Both the position numbers and the translations under genes were made by a program. The notes under the pieces are model-generated. The model saw nothing but the letters and a program-made list of their open reading frames with translations, ran no database searches and was not told the DNA's origin. This document shows, one piece after another, positions 1-64,000 of a DNA stretch of 64,000 nucleotides (position 1 is the stretch's first letter; each line of letters opens with the position of its first letter). The DNA is from Verrucomicrobiaceae bacterium (GTDB taxonomy: Bacteria > Verrucomicrobiota > Verrucomicrobiia > Verrucomicrobiales > Verrucomicrobiaceae), in assembly GCA_016795485.1 (NCBI GenBank), contig JAEUHM010000009.1, positions 124,001 through 188,000 on the forward strand, written 5' to 3'.

Positions 1-3000
1 GGCCAAGCGCTAGGCTCGACGAGAAAATCACCGTGTTCTGTGGGCCTGGACTGCCTCCTGGATCAATGGTTCCAAGTGAATCGGTTGAAAAGTTTGAGTT
101 GGCCCCATTAAGGGACGCCCATGCGTTTCCAAGATCTCCTGACCAGTATAAATCTCCAGCAGCAATCGGCGTCACACCCAGTTGGACCAACGTAGCACTG
201 GTGTTCAAATTGTAACTGAATCCGCCAGGCATAAAGCCAAGCGTGTAAGCAGCAGCATCAAGTCCAGCCGATGCAGAAATCAAATCATAGGTCAATGAAG
301 AACCGAATCCGGTCAATGCCTTGAGGTTGAGCTGAATCGTATTTGCCAACGTCGGAGCGCCAGCTAGGACAATTCGATCGGAAAGGGCAGTACTCGCTCC
401 GACATCAAGACCAAGTGACGCTATCCCTGCACCTGCTCCCAAATTAAGTGAAGTCAGTGAGTTAAAGTTAGAACCCACATTGTCCCAGAGAACCAAGGTT
501 GCTCCACCGGACACTGTCATTGATGTAAGCGCCGTCGGGTTCGTTATGCCACCTGTCAGAGCCAGAAGACTCCCCACCCCTGTGGCGCTGAGGCCCGTGG
601 TGCCGTTTACAGGCGCGTTAATGATGAATGAGCCACCAGTCACGCTTGTCGATCCCTCATGGCTGAGGACAACGGACGAAGGGAATGTCACCGTGGTTGA
701 CCCGACTTTAGTGATCGAGAGCTTTCCGGTTCCTGTATCTGTGATGGTGTAGGTTCCCGTGCCACCTCCAAACGCGACGGCCTGCTCATTGTCTCCGAAA
801 ATAAACGATGCGTCAGTAGCAGACGTGTTATTGATCACGACATTACCAGCAGAAGTAGCAGTCAGACCATTGATAGTCTCAGTGCGTCCATTCAGATCAA
901 GCGTTGCGGTCACGCCTACCGCTGGAGAGATAACAACGTTTCCGTTAGCTCCTGGACCTGCGCCGTTTGGGATGACTTCATCAGCACCCACTCTAATAGT
1001 GCCAGAGTTGATCGTGAAAGTACCGGCAGTCACCTGATTCCACAAAGAAGAACCACTTGCGCCCAACGTCATCGTCCCACTTCCTGAGAACACCGGGTTC
1101 AAGTTGAACGCCGTCGAATTGGTCAGAGGCCCGGTGATGTTCCAGTCGCCTGACCCACTGAAAGTTAGTGAACGGGCTGCCGTGATTGAATTATTGGTTA
1201 TTGCACCAAAAGTCAGCAGCTTGCCAGGAGCTAAATTGTTGACGATGCTGTTGGAGTTGGCCGCAGATGCATTTGCGTACGTATTCGTGAAGGTGATGCT
1301 GTAATCACCATAAAAGGCTGGCGTTGTGTTGTTACTGTGTGTGATAGGGTTGGCAATGGTCCGATCTCCCCCATGAGCAAAAATGGAACTGTTGGAGAGA
1401 ATCAGTGTTCCCGCTCCCAGTGCTGAGTTATTTCCAATGCCAAGCGAACCTGCAGAAGCTGTCACAGAACCAGTAAACGTGCTTGCTCCAGAAAGAATCC
1501 ACGTCGCACTTCCATCAACCGTGACCCCCAGAGTTCCGCCATTGTCGGCCAAACTGCTGGTGATCATATTCCCCGCAGCATTCGTTCCGCGCAGGAACAA
1601 GGTTTTAGCACCTGAGGCCATCGTGTTGTCCACATTAGTCAAAACAAGAGGCCCCGAGCCATTAGCATGAATCTGATTTGATGCTGTTGTCGTGTTGATT
1701 CGGATCATCCGGTCCGATATTTCTCCACTACCAACGTAATCAAGAATACCGGCCGCTGTTGTGCCGTTGCCAAGGAGAACAGCACCTGTAGTCGCATTCC
1801 CCGCCGTGCTGTCACCAACACTTGAAGCACCAGGTGAAGCAGAGCTTCCAAGGCTAGTGACGATCAGCGTTCCCTCAGAAATACCAGTGGTGCCCACATA
1901 GGTGTTGGCACCGAAAAGTTGCAACTGTCCTGTCCCGTTCTTTACCAAACCACCAGTTCCCAATGTGTCACTAATGATGCCAGTAATGGAGGCGAAGTCC
2001 GCCGCAGTTTGACCATTGTCATTCACTGTAATGGTCCGCACGAGACCATTAAGGTCGATGCTATTTCGGAACTCGACTTCACCCACCGCAGTTGCACTGC
2101 CAAAGATCAGTGCTGCGCCATCTGGAACGAATCCTCCGGTGGTCCACTGCAGTGGGGTCGGGCTGCCAGTACCCCCAATGGCTACAACCAACTTACCACC
2201 GTGAGACGCGAACCCACCGCCACCAGTGGTTCCGTTCCAGGACACCGTATTGAGACCAGCCGCTCCCACCGTTGATAAGTTGCGGGTAAACGTTCCAGTC
2301 GTCTGGAAAATACCCGCGTTTGTCGTCGCTCCGAGCAGAAGTCCACTTGCAGCAGGCAGACCAGCACCGTCCGTCGCGATCAAAATCCCCTGGCCCACCG
2401 TAGTCGTGCCCGAGTAGGTATTCGCAGCATTTCCTAACACCCAGGTGCCAGCACCAATCTTACTAACCGATGTCTTGAGTAAGCCATTATCACTCACCTG
2501 CGGACCAAAAAAGTTGTCTGCGGTGGAAGCGCCACCCAGCGTTAGAGTCTGGGCAACGGTTGCATTCGGGCCAAACGCCAATGCCCCAGTGTTGGTGAAG
2601 TTCAGGGGGGCACTTACAGCAGATGCATTCGCGATCTGAGCACCTCCTCCAACAGTGTTGCTGTCAAAGGTGAAAAGTCGATCAGTCACACCAGCAGTGA
2701 CCCCTGTGTAGTTCAAACCGCCGACTCCCGTTGCCTGAAACACAAGACTCCCAGCATTCGCGCCGGTGTTGCCACGGCCAATTGGGCTTGCCACACCGAT
2801 ATTAGCTATCGTTGGAATGCTTACCAGACCCGTTGACCCACCAATGGTGGTCACTCCCGTATAAGTACTCTGCCCAGTCCAAGTGGGAGCTCCTGTGGTG
2901 CCCAGTTTCGAAACATTCACAACTCCCGCTCCGTCCTGAATGATCCCAGAGAAGGTTCCTGCACCGGTGATAACTAGCGTTCCCGCTGCAGCGTTGGTAT

Positions 3001-5923
3001 TCGTTACAGTTCCCGCGCCGTCAAAGTTAGCAATGGCTGTCTGGGTCGTTAGTCCATTCAGATCAAGAGTGGCTCCTTGACGAAGCGTTGTCGCAACACC
3101 CGCAGTTGCCGCCAAGCGTCCACTGCCAGAGAGCTTCACAGTCCCTTCATTGATTGCGGTGGTGCCAGTCTGGGCATTCACGCCCTCGATAATGAGCGTT
3201 CCTGCACCATTCTTCGTCAGGCCACCCGTCTGGGCCGACCCGATGTTCACTCCCGAAGCAAGAGTCAAGACGTCTGATACTCCGTCCACACGGATTACGA
3301 TGTTGGTGCCCGCAGCAGACCCTAGAATCAACCCTGCACCATCAATGACAGAGCTACCTCCAGCTTGAAGAATGCCGCCTGTAGAAACGGTAAGGTTTCC
3401 GCCCAACGTCAAAGTGTGACCAGTCATCTTCAAGGATGAGATCGTTAATGGTGCCGCCGTGGCAAAACTACCCGTCACGAGGTTGTGAGTCGAGGCTGTG
3501 AGCGCTGCTGGTGCCAAAACAAAGCCAGCATCCGTGCCATAAACTGGTGTGACGACTTGGGCCGAAGCATTAATGCGGGCAAAATCAGCGCCGTTTATAT
3601 AGAGGTGACCGCTACCTGGGAGCGTAGTAGCAGTCGTGGCTGCCTGACCGGTAAGGGTAACCACACCACCACCGGAACCTCCGGTCACAAAGTTGATCCC
3701 TGAAGTACCATTCACAGTTCCAAGGGATGCGAATGTTAGATTTGCTGCTGCTCCGCCCCCACCGGATGTAAGGATGATCGTTCCCGCCCCTGCAGCAGGA
3801 ATCAACTGACCAAGCGCCTCAGTGGTGGCCACACTGTTAGCACCAATAAACTGTAAGGTACCCCCCGCACTCTGAACGGTGGCATTGGCTCCAAAGTTGA
3901 TGCTCGATGTATTTACGATGATATTCGAGGCGGCCGCATTAGCTTGCAACTTTAGCAAGCCTTCAGAAATGGTTGTCGTGCCTGCATAAGTGTTCACTCC
4001 GGCCAGCACCCAAGTTCCTGGGCCAGTTTTGACGAGGCTGGTGGTCGCGGTTCCCGCAGAAATGATTCCATTGACTCTGTTATCCTGGGTACTCGTTCCA
4101 CCAAGCGTGAGGCTCTTGGCACCACCCTGAGTTGGATCAATGTTCCCATTCAAGATTACGGGTGCCAAGAAGGTCTGATTGGCGTTGATGGTCGCTCCAC
4201 CCGTTGAGCCCGAAAGGTTAATCACTTTGTTCGTCGTCAATCCCGCAGCAGTGGCTGCAGTTGCGTTACCGATGTTGAGTGTCCCTGCGGTACCGGACGT
4301 GCCAATCCTGATCACTCCATTATTGGTCGATGTAGCACTGTGCATGTTAATCGAGCGAAAATCTGCAATTTGAACCGTTCCGCCGTTGACGTTTACGTTC
4401 CCGTCCAGAGTTGCACCAACACTCGTTATATTTAGGACACCAGTGCCCGTCTTCGTAATTGAATGATCAATGCCTGCCGTCGTGTTGGCGGCAATGACGT
4501 TTCCAGCGATGGTCGTGTTACCATTGCCACCGATAGCCATTGTCCTGCTTCCAGTGGAGTCGGAGTTGCTCCAGAAGTTCCCCGTAAATGTCAGCGTCCC
4601 CCCTGCTAGGTTGTTCGTCAACGTGCTAGTGTTATTGCCACCTTGCACCGTAGCTGCACCGAAAGTGATGTTATAACCGTTTCTGGCGTTGAATGTAAAA
4701 GTGAAGTTCTCCTCGAACGCAAACTGCCCCAAAGTCAGAGTGCCGCCGGAAGCAGTTGATCCAGCAGCGTGGTCGACAAACAAGGTACTCGTAGCTCTCT
4801 GGTAGACGTTGGCGGGCGCTCCCCCAGCCAATACCGACGGCGCATCCATCAGAACCTCTAGGATACCACCATTAAAGTCCAAGACACCGCCCGTGTTGGT
4901 GGCCGTCCGCGTGCCAAGTACATTTGCCGTCGAGATCCTAACAGAACTCTGGCCTCCGGTTGGACTTGATGACATCCTCACGGTGCCGCTAAATCCACTT
5001 GAACTCGATGGCTGCAAAAATAGGGCTCCTATGCCTGAGCGCTCGAGGGTTCCTGTGCCAGTCAAGGGTCCAGTCAGCAGGACGCTGTTCGAACCCGCCT
5101 GATTCGTGCCGCCCAAAACCACGAAATGAGTAGCCGCAGTTCCCCCAACATCAATGCCTCCTGCTAGAGTCAGTGCGCCGTTGGATGAAGTGATCCTTGT
5201 GCTAAGCAGTCCTACATTTGCAGTAATCAAGCCCGAAACGGTATTGTCCCGCACACTTGTCAACGCTCCGTGACGATCTCCTGTTGGACCAAAACCTTGA
5301 AGCGTAAGGTTGCGGGTAAAGTTCATGCCACCCGTGTAGTTTCCTTCAAGCAACAGCGAACCACCCCCTCCACTACGGGTAACCGTGCCGTTGACAACGA
5401 CTGGCGAAGTGTCAGCCCCCAACGCACCTGGATTGCTAATCACAAGAGTCCCGTTGTTAATGATTGTTTGCCCTGTGTAGCTGTTCAGAGCGTTGGCCAA
5501 TCGAACCATGCCACCGCCGTTCAAAGTCAAACCACCACTTCCAATCAATTGCGACCCGATGACTGAAGAGCTTCCCAAGTCTGCATTGATCACTCCGCTT
5601 GTCAGCGCCAGATCACCGCCAGATAAAGCGTAATTGTCTCTCAGCCTCAGCGAGTTTGCTACACTACCTCCGCTCAATGAAATGATTTCCGGTGAACTCA
5701 AAAATCCAGGATTTGGAATAGGGTTCCCGAATACCAAATCGTCAGCAGCCAGCGGAACGCCCAAATCCCAGTTTGCAGCATTGTTCCAATTGAAATCTGC
5801 CGCGCTACCAGCGGTCCAGTTCACCGTTGCACCTTGGAGAGGCTGAGCCACTTGCCACACGCTCATCAAGCCAATCATGCCGTAGCCAATTACCCGTCGA
5901 TGTTTGCGGAATGTAGTGATCAT
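1..5923 (-). CDS. Giant autotransporter-associated beta-strand repeat protein (3' end beyond window)
   Basis: Reading the minus strand from ATG at 5923 gives an open frame that reaches base 2 of the window: at least 1974 codons with no stop in the stretches I translated. The N-terminus (MITTFRKHRRVIG, then a hydrophobic stretch ending near VAQPLQGA) looks like a signal peptide. It is followed by WTAGSAADFNWNNAANWD, typical of the start of autotransporter repeat passengers. The rest is Gly/Thr/Asn/Ser-rich and carries repeated units of the type GTWVLAGVNTYAGTT (about 3961-4020), GTWVLGNAANTYSGTT (about 2405-2455), LFGANTYVGTTGISEGTLI (about 1862-1920) and ALNSYTGQTIINNGTLVI (about 5435-5495). 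These match the autotransporter-associated beta-strand repeat (PF12951/TIGR02601). Inferred role: exported beta-helical surface or secreted protein. The C-terminus, which would show an autotransporter barrel or a PEP-CTERM-like anchor, lies outside. The start has only a weak ribosome site. Confidence 0.9.
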   Translation of the reverse strand, partial: MITTFRKHRRVIGYGMIGLMSVWQVAQPLQGATVNWTAGSAADFNWNNAANWDLGVPLAADDLVFGNPIPNPGFLSSPEIISLSGGSVANSLRLRDNYALSGGDLALTSGVINADLGSSSVIGSQLIGSGGLTLNGGGMVRLANALNSYTGQTIINNGTLVISNPGALGADTSPVVVNGTVTRSGGGGSLLLEGNYTGGMNFTRNLTLQGFGPTGDRHGALTSVRDNTVSGLITANVGLLSTRITSSNGALTLAGGIDVGGTAATHFVVLGGTNQAGSNSVLLTGPLTGTGTLERSGIGALFLQPSSSSGFSGTVRMSSSPTGGQSSVRISTANVLGTRTATNTGGVLDFNGGILEVLMDAPSVLAGGAPANVYQRATSTLFVDHAAGSTASGGTLTLGQFAFEENFTFTFNARNGYNITFGAATVQGGNNTSTLTNNLAGGTLTFTGNFWSNSDSTGSRTMAIGGNGNTTIAGNVIAANTTAGIDHSITKTGTGVLNITSVGATLDGNVNVNGGTVQIADFRSINMHSATSTNNGVIRIGTSGTAGTLNIGNATAATAAGLTTNKVINLSGSTGGATINANQTFLAPVILNGNIDPTQGGAKSLTLGGTSTQDNRVNGIISAGTATTSLVKTGPGTWVLAGVNTYAGTTTISEGLLKLQANAAASNIIVNTSSINFGANATVQSAGGTLQFIGANSVATTEALGQLIPAAGAGTIILTSGGGGAAANLTFASLGTVNGTSGINFVTGGSGGGVVTLTGQAATTATTLPGSGHLYINGADFARINASAQVVTPVYGTDAGFVLAPAALTASTHNLVTGSFATAAPLTISSLKMTGHTLTLGGNLTVSTGGILQAGGSSVIDGAGLILGSAAGTNIVIRVDGVSDVLTLASGVNIGSAQTGGLTKNGAGTLIIEGVNAQTGTTAINEGTVKLSGSGRLAATAGVATTLRQGATLDLNGLTTQTAIANFDGAGTVTNTNAAAGTLVITGAGTFSGIIQDGAGVVNVSKLGTTGAPTWTGQSTYTGVTTIGGSTGLVSIPTIANIGVASPIGRGNTGANAGSLVFQATGVGGLNYTGVTAGVTDRLFTFDSNTVGGGAQIANASAVSAPLNFTNTGALAFGPNATVAQTLTLGGASTADNFFGPQVSDNGLLKTSVSKIGAGTWVLGNAANTYSGTTTVGQGILIATDGAGLPAASGLLLGATTNAGIFQTTGTFTRNLSTVGAAGLNTVSWNGTTGGGGFASHGGKLVVAIGGTGSPTPLQWTTGGFVPDGAALIFGSATAVGEVEFRNSIDLNGLVRTITVNDNGQTAADFASITGIISDTLGTGGLVKNGTGQLQLFGANTYVGTTGISEGTLIVTSLGSSASPGASSVGDSTAGNATTGAVLLGNGTTAAGILDYVGSGEISDRMIRINTTTASNQIHANGSGPLVLTNVDNTMASGAKTLFLRGTNAAGNMITSSLADNGGTLGVTVDGSATWILSGASTFTGSVTASAGSLGIGNNSALGAGTLILSNSSIFAHGGDRTIANPITHSNNTTPAFYGDYSITFTNTYANASAANSNSIVNNLAPGKLLTFGAITNNSITAARSLTFSGSGDWNITGPLTNSTAFNLNPVFSGSGTMTLGASGSSLWNQVTAGTFTINSGTIRVGADEVIPNGAGPGANGNVVISPAVGVTATLDLNGRTETINGLTATSAGNVVINNTSATDASFIFGDNEQAVAFGGGTGTYTITDTGTGKLSITKVGSTTVTFPSSVVLSHEGSTSVTGGSFIINAPVNGTTGLSATGVGSLLALTGGITNPTALTSMTVSGGATLVLWDNVGSNFNSLTSLNLGAGAGIASLGLDVGASTALSDRIVLAGAPTLANTIQLNLKALTGFGSSLTYDLISASAGLDAAAYTLGFMPGGFSYNLNTSATLVQLGVTPIAAGDLYWSGDLGNAWASLNGANSNFSTDSLGTIDPGGSPGPQNTVIFSSSLALG

Positions 5924-6280
5924 AGGTCAAAAAAAGTTGAGGGATTAATGAAGTGGCGAGGAATCCAATTACGCAGGTTGCGAATCAAAAGTTGTGACAG
6001 CGCGGAATAAACATCTGCTCAAGACACTCATAAGCAGCGTCCACGTCTCGTGCTTTGCACGGACGATTAATCGGCCATTGGCGTTGGAAGAGAGGAGGCA
6101 GATCCAAATGGAAACTTAAATGCTTTGGGAGTACGGGATATTTTTTACCACGTTTGGTCTTCAAAACGCAATCCTCAAATACGAGGAAATGCCGCGATCC
6201 AATGGCTTACGCACCCAGTCACTTTAGTTTCTAGGGCTCGGAATGCGAAAATGCACTCTCTAAAACCACTAAAAGGAAAC
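5924..6280. other. Intergenic spacer between obgE and the giant repeat gene
   Basis: This is 357 bp without a convincing gene. It must contain the minus-strand promoter and leader of the giant repeat protein and the 3' end of the obgE transcript. A 66-codon plus-strand ORF (6125-6325) runs into the obgE 3' end and has no recognisable features. I see no strong hairpin terminator, tRNA or tandem repeat here. Confidence 0.6.
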
Positions 6281-7315
6281 TCACCTTATCATCTGTCCGA
6301 TACAGCCGTCCAAGTGACGAACTAGTTCCTCAAGCCCCTCTCCCGTGTCGGCGCTTACCGGAAAGATCGGCACACGAGAAAACCGCTCTCTCAGGCTTTC
6401 CAGATTCTCTGCCGCGGATTCCAAGTCCATCTTGTTTGCGATGATTAACCAAGGACGCTCTGACAGTTCCTCAGAGTAGAGCCTCAACTCCTTGCGCAAT
6501 GTCTGGATATCCTCCACGGGATCTCGCCCTTCACTACCAGCCGTGTCGACAACCACGAGCAGGAGGCGGCAGCGCTGAATATGGCGGAGGAAATCGTGCC
6601 CTAAGCCGATGTTATCACTGGCACCCTCAATTAACCCCGGAATATCTGCAATCGTTCCACGCCGAAACTCACCAAAATGGATGACTCCAACCTGAGGCTG
6701 CAAGGTGGTGAAGGGGTAGTTTGCAATTTTCGGCTTTGCGGCTGAAACCTTAGACAACAAGGTCGACTTCCCGGCATTTGGAAACCCAACAAGCCCCGCG
6801 TCTGCTATCGACCGCAGCTCAAAGTAAAAGTTTCCCTCTTCACCTTCCTCACCTGGGGTGAACTCACGAGGCGCTTGGTGAGTTGAGGTCTTGAAATGCA
6901 CGTTGCCTTTGCCCCCCTTCCCTCCTTTGCAAAGAACAAACCTTTGACCATTCTCAGTTAGGTCTGCCACCGGCTCAAAAACAGTTTCAATCTCACCAGT
7001 CTCTGGATTCACCTGTTCTAAAATCCTCGATATAACTAGGCCTGCAGGCACTTTCAGGACGGTATCCTTGCCTGAGCGCCCACTGCGAGTGTTCCCACGT
7101 CCCACATCTCCGTGCTCGGCCTTGAGGCGATGGTTGAAGAAGAACGCACGTAGACTGTCGGTGCTCGGGTCGACTTCGAGAATAATGTCTCCACCACGGC
7201 CACCGTCTCCGCCATCTGGCCCACCCTTAGGCTGGAACTTACCGCGATAAAAATGCGCAGAGCCATCACCGCCGTTACCGGCTTTGGCGTGGACTTTGAT
7301 GTGATCAACAAACAT
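6281..7315 (-). CDS. obgE: Obg family GTPase
   Basis: A 344-residue essential ribosome-associated GTPase of the Obg/CgtA family, involved in 50S subunit assembly and stress signalling (family knowledge). The glycine-rich Obg fold occupies about residues 1-160 (GGPDGGDGGRGGDI at 31-44; GGKGGKGNVHFKT at 131-143). The G domain follows, with G1 GFPNAGKST (177-185), switch Thr in PFTTL (201-205), G3 DIPG (224-227), G4 NKMD (294-297) and G5 SAD (321-323). The protein ends soon after G5, so the C-terminal OCT/TGS-like extension of some homologues such as B. subtilis Obg is absent. It is transcribed away from the HTH gene at 7467 and has no gene of the same pathway next to it. Confidence 0.97.
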   Translation of the reverse strand: MFVDHIKVHAKAGNGGDGSAHFYRGKFQPKGGPDGGDGGRGGDIILEVDPSTDSLRAFFFNHRLKAEHGDVGRGNTRSGRSGKDTVLKVPAGLVISRILEQVNPETGEIETVFEPVADLTENGQRFVLCKGGKGGKGNVHFKTSTHQAPREFTPGEEGEEGNFYFELRSIADAGLVGFPNAGKSTLLSKVSAAKPKIANYPFTTLQPQVGVIHFGEFRRGTIADIPGLIEGASDNIGLGHDFLRHIQRCRLLLVVVDTAGSEGRDPVEDIQTLRKELRLYSEELSERPWLIIANKMDLESAAENLESLRERFSRVPIFPVSADTGEGLEELVRHLDGCIGQMIR

Positions 7316-7388
7316 GAGGTTTTAGGGGACGAACGTGACGTATTTCACATGGCGCGGAACAAGCACGGATGCAAGACGGCTAAGATAC

Positions 7389-7402
7389 TTAAGTTTCCTT
7401 AA
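7389..7402. promoter_or_regulatory. Inverted repeat TTAAG-TTTC-CTTAA upstream of HTH gene
   Basis: A perfect 5-bp inverted repeat with a 4-bp spacer lies in the AT-rich divergent region between obgE and the HTH/dCTP-deaminase-like gene. It could be an autoregulatory operator for that HTH protein. This is inference from position and symmetry only. Confidence 0.25.
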
Positions 7403-7430
7403 ATATTTTTGAAAAAATCTTCATATTTGT

Positions 7431-7460
7431 TTCGACACGTCTAAAAAGTTAAAATAATAT
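7431..7460 (+). promoter_or_regulatory. Candidate promoter of the 7467 gene, possibly leaderless
   Basis: TTCGAC at 7431-7436 and TAATAT at 7455-7460, 18 bp apart, resemble -35 and -10 boxes. The ATG at 7467 follows only 6 bases after the -10 box, and no Shine-Dalgarno sequence precedes it (ATCGTCAC). If this promoter is real, the transcript would be leaderless. Confidence 0.35.
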
Positions 7461-7466
7461 CGTCAC

Positions 7467-8279
7467 ATGACATCTGACGCACCCCTCACCGTCGGCCAAA
7501 CGCTGGAGCAACTCCTGCGGAAGGAGGGCCTCAATCAAACCGAGGCAGCACTAAAGATAGGGATCACTCGTCAATACCTCAACTCGGTAATCAACGGCAA
7601 GCTTCCACTGACCACAGAACTCCAGTGGAAAATCGAGCCAGTCGTCCGAAAAGGATTAGATTTTTGGGAAAGTGTCAAACGTGATTATGACAAGTATTTG
7701 ACAACTTCCGAAGGTCGCCGGAAGCACGTCGAGGCTCGGGAGGAGGAACTTGCGACAAGATGGGACCTCCTGGGGCCTCGTAAATTGGTCAACTACGAGA
7801 TCGAACTGGCCATTGAGGCCGGGGTTGTGGCTATTGAGACAACTCGAGGTGACACTGAGATGTCATCATTTGACAAAAATCGCCTCACTTCGCTCACCTA
7901 CGTACTGTCGATGGGGGCGGCAGCTGAACTTTTCGCCACGGACGGCACTCGAAAGCTGGTGAAGGCTCTTCCATATCTCGAACTCGCCCCCGGCGAGACT
8001 CTCAGGGGCGTAACGCTCGAAACCGTTCGCCTAGGGGGCAGGTTCGCAGGTTTTGTCCACGGACTGGCAGAGCCTTTGGTCGACAAGATGCTCGAACTAC
8101 GGGGGAATCGCATCATCAAGCCATGGAACGCTGTTCGGGTGCCCTATCGCGTCGTCAACGAAGGACACACTCCGATCCGTCTCCAGCAAGGCGAGCCCTT
8201 CCTTGAAGTCATCTTCGAATACCTGAGCGCCGAGCCTCTTCGTCCTGAGCCATCCGAGTCCTCAGACGCCCCGACTTAA
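7467..8279 (+). CDS. HTH (XRE/HigA-like) protein fused to a degenerate dCTP deaminase/dUTPase-like domain
   Basis: A 270-residue protein. Residues 8-62 form a helix-turn-helix domain of the XRE/HigA type (QTEAALKIGITRQYLNSVING is the recognition region). Residues about 105-253 resemble the dCTP deaminase/dUTPase trimer fold: VNYEIELAIEAGVVAIE and SFDKNRLTSLTYVLSMG match the deaminase N-terminal pattern, PGETLRGVTLETVRL matches the segment before the active site, and VVNEGHTPIRLQQGEPFLEV matches the C-terminal beta segment. The usual GRSSLAR-type phosphate motif is replaced by FVHGLAEPLVD, and the usual nucleotide-site residues before the final strands are replaced by IIKPWNAV. It is therefore probably a ligand-sensing or structural domain rather than an active enzyme. 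It may bind a deoxynucleotide and control transcription (inference). The 8332 gene follows after 52 bp, probably in the same transcript. Confidence 0.75.
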   Translation: MTSDAPLTVGQTLEQLLRKEGLNQTEAALKIGITRQYLNSVINGKLPLTTELQWKIEPVVRKGLDFWESVKRDYDKYLTTSEGRRKHVEAREEELATRWDLLGPRKLVNYEIELAIEAGVVAIETTRGDTEMSSFDKNRLTSLTYVLSMGAAAELFATDGTRKLVKALPYLELAPGETLRGVTLETVRLGGRFAGFVHGLAEPLVDKMLELRGNRIIKPWNAVRVPYRVVNEGHTPIRLQQGEPFLEVIFEYLSAEPLRPEPSESSDAPT

Positions 8280-8331
8280 CTTTCGCCTCATTCACTGACA
8301 ACCCGCCAGCACTCCACGCCACCCGTCCACC

Positions 8332-9066
8332 ATGTATCGCATCGCCCTGCCCCAACCAGTAGCCTCTCTCGGCCATCCTGACGAAGTAGACACATTCTTG
8401 CCCAATCCACCCCTCACCTCCCTAGGGCTTCAGGCACCCTCACCCGTTGGGAAACTGGTCGACACCGTTAACCTTGACTGGCTACAACGTGTCTCTGGTC
8501 GTATTGCCGAGGAGTATCGCATCCTGAAGGTGGGTCTCGGAGAATGGGTCCGAAACGCCAAGGCATCACCGATCCTGATGGGTGAATCAGCACCACTTTC
8601 CCACCTTGCAGGCGCTCACGCATGGCTGACGGCACTCGCTCAGCAAGCGAGCATGGAGATTCGGGAGGCAGAACTTGAAGTCCTAACAGCACCGTCAACA
8701 CCGCGACCAGGAATCGAGCTTGCTGGCGTGGCTACCTTGGCAAGTTGTCAGCACAAAGGAACCACTGGACGTCGTCTTACAGCATGCCTCAAGGCACTGG
8801 CCGCAGATCTACTCGTGCGCTGCACTCGTGAGTCAACTTCCGGAGAACCCGTCGAGGTGGAGTTTGTTCACCGCAAACCCGTTCAAATGAAATCGCCTGT
8901 GGACGAAGCCCAGGCCCTACCATTAGCCGCCTATGTCTTCAGAGTGTCTGGCATCTCAGCCGATGAAGCCATGAATCACCTCAAAGCAGCGCTCAGTTCA
9001 GTGACTGAAGCACTCGGTACAGAGCAGCGGCAATGGGCTCTGGTCCTAAATCCCGCAACCCGCTAA
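8332..9066 (+). CDS. Hypothetical protein paired with the HTH/dCTP-deaminase-fold regulator
   Basis: A 244-residue soluble protein with no signal peptide or membrane segment. I do not recognise a family. The N-terminal 60 residues are Pro-rich and probably extended. The middle (residues 60-130) has helical character (GRIAEEYRILKVGLGEWVRN). The last third looks alpha/beta (VEVEFVHRKP..LAAYVFRVSG..AMNHLKAALSSV). It is probably co-transcribed with the gene ending 52 bp upstream, and a strong terminator starts 5 bp after its stop codon. The two genes therefore look like a closed two-gene unit. A start further downstream cannot be excluded, because no clear ribosome site precedes the ATG at 8332. 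Confidence 0.7.
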   Translation: MYRIALPQPVASLGHPDEVDTFLPNPPLTSLGLQAPSPVGKLVDTVNLDWLQRVSGRIAEEYRILKVGLGEWVRNAKASPILMGESAPLSHLAGAHAWLTALAQQASMEIREAELEVLTAPSTPRPGIELAGVATLASCQHKGTTGRRLTACLKALAADLLVRCTRESTSGEPVEVEFVHRKPVQMKSPVDEAQALPLAAYVFRVSGISADEAMNHLKAALSSVTEALGTEQRQWALVLNPATR

Positions 9067-9070
9067 TACA

Positions 9071-9103
9071 AAACGCCCGCCTCGATGCTCGAAGCGGGCG
9101 TTT
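9071..9103 (+). terminator. Strong intrinsic terminator after the two-gene unit
   Basis: AAACGCCCGC (9071-9080) pairs with GCGGGCGTTT (9094-9103). The arms continue inward through TCGA/TCGA after one mismatch to a 3-base TGC loop. A T-rich tract follows on the plus strand, and an A-rich stretch on the other side gives T residues on the minus strand, so it could also stop minus-strand transcription. Confidence 0.85.
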
Positions 9104-9307
9104 CTTTGAGTCACGCCGCAATAGCCACAGCCCAGTTCTTCGCTCAATTGGCACAGGTCGAGAAATACTGCTCATAAGCGCCCGCGCTAAGATTCCAGCC
9201 ATTCACAGCAAAGATTGTCGACGCCAGATTTGATGAGCCTAGTGAGGGCAAGTATTCATCCAGCAGAACGTGCGGCTAGAGGTGAGATGAGTTGATGAAC
9301 TCACGAA

Positions 9308-11326
9308 TCATCTAGGCAGCAACATTTTGGCAGCCTGAACGAAGTTGCGCATGACAGTTCGAACGTTGTCACCGCCGCATTTGCCGCCAGCGATTGCTTT
9401 CTCTTTCCAGTAAGTGGGCGAACGGAGGATTTTGCGCTTGCTGAGCACTTGGAGGCTGTCGGCGGCGGTGGTCGCGGGTTCAAAGTGACGCGCCAAGTTG
9501 TGCAGCATCTCCGCGACGATGGCACCATCGAAGCTGGTTTTTCCGATCCAGTCATCGGCGTTCGTGATGATTTTTCGCTCGGCGAGCAGTTGGAGGTCGA
9601 GCTTGTATTGATCTGCTGCGATGGCTTTTGATTTGGCGATTTCCGGTTTGGGTTCGTTGGGATCGAGAATCGCGCGGCCTGCTTTCAATCGCTCGGCGAG
9701 CATGGGGTAGGCGAGGGCGTGGGGGGTGGTTTTGTTTTGAAGGGACAGGCTCGCGGCGGCTGCAGCGGCTTGGCCCATCTCCATGTAGATGGACTCCATG
9801 CGCATGGAGCTATAGGCGACGTGGGTGGCGGAGACGCAGACGGAGACGAGGAGGTTTTGGCACTGGTTCGGCTGCGGCAGCAGGGAGCGGTAGCTGATGC
9901 CGTAGGGCTTCACGCCACGGAAGAAGTGGCCTTCCCAGACCAGCTCGCCCTGGTCATTCATGAACATGCCGACCTTGTGGGAATCGAGCGCGTAGGAGCC
10001 GACGGCGATGATGTCCTGGATGGGATCGCGAGCAGGAGCGGCGGTCATTTTGCCATCGGCGCCCTTGGTCTTCAGCGGGAAGTTGTTTTCGTTCATCACA
10101 TGCACGCCGATCATACGCCGCGCCTCGCGGACGTAGAGCTGCGTAGGCCAGTGGTCGTTGTCGGTGAACTCGTCTTTGGCGAGTCCCCAGCGGGCGACAT
10201 CCTGGCGGAAGTCTTCGGGCACACGCGGATCATTGCCCAAGAACCAAAAGAAGCCCTGCACATAGCCGCGATGCTCGGCGAGGATGCGCTCGCGCTCGGC
10301 ATAGGATGCCTCGGGCCAGCCGTAACTGCCGGCAATGTAGTCGGTGGAAAAGGTGCCGGCGTTGTTGCTGTCCGTCTTCAGATTCGGCATGGGCACACGA
10401 GTGAAGTAGCCTTTGCCGGGCGTGACACTTTTCTTCCGCTGCATGTCTCGCAGCATGAGTTCGTAGTTCAGCGGGTTGTAGTTGGCCGGTTTCGTGATCG
10501 GCACGCGATTCTCCGGCACGGTGGTGAGGCAGAGGCGGAAATTGTAGGCCTGGAAGCGATGATCCGCCGCGCCGTGCTGGCCGTAGGGCTTGGGTTCGAT
10601 ACGCGGCAGCAGGCCGCTCTTCGGATCGCCCTCTACGAGGTAGGGACTGATTTTGGCGCTGCCGGTTTCGTCGATTTGGACGCCGTTCATCGTTTCGTTG
10701 TGGGTAGCGTTGGCCTCGCGCCCCACAGTGTAAGCCACGCCTGCGGCAGCCATGAGATCGCCTTCATAAGTGGCATCAATGAAGTAGCGCCCACGGATGA
10801 CGAGGCCGCTTTCCATCGTGATGCTGCGGATGACGCCGTCTTCCTTGATCACACCGCCTTTGCCGCGATTCAGCCTTTCGTCACGCAGGATTTTCGCCCC
10901 AGAGTCCGCGAGCCATTTCTCGAAAATCATCCGCGCCACATGCGGCTCGAAAAACCATTGGCATTTCATGTCCTCACGGTAAATCAGGCCGTGCTTCGGC
11001 AAATATTCCGCGCGCGTCTCGCGTGTCCACTTCGTCGGGTCTTCGTAGTGTTTGTAAACGTCCTCAAAAAAGCTGCGGGCCAGTCCACCAACGGTCCAAT
11101 AGACGCCCTTGTCAGATGCGCCAAGGCCACCGGTCATCATGCCGCCGAGAAACTTCTCCGGCACGACGAGGATCACCGAATGCCCCTGCGATGCGGCCTC
11201 ACGCACAGCCGCGATGCCTGAGGAAGTGCCGCCATAGATGACGATGTCAGCGGAAGCTTCCTCAGCAGCCGCAAAAGCCGGAACGAGAACGCATAGAGCG
11301 AGAAGGAGGTGGTGAATCTTGTTCAT
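9308..11326 (-). CDS. Exported FAD-dependent oxidoreductase (PF12831 type)
   Basis: Starting at MNKIHHLLLALCVLVPAFAAAEE gives a clean signal peptide; an in-frame ATG 7 codons upstream (11347) is also possible. The FAD-binding Rossmann motif is VIYGGTSSGIAAVREAASQG, followed by EKFLGGMMTGGLG and a conserved FIDATYEGDLMAAAG segment. These features identify the FAD-dependent oxidoreductase family PF12831, which is common in secreted, often substrate-uncharacterised enzymes of Planctomycetes and Verrucomicrobia. The C-terminal FAD-contacting segment CVSATHVAYSSMRMESIYMEMG is present, so the protein looks complete. It begins directly after the FecR-type gene (stop at 11348), which points to an ECF-FecR-enzyme operon. 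The substrate is unknown. Confidence 0.85.
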   Translation of the reverse strand: MNKIHHLLLALCVLVPAFAAAEEASADIVIYGGTSSGIAAVREAASQGHSVILVVPEKFLGGMMTGGLGASDKGVYWTVGGLARSFFEDVYKHYEDPTKWTRETRAEYLPKHGLIYREDMKCQWFFEPHVARMIFEKWLADSGAKILRDERLNRGKGGVIKEDGVIRSITMESGLVIRGRYFIDATYEGDLMAAAGVAYTVGREANATHNETMNGVQIDETGSAKISPYLVEGDPKSGLLPRIEPKPYGQHGAADHRFQAYNFRLCLTTVPENRVPITKPANYNPLNYELMLRDMQRKKSVTPGKGYFTRVPMPNLKTDSNNAGTFSTDYIAGSYGWPEASYAERERILAEHRGYVQGFFWFLGNDPRVPEDFRQDVARWGLAKDEFTDNDHWPTQLYVREARRMIGVHVMNENNFPLKTKGADGKMTAAPARDPIQDIIAVGSYALDSHKVGMFMNDQGELVWEGHFFRGVKPYGISYRSLLPQPNQCQNLLVSVCVSATHVAYSSMRMESIYMEMGQAAAAAASLSLQNKTTPHALAYPMLAERLKAGRAILDPNEPKPEIAKSKAIAADQYKLDLQLLAERKIITNADDWIGKTSFDGAIVAEMLHNLARHFEPATTAADSLQVLSKRKILRSPTYWKEKAIAGGKCGGDNVRTVMRNFVQAAKMLLPR

Positions 11327-11347
11327 GAGCGAGAAAAGGTGACGCAT

Positions 11348-12628
11348 TCAAAGTGGCTTGGCCGCGATGCCATACATCCAGAGCATGCGTTGATCGGGAG
11401 TGTCTCGTGGTGAGCCAAGCGTGATGGAGCCCGCCTGTTGCAGCTCGCGCTTCCACACGGCAAAGGGTGCCATGTTGCCCGCGCCTGGGCCGACAGCCAC
11501 AGCATGGCCGCTGTCGAGCTTCGGCGCGTTTTCCAAGCCGATGCGTGCGCCGGTGTCGGTGAAGGTTTCCTCCAGCCAAGTGGGAGCCGCCGTGCGGCTG
11601 TCAAACAGCACATAGAGCACTGCCGGGCGCGACACAGTGATGGTGATGTCGAGTGCCACTTTCGCACGGTCGTTCACAAAGGTCTGCACGAGGTCAGCGT
11701 CGAGCAGCTCGGCAGGCATTCCGGCGGCGGTGAGGCCGTTCCACTCATGCCGCTGGCCCACAAAGGCGCGCGCGTCCTCGCGCAGCCCACCGGAGATGAT
11801 GCGGTAGTAGTTCTTCGCGCCGGGATCACGCAGGTTGTCATGCACGGAGGCGATTACCGAGACTTTGTCATCACCGCGCGTGGACCACGCCGCCGCGCTG
11901 CCGATCGAGGTCACACTCATGATGCGGCTGAGCTGCTGGCGCGCGTCCACACGCACGGCCTCGCCTTCCACCAGCCGCGTCATCGGCCCGCGCTTGGGCT
12001 GGCGATCAAAGACCTCCACCTCGCCCTGAAACACCACCACGTCCGTGTGACCGGACCGCGTCACATCCACGCCAAATTTGGTGCCGAGGTCCACCACCTG
12101 CGCCTGCGCGGTATCGACGATGAAGCCCTTGCCATCGTCACCGACATCCGCCGTGACCTGGCCGAAGGTGACACGCACATGCATCGCATCCACGAACTGC
12201 ATCTCCACCGGCGCGGCGACATCCAGCAGCACGCCCGAGGTCAGCCGCATCTGCACATGACCGATGTCCATTTTCAAATGCCCGAGCCGCACGCGCTGAC
12301 CAGCCTGCCATGTGCCGGAACTCTGCACGATTTCGACTTCCACACCTCGATTCACGGACCAAAGCGCCGTGAGACCTGCCAGCACCACCGCAGCAGCGGC
12401 CGCCAGCACGCGTTTTACTGGTAATCGAGGGATATTCCGCGCCGCGACAGGCTTTCCCTTCACCGCCGACCCTTTCGCAAAACGCAAACAAGCATCCAGC
12501 CGCATCTGCGTCACATACTCCGCGCGCAGGGCTGCATCTGAGCGCAGTCTTTTCGCCAGCTCTTCATGCTGTTCCGAGGTCGCTGTGCCATCAAGCGCCG
12601 CAGCAACAAGGTTGTTAAACTCGTTCAT
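11348..12628 (-). CDS. FecR-type transmembrane regulator with C-terminal beta domain
   Basis: A 426-residue protein. The N-terminal about 70 residues (EQHEELAKRLRSDAALRAEYV) resemble anti-sigma/FecR cytoplasmic regions. One transmembrane helix follows (VLAAAAAVVLAGLTALWSV, about 74-92). The FecR core comes next: GQRVRLGHLKMDIGHVQMRL...VDLGTKFGVDV...VVVFQGEVEVFD...VEGEAVRVDA. The last 150 residues (VALDITITVSRPAVLYVLFDSR...WLEETFTDTG) look like an extra-cytoplasmic beta-sandwich. The gene overlaps the upstream ECF sigma factor by 4 bp (ATGA), so the two are translationally coupled. Inferred role: anti-sigma or sensor partner of that sigma factor. Confidence 0.85.
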   Translation of the reverse strand: MNEFNNLVAAALDGTATSEQHEELAKRLRSDAALRAEYVTQMRLDACLRFAKGSAVKGKPVAARNIPRLPVKRVLAAAAAVVLAGLTALWSVNRGVEVEIVQSSGTWQAGQRVRLGHLKMDIGHVQMRLTSGVLLDVAAPVEMQFVDAMHVRVTFGQVTADVGDDGKGFIVDTAQAQVVDLGTKFGVDVTRSGHTDVVVFQGEVEVFDRQPKRGPMTRLVEGEAVRVDARQQLSRIMSVTSIGSAAAWSTRGDDKVSVIASVHDNLRDPGAKNYYRIISGGLREDARAFVGQRHEWNGLTAAGMPAELLDADLVQTFVNDRAKVALDITITVSRPAVLYVLFDSRTAAPTWLEETFTDTGARIGLENAPKLDSGHAVAVGPGAGNMAPFAVWKRELQQAGSITLGSPRDTPDQRMLWMYGIAAKPL

Positions 12629-13155
12629 GCCAGCCCCTCCTCCGTGTTAGCGCGGCCAATGCACTCCGCCAGCAATTGGCGGATGCGATACAGCAGCGCC
12701 GAAATCGCATTCGCCGCCTTTCCTTCCCTTGCGGCGATGTCATTCACGGCCTCGCCGTGCATGTAGCGGCTCTCCACGAGCGCTCGCTGAGCCAGTGGCA
12801 GTTTTTGCAGACACAGCTCCAGCGCGTGAAGGCCGCCCGGCCCTGCCGACTGCCGCCCATACTCATCCGCGATCTCGCCGAGCAGCGCATCGTCAAAGAC
12901 CAGCCGGTCACGCGACTGCCGCTTTCGATGAGCCAGCACCTCAAAATGCGCCACCCGCAGCGCCCACGGCAAAAATGGCCGCGACGCATCATACTGCACC
13001 ATTTTCTGCCACAGCACGCGGTTTGTCTCCTGCAGCACATCCGCCACCTCAGAAGCCCCCGCCATCATCGTGTGAATCGACCCATACAACGCGCTCTGCG
13101 CCTCCGTGAGGCGCTGAACGAACTGGCTCATCAAATCTGGGTCTGTCTCTGGCAT
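12625..13155 (-). CDS. ECF-family RNA polymerase sigma factor
   Basis: A 176-residue sigma-70 factor with region 2 (LYGSIHTMMAGASEVADVLQETNRVLWQKMVQYDASRPFLPWALRVA) and region 4 (LPLAQRALVESRYMHGEAVNDIAAREGKAANAISALLYRIRQLL). The spacing and wording fit the small ECF group frequent in Verrucomicrobia and Planctomycetes (TIGR02989-like). It is coupled to the FecR-type gene by a 4-bp overlap, with the FAD enzyme downstream. It probably directs transcription of its own operon in response to a surface signal relayed by the FecR protein (inference). Confidence 0.9.
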   Translation of the reverse strand: MPETDPDLMSQFVQRLTEAQSALYGSIHTMMAGASEVADVLQETNRVLWQKMVQYDASRPFLPWALRVAHFEVLAHRKRQSRDRLVFDDALLGEIADEYGRQSAGPGGLHALELCLQKLPLAQRALVESRYMHGEAVNDIAAREGKAANAISALLYRIRQLLAECIGRANTEEGLA

Positions 13156-13216
13156 TCCCCAGTATCAGCCAAGGTTCTTTGAATCTGATGAAAAAGTTTC
13201 CAGAGGGCAGCAAAAT

Positions 13217-14962
13217 CTACTTCAACCGCTCGATCGGAATCACCGCCATCTCGGCGCTGTTCAGATTGCCTTTGCGTCCGCCGTTGTTGGAGAAGCCGAT
13301 GTAGAGCTTCCCATCGTGCTCCGTGGCACATGGATAGCTGAGCGAGGCCTTAGGATTCGACTCGCCGGAACCGCTGTGCTCGGCGTGACGGATGACGAAG
13401 ACCTTGCTGAGCACTTCTTTGCCCGGCTCGCTGATCGCGATGGTCAGCGGAGCACGCCGGCCGCCGTTGTTTGTGGCATTCGTGCACACAAGATAGCGCC
13501 GACCATTGCTCAGCATGCCTGCAGCAGGTTTGCTGGTGGTCATCGGCAGATTGCTCTCGCCCATCGTAGTCCACGTGCGACCATAGTCCGTGCTCTTTGA
13601 GATCAAAGCGAGCGGCTTGCCGCCGTAGCGGGCGATATTGAGCACATTCGGCCCATCCACGATGATCGACGATTCACCCCACATGCGGATGCCTTCATGC
13701 ACCGGGATGCCGATGAAGTCCCATTTCGTGAAATCATCGCCGTGACTGATCGCCACGGCGGCGGGGAAGACACCACGATTGGAATAAGGCCCCGCGCTGA
13801 TGCCGGGCATGATCCAGTTTCCATCGCGCATCTTCACCGGCTCATTCAGCGCCCAGAAGCCGCTTTCGATCACCACACCGTGCTTTACCCACTGCCCGCT
13901 GGCCTCATCAAGCGAATAGGCCCGCGTGTGGATGCGCTCCATTTTGTTGTAGTAGGCACCGTGAAAGGCCCAAAGCTTTCCGGCATGCGAAACGAACACG
14001 CCATGACTCACCGCGAGGTCTTTTTCCTCACCCGCATCGATCACACGCAGCTCGCTCCATGTCCGCCCGCCATCCTCGCTCACGCGATACTGCGCCTGCT
14101 CGGTCACCGTGTTCTCTTCGCCTTGGTTGTGTCCGATGGACGCGTAGAGCCTGCCTTTGTGCCAGCAGAGGCCCACGCCGTGCAGGAAGGTGTATCCATC
14201 GCCCTCCTTGTCCCATTTTTTGATGACGTGAAACTCCACCCCATCGAGCACCGGCAGGTCTTTGGCCTCAGCAAGCTTCTGCGAGGCATCCCAAAGCGGA
14301 AACTCCGCCGTCTTCGGCTTCGGCAGCTCATGCGTGCTCGTCACCGGCTTGAACAATGCCGCGATCTCCTCCGCACTCATCGCCCGTGGCTCGATACGCA
14401 CCTCATCCAGCGCTCCTAGAAAAGTCTGCCGAGCCTTCCCCTCATCAAAAATGCCTCCCAGCGTGATCGGAGCCTCCGTAGCCAGAATCGGCTGTTTGAG
14501 CTTCGTTTCGCCCATCAGCTTGCCATTCAAATAGAGCCTCGCTTTCGCCGATTCGACCACCAAGGCGGCAAAATGCCACGAACCGGCCTTCAGCGGCTCC
14601 GCACATGAAATCGTGCTCCAGCCGTTTTGATGGAGATAGGCCTTCAAATGCACGTCCGGCTCAATTGTTAGCCCCCACTGCCGTTCATTGAGCGAGTAGC
14701 GATTTTTGCCGATGAGCATCTGCTGCTCGCCATTGAGCGCATACGGATTGAACCAAACCGATACTGTAAAAGCCCCGCTCGCGAGCTTTGCACTGTCCTT
14801 CAACTCAATGAGCGAAGCCCCATCCAGCTTCAAACACCCACCAGCAGCCCCCGCAGCCGTTTTGACGACACCACGAGGTATCATCGCATCATCCACCGCG
14901 TCCAAAGACCACGTTTCAGCATGGATGGAGGCGGTGAGTAAAAGAATGGCGAGGGAGCGCAT
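13217..14962 (-). CDS. Exported LamG-sialidase (BNR propeller) protein
   Basis: 581 residues from the ATG at 14962 (MRSLAILLLTASIHA, a signal peptide); a GTG two codons upstream is less likely. Residues about 20-205 form a LamG/concanavalin-like jelly roll (GGCLKLDGASLIELKDS...FTVSVWFNPYAL...ALDEVRIEPRAMS). Residues about 235-580 form a BNR/sialidase-like beta-propeller with Asp boxes SEDGGRTWSEL and STDYGRTWTTM. The fold is that of exo-alpha-sialidases, but I cannot confirm the arginine triad, so it may act on another sugar acid. It lies upstream of the ECF sigma gene on the same strand, separated by about 60 bp. Confidence 0.85.
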   Translation of the reverse strand: MRSLAILLLTASIHAETWSLDAVDDAMIPRGVVKTAAGAAGGCLKLDGASLIELKDSAKLASGAFTVSVWFNPYALNGEQQMLIGKNRYSLNERQWGLTIEPDVHLKAYLHQNGWSTISCAEPLKAGSWHFAALVVESAKARLYLNGKLMGETKLKQPILATEAPITLGGIFDEGKARQTFLGALDEVRIEPRAMSAEEIAALFKPVTSTHELPKPKTAEFPLWDASQKLAEAKDLPVLDGVEFHVIKKWDKEGDGYTFLHGVGLCWHKGRLYASIGHNQGEENTVTEQAQYRVSEDGGRTWSELRVIDAGEEKDLAVSHGVFVSHAGKLWAFHGAYYNKMERIHTRAYSLDEASGQWVKHGVVIESGFWALNEPVKMRDGNWIMPGISAGPYSNRGVFPAAVAISHGDDFTKWDFIGIPVHEGIRMWGESSIIVDGPNVLNIARYGGKPLALISKSTDYGRTWTTMGESNLPMTTSKPAAGMLSNGRRYLVCTNATNNGGRRAPLTIAISEPGKEVLSKVFVIRHAEHSGSGESNPKASLSYPCATEHDGKLYIGFSNNGGRKGNLNSAEMAVIPIERLK

Positions 14963-15161
14963 GCTCACAAAACGCTAGACGGAGCAGTCTCTACGATTTT
15001 CGCACTGATATGATAACAGCGCTCACACCCGCTGGACCATACTTAGCGAAGACTACCGCCTTCCACATGCCGCGAAACAAACATAGAAGTCGCTCGCGGA
15101 TGCATTAGGCGTGGTCGTGGGCGTCCGGTTGCGGCAATGTTGTTTACGGTATCTGTGAAGG

Positions 15162-15677
15162 TCATTCACTCTTCAATAGGTCCATGCTGAGTTCATAACC
15201 ACCAACCTCCGCCACAGGATCAGCCTGAAGGCTTAGCGACAGCGTGGACTCGTTCGAGTTGCCGATGGAGATCATGGCACGCTGCCCGGGTTGGCTGAAC
15301 AAGCTGGGCATCGACAGCATGTCCACGCCGCGAGTGCTCTGCAGCGACTCTTGCAGCCCACGAAACCGCTCGGGGTCGATGGCGCTGTAGTTTTCAAAGT
15401 CGAAATTGTCGGGAAACAGGTCCTTCGCATCCGTATCCGACACGGCGTCATAGGACAAATGCAGCAGCTTGGCCGTCATCTTCACATGCCCCTCAGGAGT
15501 CGTCTCCGGCGTCACGATGGCCATGCCGTTCATGCCGGGAGCAATCTCCCAATACCCCAACACGGCCGATTCACCCGGCTTGAGGCGGATTTTGCCCTTG
15601 GAGGTGATTTGGAGTGGTTTTCGAACTGCGGATGGTTTTTCGGCCTTGGGAGGAGTTGGAGCCGATAGGCTTGTTTG
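15162..15677 (-). pseudogene. 3' part of a membrane-anchored protein gene split by an IS element
   Basis: The frame runs from the IS target duplication to a stop at 15162. Joined to the 5' part at 18156-18280, after removal of the IS and one target duplication, it gives a continuous 210-residue protein. The retained part reads LSAPTPPKAEKPSAVRKP, then KIRLKPGESAVLGYWEIAPG, and ends STRGVDMLSMPSLFSQPGQRAMISIG...ELSMDLLKSE. The segment around TRGVDMLSMPS..SQPGQRA is reminiscent of secretin-like proteins of the PVC group (low confidence). A GTG at 15563 could in principle start a shorter product lacking the membrane anchor. Confidence 0.8.
15670..15677. repeat. Left target-site duplication (CTTGTTTG)
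   Basis: The 8-bp sequence CTTGTTTG directly precedes the left inverted repeat and is repeated exactly after the right one at 18156-18163. IS1595-family elements characteristically generate 8-bp duplications. Confidence 0.95.
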
Positions 15678-15745
15678 GGTGACTATATACTTGACTCACC
15701 TTGATTTGCAGTTGAGCCACGTTGATTCCGCGTGTTTCAAAAACA

Positions 15746-16759
15746 ATGGCAGATCAACAATGGGATAAACTCTGGTTTAAAACCGCTGACATCACAAGTG
15801 CGGTAGTAATTGAAAGCGAAGAACTGAAAGAAGTGGTAACTTCATTCACCGCCAATGTGTTCAGAGTCGGGAGAATTGTGGGATTCCCGGCTTTTCTGGC
15901 GGGCCTTTCGGCGCGCTATCAATCAGCGATAGATTTGGCTCGCCTTGAAGAACTTGGCAGGTTGTTCCTGTCTGAGCCGGAGAGCAAAGACGTGGAATTA
16001 CTTAACAGACTAAGGGAGCGCAAGGAGCTTCACATCAAAAATTCCATGATCGCAGATATTGAGCAAAACAAAATGGGGGATTTTTTGCGTCAAGGTGGAG
16101 ATTTGTTTAAAGAGATAATGAGTCTCTACGACACCGATGAAGACGCCAAGTCAATTTTCAACTCACTGATTTTGTCAGCTTGGACAACAATGGAAACCAT
16201 GCTTGGAGACTTGTGGGAGACATCTGTTAATGTTCGCCCTACTCATTTGTCGGTGATGGACGGTAAAAGGCAGGCTACCAAAAAATCCAGGGCCGATGAC
16301 GATGATGGCGAGCAAATCGACACAAAAAGCATTCCACTAAAAGATGTCTATCGGCACAATCTGGACCTGTCTAAGTCGCTAGGAACTATTTTGAAAGGCA
16401 ACCTCAAGTTTGTGAACCTTGGATCAGTGGTGAAAGCCTACCTTCAATCCTTCTACACTGATGCCGACGAGATTCACAAACTAATCCAAGAAGAGTCTTT
16501 GCTAGCTCTGTTCATTATGCGCAATGCTATCGTGCACAAAGCAGGGAAAGTGGACGTCAAGTTTATGTCTGAGCGAGGAAGGGCGAAGGTGGCACTCGCC
16601 AAATGGCAAGGATTGACATTGCACGATTCCATAGAGATTGACGGGAACGATGTGCGTGGTTTAATTGAGCCAGCGTTCAAGACGGGCGCGACATTGATTG
16701 TTGAAGTAGATAAATGGATCAAGAATCATCCAGAGCCACGGAGCCTTTATTTCCTCTAG
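15746..16759 (+). CDS. IS passenger: HEPN-domain RNase-like protein
   Basis: 337 residues from ATG at 15746; a TTG 8 codons upstream is in frame but weaker. The C-terminal half (about 135-290) is helical and carries the HEPN signature R-N-x3-H: FIMRNAIVHKAGKVD, with R259 and H264. An earlier helix, FNSLILSAWTTMETMLGDLWE, is typical of the MAE_28990/RiboL-PSP-type HEPN group. HEPN proteins with this R-x4-6-H motif are metal-independent RNases used in toxin-antitoxin and anti-phage systems (family knowledge). The N-terminal 130 residues are not recognised. The neighbouring zinc-ribbon gene overlaps its 3' end by 46 bp, so the two are probably translated together. Role in the IS (addiction, defence or regulation) is inference. 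Confidence 0.75.
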   Translation: MADQQWDKLWFKTADITSAVVIESEELKEVVTSFTANVFRVGRIVGFPAFLAGLSARYQSAIDLARLEELGRLFLSEPESKDVELLNRLRERKELHIKNSMIADIEQNKMGDFLRQGGDLFKEIMSLYDTDEDAKSIFNSLILSAWTTMETMLGDLWETSVNVRPTHLSVMDGKRQATKKSRADDDDGEQIDTKSIPLKDVYRHNLDLSKSLGTILKGNLKFVNLGSVVKAYLQSFYTDADEIHKLIQEESLLALFIMRNAIVHKAGKVDVKFMSERGRAKVALAKWQGLTLHDSIEIDGNDVRGLIEPAFKTGATLIVEVDKWIKNHPEPRSLYFL

Positions 16760-16920
16760 AAGAGCGTTGCTACTTCTGTCGCGGAGTTGGACGCGAAGAC
16801 ACCATTGAGGGAGAATGGGTTTGTGACGCCTGCAATGGTTCTGGAATGATGCCAACAGAGTTAGGCCAACGCATCCTAGCGTTGGTTGCTCGACACGCTA
16901 GCGCGATACGGGTTTCTTGA
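16714..16920 (+). CDS. IS passenger: small zinc-ribbon protein
   Basis: A 68-residue protein overlapping the HEPN gene by 46 bp in another frame. It carries two CxxCxG-type knuckles, CYFCRGVG and CDACNGSG, 13 residues apart, like half of a DnaJ zinc finger, followed by a helix (LGQRILALVARHA). The overlap implies coupled translation with the HEPN protein. It could be a partner or antitoxin of that protein (inference). Its 3' end overlaps the convergent 49-residue gene by 23 bp. Confidence 0.6.
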   Translation: MDQESSRATEPLFPLEERCYFCRGVGREDTIEGEWVCDACNGSGMMPTELGQRILALVARHASAIRVS

Positions 16921-17047
16921 CTGCGCGCCTCGTCTGATACTCCGCTTCCCTCTGGTCAATCTCCTTTTTCGGCACAGAAAGCACCTTCTTGGCGAACGCT
17001 TGGAACTTCTCAAACGGTCGCGGTTCTGTCTTGGTTTTGACGCTCAT
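16898..17047 (-). CDS. IS passenger: 49-residue basic protein
   Basis: Starting at ATG 17047 (MSVKTKTEPRPFEKFQAFAKKVLSVPKKEIDQREAEYQTRR) gives 49 residues; an upstream start at 17083 adds 12 residues of little character. The FxKFxxFAKKVLSVPKxEI pattern resembles short antitoxin-like proteins that accompany toxin genes. It lies just downstream of the transposase on the same strand and converges on the zinc-ribbon gene. Function unknown; an antitoxin against the HEPN protein is one possibility. Confidence 0.55.
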   Translation of the reverse strand: MSVKTKTEPRPFEKFQAFAKKVLSVPKKEIDQREAEYQTRRAVKKPVSR

Positions 17048-17121
17048 GAGTAGAAGTGTGCCACAAGCGGAAGCATAGGCCAAGGCGTTATTTCTTTCGT
17101 CGTCTCCCGCGTTTGTCCTGC

Positions 17122-18108
17122 TTATGCCGGAAGATAGTCGTTAGGTTCTCCCTCTCCGATGAGTTTGGCATACCGGAGCCCCTTGCCTACGATGCCCATG
17201 ATGCCTTTGAGAAAGCGGCCTTGATCATCGTCTTTCCGCTCATTGAACCGGAAAGCCTGTTCGTCCAGGTAACGGAAAAGGTGGAAGGGAGCAGGGCAAA
17301 CGTATGTGCCTTTGATCATCCGCTTGAGCAGACACCAGAAGTTTTCCAAGCCGTTCGTATGAACGTTGCCCTTCACATAGGTAACAGCGTGATCAACGAC
17401 TTGATGCACAAAGTCATTCTCCAAGCCCTGATACGATTTGAGAGCGTCCGTATGAACTTCTGAGCCTTTGAGCACATACTCTTTCACGTTGGCTTGAACC
17501 TCGGGCTTCTTAGTCGTCTTGAGCACCTTCAGCTTCACACGTGATGCTTTGTCACGCGTGCCACGCTCAAGCAGCCCCTGCACGGCAGTCATGGCCACGC
17601 CGCCCGTTGCATGTCCGTAGACGGCTTCACGCTTAGCTTTCTGTTTGGCGTTCATCGAACGTGCCTTGGCTCCGATGTAGGTTTCATCTGCTTCTACGTT
17701 GCCTTCCATCTTGGTAATCGACCCATCTTGCAGGGCGAGCCTGATACGATGCAGCATGTGCCAAGCACTCTTCTGTGTCACTCCAATGGCCCTGGCAAGC
17801 TCACACGAACTGATGCCATTCTTTGCGTTCACGATCATCCAGAAGGCAGGGAACCACTTGTCATATCCAAGAGCGCTATCTTCAAAGATCGTGCCGACTT
17901 TGGCGCTGAACTGCTTCTTGCAGTCCAGGCACTTCCAGACCTTACGAGTCGAAAGGAACGAAACACGATCACATCCGCACTTGGCACAGGTAACGTTGCC
18001 ATCAGGCCAACGGAGCGACTTCATGAAAGCAAAGGCTTTGTCAGGATCGGAGAAGTAGCGAATCGCTTCGGTAAGAGTCTCAGGGAAGGTGTTTTGGTCG
18101 TCGTTCAT
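17122..18108 (-). CDS. IS1595-family (ISXO2-like) transposase
   Basis: 328 residues. The N-terminal zinc ribbon is C41-x2-C44...C60-x2-C63 (CAKCGCDRVSF...KCLDCKKQF), followed by a helix-turn-helix-like stretch (SSCELARAIGVTQKSAWHMLHRI). The DDE catalytic domain has D141 in EADETYIGAK, D221 in VHTDALKSYQGL and E255 in HTNGLENFWCLLKR. This order is the hallmark of IS1595/ISXO2 transposases. The gene is full length and lies just inside the right inverted repeat. Its start follows only 6 bases after a good -10 box. Confidence 0.97.
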   Translation of the reverse strand: MNDDQNTFPETLTEAIRYFSDPDKAFAFMKSLRWPDGNVTCAKCGCDRVSFLSTRKVWKCLDCKKQFSAKVGTIFEDSALGYDKWFPAFWMIVNAKNGISSCELARAIGVTQKSAWHMLHRIRLALQDGSITKMEGNVEADETYIGAKARSMNAKQKAKREAVYGHATGGVAMTAVQGLLERGTRDKASRVKLKVLKTTKKPEVQANVKEYVLKGSEVHTDALKSYQGLENDFVHQVVDHAVTYVKGNVHTNGLENFWCLLKRMIKGTYVCPAPFHLFRYLDEQAFRFNERKDDDQGRFLKGIMGIVGKGLRYAKLIGEGEPNDYLPA

Positions 18109-18114
18109 GCAACC

Positions 18115-18142
18115 ATTCTACCTCACTTCCTGGGTGAGTCAA
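18115..18142 (-). promoter_or_regulatory. Transposase promoter partly inside the right inverted repeat
   Basis: On the minus strand TTGACT (18142-18137, inside the inverted repeat) and TAGAAT (18120-18115) are 16 bp apart and each match the sigma-70 consensus at 5 of 6 positions. The transposase ATG begins 6 bases later, so little or no leader is expected. Placing the -35 box in the terminal repeat is a known way for transposase binding to repress its own gene. Confidence 0.6.
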
Positions 18143-18155
18143 GTATATAGTCACC

Positions 18156-18163
18156 CTTGTTTG
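18156..18163. repeat. Right target-site duplication (CTTGTTTG)
   Basis: An exact copy of the 8 bp at 15670-15677, directly adjoining the outer end of the right inverted repeat. Confidence 0.95.
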
Positions 18164-18280
18164 GGGCGCTGTCGCGACTTTGGAAGCGGAAACCGGCTCT
18201 TTCGGCTGAAAAGCCGCCCGCATGAGCCACAACGCGATGAGGCAGATGACGATGCAGAGGAGGACGATGGAGCGGCGCAT
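18156..18280 (-). pseudogene. 5' part of the membrane-anchored gene split by the IS
   Basis: From ATG at 18280 the frame reads MRRSIVLLCIVICLIALWLM, a signal-anchor helix, then a Lys/Pro/Ala linker (FQPKEPVSASKVATAPQT), and enters the IS at 18155. The 3' part is at 15162-15677. Excision of the IS and one target duplication restores the frame exactly (..APQT-SLSAPT..), so the insertion alone has inactivated the gene. Confidence 0.85.
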
Positions 18281-18286
18281 GGGTCT

Positions 18287-18350
18287 AAAAAGTGGCTGCG
18301 GCTTCAGCCGCACTCCGGGGACATTCGGCTAAAGCCGAAACCACTTTCTT
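18287..18350. repeat. REP-like intergenic palindrome, copy 1
   Basis: About 64 bp built from two hairpins. On the minus strand it reads AAAGTGGTTTCGGCTTTAGC..., then a short spacer, then a second arm AGTGCGGCTGAAGCCGCA, and ends CCACTTTTT. It begins at the stop codon of the 706-residue gene. Copy 2 is at 22980-23042. Confidence 0.85.
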
Positions 18351-20469
18351 AGCGCCACACCTCATCCTTCGCGGGATCGCCGGGGAGGTCGAGGACTTGC
18401 ACTTTGTTGATGCTGGTGAAGCGGGCGTGGTCGGTGAATTGGCGGACGATGTGCTTTTTCTCGTCGAGCTCGAAGAACTGGGCGGTGGTGGCGAGGTAGC
18501 CGTGGCCGAGCCAGTTGATGACGAGGGTGTGACCGTCGGGCAGACGCTGGAAGCCGCTGATGAGGCGCAGCGGGTTGTTCGGCACGTCCTGGGTGCCCAG
18601 CTTCCACACGACTTTGCCTTCGCGATCGAGTTCGAGCATGGCCTCACCTTCGCCGCAGGCGATGAGGAGGTGGGCGTTGGGCAGCTCGCGGACTTCATGG
18701 GGATCGCCGGGCGTCGGGATGGTGCGCAGGAGTTTGCCTTCGGCGCTGAGTTCGAGGATGGCGCGGTCGCCCTTGGCGCTGATGAGGTAGCGGCCGTCCT
18801 TTGTGCGACGGCAGCCGCGCATTTGATCATGCGTGTTCGCTGTTTTCACCGGCACGGCGATCTCGCGCACGATCTGGCCATCGCGGCCGACTTCGACGAG
18901 TCGCTTCGTGCCGCACTCGATGACCATCACGTTGCCATCGGGCAAGGGCTGGCAGCCGTGGACCTCGGTCTTTTCCGGGGCGCGATAGCTCCAGACGACT
19001 TTGTGATCGAGCGTGACCTCGCGTGCGCCGCGCAAGTGGCTGAAGAGGATGTTGCCATTCGCGAGCATCCACACGTCCTGCGGTTTCTCGGCGGGATGCT
19101 CCCACTCCACGCGTCCATCGGCAGCGATGATGGCGACTTTGTTGCCGCCGTAGTCGCTGACGAGCAAACGACGGCCAAAAGGTGCGACATGCGGCGCGAC
19201 AACTGGCACGGGATCGCTCAGCAGGTTGCGATTGTTCCGCTGCACGGGCGGCTCGGGGCTCTCCCAGCCGCGCGGGGCACCGAGATGCACGACGTGCTGC
19301 CCTTTGATGTCGTCGATGCGCAGGTTGTCTATGACGAAGCCGTTGCGCGAGCAGCGCCAGCAATGAATGGCACTGCCACCGCTTTTGATGACGTTTCCGA
19401 TGACCTCGTAACCATCGAGATTGAAGTTCGGCTCGATGGAGGTGACGCCGGTCTCCATGTAGTTGTAGTTGCACTTCACATTGCGCAGATGACCGCGGAA
19501 CGATGGATGGCCGAGCAGATAGCCGGAGCCATTTGGATTGATCGTGCGGGTGCGCTGGATGGTGATGTCCTCGGCGTCAAAGGACTCTCCAGGCCCTGTT
19601 TTGCCACCAGCGAGGAACTTGCCGGTGTGCTCGCCGTAGCACATCACGGAGCGGTTCGTGTCGATCATCGTGATGCCTTCCACCAGCACGCCGCGCACGC
19701 GGCCGTGGATGAGCACGCAGGCGTTGATGTCCTTCACGAGGAAGCCGGGCTGCACGTTGTGCGTGGCGTTCATGTCGATGGTGCCTTTGCCGGTGATGCG
19801 CACGTTTTCGATGGTGTCCGGCTGGCGTCCATGACCAACGCGGATGCCGTAGGCCACGGGGCCGTCGTAGGTGCTGAACCAGGTGCTGCCTTTGTTGTGA
19901 CCCGTCTTGCTGCCGAAACGAATCTGCACGCCATGCGCGAGCGTCTGCCAGTCGCCCGTGATCGCCACCCGCTGATGCGGCGTCTCGGCAAACTTGCTGG
20001 CGGAAGGCGGTAGCTTCGCGGTGCCCTGCGGATTGTCCGCGCTCTCAAACACGCCCCAGGCAAAGGTGTCCGCGCCACCAGCCGTGCCTTCGGAGTCAAT
20101 CCTGATGGTGAAGATGCACGGCTTGATAAGGTCAAAGCGTCCACCGACCTCCAAATCATCAAGCTTCTTGCCCGCATCCTGATCCGTGGTGATCTCCGGC
20201 TCCGCTTCGAGCTTCGTCGTCTCGTCCGCGAGCTTCAGCGTGGCCCCTTCGCTCAGCTCAATGTGAACCGATTTGTCCACATAGAGAATGGAGCGGTGCT
20301 TCGTGAGGCCATGCTGATGCACACCGGGCAGAAAGACCAGTTTGTCGCCCGCAGCCGCACGATCCATCACCGCTTGCGGATTGTCACCGGGTTTGATCAA
20401 ATGCTCGGCGGCATGAAGCAGCGGAGCGAGGGCGAGGAGGATGAATGGGGTGAGGACGTTTCTTTTCAT
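18349..20469 (-). CDS. Exported parallel beta-helix plus beta-propeller protein
   Basis: 706 residues with a signal peptide (MKRNVLTPFILLALAPLLHA). Residues about 25-400 form a right-handed parallel beta-helix of the pectate-lyase type: HLIKPGDNPQAVMDRAAAGD, then repeated ENVRITGKGTIDM, VLVEGITMIDTN, EDITIQRTRTI, LRNVKCNYNYMETG. From about residue 410 there are six or so propeller-like repeats (LLVSDYGGNKVAIIAADGRVEWEH, GNVMVIECGTKRLVEVGRDG, LLIACGEGEAMLELDREGKVVWKLG), as in PQQ-like or arylsulfotransferase-type propellers. A polysaccharide lyase or sugar-binding protein is likely (inference). A stray REP-like palindrome begins at its stop codon. Confidence 0.8.
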   Translation of the reverse strand: MKRNVLTPFILLALAPLLHAAEHLIKPGDNPQAVMDRAAAGDKLVFLPGVHQHGLTKHRSILYVDKSVHIELSEGATLKLADETTKLEAEPEITTDQDAGKKLDDLEVGGRFDLIKPCIFTIRIDSEGTAGGADTFAWGVFESADNPQGTAKLPPSASKFAETPHQRVAITGDWQTLAHGVQIRFGSKTGHNKGSTWFSTYDGPVAYGIRVGHGRQPDTIENVRITGKGTIDMNATHNVQPGFLVKDINACVLIHGRVRGVLVEGITMIDTNRSVMCYGEHTGKFLAGGKTGPGESFDAEDITIQRTRTINPNGSGYLLGHPSFRGHLRNVKCNYNYMETGVTSIEPNFNLDGYEVIGNVIKSGGSAIHCWRCSRNGFVIDNLRIDDIKGQHVVHLGAPRGWESPEPPVQRNNRNLLSDPVPVVAPHVAPFGRRLLVSDYGGNKVAIIAADGRVEWEHPAEKPQDVWMLANGNILFSHLRGAREVTLDHKVVWSYRAPEKTEVHGCQPLPDGNVMVIECGTKRLVEVGRDGQIVREIAVPVKTANTHDQMRGCRRTKDGRYLISAKGDRAILELSAEGKLLRTIPTPGDPHEVRELPNAHLLIACGEGEAMLELDREGKVVWKLGTQDVPNNPLRLISGFQRLPDGHTLVINWLGHGYLATTAQFFELDEKKHIVRQFTDHARFTSINKVQVLDLPGDPAKDEVWR

Positions 20470-20519
20470 GGTAGAGTCATGGGTTGCGCAAGGCGCGGCG
20501 GGCGGTTAGTCTGGGGGGC

Positions 20520-20735
20520 ATGTCAGCGAACGACAGCCTTCCCCAACTCCCGCCTTCGGGCGTGCAGCTCCGCCTACCTCCCCAGACGGGACGAAAGCTG
20601 AGCTACGAGGAAGCCTACGCCCAGGTGCGCCGTCATCTAAAGGATGATGGCGCTCAGGCGGCGATGTCGGTTCAAATGAAATCTCAAGTGCAGGCTGTCC
20701 ATGCTGAGCCGATCCGAGTTGGCACGTCTCATTGA
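20520..20735 (+). CDS. Small hypothetical protein preceding a kinase-like gene
   Basis: 71 residues from ATG at 20520, preceded by CTGGGGGGC, a reasonable ribosome site. Pro-rich start (SLPQLPPSGVQLRLPPQTGR), then a helical part (LSYEEAYAQVRRHLKDDGAQAAMSVQMKSQVQAVHAEP). It overlaps the next plus-strand gene by 35 bp in a different frame, which suggests translational coupling. Not recognised. The two frames could also be one broken gene, but the second ORF has its own plausible start. Confidence 0.5.
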   Translation: MSANDSLPQLPPSGVQLRLPPQTGRKLSYEEAYAQVRRHLKDDGAQAAMSVQMKSQVQAVHAEPIRVGTSH

Positions 20736-21375
20736 TGGCCCTGCACTGGACCGCGAGATTGAGCGGCTTGGCAAGATGGGTGGTGGCTGGATCAATGCCG
20801 CCACCGTTCTGAGCCGACGCATCAACTGGACGGTGGACTGGGCTGATCTTGGCACTGCCGGGTCTCGTTTTCGTATCGTGGGCAGTCGAGGAGAAGCGGT
20901 CATCTTTTGGGATGATGCCGCCGAAAGTCCCACGCTCGTCAAACTTCGTGGTCGCGAGGAAAACGGCTACGGCTCGGCGGGATTTGGCTGCATCCTCACC
21001 CGCGATTCGCATGGTCGCGTGGCCTATGCGCCCGGAACGCTCGATCAAGCCCTGCAGCGCGAGCGATTGAGCTGGGAGGCTTTGGGTTTCTCCTGCCGAT
21101 TGATGGACATCATCGAAGAGGAAGCCGGTCTCTTGCTGGCACAGGACTTCATTGAAGGAACCGCGCCGACGGAAAAAGAAATCCACGCCTACATGATCGC
21201 TCATGGTTGGGAATGGCAGCGCGATAGTCGCGAGGTGTCGCCCACGCTGGCGCATCACGCGTGGCGAAGAGGCGACATCGGTGCGTTTGACGCCAATGAA
21301 ACGAACTTCATCAAAGCGGCGGCTGACGGGTTGATCTACCCCATCGACCTGATCGTCTGGCATTGGCCGCAGTGA
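20701..21375 (+). CDS. Hypothetical protein with kinase-like C-terminal motif
   Basis: 224 residues. The segment ALGFSCRLMDIIEEEAGLLLAQDFIEG, followed by FDANETNFIKAADGLIYPIDLIV, resembles the catalytic loop (D-x4-N) and metal Asp (I-D-L) of small kinase-fold domains known from phage or plasmid polyvalent proteins. I class it as kinase-like with low confidence. It contains no membrane segment. It overlaps the 71-residue gene upstream and converges on the SDR gene at 21378. Confidence 0.55.
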   Translation: MLSRSELARLIDGPALDREIERLGKMGGGWINAATVLSRRINWTVDWADLGTAGSRFRIVGSRGEAVIFWDDAAESPTLVKLRGREENGYGSAGFGCILTRDSHGRVAYAPGTLDQALQRERLSWEALGFSCRLMDIIEEEAGLLLAQDFIEGTAPTEKEIHAYMIAHGWEWQRDSREVSPTLAHHAWRRGDIGAFDANETNFIKAAADGLIYPIDLIVWHWPQ

Positions 21376-21377
21376 GA

Positions 21378-22106
21378 TCATAGTTGAGCCATCGGCTGCA
21401 CCATCGGCCAGAGCTTGATCTCTTCGGTCAAGAGATGGGCGGGAAGTTGGGCGATTTGAACGACAAGCTGGCCTATGTCGGCAGGCGAGATGCATTGGGC
21501 GAGCACGGCGGGATCACGCGGCGGCAGGTTTGCGGCGTCGGTGAACTCGGTCTGACCCCACGAGGGCAAAACGGAGGTCACGCGCACACCGTGCGGTCGC
21601 AGCTCGGTGAGCAGGCAGCGCGTGAACATGAGCAAACCCGCTTTCGCCGCCGAATAAACGCTCCAGCCGGGCCAGGCATGCGTGGAGCAGGCGCTGCCGA
21701 TGTTCACGATGAGGCCGCTGCCTTGCTTTTGCATGATCGCTGCGGCCCGACGGCAGCCGAGCATGGCACCCGTGAGATTGCTGGCGAGGCTTCGAGCGAT
21801 GGCTTCATCCGTCTGCTCACTCGCCGGGCCTATTTTGACGCCCTCGCCTGCGTTGTTGATCAGGACATCGAGACGCCCGGTTTGCGCCAGCACCTCGGCC
21901 ATCAGCCGGTCCCAGGCCTCACCATCCGCCACTTCGGCAACAAAGGGCGTGGCTCCGATGCGCCGGGCCGTTTCGGTGAGCCTGGCGGCATCGCGTCCGG
22001 TGATCCAGACCCGCGCTCCCGCCTTCACAAAAGCCTCCGCGATGCCAGCACCGTAGCCGCGCGAGCCGCCGGTGACGATGATCGTGGATTCAGAGAGGTT
22101 TGTCAT
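21378..22106 (-). CDS. Short-chain dehydrogenase/reductase
   Basis: 242 residues from ATG at 22106; an upstream start at 22151 would overlap the IclR upstream region and adds no domain. The NAD(P)-binding motif is TGGSRGYGAGIAEAF, NNAGEG is the strand-4 signature, and the catalytic triad region is IGSACSTHAWPGWSVYSAAKAG (Ser, Tyr-x3-Lys). Classical SDR. Substrate unknown. It diverges from an IclR regulator that starts 86 bp away, which often controls such a neighbour. Confidence 0.9.
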   Translation of the reverse strand: MTNLSESTIIVTGGSRGYGAGIAEAFVKAGARVWITGRDAARLTETARRIGATPFVAEVADGEAWDRLMAEVLAQTGRLDVLINNAGEGVKIGPASEQTDEAIARSLASNLTGAMLGCRRAAAIMQKQGSGLIVNIGSACSTHAWPGWSVYSAAKAGLLMFTRCLLTELRPHGVRVTSVLPSWGQTEFTDAANLPPRDPAVLAQCISPADIGQLVVQIAQLPAHLLTEEIKLWPMVQPMAQL

Positions 22107-22177
22107 TTGGGCGGTGTGTTGAAATGAAGAACTGGATTCAAGGCCACTCAATACACGTTTGCAATACCAAATCTTGT

Positions 22178-22190
22178 TTTGTATATCAAA
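22178..22190. promoter_or_regulatory. Candidate IclR operator TTTG-TATAT-CAAA
   Basis: A perfect 4-bp inverted repeat with 5-bp spacer ending 2 bp before the IclR start codon, in the divergent region between the SDR and IclR genes. IclR regulators bind short AT-rich palindromes next to their own promoters; assignment here is inference. Confidence 0.35.
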
Positions 22191-22192
22191 CC

Positions 22193-22981
22193 ATGCCCAA
22201 AACCCGAAAAGCCGACACCAACCCTCTCAGTCGCTACAAGGTGCCCATCCTCGACCGCACGCTGGATCTGCTGGAGCTGCTCTCACGGCATCCCGAAGGC
22301 ATGACCCTCACCGCGATGACCGAGGCGCTTGCAATGCCGAAGAACTCCGTTTTCCGCATCTCCACCACGCTCACGCTTCGCGGCTATGCCGAGCGCGAGG
22401 AGACCACGAAGATTTATCGAGCCAGCCGCAAGCTCCTGAGCCTCGGCCATGCCGCCGTGGGTGGCGAGCGCCTCATCCAGGCCGCCGCGCCCATCCTCAC
22501 CGCCTTGCGCGATGCCACGGGCGAAACCGCGCTGCTGGGCACGCTGGCCGGCAATCACGGCGTGGTGCTCGATCAGGTGCCGTCCTCGCATCCGGTGAAG
22601 GTCGTCGTCGAGATCGGCCATGCCTTCACCCTGCACACCGCCGCGCCTGCGAAGGCCATGCTCGCCCACTGGAGTCCCGACACTCAAGAAGCCTTCGTGC
22701 AGCAGATGAAGTTCACCAAACACACGCGTCACACGATCACCAACGCCACCGCTTTCCTCGCCGAACTCAAAAAAGTCCAGTCCCAGGGCTACGCCCTCGA
22801 CCGAGGCGAAGAGAGCGAAACCTTCGCCTGCGTCGCCGCCCCCGTTTTCGACCATCGCGGCCAACCCGTCGCCTCCATCTGGATCAGCGGCCCGTCGGAT
22901 CGCGTCACGCCAGCCAGCCTCGACAAGCTCGGAGCCAAGGTGAAGCAGTTCGCTGAGCAGCTTTCGCGGCGTCTTGGATAA
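22193..22981 (+). CDS. IclR-family transcriptional regulator
   Basis: 262 residues from ATG at 22193. The N-terminal winged helix-turn-helix is ILDRTLDLLELLSRHPEGMTLTAMTEALAMPKNSVFRISTTLTLRGYAER, and the IclR effector domain follows (LRDATGETALLGTLAGNHGVVLDQVPSS...HAFTLHTAAPAKAMLAHW...YALDRGEESETFACVAAPVFDHRGQPVASIWISGP). IclR proteins bind small organic acids or sugars. Divergent from the SDR gene at 21378-22106, its likely target. A REP-like palindrome starts at its stop codon. Confidence 0.93.
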   Translation: MPKTRKADTNPLSRYKVPILDRTLDLLELLSRHPEGMTLTAMTEALAMPKNSVFRISTTLTLRGYAEREETTKIYRASRKLLSLGHAAVGGERLIQAAAPILTALRDATGETALLGTLAGNHGVVLDQVPSSHPVKVVVEIGHAFTLHTAAPAKAMLAHWSPDTQEAFVQQMKFTKHTRHTITNATAFLAELKKVQSQGYALDRGEESETFACVAAPVFDHRGQPVASIWISGPSDRVTPASLDKLGAKVKQFAEQLSRRLG

Positions 22982-23042
22982 AGTGGTTTCGGCTTTAGCC
23001 GAATCATTCGATGAAGTGCGGCTAAAGCAGCAACCACTTTTC
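22980..23042. repeat. REP-like intergenic palindrome, copy 2
   Basis: It reads AAAGTGGTTTCGGCTTTAGC on the plus strand, then a spacer of about 15 bp, AGTGCGGCTAAAGCAGCA and CCACTTTT. It matches copy 1 (18287-18350) read on the other strand, with conserved outer and inner hairpin arms. It begins at the stop codon of the IclR gene and sits between that gene and the convergent DUF1501 gene. Confidence 0.85.
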
Positions 23043-23046
23043 CTGC

Positions 23047-24480
23047 TCACGCCAAGATCCCCTTCACGACCTTGCACGGCTCCACGCCAGTGAGGCGGAA
23101 GTCGAGGCCTTGGTGGCGATAAGTGAATCGTTCGTGCTGGATGCCGCAGAGGTGCAGCAGGGTGGCTTGCAGGTCGTGGACGTGCACCCTGTTCTCCACG
23201 GCGTGGTAGGCGAAGTCGTCGCTGCTGCCGTAGATGCAGCCTTTTTTCACTCCGCCTCCTGCGAGCCACATGGTGAAGGCACGCGGGTGATGATCGCGGC
23301 CATGGGCTTTGGGATTGTTGATGTCGCCCTGCACGAAGGGCGTGCGGCCGAACTCACCGCCCCAGATGACGAGGGTGTCATCAAGCAGGCCGCGCATCTT
23401 GAGGTCCTTCACGAGCGCGGCGCTGGGCTGGTCGGTGTCTTTGCACTGGATGGGGAGCTGTGTGGGCAGATTGCCATGCTGATCCCAGCCCGCGTGCATG
23501 AGCTGCACATAACGCACTCCGCGCTCGGCGAGGCGACGGGCCATGAGGCAGTTGTAGGCGTAGCTGCCTTTGCGCTTCACATCGGGGCCGTAGAGGTCGA
23601 GCACGCTCTGCGGTTCATCGCTGAGGTCAGCGAGCTCGGGCACGCTGGCCTGCATTTTGAAGGCCATTTCGTATTGCGAGACGCGGGTCATCACCTCGGG
23701 ATCGCCCAGCCGCTCATGGGTGCGCTGGTTCATCTCCGCCAGACCATCGAGCATCATGCGGCGCAGGCCGCGATCCATGCCTTCGGGATTGCTGAGATAC
23801 AAAACGGGGTCGCCCGCGCCACGAAACGGCACGCCTTGATATTTCCCCGGCAGGAATCCCGCGCCCCAGTAGTAATCATAAAAGAACTGGCCGCAGCTCG
23901 CCTCCTGGTCGCGCGAGGTCATGACGACAAAGGAGGGCAGATTGTCCGAACTCGATCCCAAGCCATACGTCAGCCACGCGCCGATGCTGGGTCTTCCAGG
24001 CAAATTGTGCCCGGTGAGCAGATGCGTGACGGCAGGCGCGTGATTGATCTGCTCGCCATGCATGGAGCGGATGAAGGTGCAGTCATCCACGATGCTGGCG
24101 GTGTGCGGTAGCAAATCACTCACCCACATGCCGCACTGGCCGCGCTCGCTGCCACCCCAGGCCGCAGGCAGGCAGGGCTTGCTCTTCTGGTTCGCCGTCA
24201 TGGTGGTGAGGCGCAGACCGCCGAGCACGCTCTCCGGGATGTCTTGATTGCGGCGCTTCCGCAGCTCCGGTTTGTCATCAAAGAGATCCACATGCGACGG
24301 ACCGCCGGTCTGCATCATGTAGATCACGCGCTTCGCCTTCGGCGCGAAGTGCGGCAACGTGGGCAGTCCGTTCTCCGCCGCCATGAGCGATTGCAAAGCC
24401 GGTGCGCCGAGTGTGAGGCCAGCAGCACCGAGGAATCGGCGGCGGGTGAGGTTCAGGGCGTGATTGTGGAGTGCGTTCAT
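23047..24480 (-). CDS. Tat-exported DUF1501 protein
   Basis: 477 residues. The twin-arginine signal is LTRRRFLGAAGLTLGAPALQS, followed by PHFAPKAKRVIYMMQTGGPSHVDLFDDKPELRKRR, the hallmark opening of DUF1501 (PF07394). Later GGEFGRTPFVQ, GRDHHPRAFTMWLAGGGVKKG and YGSSDDFAYHAVE are also typical. The fold is alkaline-phosphatase/sulfatase-like. It overlaps the upstream DUF1549/DUF1553 gene by 4 bp (ATGA), the standard pairing in PVC bacteria. The biochemical role of these pairs is not established. Confidence 0.95.
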   Translation of the reverse strand: MNALHNHALNLTRRRFLGAAGLTLGAPALQSLMAAENGLPTLPHFAPKAKRVIYMMQTGGPSHVDLFDDKPELRKRRNQDIPESVLGGLRLTTMTANQKSKPCLPAAWGGSERGQCGMWVSDLLPHTASIVDDCTFIRSMHGEQINHAPAVTHLLTGHNLPGRPSIGAWLTYGLGSSSDNLPSFVVMTSRDQEASCGQFFYDYYWGAGFLPGKYQGVPFRGAGDPVLYLSNPEGMDRGLRRMMLDGLAEMNQRTHERLGDPEVMTRVSQYEMAFKMQASVPELADLSDEPQSVLDLYGPDVKRKGSYAYNCLMARRLAERGVRYVQLMHAGWDQHGNLPTQLPIQCKDTDQPSAALVKDLKMRGLLDDTLVIWGGEFGRTPFVQGDINNPKAHGRDHHPRAFTMWLAGGGVKKGCIYGSSDDFAYHAVENRVHVHDLQATLLHLCGIQHERFTYRHQGLDFRLTGVEPCKVVKGILA

Positions 24481-26993
24481 CGGTTCAAGGTGTCGTCGAG
24501 GTTCAAGAGTGTGAGGCAGACGGTGGTCCAGGCGGCGAGATCGTGGGCCGGGATGTTGGACTTCGGTTTGCCTTCACCGGTGGTCAGCAGCTTGGCGGCG
24601 TCCGCTTTGTGCTGGGTGTAGTGAACAAGGGCGTTGCCGAGGATGCGTTGCAGGCTGGCAAGATCATCAGCAGCGGCGTGGCGTGAGGTGGCGGCAAGGT
24701 AGGCGTGTCGAAGACGTGCGGTGTCATTGGGCAAGTCGTGGAGTTTATCGGCCCAGACGCGGGCAGCCTCAATGTAGGTGGGGTCATTCAGCGTGGTGAG
24801 TGCGTGCAGCGGTGTGCTGGTGCGTTGGGGTTTCACCACGCAGACCTGCCGGGCGGGCACATCAAAGAAGTTCGCCGGGGCCACGCTGCGACGCCAGAAG
24901 GTGTAGAGGCTGCGGCGATACAAGTCCGCGCCTGTGCCCTGGAAGTAGCGATTCTTTCCAAAGCTCATCTCCTCCCAGATGCCCGGCGGTTGATAAGGCA
25001 TCACGGATTGGCCGCCTTGTTTTTCGACAAGCAAACCCGAAATCGCGAGGGCTTGATCGCGTAGGAAACGAGAGTCGATGCGGAAACGCTGTCCACGGGC
25101 GAGCAGGATGTTCTCGGGATCTTTGGCGAGCAGTGTTGGAGTGACTTTGGCGCTCTGCCGATAGGTGCGCGACATGACGATGAGCTTGATGAGCCTCTTC
25201 AAGTCCCAGCCGCTCTCGCGAAACTCCACGGCAAGCCAGTCGAGCAGCTCGGGATGCGATGGCAGCGCACCTTGCAGGCCGAAATCGTCGGGCGTCTTCA
25301 CCAGACCGCGACCAAAGAGCATCTGCCAGTAGCGATTCACAATCACGCGGCTGGTGAGCGGTTGTTCAGGCGAGACCAGCCATTGCGCGAGGGCCATGCG
25401 GTTGGCTTTTGCACCAGCGGGGAGCTTGGGCAAAAACGATGGCACAGCAGGCTCCACCTTGTCGCCCGGTGTCTCGTAGTTGCCACGTTTCAGGATGTGC
25501 GTCTCGCGCGGCTTCTCGTCCTTCATGACCATGACATGCGGAATCTTCTCGCGCGTGGCTTCCTCGTCCGCTTTGGCCTGATCCACGAGGTCGCTGAGCT
25601 TTTTCCACTCGGGGTGATCAGTCAGGAAGACACGCAGGAGCCTTTGGGTGTTGCCGTTTTGCAGGTTGTCGAGCGGTGCATTGAGCACAAAGCGGCTGAT
25701 GAGATCATCCTTGATGCGTTGCGGGATGAGGGATGGATCATCCCGCATCTCCTTCACCCAGGCGATGAAAGGGGTGGCGTAGTCCTTGGCCGCCGCATCG
25801 AAGGTTTTTTTGGCCTCGCTCCACTTTTTCGTGGCAGCATCAAGGCCGGCCTGCTGCTCGGGCGATGCCAGGGTGATGTAGGGCGACTCGATGGCGTAAA
25901 GGTTGTCATAGGTGTCACTGTAGGCCTTCTTGCCGAAACGCTTGTCCACGCCACCCGGCTCGATGAGCTGGTTGAACATGGCATACATCGAGTAGTAGTC
26001 GCGCTGGGTCAGCGGATCGAACTTGTGATCGTGACACTGGCAGCAGTTCATCGTCAGGCCGAGAAACGCCGTGCCGGTGGTCTCGACGCGATCAAAGACG
26101 TTCTTCGTGCGGTTCTCCTCCGCGATGGTCCCGCCCTCGGCATTGAGCATGTGATTGCGATTGAAGCCGGTGGCAATGAGCTGGTCCTGGGTGGGCTGTG
26201 GCAGCATGTCGCCCGCGATTTGCTCGATGATGAAGCGGTCGTGCGGCAGGTTGTCATTGAAGGCTCGCACCACCCAGTCCCGCCACGGCCATTGCATCCG
26301 GTTGGAATCCATCTGGTAGCCATTCGTGTCCGCATAGCGGGCCACGTCCAGCCATTCCATCGCCATGCGCTCACCGTATCGCGGAGACTTCAGCAGACGG
26401 TCCACAGCACGCTCATAGGCCTGCGGCGAGGCATCCTTTTCAAACGCAAGAACCTCCTCTGCTGTTGGCGGCAAGCCGGTGAGGTCCACCATGACACGCC
26501 GCAGCAGCAAGCCACGCTCGGCCTCGGGCGAAAACGACAAACCTTCCTCCTGCAAGCGTGCACCGATGAAGTGATCAATGGCGTTCAGACCCGCAGGCAC
26601 TGCGGGCCGTTTCGGTGCCACGAAAGCCCAGTGCGCCTCATACTTCGCGCCCTCCTCGATCCAGCGTTTGATCAACGCCTTTTCGGCATCGGTGAAGGCC
26701 GGCTTGTGCGCGTCAGGCGGCGGCATCACCTCGTCTTCATCCTCGCTGATGATGCGCAACCACACCTCCGACTTGGAAGGATCGCCCGGCACCAAGGCCC
26801 GCACGCCATCATTGTCCGCCGTCGCCCCTTCAAACGTGTCCAGCCTCAGCCCTGCCTTGCGATGATTCGAGTCCGTTCCATGGCAGTAGTAACAGCGATC
26901 CGACAGGAGCGGGCGGATGTCGCGATTGAACGACACCCCGGCCGCGAAAGCGGACGATGAACCGAGAACAAGCAACGTGAGCAGGAACTTCAT
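24477..26993 (-). CDS. Exported cytochrome-domain DUF1549/DUF1553 protein
   Basis: About 838 residues from ATG at 26993 (signal peptide [19 protein letters not shown]); ATG at 26999 and GTG at 27005 are alternatives. Planctomycete-type cytochrome domain near residues 20-95: [19 protein letters not shown], with the CxxCH haem site CYYCH. DUF1549 follows ([14 protein letters not shown]...[25 protein letters not shown]), then DUF1553 ([28 protein letters not shown]...[41 protein letters not shown]). Typical partner of the DUF1501 gene it overlaps. The two-component genes lie directly upstream, with a palindrome between. Confidence 0.95.
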
Positions 26994-27005
26994 GAGCATC
27001 GACAC

Positions 27006-27047
27006 TTACGATGCCTTGTCGCGTTCCGCAGTTACGAGGGTTCGTAA
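27006..27047. promoter_or_regulatory. Candidate response-regulator sites before the cytochrome operon
   Basis: A half-site CTTACGATGC (TTACGA at 27006-27011) and a perfect palindrome TTACGA-GGGT-TCGTAA (27032-27047) lie between the response-regulator stop and the cytochrome-gene start. The same half-site and a similar palindrome of equal spacing recur at 29662-29727 near the histidine-kinase start. This suggests a regulon of the kinase/regulator pair (inference). Confidence 0.5.
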
Positions 27048-27049
27048 GA

Positions 27050-27691
27050 TCAAACCTCCTCGACCAGCCTCTCCGCCACCGCCTTCGATACCGCCGCCGT
27101 GGCGCAGTTGACGTGGAGTTTGCGGTAGATGCTGCGCGTGACGTAGTCGGCGGTGTGCGGATTCAGGCCGGTGGCTTCGGCGATCTGTTTGCGGGGCATT
27201 CCGGCGACCATGCATTTCAGCACGGACTGCTCCCGCTCATCGAGTCCGTAGTCTTTGCGGGCCGGGGCCAGCTTGGCAAACATCGCCAGAACGCGAGTGG
27301 CGATGCGTGGGTTCATGGGCGAGCCGCCAGCGATCGCCTGGTCAATAGCGGTGATGACCTGCGCCATGGGCTCGGATTTCAAAAGATAGCCCGACGCTCC
27401 GGCGCAGATGGCGCGGAAGATTTTATCATCATCCTCGAAGACGGTGAGAATGAGAATGCTGGCCGACGGAGCGCGGCTTTTCAGATGCGCAATGCCTTCG
27501 ATGCCATCCATGCCCGGCAGGCCCACATCGAGCAGGATCACCTGAGGCGCGTCATTGCCACGAAGTGAGGCAATGGCGTCCTCGCAGTTGGCAAAGTCAC
27601 GCACCTCATGCGCGTGCGGCTTCATCTCCAGCGCACGTCGCGTGCCCCGGCGAAAGGCGGCGTTGTCTTCGATGATCCAGATGTTTGGCAT
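27050..27691 (-). CDS. NarL/LuxR-type response regulator
   Basis: 213 residues. Receiver domain with acidic pair E8-D9 (WIIEDN), phosphoacceptor D55 (VILLDVGLPG), T/S at LILTVFED and K in SGYLLKSE. LuxR-type helix-turn-helix: LDEREQSVLKCMVAGMPRKQIAEATGLNPHTADYVTRSIYRKLHV. It follows the histidine kinase after about 20 bp on the same strand, so the two form a two-component system. DNA target candidates are the TTACGA palindromes around it. Confidence 0.94.
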   Translation of the reverse strand: MPNIWIIEDNAAFRRGTRRALEMKPHAHEVRDFANCEDAIASLRGNDAPQVILLDVGLPGMDGIEGIAHLKSRAPSASILILTVFEDDDKIFRAICAGASGYLLKSEPMAQVITAIDQAIAGGSPMNPRIATRVLAMFAKLAPARKDYGLDEREQSVLKCMVAGMPRKQIAEATGLNPHTADYVTRSIYRKLHVNCATAAVSKAVAERLVEEV

Positions 27692-27712
27692 GTTGAGAAG
27701 CGTATGGCGAGG

Positions 27713-29752
27713 CTAACGTAGCGGGACCTTGAGCGTGATGAGGGTTCCCTGCTTGCTGGAAGTGATCTCACAGGTGCCACGCAGTGTCTTGGCACGTTCG
27801 CGCAGGCTTTGGAGGCCGATTCCGCCCTTGTTAGAATGTGGATCAAAACCGTGGCCGTTGTCGCGAATGGTGAGTGTGAAAGTGTTTGATGCCACTTGCG
27901 CCGAAAAATCGACTTTTGAGGCTTTGGCGTGTTTCAGGATGTTGGTGACGGCTTCTTTGAAAAAGAGAAATACCTGCCTGCGCGCCTCTACGGACCATTC
28001 GATGGGCAAATCCGGCGCAGTGGCCCGCCAGCGCACCTCATGGTTCGGCAACAGGCGTTTGGCGGCACGTTGCAGATGCTCCATGAGATCAATGCCGCTC
28101 TCCTGACGCGCGCCGACGAGCCAGAGCACCTCGCGCATGGCATCGCTCGTCTCGTGTGCGATGCGGTTGATCTCCTGCCAGTCCTCCGAAGTCACATCCG
28201 CCTGAAGCGCGGACGTTTCACTGATGACGGCGATGCCCGCGAGATTGCTGCCGATCTCATCATGCATGTCACGGGCGAGCTGGTTGCGGAACTCCTGCTG
28301 CCCCCGCTGGTGCCGCCGCTGCGAGCGCCAAACGAATCCACCGAGCAAGGCCATGACACCGAGCAGCATCACGCCTCCCGTGATCAACGCACGCTGTTGC
28401 GCCCGCTCTGTATGAAAGGTGATCTGAGCGGCCAATAAGGAGGCTTTTTCGCTCAAGGCCTGACGCTTCTCCCACTGCGCCAGCCACTCCGGCAGCTCCA
28501 GCAACCTGCCGTAGCTGGTGTGTCCATCCGTGAGCAGCGAAAGCGGGCGAGGCATGTCGCGTCGTGCATCGCCAGATGACTGCACATCGGCGCCCTGTGA
28601 GATATTTTCACCACCGGCATAGACCTCCAGCTCCGAGAGCGCAAAAGAATCCCGGCCTAGGTTTTGCGGCGCCAGCATGGTGAAGCGCACATGCCGCGCT
28701 GGCACCGCCTTGGCGGCGATCACCACGGCATTGTTGCCAGGATTCGGAAAGTCCTGATCCGCATTCTCAAAGAGCGTCACCGCATCGCTGAAGTCCGCCT
28801 CCGTGGCCGCCTGCACTCTGAAACGGCTCGGAAAGGCAAAGCCCGGCACATCCGCCCCCTGGCGAGCGTGAAGCGGATGCACACGCACCTCATCCAGGGG
28901 CCTGATTTGGTCCAAATCCACGCTCATCCAAGGTTCCGGCATCTCTGGCCGCACGTTGACAAACAACGCATCAAACTCCGGCACCGAGCTGCGATCAATC
29001 GGCGGCCCCAAGGGCGTGCGACCATCCGTGAGATGCCTCGCGTGCCAGCGCGGCAGCAGCCCCGTGCCGCCCGCATGGGAAACAGCCGCGCCCTGCGCGA
29101 TGTTCCGCTTTCCCGCCAGCACCATCAGCTCCGCCAGCGCGAAGGTCCAGCGCCCCTCCACCTGTGCGAGCTTTGTCACGGTGAGTCGCAGGTAACGCGC
29201 CTTCACACCTGCGGATCGCTCCACCACGGGAGCGACGTTCGGCAGCGAAAAATCCACCTCCGTGCGCACCAGCAGCGGTATGAACTCGCGGAACTGCGGA
29301 TCATCTGAGGCATCCAGCCGAAACCGAGCCGGAAACGCATACGGCGACTGCGTCACGCCCTGAAAATCCACCACCGCCGGGATCAGCGCCACGGTATCGA
29401 AAGCCTGCGAGCTTCCCAGGTCCACCTGCACAAACGGCGACTCCGGCGGCAACTCCGCCAGCATCACATGCTGAATGCCAAACTCCGGCACCGTGTTCCC
29501 GATCATCGGCTGCCCGAGCTCCGCCAACGCCTTCTCCGCCTGCCCAAGCTCCACCCGTGCCTCTTTCAGCTCACGGCTGAACACATCCAGCCACGACGCC
29601 TCCACGCCAGATGCGAGGAGGAGCAAGCAAAGCAACGATGAAGAGAGCCATTTCAAGCCCCTTACGATGCACGGCTTCCCTCCCACCGCCACGGCGAGAA
29701 ATCGCAGGGGCTTACGAGATTCCGTAGATCCACCATTTGTCTTGAATGGCAT
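27713..29752 (-). CDS. Membrane histidine kinase with two extracellular discoidin-like domains
   Basis: 679 residues from ATG at 29752; GTG 29797 is upstream, and a TTG start at 29656 would place the palindrome in the promoter. After a hydrophobic signal (LSSSLLCLLLLASGVEA) come two beta-sandwich domains of the F5/8-type C (discoidin) style, each ending VRFTMLAP..LSELEVYAGG or RLTVTKLA..LAELMVLAGK. A transmembrane helix (LITGGVMLLGVMALLGGFVW) leads to a HisKA_3 dimerisation helix (LARDMHDEIGSNLAGIAVISE, phospho-His in MHDE) and a HATPase domain (EAVTNILKHAK...IRDNGHGFD...GGIGLQSLRERAKTL). Probable surface sugar sensor paired with the next gene (inference). Confidence 0.9.
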   Translation of the reverse strand: MPFKTNGGSTESRKPLRFLAVAVGGKPCIVRGLKWLSSSLLCLLLLASGVEASWLDVFSRELKEARVELGQAEKALAELGQPMIGNTVPEFGIQHVMLAELPPESPFVQVDLGSSQAFDTVALIPAVVDFQGVTQSPYAFPARFRLDASDDPQFREFIPLLVRTEVDFSLPNVAPVVERSAGVKARYLRLTVTKLAQVEGRWTFALAELMVLAGKRNIAQGAAVSHAGGTGLLPRWHARHLTDGRTPLGPPIDRSSVPEFDALFVNVRPEMPEPWMSVDLDQIRPLDEVRVHPLHARQGADVPGFAFPSRFRVQAATEADFSDAVTLFENADQDFPNPGNNAVVIAAKAVPARHVRFTMLAPQNLGRDSFALSELEVYAGGENISQGADVQSSGDARRDMPRPLSLLTDGHTSYGRLLELPEWLAQWEKRQALSEKASLLAAQITFHTERAQQRALITGGVMLLGVMALLGGFVWRSQRRHQRGQQEFRNQLARDMHDEIGSNLAGIAVISETSALQADVTSEDWQEINRIAHETSDAMREVLWLVGARQESGIDLMEHLQRAAKRLLPNHEVRWRATAPDLPIEWSVEARRQVFLFFKEAVTNILKHAKASKVDFSAQVASNTFTLTIRDNGHGFDPHSNKGGIGLQSLRERAKTLRGTCEITSSKQGTLITLKVPLR
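29662..29727. promoter_or_regulatory. Second TTACGA half-site and palindrome, near histidine-kinase start
   Basis: Half-site CTTACGATGC (TTACGA at 29662-29667) and TTACGA-GATT-CCGTAG (29712-29727) repeat the arrangement found before the cytochrome gene, with the same 4-bp spacer. They fall inside the annotated first codons of the kinase, so they may mark a promoter and a later true start, or may be chance. Confidence 0.4.
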
Positions 29753-29886
29753 TTGAAGCGCTATCAAAAAGCGCCTCCAGTTGGATTCTGAGAACACAAA
29801 CGTCGATTAGCAGCTATGCATGACGGGATCGACGACTTACCCTTCTACCTGATAAACTGCCCGACCAAAGATTTTACATTACGACC

Positions 29887-31887
29887 ATGATTTCAGATGA
29901 AGAGTTCGAATACCATCTGGCCCAACACATCAAGGCTTGGAATCCCTACAAGAAGCCTAAATCGACTCATCCTGCTTTGACTCTGCCGCTGGAGAAGCAG
30001 CGAGAGATTCTAGAGGCTACTATGGCGGTTCCAGAAAGTGTCACCACGGAGCGAATGCATTCTCAAAGCAGCCTCGCTGGAGTGTTGCTAGGCGAAGGTT
30101 TACCGGTCGCTGATGATTTATTGGTATCTTGGCTCCAACGACATGCCGATTTCCATGCGTTCATAGCGCTTCCTTTAGAGGGGCTCGTCAAATGGGTTGA
30201 GCATCGGCAAGCATCCAACCCATTGTCGATCCGACTTCTCACATGTCTTCGGACGCATCATCCGCGGATATCCAAACGAGCCACAGACAAAAGTCACCGC
30301 AGCCTGATGCATCGGATGGCTATAGTGTTAGGCTTGGTCAGCAGTGACGTCATTCCAGGCCCCAAAGATGCATGGACTGCGAAAGCTCTAGCATGGCGCG
30401 ATTCACTTCCCGACCAAAACAAGGAGGCATGGGAGGCTTTGCTGAAGCTCGCGAGTGCTCAGAAGTCCTCCACGCCCTCCAAATCCTATCTCAAGAACGC
30501 AGCTGAGCTGGTGGCTGCTTTGCCCCAGTTCAGCATGATCATGCGCGACATCCTGGAAGCGCTGGGACGAGATGGACCCGTCGGTGTCACCTGGCGAGGA
30601 TACCCGTCGTCGATGAAGAATCTGCTCGATGATGACTACACCGACCTCTTGAGACCTTTGATCTGGCTTTGTGCTCCCTATCCTGACCTGACCGATTCGC
30701 TTCGTGATGCCGCGGCTCGTTGTTCTACCAAGATCAAAAACATCGGCCCTCTGTGCGCCAAGATCGCAGCTGCTTGCGCTGAAACACTCAGCCGCCAAGC
30801 GGTGGATGCAGCAACGCCATCACTCTCGAATCTCCAGAGCGCTGTGAAGCACAAATCAACGCGAAAGGCTCTCGCCAAGGCAATGATTACGGTTGCCGAC
30901 AAGGCAGGTTCAGGATGGAGCGAACTCGAAGAAAAGCATGTGCCTGATCACGGTTTCAAACAAGGTCATCGAATCGGCTCATTCACCGCCAAGCTCGCAT
31001 GGTCGCATTCTGGCACACCCGAACTTTTGTGGCATCAAGAGGGAGCTGAACCGCAGAAGGCCGTTCCAATTGAAGTTCAAAGGAGCCACTCTGATCAGCT
31101 GAAGGAAACCAAGATACTCCTCCGTGACGTCAAGAAGACTTACCGAGCCCAAGTCTTACGCCTTGAAAAGCTGATGTGTGAAGGTCGCGATCTGCCATAT
31201 GAGATCTGGCAGGAACACTACTTTGATCATCCCATCGTGGGTGCGTTGACTCGTCGCCTATTATGGAGGTTTGGCACTGAGTTGGTTTATCTTGATCAAA
31301 ACTTAACCGCTTCAGATGATCGACTCGCAATGACACTAGATGGGCGCTCTATTGTTGGCTCTAGCGGAATGAACGTCCACCTATGGCACCCAGCGGAACT
31401 AAAATGCGATGAGAATCAGCAATGGCAAAAGTGGGCGCTTACCAATCGCCTCATACAGCCATTTCAGCAGGCGCTGCGAGAGGTTCATCGACCTGCTGGC
31501 GATCCCGATGCAACTGATGACCATCGCTACCATAAAGAACTTCTTCACCAAGGCGCGTTCGCGGCTCTGTGTCGTGAAAGAGGATGGCTCTATAGCTTCC
31601 ACGGAAGTCCCGAGGAGTTCAGCCCCTGCATTCTTTACCCGCGCTTAAACATGCGTGCGGTCATGAATGTCAGCGAAGAGCCAGACCCTCATGGCAGAGC
31701 GATCCTCTGGCTCCAGATTTCCGACATCAAGTTCTACCAGGCAGACAAAATCGTTCCTTTAAGTTTGGTTCCTGCTGTGATTTACAGCGAGGTCATGAGA
31801 GACATCGGCTTGTTCATCTCTGCGAGCAAAGCAACCAAGGATTCAGGCTGGCGTGATACCATTCCGAGCAAAGAGATGAGTGAGTAG
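29887..31887 (+). CDS. DUF4132-like protein
   Basis: 666 residues, cytoplasmic in appearance, no signal peptide. N-terminal helical repeats (HADFHAFIALPLEGLVKWVEHR...LRDAAARCSTKIKNIGPL). The C-terminal half contains LVYLDQNLTASDDRLAMTLDG, VHLWHPAELKCDENQQWQKWALTNRLIQPFQQALREV and WLQISDIKFYQADKIVPL. The HPxxL..W...L....IQPFxQxxREV pattern matches DUF4132 (PF13569), found in MolR-type and WGR-associated proteins. Function unknown. It stands alone between the two-component operon and a minus-strand esterase gene. Confidence 0.7.
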   Translation: MISDEEFEYHLAQHIKAWNPYKKPKSTHPALTLPLEKQREILEATMAVPESVTTERMHSQSSLAGVLLGEGLPVADDLLVSWLQRHADFHAFIALPLEGLVKWVEHRQASNPLSIRLLTCLRTHHPRISKRATDKSHRSLMHRMAIVLGLVSSDVIPGPKDAWTAKALAWRDSLPDQNKEAWEALLKLASAQKSSTPSKSYLKNAAELVAALPQFSMIMRDILEALGRDGPVGVTWRGYPSSMKNLLDDDYTDLLRPLIWLCAPYPDLTDSLRDAAARCSTKIKNIGPLCAKIAAACAETLSRQAVDAATPSLSNLQSAVKHKSTRKALAKAMITVADKAGSGWSELEEKHVPDHGFKQGHRIGSFTAKLAWSHSGTPELLWHQEGAEPQKAVPIEVQRSHSDQLKETKILLRDVKKTYRAQVLRLEKLMCEGRDLPYEIWQEHYFDHPIVGALTRRLLWRFGTELVYLDQNLTASDDRLAMTLDGRSIVGSSGMNVHLWHPAELKCDENQQWQKWALTNRLIQPFQQALREVHRPAGDPDATDDHRYHKELLHQGAFAALCRERGWLYSFHGSPEEFSPCILYPRLNMRAVMNVSEEPDPHGRAILWLQISDIKFYQADKIVPLSLVPAVIYSEVMRDIGLFISASKATKDSGWRDTIPSKEMSE

Positions 31888-31915
31888 TTCCCAGAACTGA
31901 ATCTGTGGACAACCA

Positions 31916-33379
31916 TCAAGGCGTTCCCAAACGATTCTGCAGCCTCAGCAGCTTCACTTTCCGAAACTCGATGCCTGCGCCCGCGTGGCGCCCTTGGAAG
32001 CCGATGCGGCCTTTGGCGGGCATTTCGCTCCACGGCTTCCCTTGCAGCCATTTCGGCATCTCGGAGCCGTCGGGGTTGAGTTTGCCGTCCTTCCACTGGG
32101 TGAGGTCGATCTCGTTCACGACTTCGCCGTTGAGCACGACGGTGATTTTTGAGCCTTGGGCCGTAATGGTCATGCGATTCCATTCGCCGGCGGGTTTCAC
32201 GGTGCTCTTCGTCGCGGGCTGATGGCCGAAGAAGGCACCGCAGCGCCAGTTCGCGGGCTTTTCCTGCCATTGCTTGGCGCGGTCGTCGCAGATCTGGATT
32301 TCGATGCTGGCGGGCATCCAGTTTGTTTCGTCGCTGTTGTAGAGGAAGACGCCGCTGTTGGCTCCGGGCTCGAACTTGAACTCGAAATCGAGCACGCAGT
32401 CGCCGTGCGTGGCCTTGGTCCAGATGTTTTGATCCTCGGTGGCGGTGAGGAGGTCGTCGCGATAGCTCCAGATGGCTCCGGGGACTTTCATGTTGGTCAA
32501 ATCGTGCACGAGCAGGTCATTCCACGCGCTGGAGTCGGGATGCGTGCGCAGCGGCAGCGTGAGTTTCGCGGCGGCGGCTTTTTCGCTCGCGGTGATGTCC
32601 TCCAGCGGCTCGCCTCGCGCGAACTGCCGCACGTTGCGCATGTATTCCGGCGGCACGTCGTGACCGTAGCCGCGCATGATGACGCTCTTGAAGTCTGCCT
32701 TCATGAGCCTGGCCTGACGCTCGAGCAACGACCTCTGATCGAGCATCAACTGCCGAAACTCCGAGCCGCCCGTCATCGCATCGTCGGCCACGAGCAGCAG
32801 GAAGCGGCTGTCTTTGATCGGCATGGCCGCAGGCATGAGCTGAAAGCCGCCCTCATGCAGCCAAAAGGCATGAAAGTGCTGCGTGATGAACTCATCGCGA
32901 CCCGCCAGCAGCACGCTGAGCGTGTGCGCGCCATTCGAGTGCCCGCCGATGACGCTGCGCTCCCAATCAATGTTCGGCACCTCGGCGGCGAGCTTTTCCA
33001 GCATCGTGCGATACGCCGCGCTCACGACGGCGAGGTCTTCCATCATCACGGGCAGCGTCTTGCCCTTGGGCTGGTTCTTTTTGAAGAGCGGCACCTGCAC
33101 CGCGATGAAGTCATCAGCACCGACGATGTCGCGAGCCATTGCACCGCCATCCTCCGGCCCGCCGCTGCCGCCCTTGATGTAAACAAAGAGCGGATGCTTC
33201 GATGCTGCCGAGTAGTTCGACGGCAAAATCGCCCCCAGCCGCGCCCCCTTCGTCGTGCCCGAAACCATGCCCGAGAGCGTGTTCGGCAGCTCGGGGAAGT
33301 CGAAGCTCAGCGTCGCATTCGGCACAAGATCGGCGAGCGCGTTGCCAACGAAGAGGAGTAATATGGTGATCGCTTTCAT
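31916..33379 (-). CDS. Exported esterase-DUF1080 fusion
   Basis: 487 residues with signal peptide (MKAITILLLFVGNALA). Residues about 45-265 are an alpha/beta hydrolase: HPLFVYIKGGSGGPEDGG oxyanion region, nucleophile GGHSNGAHTLSVLL, catalytic Asp/His region LLLVADDAMTGG and GYGHDVPPEY. Residues about 300-485 are DUF1080/3-keto-disaccharide hydrolase-like: FEFKFEPGANSGVFLYNSDE, IEIQICDD, GEWNRMTITAQGSKITVVLNGEVVNEID, GRIGFQGRHAGAGIEFRKVKLL. The fusion fits de-esterification plus sugar processing of a polysaccharide (inference). It overlaps the small Tat-type gene by 4 bp. Confidence 0.85.
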   Translation of the reverse strand: MKAITILLLFVGNALADLVPNATLSFDFPELPNTLSGMVSGTTKGARLGAILPSNYSAASKHPLFVYIKGGSGGPEDGGAMARDIVGADDFIAVQVPLFKKNQPKGKTLPVMMEDLAVVSAAYRTMLEKLAAEVPNIDWERSVIGGHSNGAHTLSVLLAGRDEFITQHFHAFWLHEGGFQLMPAAMPIKDSRFLLLVADDAMTGGSEFRQLMLDQRSLLERQARLMKADFKSVIMRGYGHDVPPEYMRNVRQFARGEPLEDITASEKAAAAKLTLPLRTHPDSSAWNDLLVHDLTNMKVPGAIWSYRDDLLTATEDQNIWTKATHGDCVLDFEFKFEPGANSGVFLYNSDETNWMPASIEIQICDDRAKQWQEKPANWRCGAFFGHQPATKSTVKPAGEWNRMTITAQGSKITVVLNGEVVNEIDLTQWKDGKLNPDGSEMPKWLQGKPWSEMPAKGRIGFQGRHAGAGIEFRKVKLLRLQNRLGTP

Positions 33380-33576
33380 GGCATCGGATCGGGTTCGTAG
33401 CCGAAGTAGGGGTAATCATTCTCCGGCACAAACTCCGGCTCAGTGGGTGCATCGGCCACTTGCGGCGCGGCCTGCACGATGACAGGCGCGGCCACGGTGG
33501 CGGTGACAGCGCCTTTCAGGGCACGCAGCATGGCTTCACGACGGGAGAGAGAATGGTGTTCAGTGGAGGCATTCAT
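33376..33576 (-). CDS. 66-residue Tat-signal-like small protein
   Basis: From ATG at 33576: MNASTEHHSLSRREAMLRAL, then a hydrophobic stretch (GAVTATVAAPVIVQAAPQ) and an acidic, Pro/Tyr-rich tail (ENDYPYFGYEPDPMP). The SRREAMLRALKG segment resembles a twin-arginine signal. It lies 13 bp downstream of the FAD enzyme stop and overlaps the esterase start by 4 bp. It could be a small subunit or chaperone of the FAD enzyme or of an exported complex. Not recognised. Confidence 0.6.
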   Translation of the reverse strand: MNASTEHHSLSRREAMLRALKGAVTATVAAPVIVQAAPQVADAPTEPEFVPENDYPYFGYEPDPMP

Positions 33577-33589
33577 GAGTTGATGACGG

Positions 33590-35248
33590 CTAAAGGTCTT
33601 CGGGCACGAGGGCGGTGTTTTCGTAAAGAATGACGCCGCCACGTTTCACGATCTCGCGTTGCGCGAGCTTCACATCGACGGCGCGGACGGTGGTGCCGCT
33701 GCTTTGCGCCTGCATCGCGGCGATGCCGCAGGCTTCTCCGAGCGCCATGAAAACCGGCTCCATGCGCAGAGCGGAGTAACCGATGTGTGTGGCGCTGCAC
33801 GCCACGGGAACGAGCAACCCATCCACGCATTTCGGCACGACGGCACGGTAGGGAATCTGGAAGGGATCGTGCCCGATGAAGACATAGCCTTCACGAACGC
33901 CGGGATACTTCGGGTTGAACTTCGTGACGCCGTGCGAATCGAACTCGAACTCGACGATCGAGATACCATCAGGCTGACGACGCGGCAGGCCGGTTTCAAA
34001 GACGGGTTTCGCATCGAGCTGGTTCAGCGTGTATTCGCCCCAGATGCGACGTCCCTGCCGCACGTAGATGTGATGCGGACGATGGCGGTTGTCGGTGAAC
34101 TCATCCTTCGGGAAGCCCCACTGCTTCACATCATCGCGCAGCTCTTGCGGGCACTCGGGATCGTTTCCGAGCAGCCAGATGAGGCCTTCGTTGTGCGACC
34201 AGTAGCGTTGGAAGATGCGCGCCCGTTCCTCCGGGCTGGCCTCGGGCCAGGCGTAGTTCTCCTCGGCCAGATCGAGCGATTCGCTCGGCGAATCGCCACC
34301 GGCCACGTTGTGCTCGCTGTTCACCTCCCATTTGTCGTTCGGCATCTCATATAGCTGAATGGCATCGCGAAGCCGCTTGACCTTGCCCGCGCGGATGTCG
34401 TCGAGCAGGTGCTGGTAATCATCGCGGTTGAAGCCCGGCGGTTTTTCGATCGGAACGGAGTTCGCTTTGTCCTTGGTCAGATGAAATCGGAAGCAAAACG
34501 CCTGGATGCCGTCATCCGCCGCGCCCGTCGAGCCGGGGAGCGGGTTGTAGTCTTTGAAGCGGAGGTAAATGTTGCCGGCGTGCGGCTCACCAAAGTCGCC
34601 CCGGCCTTCGCGACCGACGCGATACGGCACGCCCGCCAGCGCTGCGAGGTCGCCCTCGTAGGTGCAGTCGATGAACGTGGTCGCGCGGAACTCCGTCCTG
34701 CTTCCCGGCTTGTTCAAATCCTCCGCCGTGATGCTGACGAGCTTCACCGTCGGCCCGAACTCCTTCGGCTTGGCTCCATCCATGCGCTTACCCGGTGTCG
34801 CATTGCGTTCCATGCCATCGCTACCGATGACCCGCGCCGCGACCACTCTGCGCCGCTCGAGCAGCGTGATGTTCTTCTCCGCAGCCAGCATGTCACGAAA
34901 GGTCTTCTCCGCGATGTGCGCTTCGAACATGTTGCCGCCTTTGCAGACCTTCACCTGCCGCGATTCGGCTCCATAGGTCTTCGTGTAATGCTCGACAATC
35001 CGGCGTTTGAACTCGTTGTAGAGCCCGCCGACCGCGCCGTGCTTGCGAATGTCCGTGTTCGTCAATCCACCCGCGATGATGCCGCCAACGTGAGCCGATT
35101 CTTCGAGCACGATGACTTTCGCGCCGCTCTTTGCCGCAGCCACTGCCGCAGCGACACCTGCCGGATTCGCGGTGACGACAACGACATCAGCCTGCTCGAT
35201 TGCGAAGGCTGAGGAAAGGGAGAGAAGAAAAAGTAAGAGTGATTTCAT
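33590..35248 (-). CDS. Exported FAD-dependent oxidoreductase (PF12831 type)
   Basis: 552 residues; signal peptide MKSLLLFLLSLSSAFA. FAD-binding region VTANPAGVAAAVAAAKSG (the usual first Gly of GxGxxG is replaced), then HVGGIIAGGLTNTDIRKH, FIDCTYEGDLAALAGVPYRVGREG and C-terminal VACSATHIGYSALRMEPVFMALGEACGIAAM. Same overall family as the 9308 and 44693 genes. Gene order FAD enzyme, 66-residue Tat-like protein, esterase-DUF1080, all on one strand with near-zero spacing, suggests one operon. Confidence 0.87.
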   Translation of the reverse strand: MKSLLLFLLSLSSAFAIEQADVVVVTANPAGVAAAVAAAKSGAKVIVLEESAHVGGIIAGGLTNTDIRKHGAVGGLYNEFKRRIVEHYTKTYGAESRQVKVCKGGNMFEAHIAEKTFRDMLAAEKNITLLERRRVVAARVIGSDGMERNATPGKRMDGAKPKEFGPTVKLVSITAEDLNKPGSRTEFRATTFIDCTYEGDLAALAGVPYRVGREGRGDFGEPHAGNIYLRFKDYNPLPGSTGAADDGIQAFCFRFHLTKDKANSVPIEKPPGFNRDDYQHLLDDIRAGKVKRLRDAIQLYEMPNDKWEVNSEHNVAGGDSPSESLDLAEENYAWPEASPEERARIFQRYWSHNEGLIWLLGNDPECPQELRDDVKQWGFPKDEFTDNRHRPHHIYVRQGRRIWGEYTLNQLDAKPVFETGLPRRQPDGISIVEFEFDSHGVTKFNPKYPGVREGYVFIGHDPFQIPYRAVVPKCVDGLLVPVACSATHIGYSALRMEPVFMALGEACGIAAMQAQSSGTTVRAVDVKLAQREIVKRGGVILYENTALVPEDL

Positions 35249-35317
35249 GGGATTGGGAAGTGTGGTTCAGCTCTCTGGGCTGATCAGATGAGTCCAGAGG
35301 ACTCAACCGGATTGAGT

Positions 35318-36613
35318 TCAGGGCTCGCTAAACGGTCCGCCATTTTGCTGCGTGAGCGCCTCACGCACTTTCACGCCGTTCAGCGTGCCTACTTCGTCCT
35401 TCGACTGCATCGCAAGCGCCGCGGCGGTTCCGGCAGCCTCGCCGAGGGCCATCGCGGTGGCGGTGACGCGACTGGAGGCACTGGCTTCGCTGCTGGCGCT
35501 GTGGCAGCGACCGGCGACGAGGAGGTTACTGACTTTTTGCGGCACGAGCGTGCGATAACTGATGTCGTAGGGCTTCGGTTGGAAGCCGGAGCCGGTGAAC
35601 GGCTTGTCCACCGAGACCTCCGGCGGATGGATGTCGAGGAATCAGCAGCCCGTGGCGACCGCGTCGTCATGGCGCGTGGTCTTTTGCAGGTCTTCGAGCG
35701 TGAGCACGTTAAGGCCCACGATGCGCCGCGTGTCGCGCACGCCGATGTAAGGGCCGCTGGTGATGTAGTAGCTGTTTTCAAAGCCGGGCACCTTGGCCTT
35801 CCATTCGTTGAAGATCGCCCACGCGTCCTTGCGGCCCTGAATCTCCGCCCGCGTGAAGTCGGCGGCATTCGTCGCATCAGCGGGAACACGCGTGGCGTGC
35901 ACATAGCACTCGTCCTTGGCAAAGGCGAAGATGAGCCCCGGGCCGTAGAAGTTCACCAGACGGCCTTCCTGGTGCGCCTCGATGAGGACCTTCTTCGCCA
36001 TTTCCTTCGTCTCCTTCACCGGCACCACGTTGCCGATGCGGAAATGCAGTGTCAGGGGCATGAGCGGCTTCGACGAGATCGTCGGGCAGCCGGCCCAGTG
36101 CGCGATGTCGCCATCGCCGGTGCAATCGATCACCTGTTTCGCCTCGACCCGCGTGAGTCCGTCCTTGTTCGCGATGATCACCGCAGCCACGCGACCTTCC
36201 TTCACCTCCACATCGCAGGCCACGCTGTGGTAGAGCACGCTGAGCTTGTCCTTGTGCTGGAGGATGAGGTCGTCCGTGAGCACCTTGAAGTGCTCCACGT
36301 TCGGAATCCACATGCTGCCCCAATACTTCGTCACCAGCTCCGGCGGCAGGTCGTCGATCGACTTCGCACCTGGCTTCGCGATGCCCAACTTTTGCAGCAG
36401 CTCCAGCGCGATGCCTTTCACGACAAAGCGCCCGCTCGGCTTGTCTATAAGCCCGTCAAAGTAAGGAAGCCCGACCGTGGTGATGATGCCACCAGAGAAG
36501 CCGGCGCGTTCGACGAGCAGCGTCCTCGCCCCGTTGCGGGCGGAGGACAAAGCGGCGGCAATGCCGGCACAGCCACCGCCGCAGATGAGGACGTCAGTTT
36601 GGAGGGTTTTCAT
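35318..36613 (-). pseudogene. FAD-dependent oxidoreductase gene with in-frame UGA (nonsense or selenocysteine)
   Basis: A single frame from ATG 36613 to a stop at 35318 encodes 431 codons but has an internal TGA at 35642-35644. Up to there it gives 323 residues: Rossmann motif LICGGGCAGIAAALSSARNG, GFSGGIITTVGLPYFDGL, VIDCTGDGDIAHWAG. After the TGA it continues FLDIHPPEVSVDKPF...LVPQKVSNLLVAGRCHSASSEASASSRVTATAMALGEAAGTAAALAMQ, the conserved C-terminal FAD segment. In paralogues in this window (VTFGVDVH, VTFGVDIH) the TGA position is an aromatic residue. Hence a TGG to TGA mutation is the simplest reading. Selenocysteine insertion is an alternative, because a SECIS-like hairpin follows the UGA. 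The upstream gene is divergent and encodes an AraC-type regulator. Confidence 0.8.
35607..35627 (-). other. SECIS-like hairpin downstream of the in-frame UGA
   Basis: On the minus strand TCCGCCG (35627-35621) pairs with CGGTGGA (35613-35607) around the loop GAGGTCT. The loop starts 21 bases after the UGA and has G among its first bases, within the known distance and loop rules for bacterial SECIS elements. Coding-sequence GC bias could create it by chance. Confidence 0.3.
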
Positions 36614-36661
36614 AAGCTTGAATCATAACGGGATCATGGCGATACTCTGGCGACAAAGACT

Positions 36662-37468
36662 ATGCGAAATGCGCCGCGCTACAAACCCGCCATCACTGGC
36701 ATCAGACGCAGTTCAAAAGAACTGGCTGCGTTTCAGCGTGAGCGTGCTGCTTGGTTTGGCAATGTGCGACCAGATTCCATGTTGCACCCATTGCTTGCCG
36801 AGATTCCAGGCATCACATACTGGGCCAAGGACAGGCATGGACGTTTCATGGTGGCCAGCGTGGCCATTCTCCGGCGATACAACATCGAGTCCGAGCGTGA
36901 TCTGCTAGGTCTAACCGATCATGACATCACGCCCAAGGCCATCGCGGATGACTATGTGCATGGCGACATGCTGGTTCTATCTGGAAAGGAGAGACGTCTG
37001 GAAAGACTGGAGTTGGCTTTTGATAGCCAGGGAACACTAGACTGGTATGTCGTCACGAAGTTGCCCATGCTCGACCAGCGTGGACGCATCGTTGGAACCA
37101 TGGGCCTCATGCGCCGTGCCAAGGATCACGCTTCGAGCCTGCCGCTTGTGCAGTCCGTCTCGAAAGCCGTTGAGATCATCCGCACCGACTATGCAAAAGG
37201 CGTCACGATGACCCAGGTCGCCAAGCGTAGCGGACAGTCCCTCCGCCAGCTCCAGCGATGCTTCCAGAACGCATTTGGCATCAATCCCCAGGAGTTCCTT
37301 ATCAAGACCCGAGTCCTCGCCGCCATGACTATGCTGGATGAGACGAGCCTCGCTGCTGCTGAGATCGCGTCCAAGTGTGGATTTGTCGATGCTAGCAGTT
37401 TCGCGATGCAGTTCAAGCAGCGCACCGGACTCACACCACGAGCCTACCGCCAACGTTCACTTGGCTGA
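36662..37468 (+). CDS. PAS-AraC transcriptional regulator
   Basis: 268 residues. A PAS-type sensor region (LLAEIPGITYWAKDRHGRFMVASVAILRRYNIESERDLLGLTDHDI...LDWYVVTKLPMLDQRGRIVGTMGLMRR, about 45-155) is followed by an AraC/XylS DNA-binding domain (KGVTMTQVAKRSGQSLRQLQRCFQNAFGINPQEFLIKTRV...AAEIASKCGFVDASSFAMQFKQRTGLTPRAYRQR). It is divergently transcribed from the UGA-containing FAD enzyme; the two starts are 48 bp apart. It probably regulates that gene or the adjoining sugar genes (inference). Confidence 0.9.
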   Translation: MRNAPRYKPAITGIRRSSKELAAFQRERAAWFGNVRPDSMLHPLLAEIPGITYWAKDRHGRFMVASVAILRRYNIESERDLLGLTDHDITPKAIADDYVHGDMLVLSGKERRLERLELAFDSQGTLDWYVVTKLPMLDQRGRIVGTMGLMRRAKDHASSLPLVQSVSKAVEIIRTDYAKGVTMTQVAKRSGQSLRQLQRCFQNAFGINPQEFLIKTRVLAAMTMLDETSLAAAEIASKCGFVDASSFAMQFKQRTGLTPRAYRQRSLG

Positions 37469-37547
37469 TTAGTGCCGCCCGAGTCATGAACCATTGACCA
37501 TGGAAAGCAGACGAAAAGTTCCGTCGGGCTTGGATAGGGCGCTGCTA

Positions 37548-39566
37548 TCACGGTCTGCCGATGGCCTGGACGAGATCGCGCCAGAGCGCGGCCCCGCTAT
37601 CGGCGTTCGTCATGATGATGAGGCCATCTTGTCTGATGGGGTCGAACTCGACGTAGCTGCGGAAGCCGGTGCCGTTCGAGCCGCTGTGGCGGATGCGCGG
37701 ACCGGAGGCGGTGGGCTCGATGGACCAGCCGAGACCAAAGCGGATGCTGCCCTCGACCTGACTGCCTCGTCGGACGAGGAGAGGACTCTTCGTTGCCGGT
37801 CCGGCGGGCGTGAGCATCTGGCGGATGGAGTCGGCGCTGAGCGAGTGCGCGGCATCGCGGCGGGGATTCATCATCTCCAGCGCAAAGGCCGCGTAATCGC
37901 GCGGCGTGCAGTAGAGGGAGTAGGCGGCATTGGGCCGTGTGTAATGACGGCGCTGCGCTTTGACGCTGCCCTGCGCATCATGCCCGGCGGCGGCGTGGGC
38001 CGCGATGGCATCGCTCCACACATGGCTGCTGCTTCTCATGCCGAGCGGATAAAGCAAAGTGCGGCGCAAGAAGGGATCGTAGCCTTCGCCCGTGAGGCGC
38101 TCGATGACCGTTTGCAGGAACTGCAGGCCCTCGCCGGAATAGGTGTGCGTGGTGCCGGGCTCGTGCATCACCTGAAGCGCACCGCCCTTGGGCCGCCAGT
38201 TTGGAAAGCCAGTCGTGTGGTTCAGCACCATGCGTGCGGTGATCTTTTCATGCAGCGGCTGATCTTTGAGATAGGGCTGCGGAAGATAAAGTGCGAGCGG
38301 ACGGTCGAGATCGAGTTTCTGCTGCTCCACGAGCGTCATCGCGGCATACGCGGCCAGCGGTTTCGTCATCGAAGCGGCCTCAAAAACAGTCGCCGGCGTG
38401 ACAGGATCGCCTTTGCCAGCCTCACTCAGGCCGAGGCAGATCTGCGTCTGCACGTGGCCGTTTTGAATCGTGAGCAGCGATGCGCCGGGCACGCGATGTT
38501 TGCTCATGAGCAAAGCCAGGCGTGTCTCGTCGCTGATCTCGCCAGGAGCCGTGAATGCCTCCAAAATGAGCCGCACAAGCTGACCAAACTGCGCGCTCTC
38601 CACGCGGCGGCCCTCGATGTCCGTGTTCACGCGATGCACGATGACGAGATCGAGCGCTGGCACGTTCAGAATGTAGTGCCCGCCCGCGCCACGCGCCGAG
38701 TAACTGCCCTCCGGCAAGGTCACGCCGGGGAGATGCACGCCGCTTTGCCCGATCCACCACAGGTAGCCGTAGCCGCCGCTGGTGCCTGCATTTGAATACG
38801 AGGTCACACTGGCCTTCACCCACTCCGCAGGCACGACTTGCCGCCCCTGCCACAGGCCGCCGTGCAGGAACAGCAGGCCAAAACGTGCCATGTCACGCGC
38901 CGTCATGCGGAATGGATACGCGCGATGGATGGAATCCGCGCCGGTGACGTAGGCGCAGTCCGCCGGTGAAAAATCCTCCATGCCCAGCGGCGCGGCGATG
39001 AGACGCTGGAAGTCGTCATACACGCCCGCGCCGCATTCCAGCTCATAGATGGTGCCGAGCGCGTTGAAATCCCAGTTGTTGTAATACCAAAACGTGCCCG
39101 GCGCATGGCTGTGGCGCGGCGGCCGCTTCTCCTTCATCCGCGCCGTTTCGTAGAGCGCGGGATGATACACGCCGGACCGCGCCTTGAGCAGATCATGCAC
39201 CGTGGCGCGCTTTTCCGTCTCGGTGAGTCGCGGTTCATTGTCATCGATGCCCAACTCCGCCATCGTCGCCTCCAGCCGCAGCATCCGCGCATCGACCTGG
39301 ATGCCGCAGAGCGCGCTGATGAAGCTCTTGCGGATGGAATGCACGTTGAGCCTTGCCTCCACCGCGCCCCAGGAATCGAGCACCTTGCCACCCGCCACGA
39401 TCATGACCGCTTCAGCCGGAATCGTCCGCGTGTAATCGCGTGCCGCCACCAGCCTCTCACGCGACCAGCCAAGCGCCTGTGCCTCAGCATCCGTGAGCCG
39501 CTGCCAGGGCTCCGCCAGCGCGAGCAAGGGCGTGAGCAGGATGAAAAGTGTCTGGCGAAAAGGCAT
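37548..39566 (-). CDS. Exported protein with two beta-lactamase-fold (serine hydrolase) domains
   Basis: 672 residues with signal peptide (MPFRQTLFILLTPLLALA). The first domain (about 45-340) has the Ser-x-x-Lys motif SIRKSF and a YYNNWDF (Tyr-x-Asn) motif, as in beta-lactamase/PBP-related serine hydrolases. The second domain (about 350-672) has its own SMTK, YSGEG and RHSGSNGTG motifs. Two complete domains fused in one chain is unusual; most members have one. Possible roles: peptidase, esterase or sugar ester hydrolase outside the cytoplasm (family knowledge does not decide). The catalytic motifs of both halves look intact. Confidence 0.85.
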   Translation of the reverse strand: MPFRQTLFILLTPLLALAEPWQRLTDAEAQALGWSRERLVAARDYTRTIPAEAVMIVAGGKVLDSWGAVEARLNVHSIRKSFISALCGIQVDARMLRLEATMAELGIDDNEPRLTETEKRATVHDLLKARSGVYHPALYETARMKEKRPPRHSHAPGTFWYYNNWDFNALGTIYELECGAGVYDDFQRLIAAPLGMEDFSPADCAYVTGADSIHRAYPFRMTARDMARFGLLFLHGGLWQGRQVVPAEWVKASVTSYSNAGTSGGYGYLWWIGQSGVHLPGVTLPEGSYSARGAGGHYILNVPALDLVIVHRVNTDIEGRRVESAQFGQLVRLILEAFTAPGEISDETRLALLMSKHRVPGASLLTIQNGHVQTQICLGLSEAGKGDPVTPATVFEAASMTKPLAAYAAMTLVEQQKLDLDRPLALYLPQPYLKDQPLHEKITARMVLNHTTGFPNWRPKGGALQVMHEPGTTHTYSGEGLQFLQTVIERLTGEGYDPFLRRTLLYPLGMRSSSHVWSDAIAAHAAAGHDAQGSVKAQRRHYTRPNAAYSLYCTPRDYAAFALEMMNPRRDAAHSLSADSIRQMLTPAGPATKSPLLVRRGSQVEGSIRFGLGWSIEPTASGPRIRHSGSNGTGFRSYVEFDPIRQDGLIIMTNADSGAALWRDLVQAIGRP

Positions 39567-39572
39567 GTGCGG

Positions 39573-40874
39573 TCACGGTTTGACACCTCGCTGCAACTTC
39601 CAGCCGTCTGGCGCGGCGTAAGCCCCGCGATGCCGCTGGTTGGTTTTGGCGACGCCGTTGAAATCGACATCGAAGGCCGTCTCACTGGCAAAAGGAGCCA
39701 AATCGAGCGCGGTGCCTTCGCAACGTCCCGGTTTTGGTGAGAGATTCAATCCATCCAGCGTGGCCGATGGCTGCATGAGATGCGCGGCGGCCTCGGCGGG
39801 ATTGCCAGTGATGTTTTCCGCCGCGTTTGTGATGCTCTTTTGCAAAGACAACGGCGTGTTGGCAAAGACGACATTGCCTGTGACTACGCTGCCCTGCGGC
39901 GCGGGCGCGGCGATCACGATGCCGCGTTCGACAGCGCAAATCGTGTTGTGATACACATGCGCAAAACGCAGTGGCAGGTCGTGATCCCGCAGTGCGATGG
40001 CGGTGCGGCCTCCGGCGAACACATTGTCATGGATGGTCACACGCCCGGAGGCCTGCAGCAGCGACTCATGCGGGTTGTTCCAGAAAAAGTTGCCGTAGAT
40101 CTCATACAGATCATCCGCGCCGGGGCCGCTGGCGGGGAAGCCGCCGACGAGCACGTTCGGGCGGTCGCCATCGGTGCCGGGAGCGTCGTTTTTGATGAAC
40201 ACATTGTGCCGGATGATCGTGCGACTGGCCGTGGCAGGCATGTCCGTGATTTCAGGGCGCGCTTTCTGAAACTTGATCTCCATGCAGTAGCCGATCGGGT
40301 CCTCCACGAGGTTGTTTTCGATCACTCCGCGGATGAACGGGTCCGCGCCGTTCGAGTTGCCCAGATAGAGGCCCGTGCCGCAGTTGCGGATGATGTTTCG
40401 CCGGATCGTCCAGTCCCAGGTCGGTGTTTTGGTCGAGATACCCACCGCCTGCTGCGAGGTGTTCCAGTCGCTGATGATGCAGTCCTCGATGACGACGTGA
40501 TGCACGCTGTTTTTCAGCCCGCCCTGTGCGCTGATGCCAAAAAGGCCCGGAATGCTCTTCGGACCACCGCCGAGGATGGACAGCCGCTTCAGCGCGATGT
40601 GGCTGCACTGCTTCAACTCCACACAATTCGCCACCTGCGTCTGCCGGATCTCCGCCAAGCCTTTTTCCGGCCCCGTGATCGTGATCCAGGCATCCTCCGT
40701 GCCGTGGCAATCACTCACCGGCAAACCACGCTCATACACGCCTGCGGCCAGCACGAGCGTGTCGCCCGCTTGAAGTGTGGTGAGTTCACGGCGGTAGTTT
40801 TCCGGTGACGCATGCTTCACCGCGCCTGCGCAGGCGGTGGTGGCGAAAACGAGAAGCGTGAAAAGCGTGCGCAT
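39573..40874 (-). CDS. Exported chondroitinase-B-like parallel beta-helix protein
   Basis: 433 residues from ATG at 40874 (MRTLFTLLVFATTACAG signal); the upstream ATG at 40931 adds an unlikely leader. The fold signature is the pectate-lyase-like beta-helix: LQAGDTLVLAAGVYERGLPVSDCHGTEDAWITITGPEKGLAEI, then HVVIEDCIISDWNTSQQAVG, WTIRRNIIRNCGTGLYLG, GVIENNLVEDPIGYCMEIK, RTIIRHNVFIKNDAPGTDG. This opening is typical of PL6-type (chondroitinase B / alginate lyase) proteins. Substrate not deducible. It follows the double serine-hydrolase gene upstream only in layout; both are on the minus strand, spacing a few bp. Confidence 0.8.
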   Translation of the reverse strand: MRTLFTLLVFATTACAGAVKHASPENYRRELTTLQAGDTLVLAAGVYERGLPVSDCHGTEDAWITITGPEKGLAEIRQTQVANCVELKQCSHIALKRLSILGGGPKSIPGLFGISAQGGLKNSVHHVVIEDCIISDWNTSQQAVGISTKTPTWDWTIRRNIIRNCGTGLYLGNSNGADPFIRGVIENNLVEDPIGYCMEIKFQKARPEITDMPATASRTIIRHNVFIKNDAPGTDGDRPNVLVGGFPASGPGADDLYEIYGNFFWNNPHESLLQASGRVTIHDNVFAGGRTAIALRDHDLPLRFAHVYHNTICAVERGIVIAAPAPQGSVVTGNVVFANTPLSLQKSITNAAENITGNPAEAAAHLMQPSATLDGLNLSPKPGRCEGTALDLAPFASETAFDVDFNGVAKTNQRHRGAYAAPDGWKLQRGVKP

Positions 40875-40882
40875 GAGAAATG

Positions 40883-42313
40883 CTACACTCGTTGCCCGAT
40901 CGCTTTCAGCTTCTCCAGCCCTTCCGTCCACGCGACCTCATGCGGCATTCGCTTCGACAAAGCGGCGAGTGCGGCGGTTACGCCTGCGGCCTCGCCCATG
41001 GCCACCGCATTGCCGGTGACGCGATAGCTGGAGTGCGCGATGAAGTCACCGCTGATGCAGCGGCCGGCCATCATGAGGCCATCGACATCCTTGGCGATCA
41101 GCGCCCGCAGCGGAATGTCGTAGTTCTTGGCTTTGACGCCCTTGGTGTGAATCGCTCCCTTCGCCTTGTTGTGCTCGGCAGTGGTGGCGTGGACATCGAC
41201 GCCGAAGGTGACGAGCGCGACGCCATCCTCGTAACGCGCGCCTTTGACCAGATCGTCCGTCTTCACCGTGTAGCGGCCGGCGATGCGGCGGCCATCGCGC
41301 ACGCCGATTTGCTCGGCAGTGGCGACGATCTGGATGCCCTCCCACGCGCCGCCGAGGCTGCGCAGGCCGTTGATCATCCGGTGCATGTCCGCACGCGCGC
41401 GCACGGTGGCGGCAGTGATCTCCGCCGCATCCCACGGCTTCACGCCGTATTCGTGATTGAACATGGCAAAGCATAGATTTCCGCGCACATGCCAGAGCGT
41501 GGAGCTGGCGTAGGAGGGGATTTGGCCCGTGGCCTTCACGATCTCATCGCGGATGCGTTTCTTCTTCTCACCATCAGTGTTTTCACCGGGCTTCGGCGTG
41601 CCGAAGCGGATGAACTCGCGCAGCGCCTCGGCGTCCTTCACCACGAGCAGCGCGTTCAGCGACAGAGGCTGGCAGGGGCAGGCATCCACCGCGTTGATGT
41701 CCTCCGCATCGCCGACTTTGAATCCGCAGCCAGCCAGCGCGCCGAGATCGCCATCACCGGTCGTGTCGATGAAAACGGGCGCTTTCCAGGCCTGCCGTCC
41801 AGCTTTCGACTCGGTGACGATGGTGGTGAGCTGGTTTCCTTCTTTAAAAGCAGCGCAGACCTTCGTGTGAAACTGAAACTTCACGCCCGCCTCCACGCAA
41901 AGCTCCTCCAGCAGCAACTTCAGCGCTTCAGGATCGTAGCAGAAGCGGCTGGCACTTTTCGAGTTCGCCCGCGCGTCACGCGCATCGAGCTTTTCGCGCA
42001 GTTCCTTCGCGAAGCCCGGCTTGTCGAAGTCGAGGAAGTAGCCGAGCAGGCCCGCCGTCCAGATGCCGCCGAGGCAGCCGCGCCATTCAAACAAGCGCAC
42101 TTTGGCCCCGGCACGCGCTGCGGTGATCGCCGCCGTCACACCGGCCGGACCCGCGCCGCACACGATGACATCGGCATCCTCTGCGAATGGAATGTCACGC
42201 GCTGGCTCGTGGAAACCGCTCGCAACCTCCGCGGCGATGAGTTGAGCAGGACTGGCTGCACCACCCGCGAGAGCGGCGGTGAGAAAATGGCGGCGTGAAA
42301 CGGGGGAAGGCAT
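40883..42313 (-). CDS. Tat-exported FAD-dependent oxidoreductase, copy A
   Basis: 476 residues from ATG at 42313. Twin-arginine signal VSRRHFLTAALAGGAASPAQL. FAD-binding VIVCGAGPAGVTAAITAARAGAKVRLFEWRGCLGGIWTAG, then VFIDTTGDGDLGALAG and C-terminal GLMMAGRCISGDFIAHSSYRVTGNAVAMGEAAG. A close paralogue of the 43232 gene, which it resembles over its whole length. The two flank the 42364 hydrolase gene, which suggests a local duplication. The beta-helix gene starts 8 bp after its stop codon. Confidence 0.88.
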   Translation of the reverse strand: MPSPVSRRHFLTAALAGGAASPAQLIAAEVASGFHEPARDIPFAEDADVIVCGAGPAGVTAAITAARAGAKVRLFEWRGCLGGIWTAGLLGYFLDFDKPGFAKELREKLDARDARANSKSASRFCYDPEALKLLLEELCVEAGVKFQFHTKVCAAFKEGNQLTTIVTESKAGRQAWKAPVFIDTTGDGDLGALAGCGFKVGDAEDINAVDACPCQPLSLNALLVVKDAEALREFIRFGTPKPGENTDGEKKKRIRDEIVKATGQIPSYASSTLWHVRGNLCFAMFNHEYGVKPWDAAEITAATVRARADMHRMINGLRSLGGAWEGIQIVATAEQIGVRDGRRIAGRYTVKTDDLVKGARYEDGVALVTFGVDVHATTAEHNKAKGAIHTKGVKAKNYDIPLRALIAKDVDGLMMAGRCISGDFIAHSSYRVTGNAVAMGEAAGVTAALAALSKRMPHEVAWTEGLEKLKAIGQRV

Positions 42314-42363
42314 GCGCACACATCACGAAGGCAGCGTTACCATGTTTTCACCAGACTTTCGTC

Positions 42364-43206
42364 TCACCGTGCTTGATTCAGCGATTCCAGCCACTCCGGC
42401 AGCGCGTGGAGTTGGTCCACATGATCCGGCGCGGAATTGCCCGCGAGGCCGAAGAGGTGAAACGAGCCGCTTTTTGCCTGGCTGAGCATCTGCGTCTTCA
42501 TCGGTCCCCATTCCAGAATAGCACGGCGTTTCACACCCAGCTCACGCAGCAGCCAGTCGGCCGTTTCGGTCGTGCTGGCAAAAGTGCCGGGAAAAATCTC
42601 GCTGTGCGTGATGAGCATCTCCTTCCGGCCTGCCATCGCCTTACGAGCAAAGTTGGCGATGGGTTTGAGCACCTCTGTGTCGATCTTCGACTCCAGCGGC
42701 CCCGGTTTGCCATCCGAGTAGCTCGTGTGAATGCCATCGATCATCAGCACACAGTCGATGATGTTCACCGCAGACTCGTGACGCAGCATTGCGCGGATGC
42801 CCTGACACCCCGCGCTCCAGCCGCCGACGGTGATCTGCGTCCAGCTCATGCCCGCTTTGTCCGTCGCAGTTGCCAACAATGCCTCAAACGCACCTTCCTT
42901 CTCAAACAGCGCCTTATAGCCATCACCACGCTGAATCACGATTGCGGCCATGCCGTGTTTCGCCGCTGCCACCTCGGGAATCCAGTTCGCACCGTGCATG
43001 AAAAGCAGCAGCGGAGCCTCTTTCCGCTCCACGACGGCCTGCGGGATGAAAAGCGTGCCTGCATCGAGTTTTTCGCGCTTTCCTGGAGGGTGTGCCTCCT
43101 TCAAGCGCGGATGCTCACGCGTGTGCTCCACCATCGGAGACGGATTCTGCGGCTCCGCGGCCTGTGCGGCGACCACGAGTGCGAAAAGCAACGCTAATGT
43201 CTTCAT
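42364..43206 (-). CDS. Exported alpha/beta hydrolase
   Basis: 280 residues from ATG at 43206 (MKTLALLFALVVAAQAAE signal peptide). LLLFMHGANWIPEVAAAKHGMAAIVIQRGDG is the oxyanion-hole region, ITVGGWSAGCQGIRAML carries the nucleophile Ser in GWSAG, and CVLMIDGIHTSY is a plausible Asp-containing strand. No recognised subfamily. It lies between two near-duplicate FAD enzyme genes on the same strand. Confidence 0.75.
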   Translation of the reverse strand: MKTLALLFALVVAAQAAEPQNPSPMVEHTREHPRLKEAHPPGKREKLDAGTLFIPQAVVERKEAPLLLFMHGANWIPEVAAAKHGMAAIVIQRGDGYKALFEKEGAFEALLATATDKAGMSWTQITVGGWSAGCQGIRAMLRHESAVNIIDCVLMIDGIHTSYSDGKPGPLESKIDTEVLKPIANFARKAMAGRKEMLITHSEIFPGTFASTTETADWLLRELGVKRRAILEWGPMKTQMLSQAKSGSFHLFGLAGNSAPDHVDQLHALPEWLESLNQAR

Positions 43207-43231
43207 GGAGATATCCGACTCGAGTTTGCGC

Positions 43232-44647
43232 TCAGGCCCGCAGGCCGATCTTGGTGAGTTTTGCGAGACTTTCACTCCACGCGACCTCGTGCGGCAGTCG
43301 TTTAGACAAAGCGGCGAGCGCGGCGGTAACGCCCGCAGCCTCGCCCATGGCCACGGCATTGCCGGTGACGCGGTAACTGGCATGCGCGATGAAATCGCCG
43401 CTGATGCAGCGACCGGCCATCATGAGGCCACCGACATCTTTGGCGATCAGCGCTCGCAATGGAATGTCGTAGGGGCGCATCTTGAAGTCGCCGTTGTTGA
43501 TGGGCTTCGTCTTGTTGGTCTCCTTTGAGTCGGCGTGAATATCCACGCCGAAAGTCACCCGCGCGACAGCATCATCCTGGCGAGCGCCTTTGATGAGGTC
43601 ATCGCGGGTCACTTGGTAGCGTCCATGAATGCGACGGCCATCGCGAATGCCGATTTGCTCGGCGGTGGAGGCGATTTGGATGCCTTCCCACGGTCCGCCG
43701 AGCTTTCGCAGTGCCCGCATGATGCGAAACACCTCCGCACGCGAGCGCATGGTGGCCTCGCTGATGGCGGCGGCGTCCCACGGTTTGATGCCATACTCGT
43801 GATTGAGCATCAGCATGACCAGATCGTCGCGCACCGGAAAGATCGTCGGATGGCCGTAGGAGGCCTCGACGCCTGCTCGCTTCAGCTCGGCCTTAAAAGC
43901 CTCCACGCAGGTGAGATGGCCACCCGGGCCATTGAACTCGTCGGTGCCATTGAAGGAGATGAAGGGCGCGAGTGCTTTCACATCACGCACGACGGCCAGC
44001 GCATTCATCGTGAGCGGCTGACAGGGGCAATCCTTTGCCTGACCAACATCCCAGCCGCAGCCCGCCTGCGCACCGAGATCACCATCGCCGGTCGCGTCGA
44101 TGAAAACAGGCGCACGCCAGGCCTGACGGCCGGATTTCGACTCCGTCACGAGGGTGCGCAGTCTGCCATCTTCACGAAAAGCGGCTGAGACACGCGTGTG
44201 GAGCTGTGTTTTCACGCCGGCTTCGACACACATCTCCTCCAGCAGGATCTTCATCTCCTCGGGCTCATAGACAAAGCGGCTCGGGTTCGGATTGCGGCGT
44301 GCATCGCGCTCATCCAGGCGGCGCGTGATCTCGCGAGTGAGGCCGGGTTTGTCGAAATCGAAGATGTAAGTCAGCAAACCGGCCGTCCACACGCCACCGA
44401 GGCATCCATGAACCTCAAACAGCCGCGTGCGTGCTCCTGCACGCGCCGCCGTGATCGCCGCCGCGATGCCCGCAGGCCCCGCGCCGCACACGATGACATC
44501 CGCGTCGTCGTGGAGCTCCAGTTTCTGCGCGGGTTCGTCAAACCTATCCCCATTCTCATTACTGGCTTGCGCCTGACAGTGAGTCACGGCACTGCCAGCA
44601 AGTGCGCTCGAGATGAAATTGCGGCGGGAATATGAAACTCGATTCAT
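43232..44647 (-). CDS. Tat-exported FAD-dependent oxidoreductase, copy B
   Basis: 471 residues. Twin-arginine signal YSRRNFISSALAGSAVTHC. VIVCGAGPAGIAAAITAARAGARTRLFEVHGCLGGVWTAGLLTYI, VFIDATGDGDLGAQAG, and C-terminal GLMMAGRCISGDFIAHASYRVTGNAVAMGEAAGVTAALAALSKRLPHEVAW. Nearly colinear with copy A (40883-42313), with the same start organisation. A conserved VARVTFGVDIH segment places an aromatic residue at the position that is TGA in the 35318 gene. The 44693 gene, another family member, is upstream on the same strand. Confidence 0.88.
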   Translation of the reverse strand: MNRVSYSRRNFISSALAGSAVTHCQAQASNENGDRFDEPAQKLELHDDADVIVCGAGPAGIAAAITAARAGARTRLFEVHGCLGGVWTAGLLTYIFDFDKPGLTREITRRLDERDARRNPNPSRFVYEPEEMKILLEEMCVEAGVKTQLHTRVSAAFREDGRLRTLVTESKSGRQAWRAPVFIDATGDGDLGAQAGCGWDVGQAKDCPCQPLTMNALAVVRDVKALAPFISFNGTDEFNGPGGHLTCVEAFKAELKRAGVEASYGHPTIFPVRDDLVMLMLNHEYGIKPWDAAAISEATMRSRAEVFRIMRALRKLGGPWEGIQIASTAEQIGIRDGRRIHGRYQVTRDDLIKGARQDDAVARVTFGVDIHADSKETNKTKPINNGDFKMRPYDIPLRALIAKDVGGLMMAGRCISGDFIAHASYRVTGNAVAMGEAAGVTAALAALSKRLPHEVAWSESLAKLTKIGLRA

Positions 44648-44692
44648 GATCTCTTTGTCATTCTCGATAGCTCAGGGGCGAAGACTTTTTGA

Positions 44693-46771
44693 TTATCGCG
44701 CAACGGGCATGATCTGAAGAGCGTCAACGATGACGAAGCCATCTGTATCTTTGTTGGTGATCGTGATCACCACTTCGTCTACCAACTCAAAAAGACCTAG
44801 GCTCCGGAAAACCTCTTCATCTGCGATTGGCAGAGTCTGATTGAGTCTCACCTCACTCTTCTGGCTACCAGATGCAATCACTATGGGGATGTTCGATGCA
44901 CGAGTTTCGTGTGCTGAATACGCAATGCGCACGTCGTATCGACCAGACTTTGGGACTTTGGTTCGAAAAACGGCTGACGACTTGCCGTCCCCTCGACGAT
45001 CGTCGTGAAGGTATCCGTTGCCGATGTGAGGTTTGAAATTTGATGAGGGACTCCAAGAACCCTCTTTTTCGGCCTGATCATCATCCAGCACGATGCCGGG
45101 GAGCCCCCTTGGGTCGATACTCACTTGGGCCTGCGACTCGGGCGGCAACTCGGCCAGCACCGGCAAATCAAGCACTTGCTTCTGAGCTAACAGCCGCTCG
45201 CGCAAAACAGAATACGGCAGTTTCTGCACGGCGAGGCTCTGCTTTGCGCTCAATGCTGCTGCAATGCCCGCACTTTGACCAAGGATCATCCAAGTCGGCT
45301 CCACACGAATCGACGAAATCCCCACGTGTGTGCATGACAGGGCCACAGGCACCAGCAGGTTATCACACTCAGCCGCTTTAGGAGTGATGGCCCGATAGGG
45401 TATGTGATACGGGTAACCGTGCTTCCGCCCCTTCATTCGTACCGGCATGATCGTGCCTTCGTCCACAACGAAATCACGCGTGCCAACACGCTGGCAGTCA
45501 TGCGAATCAATCGGAAAGGACGACACAACGATGGCATCATCTTTGTGAGGATCATCGATAATGTCTTTCTGCGACACAATGTATTCGCCAATCATCCGTC
45601 GACCCTCGCGAACATAGAGTTGCGGGGACCAGTGATCGTAGCCCTCGAACTCATCGCGGCAAAGCCCCAGAGCACTCATCTCCTTTCGGATCGACTCGGG
45701 CACCGCTGCGTCTGTTGTGAGGAAGTGGTAGAACTCGAGGGTGTATTGCTTATGAGCCTCCCAGATCGCAGCGCGCCCAGCCTCATCAGCCTCGCTCCAG
45801 CCATTACAGGCTCCAACCAGACCCATCGAGAACTGCTTTCCAATGCCATTGTTAGCGTCGAACTTATTGCCCGGCAGTGGATACAGATCCCACGGCAGAA
45901 TCGGCCGCTTTTCCTGAGCGAAGTAGCGCCTAACCACTTCAAATCGTGCGCCATCGTATTTGGCTGGCTTCGGGAATGGTACGCGATTCGATGAATCTTT
46001 GGTAACGCAGAGCCGGAAGCTATAAACCATCACATTTTTATCACCTTCGTCATCAAGACCTGCGTGCGTTGTCGTAACAAGCGGAAGAGGCTTACCATCA
46101 TCGCCAAGGCCTGAGATCATCATCTTTGCCTTCGGATACTGCTTCCCCGCCAGTGACTCGCCAAACGCCTTGCGTCCCTCGCGCCCGATGGTCCAACTTA
46201 CACCGGCAGAGGCCAGCAAATCGCCTTCGTAGGTGCCGTCGATGAACATTTTGGCATGAAACTCTCTGTCTTTCGTAACAAGGCGCGAGATATGTGTTCC
46301 GTCTTTAGCTACTGACTTGAGCGCCTGATTTGTCACTACCTTAACCCCGGCCTCGGCGAGCATTTCATTCGTGATTCTCGCCGCCACATGCGGCTCGTAG
46401 GTCCAGTGTTTATGATCCTTTTCACTCACTTTGGAGGGAAGCTCAACACCGCGCCGCTGATAATCCTTTTCCACACGTTGGTGCCATTCTTCAAATAATC
46501 CTAACACTGTTGTGCGCACTGTCTGATTGGAATCCGAAAAACATAATCCACCCGTGTTCACTCCACCAACATGCGCGGTCGGCTCCAACAGCATTACCGA
46601 AGCACCCTCACGCGCCGCCGCGATGGCGGCACAGAAACCTCCTGGTGTCGCTCCATACACGATCACGTCCGCCTGCGTGACTTCTACGGCACAGGTTTGG
46701 ACGCAACTTATAGCTAATGTTGCGAGACATAAAAACAACGAACCTCTAAATCGACACATCAATACGCCCAT
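44693..46771 (-). CDS. Exported FAD-dependent oxidoreductase with golvesin-like C-terminal domain
   Basis: 692 residues; signal region MGVLMCRFRGSLFLCLATLAISCVQTCAVE (start ATG 46771 or 46759). FAD motif VIVYGATPGGFCAAIAAAREG, AHVGGVNTGGLCFSD, FIDGTYEGDLLASAG and CTHVGISSIRVEPTWMILGQSAGIAAAL. The last 130 residues (GSWSPSSNFKPHIGNGYLHDDR...FRTKVPKSGRYDVRIAYSAHETRASN...DGFVIVDALQIMPV) match the golvesin/xanthan-lyase-type beta-sandwich that often accompanies carbohydrate enzymes. The gene is visibly more AT-rich than its neighbours, which may reflect acquisition or simple heterogeneity. Confidence 0.85.
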   Translation of the reverse strand: MGVLMCRFRGSLFLCLATLAISCVQTCAVEVTQADVIVYGATPGGFCAAIAAAREGASVMLLEPTAHVGGVNTGGLCFSDSNQTVRTTVLGLFEEWHQRVEKDYQRRGVELPSKVSEKDHKHWTYEPHVAARITNEMLAEAGVKVVTNQALKSVAKDGTHISRLVTKDREFHAKMFIDGTYEGDLLASAGVSWTIGREGRKAFGESLAGKQYPKAKMMISGLGDDGKPLPLVTTTHAGLDDEGDKNVMVYSFRLCVTKDSSNRVPFPKPAKYDGARFEVVRRYFAQEKRPILPWDLYPLPGNKFDANNGIGKQFSMGLVGACNGWSEADEAGRAAIWEAHKQYTLEFYHFLTTDAAVPESIRKEMSALGLCRDEFEGYDHWSPQLYVREGRRMIGEYIVSQKDIIDDPHKDDAIVVSSFPIDSHDCQRVGTRDFVVDEGTIMPVRMKGRKHGYPYHIPYRAITPKAAECDNLLVPVALSCTHVGISSIRVEPTWMILGQSAGIAAALSAKQSLAVQKLPYSVLRERLLAQKQVLDLPVLAELPPESQAQVSIDPRGLPGIVLDDDQAEKEGSWSPSSNFKPHIGNGYLHDDRRGDGKSSAVFRTKVPKSGRYDVRIAYSAHETRASNIPIVIASGSQKSEVRLNQTLPIADEEVFRSLGLFELVDEVVITITNKDTDGFVIVDALQIMPVAR

Positions 46772-46819
46772 AGCGCCTTTTGTGAGCTAGCCGCATCGCT
46801 CATGCAAGGCGTTTTCCTC

Positions 46820-46841
46820 TTTGCAATGCAAAGGATGCAAA
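46820..46841. promoter_or_regulatory. TTTGCA-A-TGCAAA palindrome with an extra TGCAAA
   Basis: A 13-bp palindrome (46820-46832) and a third TGCAAA (46836-46841) lie in the 152-bp region upstream of the golvesin-type FAD enzyme gene. This could be an operator for an unknown regulator; the assignment rests on symmetry and position only. Confidence 0.3.
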
Positions 46842-46923
46842 TCAACGTCCTCAGGGCTCACCAACTAGATAGCCCAGTGACCGAGAGCAACACAAAGCCA
46901 AAAAGCAAAGTCGCCGCTGGGCG

Positions 46924-48987
46924 TTATTGAATGCTTATTGTGACTAGTTTCCTTGAAGGGAGTGCGAATGAAAAACGGACAACGCTTCCCTTCCCGACCG
47001 AAACCACATCACTTGGCAATCTCAGTTCCTCTCCATCCATAGTGAGTGTCGCACGGTAAGTACCCGGCTTGAGTTGACGCAGCTCTGCGATCATTTCGCG
47101 CGGCTCTGCACCAAAATGGAACAGGTCGGCTACGAACTTGGTCGTGCTGGCCTCGGTGACGAGCGCGGCGATGTCTTTCGGCGGCGTGATCCAGCGCACG
47201 GCCATCTGCGGAAAGCGCGGCGCGTTCTTATCCCCCGTGACCATGCGGTAGAGAAGCTCATGTTTTGGCTGCATGACGCCTTTGTATTCATCGAAAGCGT
47301 AATCCTCCGCAAGGAACTGCACGAAGCGCATGCAGCGGTCAGTGGAGCGCACCTCGCTGGTGAATCCCGCGAAGTTCACACGAAGCGCGGCGAGGCTCTC
47401 GCGCAAGGCGACTTCCAGGTCGCGTTTTCCTGCTTCATCCGTGCGGATGACAAACTCAGATCCTTCAAGCGCGATCAGTTCATCAAACTCGCTCGTGCCT
47501 GTGAGCGCCTTGAAGCGTGCGAGCGTCTTCACGAGTCCCCCCGTGTTGCTGTTCGCATTTTTTCGCGGCGCGAGCTGGTCTGCGCACCACGACTCAGTTC
47601 CGACTTTCGGCTCCTTCGGCGGATCTTTGAGATGCTTCAAACGAATCGCCGCCATCGACCGGAGCGGTGACAGATATGATTCCCTGCCCGTCATCACATG
47701 CGCCAGCATCAGTGCATCGGTCATCTCCGTGATCACGCTGGGCCAGAGGTAATAGCTGTGCATGTAGCCGCCGGGTTTCACAGGCTCCCACCACCTGCCC
47801 TCGGCCCCTGCGACAGTTCCATCCGGCCAGCAGATGCTCGCGGGTAGGATTCCCGCCGGTTTGCCATTCTCCGCGCGCGCCGTGGCCTCCACCCAGGTGT
47901 CCAGCCAGGTGCAAATCTGAGCCCCGAGTTTTTCATTGCCCGTCTTCTGCCAAGCGAGCAGGGCGGGGTGCAGCGCGCCGACATTCGCGATCACATCAAA
48001 CGCGCGTTGAGGCTGTGGCGCGGCCTCGGTCGCGCTGAAGTAGAAGCTCTTGAACTGCATTTGACCGCGTTCGTTTTTCCCGGTCCAGACATCGCGCATG
48101 AAATCGCCCAGCTTGAGACCCCAGTTAGTCCATTTCTCGTTGTCAGGCTCCAGTACCATGAGCGGGACAAGATTGTCCGTTGTGTCCTCTGCCGCGTGCT
48201 CCACATCCGTGATCGTCGTGTTGAAGCCGCCTTTCAAATGTGGGCGCGTGACTGCCGAGCGCGAAAACTTCAACTGGGCCGCTGTGATCTGCGGATCATC
48301 AAAGCCCAGCAGCACTGCCGACCACCAGCGCCACATCTCACAATCATCACCCCAGCCCCCGCCAAACTCGCCCGAGTCGGCGTTCTGCCTGTTTTTGATC
48401 CACCAGCGGATGATCTCACCAAGCCGCTCAAGCTGCTCGCGTTGCAAAACGGCCCACTCCGGTGCTCCGGCCACCTTTTCAGGCACCGCGCCCCACGGCA
48501 GCGCCTCGCCGAGATAAATCCGTGCCACCGTGTTATGCGGAAACGCGGCCTTCACGCGTTGAAACGATGCCACGGCCTCGTCTTTGAACCACTTCGACTC
48601 CTTCGGGTTCGTGCGCACGGTGCTGTTTTCGATCAACATCCACGCCAGCATGCGCCCCCGATACAGTTCGCAAATCGGCCGCAGCGGTGAATCCTTCGCG
48701 ACGCCGAAATCATACTCACCGAGCGTGCGATGCGGCTTCCCACGGACGCTGGCAGTGTAAAATTTGAGCCCGCTCTCATTCCATCGCCGCGCAAACTCCG
48801 CTAGCGAGGCTGCTTCCTTCTGCCGAACCTCGTCCAGGTCCGATGACGCAGCCAGTTTTTGCAGCAGCGACTGCCGTTGATGATCATCATCCGTGTTTCC
48901 GACCTGCTGGATAAGTTCTAACAAATCAGCGTGGAGCGAACCAGCGATCAGCAAGACGGCACAGTAGATGGCGAACGATGATCTCAT
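46924..48987 (-). CDS. Exported protein of unknown family downstream of phnY
   Basis: 687 residues from ATG at 48987 (MRSSFAIYCAVLLIAGSLHA signal). The protein is rich in Trp and helical segments (GEIIRWWIKNRQNADSGEFGGGWGDDCEMWRWWSAVLLGF, WLDTWVEATARAENGKPAGILPASICWPDG, GYMHSYYLWPSVITEMTDALMLAHVMTG), consistent with an (alpha/alpha)6-toroid glycoside-hydrolase-like fold. I do not recognise a family. It begins 35 bp after the phnY stop codon, so it may belong to the phosphonate operon transcript, but nothing in the sequence ties it to phosphonates. Confidence 0.6.
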   Translation of the reverse strand: MRSSFAIYCAVLLIAGSLHADLLELIQQVGNTDDDHQRQSLLQKLAASSDLDEVRQKEAASLAEFARRWNESGLKFYTASVRGKPHRTLGEYDFGVAKDSPLRPICELYRGRMLAWMLIENSTVRTNPKESKWFKDEAVASFQRVKAAFPHNTVARIYLGEALPWGAVPEKVAGAPEWAVLQREQLERLGEIIRWWIKNRQNADSGEFGGGWGDDCEMWRWWSAVLLGFDDPQITAAQLKFSRSAVTRPHLKGGFNTTITDVEHAAEDTTDNLVPLMVLEPDNEKWTNWGLKLGDFMRDVWTGKNERGQMQFKSFYFSATEAAPQPQRAFDVIANVGALHPALLAWQKTGNEKLGAQICTWLDTWVEATARAENGKPAGILPASICWPDGTVAGAEGRWWEPVKPGGYMHSYYLWPSVITEMTDALMLAHVMTGRESYLSPLRSMAAIRLKHLKDPPKEPKVGTESWCADQLAPRKNANSNTGGLVKTLARFKALTGTSEFDELIALEGSEFVIRTDEAGKRDLEVALRESLAALRVNFAGFTSEVRSTDRCMRFVQFLAEDYAFDEYKGVMQPKHELLYRMVTGDKNAPRFPQMAVRWITPPKDIAALVTEASTTKFVADLFHFGAEPREMIAELRQLKPGTYRATLTMDGEELRLPSDVVSVGKGSVVRFSFALPSRKLVTISIQ

Positions 48988-49022
48988 GGGACACGCATAA
49001 ACGCAGAAAACCGGCGATTGCT

Positions 49023-50438
49023 TCACCACGGCAGCGAGAAGGTCTTCACCGTGGTCATAAACTTGATGGCTTCGATCACGCCTTCCTTGATGCCGAGACC
49101 GCTGTCTTTGATGCCGCCGAAGGGACTGAGTTCGAGGCGGTAGCCGGGGATCTCGTTCACGTTGATCGTGCCTGCTTTGATGCCTTTCACGGCCTTGATC
49201 GCAGACTCCAGGCTGCGTGTGACGATGCCGCTGCTGAGGCCGTAGGGCGTGGCGTTGGTGTAAGCGATGGCGTCGTCGAGATCACGCACTGGGAAGATCG
49301 GCGCGATGGGACCGAAGCATTCACAGGTGCCTAGCGTAGAGTCCCGTGGCACATCAGCGAGGATCGTCGGCTCCAGCAAGGCTCCATGACGATTGCCGCC
49401 GTGGAGGAGCTTCGCGCCGCGTGTTTGAGCGTCCTGGACGGCTGTTTCGAGGCTGAGGGCGGAGGCTTCGTCAATGACGGTGCCGACGAAGGTGGCTTCA
49501 TCGCTCGGGTCGCCGCAGACGGAGCTCTTGGCGAGAGCGACGAAGCGTTTAGTGAACTCTTCGAGGACGCTTTCCTGCACCAAGATGCGGCGCACGGCGG
49601 TGCAGCGCTGGCCGCTGTTTCGGAAGCAGCCTTCGCACGCGAGTTTCGCAGCGAGATCGAGGTCGGCATCGTCGAGCACGATGAGGGGAGAATGCCCGCC
49701 GAGTTCGAGGCAGGTCTTTTTGTAGCCTGCGGTGGCGGCGATCTCTTTACCGACCTTTGCGCTGCCGGTGAAGGTGACGAGATCAATGCGTTCATCGCGG
49801 ATCATCGGCCTCGTGACCTCATCAAGGCTGCCGTGAATGCAACTGAGCATGCGCCCTGGCAGTCCGGCCTCGTAAAGCAGCTCGGTGAGGCGCACAGCGG
49901 TGAGTGGCGTCTTTTCCGATGGCTTCAAAATCACCGGCGCACCAGCAGCGATGGCAGGAGCGAGCTTGTGGGCGACTTGGTTGAGCGGGTGATTGAAGGG
50001 AGTGATGGCCGCGATAAGGGACAACGGCTCGCGTAGTGTGAAAATCTTCCGCGCTTTGCTAGTGGGGGAGATGTCGCAGGAAAAGGTCTGGCCATCATCG
50101 CGCAATGCTTCCATGGCAGCAAAGGCGAAGACATCGCAGGCGCGTCCGACTTCATAACGTGTCTCGCGCAGACAGAGTCCGGCTTCGGAGGTAATGAGGC
50201 GAGCGAGTTCCTCGCGGCGCTCATCGAGGAGGTCGCGTGTCTTGTCGAGGATTTGGCTGCGCTCGTAGCGTGTGAGCGGAGTTGTGGGAGCGAGATGAGC
50301 TTGAATGGCCTCATCGAGCTGTTTGCGGTTGATGCAGGCGACTCGGCCGACTTTTTCGTTGTTCCAGGGATTTGTGACTTCGATCCATTGATCGGAGGTG
50401 ACGGCGTTGCCTGCGAGGTAGCTGGGGAGCGAGAGCAT
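49023..50438 (-). CDS. phnY: Phosphonoacetaldehyde dehydrogenase
   Basis: 471-residue NAD-dependent aldehyde dehydrogenase. Cofactor region ITPFNHPLNQVAHKLAPAIAAGAPVILKPSEKTP, FTGSAKVGKEIAATAG, catalytic Glu in ELGGHSP and catalytic Cys in NSGQRCTAVRRILV. NSGQRCTAVRR is characteristic of PhnY-type enzymes, which convert phosphonoacetaldehyde to phosphonoacetate. Adjacent genes support the call: phosphonoacetate hydrolase (phnA), an alcohol dehydrogenase and an MFS carrier on the same strand. Alternatives (succinate-semialdehyde or glyceraldehyde-3-phosphate type) fit the context less well. Spacing to the upstream dehydrogenase gene is 9 bp. Confidence 0.85.
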   Translation of the reverse strand: MLSLPSYLAGNAVTSDQWIEVTNPWNNEKVGRVACINRKQLDEAIQAHLAPTTPLTRYERSQILDKTRDLLDERREELARLITSEAGLCLRETRYEVGRACDVFAFAAMEALRDDGQTFSCDISPTSKARKIFTLREPLSLIAAITPFNHPLNQVAHKLAPAIAAGAPVILKPSEKTPLTAVRLTELLYEAGLPGRMLSCIHGSLDEVTRPMIRDERIDLVTFTGSAKVGKEIAATAGYKKTCLELGGHSPLIVLDDADLDLAAKLACEGCFRNSGQRCTAVRRILVQESVLEEFTKRFVALAKSSVCGDPSDEATFVGTVIDEASALSLETAVQDAQTRGAKLLHGGNRHGALLEPTILADVPRDSTLGTCECFGPIAPIFPVRDLDDAIAYTNATPYGLSSGIVTRSLESAIKAVKGIKAGTINVNEIPGYRLELSPFGGIKDSGLGIKEGVIEAIKFMTTVKTFSLPW

Positions 50439-50447
50439 GATCGAAAA

Positions 50448-51470
50448 TCAGGGCTGGATGGCGACACGCTGCCATTGGCGGCTGCGGGTGAGGTCGAAGC
50501 CTTCGTTGAGCTGTTCGAGCGGCAGCGACGGACTGGTGAGTCTCTCGAAAGGCAGCCGCGTGCGGTTCTGCGCGAGAAAATCGAGGCCGGCGGAGAGATG
50601 CTGCGGCGCGTAGTTGTGGACGCCGCGCAAGGTGAGGCATTTGCGCAGCACGGCCTCGCCTGTGAGGTCGAGTTTCGTTTCGGGATGCACCATGCCGGCC
50701 CAAACGTAATGACCACCGTGACGCAGAGCCTTCACGCCATCGGGAATCACAGCGGAACTGCCAGTGACCTCCAGCACGAGATCCACCTGCGGCATTTTTT
50801 CGCTGTGCGGCACCGGAATGCCGCCGAACTCGGCGACGAGTGCGAGTCGTTGCGCACTCAAGTCGGTGCAGAACACTTCGCGCACGCCACGATGCCTCAA
50901 CCAGGCACAAGCGTAGATGCCGAGCAGGCCGCCGCCTTGCACGAGGGCACGACCGCAAGGATCGGGCAGCGTTTCGAGCGCGTTCACGATGGTGGCGAGC
51001 GCACAGTTCGCAGGCGCGGCGATGGCATCTGGCAAGGTGGCCGGCACGGGCATGATCTGTGTGCCAGGACGCAGCACGATATGACTGGCGTAACAGCCGT
51101 TCAGACCGCTGCCATCGCTGAGCGCGGCGTGACCGTATTTGAAGAGATGCTCGCACTTCTGCGGCAGATGCCAGCTCGTGCAGGGCGCGCAGTGACCGCA
51201 GGAGTCGGCGAGCGTCCAGGTCACGCGTTGCCCTATCGTGATGCCATCGCGCGAACTGCTCACCACATGCCCGACAGCCTCATGCCCGAGCACGCAAGGA
51301 GTCGGCGCGGAGCGTCTGCCTTCGGTGGTGTGCAAATCAGAGCCGCAGATGGTCGCGAGCGAGATTTCCACGAGCACTTCGCCGGATTGGAGTTTATCGG
51401 GAAGTGGTGCCGATCCCATCTGAAAGGGCTGATTCGGACCTTGGAAGAGCTGGATGCGGGCGGAGTTCAT
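50448..51470 (-). CDS. Zinc alcohol dehydrogenase of phosphonate cluster
   Basis: 340 residues from ATG at 51470. Catalytic zinc and substrate region ATICGSDLHTTEGRR with GHEAVGHVV, structural zinc loop CGHCAPCTSWHLPQKC, and Rossmann motif VQGGGLLGIYACAWLRHRG. Medium-chain dehydrogenase. A subgroup found in phosphonate gene clusters (TIGR03366, HpnZ-like) matches its context. It would oxidise a hydroxyphosphonate to phosphonoacetaldehyde, the substrate of the next enzyme (inference). It overlaps the MFS gene by 4 bp (ATGA). Confidence 0.8.
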   Translation of the reverse strand: MNSARIQLFQGPNQPFQMGSAPLPDKLQSGEVLVEISLATICGSDLHTTEGRRSAPTPCVLGHEAVGHVVSSSRDGITIGQRVTWTLADSCGHCAPCTSWHLPQKCEHLFKYGHAALSDGSGLNGCYASHIVLRPGTQIMPVPATLPDAIAAPANCALATIVNALETLPDPCGRALVQGGGLLGIYACAWLRHRGVREVFCTDLSAQRLALVAEFGGIPVPHSEKMPQVDLVLEVTGSSAVIPDGVKALRHGGHYVWAGMVHPETKLDLTGEAVLRKCLTLRGVHNYAPQHLSAGLDFLAQNRTRLPFERLTSPSLPLEQLNEGFDLTRSRQWQRVAIQP

Positions 51471-52738
51471 CGGCGGATCAAGAGGGCGAGCGCGGCGCTG
51501 CACACGGCGGCGGCGGAGACGAGGGGGAAGACGAGCGCGGCGCTTTCCACGCCAGGTGTGGAGGCGAAGGGATTGTGTTGGATCATCCAGCCGATGAGCG
51601 GCTCGCCGAGGCCGGCCATCGCGTAGGCGAAGAAGTTCATCACGCCAACGGCGGTGCCCGCTCGTTCGCGGCCGAGCAAATCCGGTGCGAGCGCCCAGAA
51701 GGCGGATTGCGGGCCGTAGGCGAAGAATCCGGCGAGAAAGAGCACGGGCAGGCCGAGGCGATGGCCGGCAGGCAGCAGATACATGCCCATCGCGGCCACG
51801 GCGGCGAGGATCATGAAGCTGGCGATGACGCCACTGCGGCGTGAGCCGCAAAAGCGGTCGGAAATCCAGCCGCTTGTCACCGCGCCGAGCGCCATGCCCA
51901 CGGGCAGCGCGATGCTGATCCATTTGCCAAGCGGATCGTCCTTGAAATCCTTGCCGAGGAAATAAACGGGCACCCAGATGAGCAATCCATAGCGCACGGT
52001 GTTTTGAAAGCCAATGGCGAGGCCTGCGAGCAACAAGCGGCCATTTTTCAACGCGATGCCGTAGCGGCTCCACATCGTCTCGGTGGTCGCAGTTGCGGCT
52101 TGTGGCTCGTTTTCATCCCTCAAATCGGCAAAACCTGCCGCGCTGGGCCGGTCGCGCGCGATGAGCCACACGACGAGTCCGCCGAGCAGCATCAGAATGA
52201 CCGGCAGACGGAAAATCCAGCGCCAGTCGAGATGCAGCACATCCAGCACCACAAGCGAGGTGATGAACGACAGCACCGATGACAAGCCTGCCGCGAGCAC
52301 ATACATCCCAAAGGCGCGTCCTCGCTCATGCGCGCCGAACCAGTTCGACACGAGGCGGCTGCCAGGAGCCCAGCCCATGCTTTGCGCGAGGCCGTTCGCG
52401 CCCCAGGCGGCTGCGAGTGATTTGAAGCCCACGCCGAAGCTTGTGACCCAGTTCAGCACGAACGACGCGACCGCGCCGAGACACATCATGCGGCGTCCAC
52501 CGAAGCGGTCACCGAGATTGCCATTGATCATCTGCCCGGCGGCATAAGCCCAGAGCATGGCGGCGCTGATCCAGCCAAGCGTTTGCTTGTCGATGCCCAA
52601 CTCCGCCTGGATGCCCGGAATCGCGAAACCGAAGGTCTGACGGCCTGTGTAATAAAACAGGTAGCAGAACATCACCGCTCCCAACGACCAGCGACGGGCG
52701 CGGAGGAAGGCGAGATCGCTCTGCGGAGTGGCGGACAT
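51467..52738 (-). CDS. MFS transporter, organophosphate/phosphonate type
   Basis: 423 residues from ATG at 52738. About 12 transmembrane segments. The first is RARRWSLGAVMFCYLFYYTGRQTFGFAIPGIQ, close to the opening of OPA-family (GlpT/UhpT) carriers, and GQMINGNLGDRFGGRRMMCLG is the MFS signature loop. OPA members import organic phosphates in exchange for phosphate. Here an organophosphonate is the likely cargo because the flanking genes are phnA, an alcohol dehydrogenase and phnY. Four bp separate it from the phnA stop codon and it overlaps the dehydrogenase by 4 bp. Confidence 0.85.
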   Translation of the reverse strand: MSATPQSDLAFLRARRWSLGAVMFCYLFYYTGRQTFGFAIPGIQAELGIDKQTLGWISAAMLWAYAAGQMINGNLGDRFGGRRMMCLGAVASFVLNWVTSFGVGFKSLAAAWGANGLAQSMGWAPGSRLVSNWFGAHERGRAFGMYVLAAGLSSVLSFITSLVVLDVLHLDWRWIFRLPVILMLLGGLVVWLIARDRPSAAGFADLRDENEPQAATATTETMWSRYGIALKNGRLLLAGLAIGFQNTVRYGLLIWVPVYFLGKDFKDDPLGKWISIALPVGMALGAVTSGWISDRFCGSRRSGVIASFMILAAVAAMGMYLLPAGHRLGLPVLFLAGFFAYGPQSAFWALAPDLLGRERAGTAVGVMNFFAYAMAGLGEPLIGWMIQHNPFASTPGVESAALVFPLVSAAAVCSAALALLIRR

Positions 52739-52742
52739 GCGA

Positions 52743-53969
52743 TCAATGCGTGCCGTTGCAGGTGATCTCGAAGATGTCGAAGTTGCGCACGTCACCGGCA
52801 GCGCGGGTGGCGTAGGCGGCGTTTAATGGCTCGCTGAAAACGAGCGGCACCATTTCCTCGTAGCGTCCGCCGTGGCTGCGGAGGCGACCGGCGAGCGCGG
52901 TGAGGTCGTGATACTGCGGTGTGCGGCCAAGGACGACATTCCGAGCGCTGCAAACAACGAGATCGCCCATGCGATCCTCCGGCAGCTCCATGAGTCGCGC
53001 GGCCGTGGCGCGGTCGTGGCATTCGCTGATGCCTGCACGTTGCAGCAGCCAGTCGCGCACCTTTGCGGCATCGAGTCTAGAGGGAAGATGCACCTGCGCG
53101 AAGGAGCCAAGCGCGCCGTGATGAGCAACATAGGGATCGGTGATCGGCAGGATGACGCGAAAACCTTCGCCAAACTGTTTCACGAGTTCGGTTTCGAGGT
53201 AGATGACGTTCGGTGTGCCGTCGGCGTGTTGTTTGGCATTCATGCCGTGATCCGCTGTGATGCCGATGACGGCTCCGAGCGCGAGCAGGCGGCCGATTTC
53301 GGCATCAATGGCTCCGTAGAAGGCCAGCGCCTCGAGTTCCTCCGGCGCGTGCTTGTGCTGCATGTAGTCCGTGGTGCTCAGGTAGAGAAAATCGGCGCGC
53401 CCGCCCTCCAGCAGCGCCACACCGGCCTTCAGCACATAGAGGCTCGCATCGCCGCTGTAGATCTCCGGAGTGGGGCCGACGAGCGCTTCGACATCGCTAA
53501 TGCCGTGCGTCTCCACGACCGCGTGCTTCGCCTTTTCCGATGAAAACGCGATGCCGCCCTCGCTAATGAGGCCGCTGGCGAAGATGTCGCGTAGTTTTTC
53601 CTTCGCGGTGACGACAGCCACCTTGCGGCCAGATCGCTGGGCGTGCGGAAAGATCGTGTCGGCGCGGAGAAACTTCGACGAGTTCATCATCACCTCCTCG
53701 CCGATGCTCGTGTCGTAGAAGAAGTTCCCGCCGATGCCATGCACGCTCGGCGGCTGGCCGGTGACGATGCTGCTGTTGTTCACGTTCGTGAAGGTTGGCA
53801 TCGCAGCACGGGCAAAGCCGCGCCAGCCGTTCACGCTCATCTTCGCGAGGTTTGGCATGAGGCCGCGAGCAAGAGCGCAGTCGAGATATTCATCCGCCGA
53901 TCCATCCAGGCAAATGACGACGAGAGGTTTCGCGGGCGGATTGTAGGTGCGGTGGTTGACGGTGAACAT
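52743..53969 (-). CDS. phnA: Phosphonoacetate hydrolase
   Basis: 408 residues. Alkaline-phosphatase-superfamily enzyme cleaving phosphonoacetate to acetate and phosphate (known PhnA activity). Metal-site Asp in CLDGSADEYL (D22), nucleophile Thr61 in MPTFTNVNNSSIVTG, further ligands in DYMQHKHAPEE, TADHGMN and AHHGALGS. This layout of D, T, D, H, D, H and H matches characterised PhnA proteins. Genes for an OPA-type carrier, alcohol dehydrogenase and PhnY follow in the same direction, completing a phosphonoacetaldehyde to acetate route. The phoD gene is 12 bp upstream. Confidence 0.92.
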   Translation of the reverse strand: MFTVNHRTYNPPAKPLVVICLDGSADEYLDCALARGLMPNLAKMSVNGWRGFARAAMPTFTNVNNSSIVTGQPPSVHGIGGNFFYDTSIGEEVMMNSSKFLRADTIFPHAQRSGRKVAVVTAKEKLRDIFASGLISEGGIAFSSEKAKHAVVETHGISDVEALVGPTPEIYSGDASLYVLKAGVALLEGGRADFLYLSTTDYMQHKHAPEELEALAFYGAIDAEIGRLLALGAVIGITADHGMNAKQHADGTPNVIYLETELVKQFGEGFRVILPITDPYVAHHGALGSFAQVHLPSRLDAAKVRDWLLQRAGISECHDRATAARLMELPEDRMGDLVVCSARNVVLGRTPQYHDLTALAGRLRSHGGRYEEMVPLVFSEPLNAAYATRAAGDVRNFDIFEITCNGTH

Positions 53970-53981
53970 GAGATGAGGTGG

Positions 53982-55298
53982 TCAGGCTTTGGATTGCAGA
54001 TCGGCGGCGGTCAGGTGGTAGCTGAAAACGGTCTCGCCATTTTTGTTGATGAGCGTGGCGTGGAACTCGGCGGGCGTGACGGTGCTGTCGGCGTCCACGC
54101 GGAGGAAGACGTGCGGCTCTACGGCGCTGCGGACGAGGTCGAGATTATAGACGTTGAGCGAGGGAATGGTGCTGCCGTGGATGGGCGATGCGATAAACTG
54201 CACGAGGTCGTAGCCCGTGGTTTTTGCCGTTTTGTAGCGCAGCACGCGGCTGGCGTGGATGTCACCGCCCACGAGGATGACGCCGGAGATTTTGTTTTCG
54301 CCGATGAACTTCTGGATGGCAGTCAACTCGTGCTTGTAGGTGCCCCAGTCATCGGACTCGGTGTTCTCCTTGTCATCCCAGATCACGCCGCAGGCCAGCA
54401 GCTTGAAAGGCGCGGTGGAGGCCAGCAGACCTCGCTGCAACCACTCCCATTGCTTCGCGCCGAGCAACGTCGGTTTGTGGGGGCTGGCAAAGGATGGCTC
54501 TGTCATCGAATACCAGCGCGTGTCGAGAATGAAGACCTCCACCGGACCTCGGCGGAAGCTACTGTAGATTCCGCCGCTGCCGTCGCCATACTCGCGCTGC
54601 GGGCGGTATCGCGTGACGACGAGCCGTGAGTTTTCCTTGCCCACGGCGAGACCGCTGGAGTCGTTGCCCGCAAAATCATGATCGTCCCAAGTCCACCAGC
54701 ACGGACGCGATTTCAGCAACGCCTGATACTCCGGCACCGCCGCGAACTCGCGATGCCGCTGCGTCTGCTTTTCCAGCTCGGTGCTGTCAATGTAAGGCGT
54801 GTCACCGATCAGCACCACAGCGTCCACGTTCTCGGTGGCCATGCGATTCCACACCTCGCGGCTTCCCGCGTCCTCCTTTGCGCACGAGCTGATGGCGAGC
54901 CGCACTTTCGTCGGAGCATCCGCTTTGGGTGCTGTTGTCAAAACCTGCCCGCTATTATCGGCGATCACTTTTTCACCCTGCAAGACACGATAGCGATACC
55001 TCGCGCCCGGCTTCAAATCCGTCACACGCCAGTGCAGGCAAAGATCATCTTTCTCGACCGCCTGCTGCTTCACCAACTGCGCCTTGCCACCCGATTCCGG
55101 CGTCACCTCCAGTGTGAACTCGCCCTCCGCCACTGCCCGCATCCAAACCATCGCCGAGGTCTCGTCCGAATGCCCTAGAATCGGCCCCAGCAGCGGTGTC
55201 TTGCCGGCGTGTTGTGCCGAGATCACCGTTGTCGCGCCAAGAGCCAAGGCTCCACCAATAAAATCACGACGCGGCAAACTGAGAGTGGTTGGATTCAT
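53982..55298 (-). CDS. phoD: Tat-exported PhoD-type alkaline phosphatase/phosphodiesterase
   Basis: 438 residues from ATG at 55298; Tat signal LPRRDFIGGALALGATTVISA. PhoD N-terminal domain (GPILGHSDETSAMVWMRAVAEGEFTLEV). Catalytic metal sites in AISSCAKEDAGSREVW, LIGDTPYIDSTELEKQTQR, WTWDDHDFAGNDSSG and VGGDIHASRVLRYKT. PhoD enzymes release phosphate from phosphoesters outside the cytoplasm and are usually phosphate-starvation genes. It begins the operon with phnA and stands divergent from the XRE-cupin regulator. Confidence 0.9.
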   Translation of the reverse strand: MNPTTLSLPRRDFIGGALALGATTVISAQHAGKTPLLGPILGHSDETSAMVWMRAVAEGEFTLEVTPESGGKAQLVKQQAVEKDDLCLHWRVTDLKPGARYRYRVLQGEKVIADNSGQVLTTAPKADAPTKVRLAISSCAKEDAGSREVWNRMATENVDAVVLIGDTPYIDSTELEKQTQRHREFAAVPEYQALLKSRPCWWTWDDHDFAGNDSSGLAVGKENSRLVVTRYRPQREYGDGSGGIYSSFRRGPVEVFILDTRWYSMTEPSFASPHKPTLLGAKQWEWLQRGLLASTAPFKLLACGVIWDDKENTESDDWGTYKHELTAIQKFIGENKISGVILVGGDIHASRVLRYKTAKTTGYDLVQFIASPIHGSTIPSLNVYNLDLVRSAVEPHVFLRVDADSTVTPAEFHATLINKNGETVFSYHLTAADLQSKA

Positions 55299-55350
55299 GG
55301 AGGCAATCGGGAAGAGTGGCAAAGTGCTAGCTAGAAAAGTGTTGCCTAGC

Positions 55351-55380
55351 AAGAAACTTTTGTGACAATCAAGAAACCTC
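55351..55380. promoter_or_regulatory. Direct repeat CAAGAAACYT, 20-bp period
   Basis: CAAGAAACTT (55351-55360) and CAAGAAACCT (55371-55380) lie 20 bp apart (two helical turns) in the divergent region between phoD and the XRE-cupin gene, 12 bp before its start. This is a reasonable operator candidate for that regulator (inference). Confidence 0.4.
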
Positions 55381-55392
55381 CGCTTTTGCCCC

Positions 55393-55947
55393 ATGAACCT
55401 AGTCGAACTCTCCCAACGCATCAAACAACGGCGTCTTGAGTTAGGCCTCAGCCTTGAGGAAGTAGCCGCAGCCGCAGGCCAGACGCGGAGCTGGCTCTCG
55501 AAGGTTGAAAACTTCCGCATCACCCCTTCCCTGCCCGCACTGGCGCGTGTAGCCGAGGCGTTGCGCAGTCCGCTCTCCGTGCTGCTCGAAGGTCTCGATG
55601 CCAAGCCCCAGATTGTTTTGACGAAAAAGAAGGACCGCCGTGCCATACAGCGCGATCCGCAAAACTCGAACATCACCTACCACTCACTCACCAGCGGACG
55701 CGCGAGCCGCCGCATGAGCCCTTTCGCGCTCGACATTCCCGCCGGTGGTGGCCGCAGCATCTCACGCCCTCATGAGGGCGAAGAGTTCCTCATCGTGACC
55801 AAGGGCAAGGTCACACTCGAGTATGGCAAAGAGACCTTTGACCTCGACGAAGGCGACACGCTATACTTCGACGCCGACACCCCGCACCGCCTGCACAACC
55901 CTCACAAGAAACCTGCGCAAGTGATGTGTGTGTTCTTGGAGAAATGA
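55393..55947 (+). CDS. XRE-cupin transcriptional regulator of phosphonate cluster
   Basis: 184 residues. XRE helix-turn-helix (LSQRIKQRRLELGLSLEEVAAAAGQTRSWLSKVENFRITPSLPALARVAEAL) and a C-terminal cupin (ISRPHEGEEFLIVTKGKVTLEYGKETFDLDEGDTLYFDADTPHRLHNP) with metal-binding His/Glu pattern. This architecture (PuuR-like) senses small ligands. It is divergent from phoD and the phosphonate operon, with a direct repeat between the starts. Its stop codon directly abuts the end of the convergent esterase gene. Confidence 0.88.
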   Translation: MNLVELSQRIKQRRLELGLSLEEVAAAAGQTRSWLSKVENFRITPSLPALARVAEALRSPLSVLLEGLDAKPQIVLTKKKDRRAIQRDPQNSNITYHSLTSGRASRRMSPFALDIPAGGGRSISRPHEGEEFLIVTKGKVTLEYGKETFDLDEGDTLYFDADTPHRLHNPHKKPAQVMCVFLEK

Positions 55948-56853
55948 TTAGCGAAGCTGCTCCGTGAGCCAGCCCGCAAAGAGATGTGCATCCCAGATCA
56001 TTGTCGGCCAGCCGTGTTTTTCGCCGGGCTGCACGGTGAGCAGCACCTCGCGCCCGAGTTTCGCCGCGGTTTCTTTGAAACGCGTCGATTGCTCCAGCGG
56101 CACCAGCGTGTCCGCATCTCCGTGCACGATGAAAATCGGCGGCAGCGCTTTGGTGACATGAAAAATGGGCGAGAGGTCATGCCCGATCTTTTTCCACTCA
56201 TTCAAATCCGCCACCTGCGGCCCGAAGGACTTCACAAAACTCTTCGGCGGACCTCCATCGCCGAGATTCTCCGTCGAAGGGCCGAGATTCAGCAAATCGG
56301 TCACCGGATAAAAAACCGTCGCCGCCTGCACCGCGCTGCTTTCGCGATCCACGGGGTCAGCGGCGTTTGGATCGCCCGGACCGCCGCACGTGGCCAGCAT
56401 CAGGCTCAAATGACCGCCGGAACTGCCGCCGAAGACGCCGATGCGTTCCGGTTCGATACCATATTCCTTCGCGTGATGCCGCACAAAGCGCGCTGCGCGA
56501 TGCACATCCTCCACGATCTCCTGAATCGTGGCCTCCGGCTGCGAAAGATGCGAGATGGCAAACAACGTGTGCCCCTCGCGCAGAAACGAGGCCGCCATCC
56601 ACGGCTGAAATTTGCGCGGGTCCGACTTCCACTTGCCACTCACCATCACAAGGATGCCGCTGCCCGTTGGATTCGCCGGTTTCACCACCTCCAGCGTCAG
56701 TTCATGCCCGTGCCGCTTCGTGTAAACGATGCCCGGTGTCACCGTGAAGTCCGGATGAAACCACCACCAGCCCGCGCCAAACAGCAGCATCGCCAGCACG
56801 ATGAGTGCGAGCAGCAGACGGAGAGACCAGCGGATGAAGCGGCGCATGAGCAT
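55948..56853 (-). CDS. Membrane-anchored alpha/beta hydrolase (esterase/lipase)
   Basis: 301 residues. N-terminal anchor LRLLLALIVLAMLLFGAGWWWF. Catalytic domain: nucleophile region GVFGGSSGGHLSLMLATCGG (GSSGG), Asp in FIVHGDADTLVP, His in PGEKHGWP. This matches the alpha/beta hydrolase-3/BD-FAE group, esterases of acylated carbohydrates in many cases. Start ATG at 56853 or 56847. It immediately follows the Kef-type antiporter gene (stop at 56854), so the two are likely co-transcribed. Confidence 0.83.
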   Translation of the reverse strand: MLMRRFIRWSLRLLLALIVLAMLLFGAGWWWFHPDFTVTPGIVYTKRHGHELTLEVVKPANPTGSGILVMVSGKWKSDPRKFQPWMAASFLREGHTLFAISHLSQPEATIQEIVEDVHRAARFVRHHAKEYGIEPERIGVFGGSSGGHLSLMLATCGGPGDPNAADPVDRESSAVQAATVFYPVTDLLNLGPSTENLGDGGPPKSFVKSFGPQVADLNEWKKIGHDLSPIFHVTKALPPIFIVHGDADTLVPLEQSTRFKETAAKLGREVLLTVQPGEKHGWPTMIWDAHLFAGWLTEQLR

Positions 56854-58617
56854 TCAAATGGGCATGCTGCCGGATGTGGGAGTCTTTTTCACCGCAAAAA
56901 GCTCCTCGCGGACGCGGTCGCGCTCACGGTCCACCTGCTCGTCCGAAGCGCCGAGTTCGCTCATGAGGAAGGCGGTCATGGAGAGCGCGATCTCGCCCTC
57001 GCTGGAAAAGACGGCATCGGCTCCGGCCTTGAGCAGTGAGGCGTTTTCCTTGAGGTAGGTGGAGCGGGTGACGACGCGGATTTCTGGATTCAGATCGCGT
57101 GCGGCCTGCACCACCTCCGTCGAGGCGGCGCTGGACGCGGCGACGATGAGGCCCACGGCTTTTTCAATGCCTGCGTGCGCCAGGATCTCGCGGCTGGAGG
57201 CCTCGCCATACACGGCGGGCAGGCCTTCCGCGTGCAGCTTTTGCACCGTGTCGAGATTCATCTCCACCACCACGGCCTGGATGTGATTGTCCCGCAGGAT
57301 GCGGCACAGGGTGCGTCCCACGGGGCCATAACCAACGACGACGACACGCGTGGCGTTCGCATCCAGCTCCGGCACCTTTTGCAAATCGACTGGCGCAGGT
57401 TTGCGCACCCAGCCTTTCTTTTCCAGCCAGCGCATGAAGGGATCAATGCCCTGATACAGCAGCGGATTCAGCGTGATGGAGATCACGGAGGCAAACACCA
57501 GCGCGTTGATGGCCTCCTTCGGCATCACATTCAGATGCTGCGCGAGCTGGGCGAGGATGAAGGAGAACTCGCCGATCTGCGCCAGCGCCACCGCGATGCA
57601 CAGGGCAAAGCGCAGCGGCTTTTTGAAAAGCAGCACCACCACCAGCGCGGCCAGCGGCTTGCCAATGAGGACGATGCCTAGCGTCGCGAGCATCAGCGGC
57701 CAGCCGGTGACGACGGCGGACGGGTCAAACATCATGCCCACCGAAACGAAGAACAGCACCGCGAAAGCATCGCGCATCGGCAGCGCATCTGCCGCCGCAC
57801 GTGCGCTGAAGTCCGACTGCCCCACGACCATACCCGCGAGGAAGGCACCCAGCGCCATCGAGGCACCAAAGAACTTCGCCGAGCCCACCGCGATGCCCAG
57901 CGCCAGCACCAGCACCGTCAGCGTGAAAAGATCGCGTGATCCCGTGCGCGCCACGTAGCCGAGGAACCACGGGATGATGCGCTGCCCGGCCACGAGCGTG
58001 AAGACCACCAGCACGCTCAGCTTCAGCAACGCGATGCCCAAAGTCGCCCACACACCCATGCCGACATCCACCGCGCCTGCCGCGTCCGCATGGCCTGCGC
58101 CGTAGATCGCGGGTAGCAGCACGAGCACGAGGATGGTGAACAGATCCTCCACGATCAGCCAGCCCACCGCGATGTGGCCCACCGGCGTGTGCAGCGCCTT
58201 GTGATCCGCCAGCACACGCGTCAGCACCACCGTGCTCGCCACCGAGATGGCGATGCCAAAGACCAGCCCCTCCGTCCACGTCCAGTCAAAGAAATGTGTC
58301 ACCACCGCGCCGAGGATCGTCGCCGCCGCGATCTGCACAATGGCGCCGGGAATGGCCACCTTTCGCACCGCCATCAGGTCCTTCAGATGGAAATGCAGAC
58401 CCACGCCGAACATCAGCAGGACCACCCCCAGCTCCGCAAACTGCGTGGCGATGCCACTGTCCGCCACAAAGCCCGGCGTGAACGGCCCCACGATCACTCC
58501 CGCCAGCAAATAGCCGACGATGGGAGAGAGCCGCAGCTTCTGCGTGACGAAACCGAGCGCCAGAGCCGCCGTGAGGCCGCCGGTGAGCGTGAGAATGAGA
58601 TCAATGTCGTGGATCAT
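56854..58617 (-). CDS. Kef/YbaL-type cation:proton antiporter with RCK domain
   Basis: 587 residues from ATG at 58617. The N-terminal about 390 residues are a CPA2 exchanger domain (IVGYLLAGVIVGPFTPGFVADSG, FGVGLHFHLKDLMAVRKVAIPGAIVQIAAATILG, ALAQIGEFSFILAQ). The C-terminal RCK/TrkA-N domain has TRVVVVGYGPVGRTLCRILRDNHIQAVVVEMNLD (GxGxxG). Known members exchange K+ or Na+ for protons. The GEFSFIL motif after the hydrophobic core is typical of KefB/YbaL. A membrane esterase gene abuts its 3' end. Confidence 0.92.
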   Translation of the reverse strand: MIHDIDLILTLTGGLTAALALGFVTQKLRLSPIVGYLLAGVIVGPFTPGFVADSGIATQFAELGVVLLMFGVGLHFHLKDLMAVRKVAIPGAIVQIAAATILGAVVTHFFDWTWTEGLVFGIAISVASTVVLTRVLADHKALHTPVGHIAVGWLIVEDLFTILVLVLLPAIYGAGHADAAGAVDVGMGVWATLGIALLKLSVLVVFTLVAGQRIIPWFLGYVARTGSRDLFTLTVLVLALGIAVGSAKFFGASMALGAFLAGMVVGQSDFSARAAADALPMRDAFAVLFFVSVGMMFDPSAVVTGWPLMLATLGIVLIGKPLAALVVVLLFKKPLRFALCIAVALAQIGEFSFILAQLAQHLNVMPKEAINALVFASVISITLNPLLYQGIDPFMRWLEKKGWVRKPAPVDLQKVPELDANATRVVVVGYGPVGRTLCRILRDNHIQAVVVEMNLDTVQKLHAEGLPAVYGEASSREILAHAGIEKAVGLIVAASSAASTEVVQAARDLNPEIRVVTRSTYLKENASLLKAGADAVFSSEGEIALSMTAFLMSELGASDEQVDRERDRVREELFAVKKTPTSGSMPI

Positions 58618-58681
58618 CGCGAGAGGCATTTTTCGATGCCACATAGCAGCCCATCGAGCACAAAGAAAGCTCTAGGCCACC

Positions 58682-60103
58682 TCATCGCGCGATTCGCGAC
58701 ACGATCACTTCCTTCGTCTTCCGGTCGATGGAATACAACACGCCGGGCTGACTGCGATCCCAGGCAAAAGCCTGGCCATGCGCGGAGATCGGAATCGCCT
58801 TCTTCCACGTCCATGCATCGCCTTCGACGGGCAGATCGAGCACATAGAGCTCCTGCGCATCGTGCCCGGTGATGAAGAGATGCCTGTCAGGGCCGAAACT
58901 GCCGCCGGAACTGCTGTTTTTGCCAAACTTCGCCACCATCTCCGCCGGGAAGCGAATCTCCGCCGCTGGCTTCCATTCCAAATCGAAGCGCACGACGCGC
59001 GTGCGCGCTGGATCGCCCGTTTTCGCGTATTGGGCAAAGCAGGCATACCACCAGCCATCGCGACGATCCACCCAGGTCAGTGAACCACCCACGCTGGTGA
59101 GGTCGATGCTTTCGAGGTGCTGCATCGTCTTCGCATCAAACACCTCCACACTGCTCTTCATCGGCATTTCGGGGTAGTTCGAGTGTGCACACCAAAGTTT
59201 GCCATCCAGCACGATTCCCGCGTTGAGATGCTTGATGCGGCCCTGCGTCTCCTTCCAGCCACCGACGCGTTCGCCGCTGTCTTTGCGGTATTTGCCGATG
59301 GCGGCGTTCGTGATCGCATAAAAGTGCTCTGCATCGACGGCGACACCTTGATGCGCCTCCTCGGCTTTGAGCCGTTTCAGCTCCGTGTGCGTCCATTCGC
59401 CCTTTTTTCCCGCCAGCATCTTGTTGAGGCGCTCCTGCTCTTTCTTCAAAGCGCCGTCCGGAATCGTCATCGGCATCAAATTGTCCGTTGTGAGCGTTTC
59501 CGAGGCCGGAATCGCCCTCCAGCGCAGGTTTCGGAACCAAACATCCGCTCCGTGGTCTTGCAGCGACAGATTTGCGCCGCGTTTCGTCAGATCACCGCCG
59601 CGGATGCGCAGCACTTCAAGCTCGTTGAACCAGCGCGGGTCATTGTAATCGAAGTCGATGACCTTTTCGCCATTCAGCCAGTGCTGGATGATCGTGCCCT
59701 GGCACACGATGCGGCCCTCGTTCCATTCGCCATGCGGTTTCACGACATCCTTCGTCGGTGCCATGCCGAAAAACAGCGACGCAGCCGCCTGACGCGGATT
59801 TTCGCCGTAAGGGCTGTTCGCGTTGTCGAGCAATTGATACTCATACTGCCCCGGCCGGTAATACACCCCGCTGTTGCAGCCTTTCGCCACCTTCCACTCG
59901 AAGCGCAGCTCAAAATCATCCGGCACCTTCGCCTTTTCATACACCAGCGATCCGCCCTTCTTCACCCGCGCGATCTCGCCATTCACCACGGCCCAGTTTC
60001 CGTCCTGTTTCCAGCCTTCGAGCGTCTTGCCATCAAACAACGATTCAAAGCCGGGTTCGATGGCCCAGGCGGTGGTGGCGAGGAGAAAAAGAAGAGCTTT
60101 CAT
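58682..60103 (-). CDS. Exported DUF1080 (3-keto-disaccharide hydrolase-like) protein with propeller-like C-terminus
   Basis: 473 residues; signal MKALLFLLATTAWA. DUF1080 fold at about 18-205: PGFESLFDGKTLEGWKQDG, ELRFEWKVAKGCNSGVYYRPGQYEYQLLDN, IIQHWLNGEKVIDFDYNDP, GANLSLQDHGADVWFRNLRW. The rest (GVAVDAEHFYAITNAAIGKYRKDSG..., VSVF-type blades, HLFITGHDAQELYVLDLPVEG) resembles a beta-propeller. Family members bind or cleave oxidised disaccharides. The start overlaps the metallophosphoesterase stop by 4 bp. Confidence 0.85.
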   Translation of the reverse strand: MKALLFLLATTAWAIEPGFESLFDGKTLEGWKQDGNWAVVNGEIARVKKGGSLVYEKAKVPDDFELRFEWKVAKGCNSGVYYRPGQYEYQLLDNANSPYGENPRQAAASLFFGMAPTKDVVKPHGEWNEGRIVCQGTIIQHWLNGEKVIDFDYNDPRWFNELEVLRIRGGDLTKRGANLSLQDHGADVWFRNLRWRAIPASETLTTDNLMPMTIPDGALKKEQERLNKMLAGKKGEWTHTELKRLKAEEAHQGVAVDAEHFYAITNAAIGKYRKDSGERVGGWKETQGRIKHLNAGIVLDGKLWCAHSNYPEMPMKSSVEVFDAKTMQHLESIDLTSVGGSLTWVDRRDGWWYACFAQYAKTGDPARTRVVRFDLEWKPAAEIRFPAEMVAKFGKNSSSGGSFGPDRHLFITGHDAQELYVLDLPVEGDAWTWKKAIPISAHGQAFAWDRSQPGVLYSIDRKTKEVIVSRIAR

Positions 60104-60966
60104 GCGTGATTCAAAGCGCGGTTCACTTGTCTGCGGAAGCCTTGCAGCCTCAAAGAGCTGTCCGGCATGACTTCGAGCATGGCGTAGCCGTTGTTTTCCA
60201 TGCCGCTGCCTTCGACCATCGCCACGAGGGTGGTGTAGTGGATGCCCGCGATCTCCTGGTAGTCGTTTTTGTGCGAGTGACCTTGGAAAACGGCGAGGAC
60301 CTTGCCGGACTTTTCGAGCAGCGAACGCACGGCGGGTGCGTTTTGCACGGCGTGGGCCTTGTCGGCGTCGAGCCGCTGATGCGCGAGCACGATGACGGGG
60401 CCGCTGGACTTGCTGAGTTCGCTTTCGAGCCAGGCGAGCTGGCGGGCGGGAATGTTCGCGTCCTTCCAGTCGAAGTTTTTGCGCGAGTAAGGCGTGCCGT
60501 CGCTGCGGAAGCAGGCGTCGAGGATGATGACGGTCACGCCACCGGCCTCAAAGCTCTCGTGGCCGCCGCTGGCCTTCGTGTTCGCGGCGAATTCCTCCTT
60601 CGTCAGCGTGCCGACGCAGTGATTCCCCAAAACATAGTGCCGGGGCATCGAAAGCTTCGCGAAGTGCGATTCCATGGTCTTGAGCCATTCGCTCTCTTTT
60701 TCGACCGAATCGGCCTGATCGATGAAATCACCAAGTTCGACCACCAAAGCCGGTTTTTCGCGATTCATGACCTCCACGGCCTCATCGAGCTTCGCGAGGG
60801 CCTCGCGGTAAAAGCGCGTTTTGGTCGGCGGTTTGTCCGCGTAGTGCAGATCGGTCATCAAACCGACCTTGATGAGCGCTTTGGCCTCCGAATCGGCCGC
60901 TTGAAGGCCGCTGAAGCCAGCGAGGCAGAGGGTGCTGTTTTGAAGAAAGGTGCGGCGGGTGGTCAT
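60100..60966 (-). CDS. Metallophosphoesterase, exported
   Basis: 288 residues from ATG at 60966 (MTTRRTFLQNSTLCLAG, a Tat-like signal). Calcineurin-type motifs: GLMTDLHYAD (D-x-H), VVELGDFIDQ (G-D), YVLGNHCV (G-N-H), LAHQRLD, FQGHSHKND (G-H-x-H). Substrate unknown; a sugar phosphate or cell-wall phosphoester is possible. The start overlaps the DUF4838 stop by 1 bp (TGATG) and the stop overlaps the DUF1080 start by 4 bp. Confidence 0.9.
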   Translation of the reverse strand: MTTRRTFLQNSTLCLAGFSGLQAADSEAKALIKVGLMTDLHYADKPPTKTRFYREALAKLDEAVEVMNREKPALVVELGDFIDQADSVEKESEWLKTMESHFAKLSMPRHYVLGNHCVGTLTKEEFAANTKASGGHESFEAGGVTVIILDACFRSDGTPYSRKNFDWKDANIPARQLAWLESELSKSSGPVIVLAHQRLDADKAHAVQNAPAVRSLLEKSGKVLAVFQGHSHKNDYQEIAGIHYTTLVAMVEGSGMENNGYAMLEVMPDSSLRLQGFRRQVNRALNHA

Positions 60967-62885
60967 CACGGATACAAATCGGGTGTCTGCTTGGTTTCTT
61001 CCGAAAGTTTCCAGCTCAGGTCCTCCACCCATGCGAGGTGATTGAAGTTGCTGATGCCGCTACGCTCATGGGCACGACGAAAAGCCAGCAACTCACCGAG
61101 GATGCGTTTGATCTCCTCATTCGAGGCTGTGGAGTCAGCGAGCGTGAGCTGCGCGGACACGCGGGCACAGAGTTTCGCGTGTTGCAGGCCGAGTTGGAGA
61201 AATTTCACACGAGCAGCGGCTTCCGCATCATCTGCCACGGCCTTTGCGGCGGCTTCGAGCATCTTTTCAGGCGCTTTGAAGCATTCTGGCGGATAGATGG
61301 CATGCGCGGCCTTGGCCCAGTTTCGCCAGCGGGAGGTTTGCAGCGTCTCCATCGTGGTGGCGAGCTTTTCGCGGCTTTGCGTCGTGTAGGCTTCCCAGTG
61401 GTCGAAGTAGAGCCTCACCTGCGGCGCGGCTTTGCCGAAGGCGGCACAGTATTCCGCCAGAAGCTCGTCGGCGCTCGCCTCCGGTCGTGTGTGCAGGCGG
61501 AAGGCGGTGTAAAGGCACGGCCCTTGCGTGGCCCAGTGGCCGGTGAGCGAATCGTAATCGGTCGCGACCATGCCGTGCTTCACCGCGTGATGAAATTCAT
61601 CCGTGAACTGCCGCGTGAAGAGGAATGGCATGCAGTAGCCGTCCAGCAGATGATTTGTGCGCATGAAGAGGCGTGCCCCCGTTTCGCGCCAGCCGGTCCA
61701 CTGTTGCTTCATCCATGCATGCTCGGCCTCGCTGCGCGGAAACCAGCCTGCGGACGGGCAGTAGCCGATGAGGATGTTCGAGTTGAGTTTGATGCCGCTC
61801 GTGGGAGCCGAGAAGTAATTGAAGTAAGCGTAACCAACCACCGTGGCGCCCGCCGGAGCCTGCTTTTGAATGCCGAGCCAGAATTGCGCGTAGCGATCCG
61901 AGACAAAACGCGAGCCCGCCATCTTCGACGTGGGCGGATAGTAGGTCAGGTAGTCTGCGGGAGCAGGTCCATCGAGTGCGCGGCAGTTTTCGCACGCGCA
62001 GAGGCCGAGGATGTCGTTTTCACAGGCATTGATGAAGCAGGAGTTCGTGTTGCCAGCCCCACGCTTCTCCGTCCAGCGTTTCACGATCTCGCGTTGCAGC
62101 TCCGCGTTCGACACGCACATCGAAAAACGCCCGTCCTTCTTCTTCGGCCCGCGTTTGCCGCCATCGAGCATCTGAAACCACTCTGGGTGTTCTTTGCCAT
62201 CCTTCTCCCACCAGTCGGTGAAGGCATGGCCGTAGCTCACCGGATAGCTGCGCCCCATGCGATGCCGCCGCATGAAGACACTCTGCTCTTTGGCAAACTG
62301 CTCCGCCGCCTGCTTCGTGAAACCGAGTGCCGGATGTTCGCTCTCAAAGCCGAGTCCCGGCCGGATGTGCCGCCGGAAAAAGCGCGGCTCGATGGTTTCA
62401 TCGCGGCTCTTGGCGATGATCGTCACCGTCTTCGGCACATGCGTGCCGAGTTCGCCCGGCCAGAGCCAGCGCACGCCGAGATCGCGCTCCAGCCATTCAT
62501 ACACGCCCCAAAGCGTGCCCGCCCGCGTGTCCGTGTCGAGCGGATCGCCACCGCCATCATTCCCCGCGATGAAAACCGCCGCATCCGTCACTCGCAGCAC
62601 ACAAGACTCCGGCGCTAGCTTTTCCGTGTCCACGCCGCTTTCGCGACACGGCCCGATGAAGATGCGCGGGCCTGATTTCGCCGTGCTCTCGCTGACGATC
62701 TCCAATTTCACGCCGCAAGCCTTCTCCACATGCCGCGCCAGCTCCGCCGCCGCATAGCTTACGACGCGTGTCGGCTTCTCCGGCGTGACGATGACGGCCT
62801 GCGCCTTGCCATCACGCACAAGCGTGACATCCGCCCACAAAGAGCTGCTCAGAAGCAAGAACGTAAAAATCAGGCGTGGCAGCAT
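60966..62885 (-). CDS. Exported DUF4838 protein
   Basis: 639 residues; signal MLPRLIFTFLLLSSSLWA. The opening VVSYAAAELARHVEKACGVKLEIVSES resembles the GH67-type N-terminal domain. The central part (GNTNSCFINACENDILGLCACENCRALDGPAPADY, GYAYFNYFSAPTSGIKLNSNILIGYCPS) matches DUF4838 (PF16126). The conserved CACENC segment is a usual DUF4838 feature. DUF4838 proteins are exported and sit with sugar-degradation genes. The downstream phosphoesterase and DUF1080 genes follow without gaps. Confidence 0.85.
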   Translation of the reverse strand: MLPRLIFTFLLLSSSLWADVTLVRDGKAQAVIVTPEKPTRVVSYAAAELARHVEKACGVKLEIVSESTAKSGPRIFIGPCRESGVDTEKLAPESCVLRVTDAAVFIAGNDGGGDPLDTDTRAGTLWGVYEWLERDLGVRWLWPGELGTHVPKTVTIIAKSRDETIEPRFFRRHIRPGLGFESEHPALGFTKQAAEQFAKEQSVFMRRHRMGRSYPVSYGHAFTDWWEKDGKEHPEWFQMLDGGKRGPKKKDGRFSMCVSNAELQREIVKRWTEKRGAGNTNSCFINACENDILGLCACENCRALDGPAPADYLTYYPPTSKMAGSRFVSDRYAQFWLGIQKQAPAGATVVGYAYFNYFSAPTSGIKLNSNILIGYCPSAGWFPRSEAEHAWMKQQWTGWRETGARLFMRTNHLLDGYCMPFLFTRQFTDEFHHAVKHGMVATDYDSLTGHWATQGPCLYTAFRLHTRPEASADELLAEYCAAFGKAAPQVRLYFDHWEAYTTQSREKLATTMETLQTSRWRNWAKAAHAIYPPECFKAPEKMLEAAAKAVADDAEAAARVKFLQLGLQHAKLCARVSAQLTLADSTASNEEIKRILGELLAFRRAHERSGISNFNHLAWVEDLSWKLSEETKQTPDLYP

Positions 62886-62918
62886 GGACGCTGTTAACGC
62901 AGAGACTGCCTGAATGCT

Positions 62919-64000
62919 TCACGCGGCGTGCAAAACGCCTCTCACATGCTTCATCGAGCCGCCGAAGCACTCATGCACATAAGCCATCGCCTTTTTGACC
63001 TTCGCTTGAGCTGCGGGGTAGTCCGTGTCGATGGCGAACAGCGTTTCGGCGATCTTTTCGACGGGAGTCTCGTCCATTTCGAGCAGCCACTCGGGCAGGC
63101 CGATGTCCTTGAACATCCAGCACTTCGGCGAATGGAACTCGGAGTAAGTGTGGATGATCGGCGTGCCGTTCGCGAGGGCGATGATGGGCGAGTGCGGTTC
63201 GTGGCAAACGACAGTGTGGGCGCGGGCGAAGATGGAGGCGGCCTCGTCGGCGTTCCAGAAGTGCTCCAGGTTCACGACGTGCTTCTGGATCTCCGGCGGA
63301 AGCGGATCGTGGATGAGGCGCTTGTTATGACCCATCTCCTTGATCGTCTCCGGCGCGATGAGCACCTTCCCGCCGGTCTTTTTGACCCAAAGCGTGACCA
63401 GCTCGCGATACTTCGCCGCGCGGCGTTCGTCATCGGCGATCTGTTGCGGCGTGGGATGCAGAGGGTTGAGTTTCTCCGGCCGCGGATCGTCCACGCCGGG
63501 GTATTTCGGCGTGTTCGTGCGGATCATGACGGTGATGAACTTCTTCTCCTCCAAACCAAGCTTCTTCATCGTGGCGAGTCCGCGCTCGTCATCGTGCACG
63601 TCGATGCCGAAGCAGCCATCCGGGCCGAACGCTGCCTTCACGCCGGCGCTTTGCAGAATGCTCAAAGTCTTCGTTTCACGCGTGTAGATGAAAGCGGCGG
63701 CGTTCAGCAGCTCGATGCGCTCTGCCGCGCCATCGCCCTGCACCATGGTTGGGAAGAAGGACTGGCCGAAGAGGCCGCAAGGCCGGCCATGCTGGCGGCA
63801 AAACTTCATGTAGCTGAGGTCCTGGCCCATGCCGGAGTTACGAATGAAGAGATCGCAGCTTTTAATCGCTGCCTGAAGCTTGAGGTCCTTCTCGCCTTTG
63901 CCGTCGAGCTTGCCTTGCAGGAACTCGACTTTCGGAAAACGCGCCTTGAGCATCGCGAGGATGCGCTCGTCCACCTTCATCGCCCACACAATGACCTTCA
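62919..64000 (-). CDS. Polysaccharide pyruvyl-transferase-like protein (5' end beyond window)
   Basis: The frame continues upstream of the in-frame GTG at 63989 to the window edge, where it reads KVIVWAMKVDERILAMLKARFPK. The gene is therefore cut at its N-terminus. DLFIRNSGMGQDLSYMKFC, FGIDVHDD and CHEPHSPIIALANGTPIIHTYSEF are the PF04230 (polysaccharide pyruvyl transferase) pattern. These enzymes transfer pyruvyl groups to surface glycans; some homologues are sugar-binding proteins. The DUF4838 operon begins 33 bp downstream on the same strand. Confidence 0.75.
   Translation of the reverse strand, partial: KVIVWAMKVDERILAMLKARFPKVEFLQGKLDGKGEKDLKLQAAIKSCDLFIRNSGMGQDLSYMKFCRQHGRPCGLFGQSFFPTMVQGDGAAERIELLNAAAFIYTRETKTLSILQSAGVKAAFGPDGCFGIDVHDDERGLATMKKLGLEEKKFITVMIRTNTPKYPGVDDPRPEKLNPLHPTPQQIADDERRAAKYRELVTLWVKKTGGKVLIAPETIKEMGHNKRLIHDPLPPEIQKHVVNLEHFWNADEAASIFARAHTVVCHEPHSPIIALANGTPIIHTYSEFHSPKCWMFKDIGLPEWLLEMDETPVEKIAETLFAIDTDYPAAQAKVKKAMAYVHECFGGSMKHVRGVLHAA

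Follow-up and report, generated by a model that had tools for sequence, protein, structure and literature searches.

The whole stretch of DNA considered here, referred to as the window (64,000 nt of a Verrucomicrobiaceae contig), contains at positions 15678-18155 an IS1595-family element, complete and 2478 bp long, that has an intact transposase and interrupts a host gene. The features of the locus are the following:

15162-15677, minus strand: 3' part of the interrupted host gene (rejoined frame of about 210 aa from ATG)
15670-15677: left copy of the target duplication, CTTGTTTG, 8 bp
15678-15700, plus strand: left terminal inverted repeat, GGTGACTATATACTTGACTCACC, which fits the consensus GGCAATAATATACTTGACTCACCA of 128 related ends
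15746-16759, plus strand: gene of a predicted HEPN-type RNase-like protein, 337 aa from ATG, with the motif RNAIVH and homologues in six other IS1595 elements
16714-16920, plus strand: gene of a two-knuckle CxxCxGxG zinc protein of 68 aa (Pfam Anti-TRAP, PF15777)
16898-17047, minus strand: gene of a small basic protein of 49 aa, a conserved accessory gene of this IS1595 clade (consensus AFxxFRxLAKKVxSVPKxEIDxRE)
17122-18108, minus strand: gene of the IS1595-family DDE transposase, 328 aa, with Pfam and NCBIfam profile matches
18115-18142, minus strand: promoter-like site of the transposase gene, TTGACT-16 nt-TAGAAT, with TTGACT within the right terminal repeat
18133-18155, minus strand: right terminal inverted repeat, the perfect 23-bp partner of the left one
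18156-18163: right copy of the target duplication, CTTGTTTG
18164-18280, minus strand: 5' part of the host gene, with an N-terminal membrane or signal segment (rejoined frame)

The terminal repeats begin with GG and the target duplication is of 8 bp, both traits of the IS1595 family, and the transposase matches the Pfam profiles DDE_Tnp_IS1595 (1.8e-33) and Zn_ribbon_IS1595 (4.3e-13) as well as the NCBIfam profile transpos_IS1595 (7e-48). In a preliminary description of this DNA the element had been called complete, with perfect 23-bp repeats, a full-length DDE transposase and 8-bp duplications, all of which were confirmed; passenger DNA, put there at more than a third of the element, makes up about half of it (1.3 of 2.48 kb). 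The inverted-repeat match runs one base further on each side, either by chance or as a part of the target sequence. Excision of the element in silico with one copy of CTTGTTTG leaves a single open host frame of 226 codons, and more than one relative has an intact homologue of the interrupted gene, that of G657 being element-free, full-length and 65% identical. The restored frame, the intact homologue lacking the element and the repetition of the gene order in independent elements indicate that the structure is not a product of chance. The GC content of the element is 49% (46% in the HEPN gene), lower than the 61% around it, as expected for a newcomer, and the single copy of the element in the 6.5-Mb genome gives no sign of recent activity. 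The Rfam search gave no match in the window, and a terminator scan of the element found none. Beside the element, at 11348-14968, lie ORFs that we take to encode a FecR-like (11348-12628), a sigma-factor-like (12625-13155) and a LamG/sialidase-like protein (13217-14968).

The promoter-like site of the transposase gene is not confined to this element. The terminal-repeat consensus of related ends contains TTGAC, and at the transposase-side ends a -10-like hexamer is found at 16-18 nt, much more frequently than in shuffles (best-match score 4.56 versus 2.51), so that the -35 box of the transposase gene seems to come from the ends. At the distal end the pattern is weaker, and it is absent there in the window element.

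The transposase alignment was used to scan 85,000 species genomes for related elements, which yielded 80 loci. Those delimited by terminal repeats and a 7- or 8-bp duplication comprise 64 distinct elements, the window element and its first relatives included, drawn from many phyla and ranging in size from 1859 to 5899 bp (median 2737). All of them carry cargo inside the terminal repeats, and none is cargo-free. Two loci, L079 and L087, were excluded because of doubtful ends, and L022 and L009 are one and the same locus. Beyond the 64, four further HEPN-bearing elements were considered: L033 and L048, with visible matching terminal repeats (the duplication of L048 is of 9 bp, and an inverted flank encloses L033), together with L100 and L101, counted as HEPN elements without mapped ends. 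Both L033 (5880-6000, 8430-8560) and L048 (5860-5980, 8440-8640) are flanked by palindromes, as if inserted in REP-like repeats. The target duplications of the 64 elements show a palindromic, CTAATTAG-like preference, C being favoured at position 1 and G at position 8.

The HEPN gene starts 45 bp from the left terminal repeat. Its product contains at residues 259-264, as reported in the preliminary description, the R-x4-H motif RNAIVH (R259-N260-x3-H264). Homologues, 21-33% identical to the window protein, bring to seven the IS1595 elements carrying such a gene (window, L009, L020, L033, L048, L100 and L101). In 387 genomes of the phylum the single other homologue (25% identity) is located on a different IS1595 element that has ends and a duplication of its own, and in 384 sampled genomes of the class all strong matches are on IS1595 elements, with one weak match (4e-4, L102) being chromosomal. 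None was found in plasmids or in viral contigs. All seven homologues retain the three residues of RN-x3-H and thereby conform to the superfamily pattern Rx4-6H with a polar residue, here N, after R. The alignment of the four full-length homologues has just 23 invariant columns, among them R, N and H, E150, DLW and a downstream D..F. The window protein has no family match in Pfam, NCBIfam or PADLOC, and the Pfam matches of the L033 and L048 homologues are at chance level only. Its structure model is all-helical and of low confidence (pLDDT 54); the fold search with this poor model returned Csm6 (6tug, Z 7.0) and MtlR (3brj, Z 5.2) among unrelated helical bundles, none of which stands out. Searching the sequences of solved structures with the protein or its profile did not retrieve a HEPN entry, and the internalin matches obtained there were rejected as chance. 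The motif, rather than the structure model, is what points to a HEPN-type protein, predicted to be a metal-independent RNase with R259, N260 and H264 as the putative catalytic residues. The HEPN genes of L020, L100 and L101, three of the seven, are frame-broken, while the transposase and basic genes of these elements are still open; the cargo may be dispensable or costly, as with a decaying costly toxin, or the breaks may be assembly errors.

The zinc gene begins inside the HEPN gene, and the overlap, already noted in the preliminary description, amounts to 46 bp; judged from it, the two genes are presumably co-transcribed. The CxxCxGxG motif occurs twice in the protein, which scores 38.9 bits against Anti-TRAP PF15777 (curated cut-off 32), the counterparts in L048 and L033 scoring 49.5 and 33.2 bits, respectively, and the profile of the three sequences matches anti-TRAP structures at 1e-6. 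The gene accompanies four of the seven HEPN genes (window, L033, L048 and L101). In the HEPN tree these four genes all fall on the same side (support 89/92, with long branches), and the window element and L048, both with the pair, are far apart in the transposase tree. The gene order in L033 and L101 is identical to that in the window: transposase, basic gene, zinc gene, HEPN gene. In the 384 genomes of the class, strong matches to the zinc profile are confined to two HEPN-bearing IS1595 elements. HEPN and zinc genes are thus two small adjacent genes inherited together, as in type II toxin-antitoxin systems, and their products likely form a functional pair. The zinc protein could be an antitoxin, a sensor or an assembly partner; were it an antitoxin, the three HEPN elements from which it is missing would have to use something else. 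Its genomic context argues for a role other than TRAP inhibition.

The third small gene behaves differently. The basic protein was found in 59 of the 64 delimited elements (E below 1e-5), whatever their cargo (HEPN, DUF3800, RelA/SpoT, methyltransferase or ATPase), and its profile gave one match in 534 kb of flanks, the control that counts most since the profile was trained on the same elements. The strong matches in the 387 genomes of the phylum are exactly the five elements known from the transposase search; as all five belong to the training set, this demonstrates confinement to the elements and not new finds. In 14 pairs of elements with transposases at least 70% identical the basic protein tracks the transposase, whereas cargo is common to three pairs only; its mean similarity score is 117 at transposase identities of at least 70% versus 38 at 50-60%. 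In the 59 elements the gene adjoins the 3' end of the transposase gene in 36 and that of the cargo in 32, its place and strand being variable, and in L048 it is located at the opposite end of the element. These comparisons mark it as belonging to the backbone of the IS1595 clade and do not support the role of antitoxin of the HEPN cassette that the preliminary description had suggested for it. Our best guess is that its product is a nucleic-acid-binding regulator of transposition. Of the three genes of which the preliminary description asked whether they travel with the same transposase, the HEPN gene (seven elements) and the zinc gene (four) do recur with related transposases, and the basic gene follows the transposase irrespective of cargo. 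The search for other copies, proposed in the same description, revealed the one copy in the own genome and related elements elsewhere with HEPN and zinc genes; the refuting condition set there, cargo genes missing from related copies, does not hold for the HEPN gene in seven elements and for the zinc gene in four.

The cargo of the sister elements is diverse. DUF3800 is the commonest (10 elements: L041, L046, L052, L043, L055, L050, L091, L060, L056 and, as a fragment, L047), followed by a second HEPN-like family, HEPN2 (8), the family of the window protein, HEPN1 (7), RelA/SpoT-domain proteins forming one cluster of four (L030, L011, L054 and L069), and HicAB (2). The HicA/HicB-like pair is accompanied by a second toxin-like gene in both cases, HEPN in L009 (G013:C1, 4626-6622) and RelA/SpoT in L011 (G166, 9175-10884). 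Also carried are AriA/AbiL-like ATPases (L051, L061), methyltransferases (L069, L080) and PDC-S05 (L047); four cargo proteins match PF04607 and four the PADLOC candidate PDC-S33, and an MmeI-like protein is, from its length, the 945-aa cargo of L072. About one third of the elements have recognised toxin- or defence-like genes, and many others carry orphans; these examples give the impression of a defence-rich cargo. The cargo changes even between nearly identical transposases: those of L011 and L020 are 87% identical, with RelA/SpoT in the one and HEPN in the other. Across the transposase tree the cargo labels are scattered (24 changes versus 27.2 with shuffled labels).

The uncharacterised HEPN2 family (L016, L032, L034, L063, L072, L073, L081 and L090) has the motif AWRNxVMH, and in seven of its eight members R-x4-H lies near the C-terminus. 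Profile comparison of HEPN1 and HEPN2 detected no relationship apart from the RN..H motif. The motif region of the HEPN2 model (pLDDT 74) matches 2q00 (Z 11.2, 116 residues, 2.8 A), RnlA (6y2p, Z 10.2) and, with Z 9.0, 4nqf, an entry bearing the title HEPN domain protein. Among these, 2q00 is listed as a HEPN structure in the survey in which the H of the motif is given as essential for activity (PMC3710099). Since helical bundles often reach such middling Z values, the matches are support rather than proof for the C-terminal domain of HEPN2 as a predicted HEPN-like domain. HEPN-like RNases have probably been chosen as cargo repeatedly.

Taken together, the locus is probably a transporter IS in which a fixed backbone moves an exchangeable cargo, here a HEPN RNase and its zinc partner causing growth arrest or addiction. 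The backbone would consist of the ends of about 24 bp with the transposase -35 box, the DDE transposase and the small basic accessory protein, the latter presumably acting in transposition by nucleic-acid binding or regulation. The cassette would comprise the two overlapping genes of the HEPN-type RNase and of the anti-TRAP/DnaJ-like zinc-knuckle protein, which most likely restrains or triggers the RNase; the benefit may be growth arrest upon phage infection or addiction to the element, the passenger thereby paying for the upkeep of the transposon. The toxin-antitoxin or defence cassette riding on an IS, as first proposed, survives as a toxin-like two-gene cassette of HEPN and zinc genes without the basic protein as its antitoxin. 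A single toxin-antitoxin operon of all three genes, in which the basic protein would be the antitoxin, is suggested by the small size and positive charge of this protein, its tail-to-tail position relative to the cassette and the 32 of 59 elements in which its gene abuts the 3' end of a larger cargo gene; its occurrence with unrelated cargo in 59 of 64 elements and its tracking of the transposase instead of the cargo make such an operon very improbable, and the location of its gene on the strand opposite to the HEPN gene places it outside the HEPN operon.

The cargo might also regulate the element itself, with the HEPN and zinc proteins controlling transposase mRNA or transposition and not protecting the cell. 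Anti-TRAP knuckle proteins are regulators in Bacillus, and the genes are compactly packed and always within the ends; a needed regulator, however, should not be exchanged between nearly identical transposases, and methyltransferase, MmeI and RelA/SpoT genes are found among the sister cargos, so that this explanation is decidedly doubtful. Somewhat less remote, though still unlikely, is a benign cargo engaged in RNA processing or other housekeeping, the HEPN-type conservation reflecting RNA binding only. Many sister cargos are uncharacterised, HEPN activity is known here as a sequence prediction only, and some HEPN domains, e.g., that of MtlR, are non-catalytic RNA binders (PMC3710099). Against it, R, N and H are all retained near 25% identity, while the motif tends to be lost from HEPN families without catalytic activity (PMC3710099), and toxin- or defence-like genes are numerous among the sister cargos. 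The HicAB-, RelA/SpoT-, AriA/AbiL-, methyltransferase- and MmeI-like genes of the sister elements make a toxin or defence cargo plausible. A bolder version of the transporter reading, which we advance tentatively, is that of one clade dedicated to carrying single toxin or defence genes through Verrucomicrobiota, Acidobacteriota, Planctomycetota, Chloroflexota, Nitrospirota, Myxococcota and other phyla, in which the basic protein would be a part of the transposition machinery that makes the cargo tolerable or exchangeable and the HEPN-zinc pair a novel type of toxin/partner module spread almost only there.

Transporter IS of the IS1595 family were reportedly described by Siguier et al. in 2009, an example being ISNha5 with a regulator gene. 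That IS1595 elements with passengers are known, as the preliminary description had said, is borne out by two papers, where they form the established category of transporter IS (PMC3129680, PMC11891212). The window element resembles them in its IS1595 transposase, GG-starting ends, 8-bp duplications and passengers unrelated to transposition inside the ends; it differs in the HEPN-zinc cargo and the clade-wide basic protein, neither of which those papers describe. Members of the Tn3 family likewise combine a transposon with toxin-antitoxin pairs acquired repeatedly and independently, including HEPN/MNT in TnSod9 (PMC7157771), but their transposase is of another family, the partner there is MNT instead of a zinc knuckle, and the window element has no resolvase gene. 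In Tn7-like transposons a conserved transposition module is combined with changing cargo that includes defence genes (PMC8649781), whereas here there is one small DDE transposase, typically one cargo gene or operon, and a total of 1.9-5.9 kb. The HEPN superfamily RNases, HEPN/MNT in particular (PMC3710099), share R-N-x3-H, the polar residue after R and a toxin-like context with the window protein, which differs by matching no library family, by the lack of an MNT gene and by its zinc-knuckle partner. With Anti-TRAP/RtpA (PF15777) the zinc protein shares the paired CxxC knuckles; the additional C-terminal segment PTxxGxxIlxLi, the neighbouring HEPN gene and the lack of a known TRAP context set it apart.

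Searches of the literature for IS1595 together with HEPN or DUF3800 retrieved nothing relevant, and neither the HEPN-zinc pair nor the conserved basic gene turned up in a search that covered little of the subscription literature. As far as found, this pair, the accessory gene shared throughout the clade and the exchange of toxin- or defence-like cargo are new. Cargo of toxin-antitoxin or defence genes is on record for Tn3, Tn7 and large elements, and in many phyla of soil and water a transposon no more than roughly double the length of a plain IS seems to carry the like. Its constant accessory gene and single variable cargo slot make it a simple system for studying cargo acquisition and the role of the small protein, and its uncharacterised cargo genes (DUF3800, the two HEPN-like families and many orphans) are candidate toxins or defence genes. 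Two more distant IS1595 elements, with about 35% transposase identity, were encountered on plasmids of Roseomonas (L114, 3918-6521) and Methylobacterium (L115, 693-4105). They carry a PIN/VapC toxin, an uncharacterised protein of 266-288 aa and a small protein of 61-62 aa, this last being possibly the basic protein's diverged counterpart.
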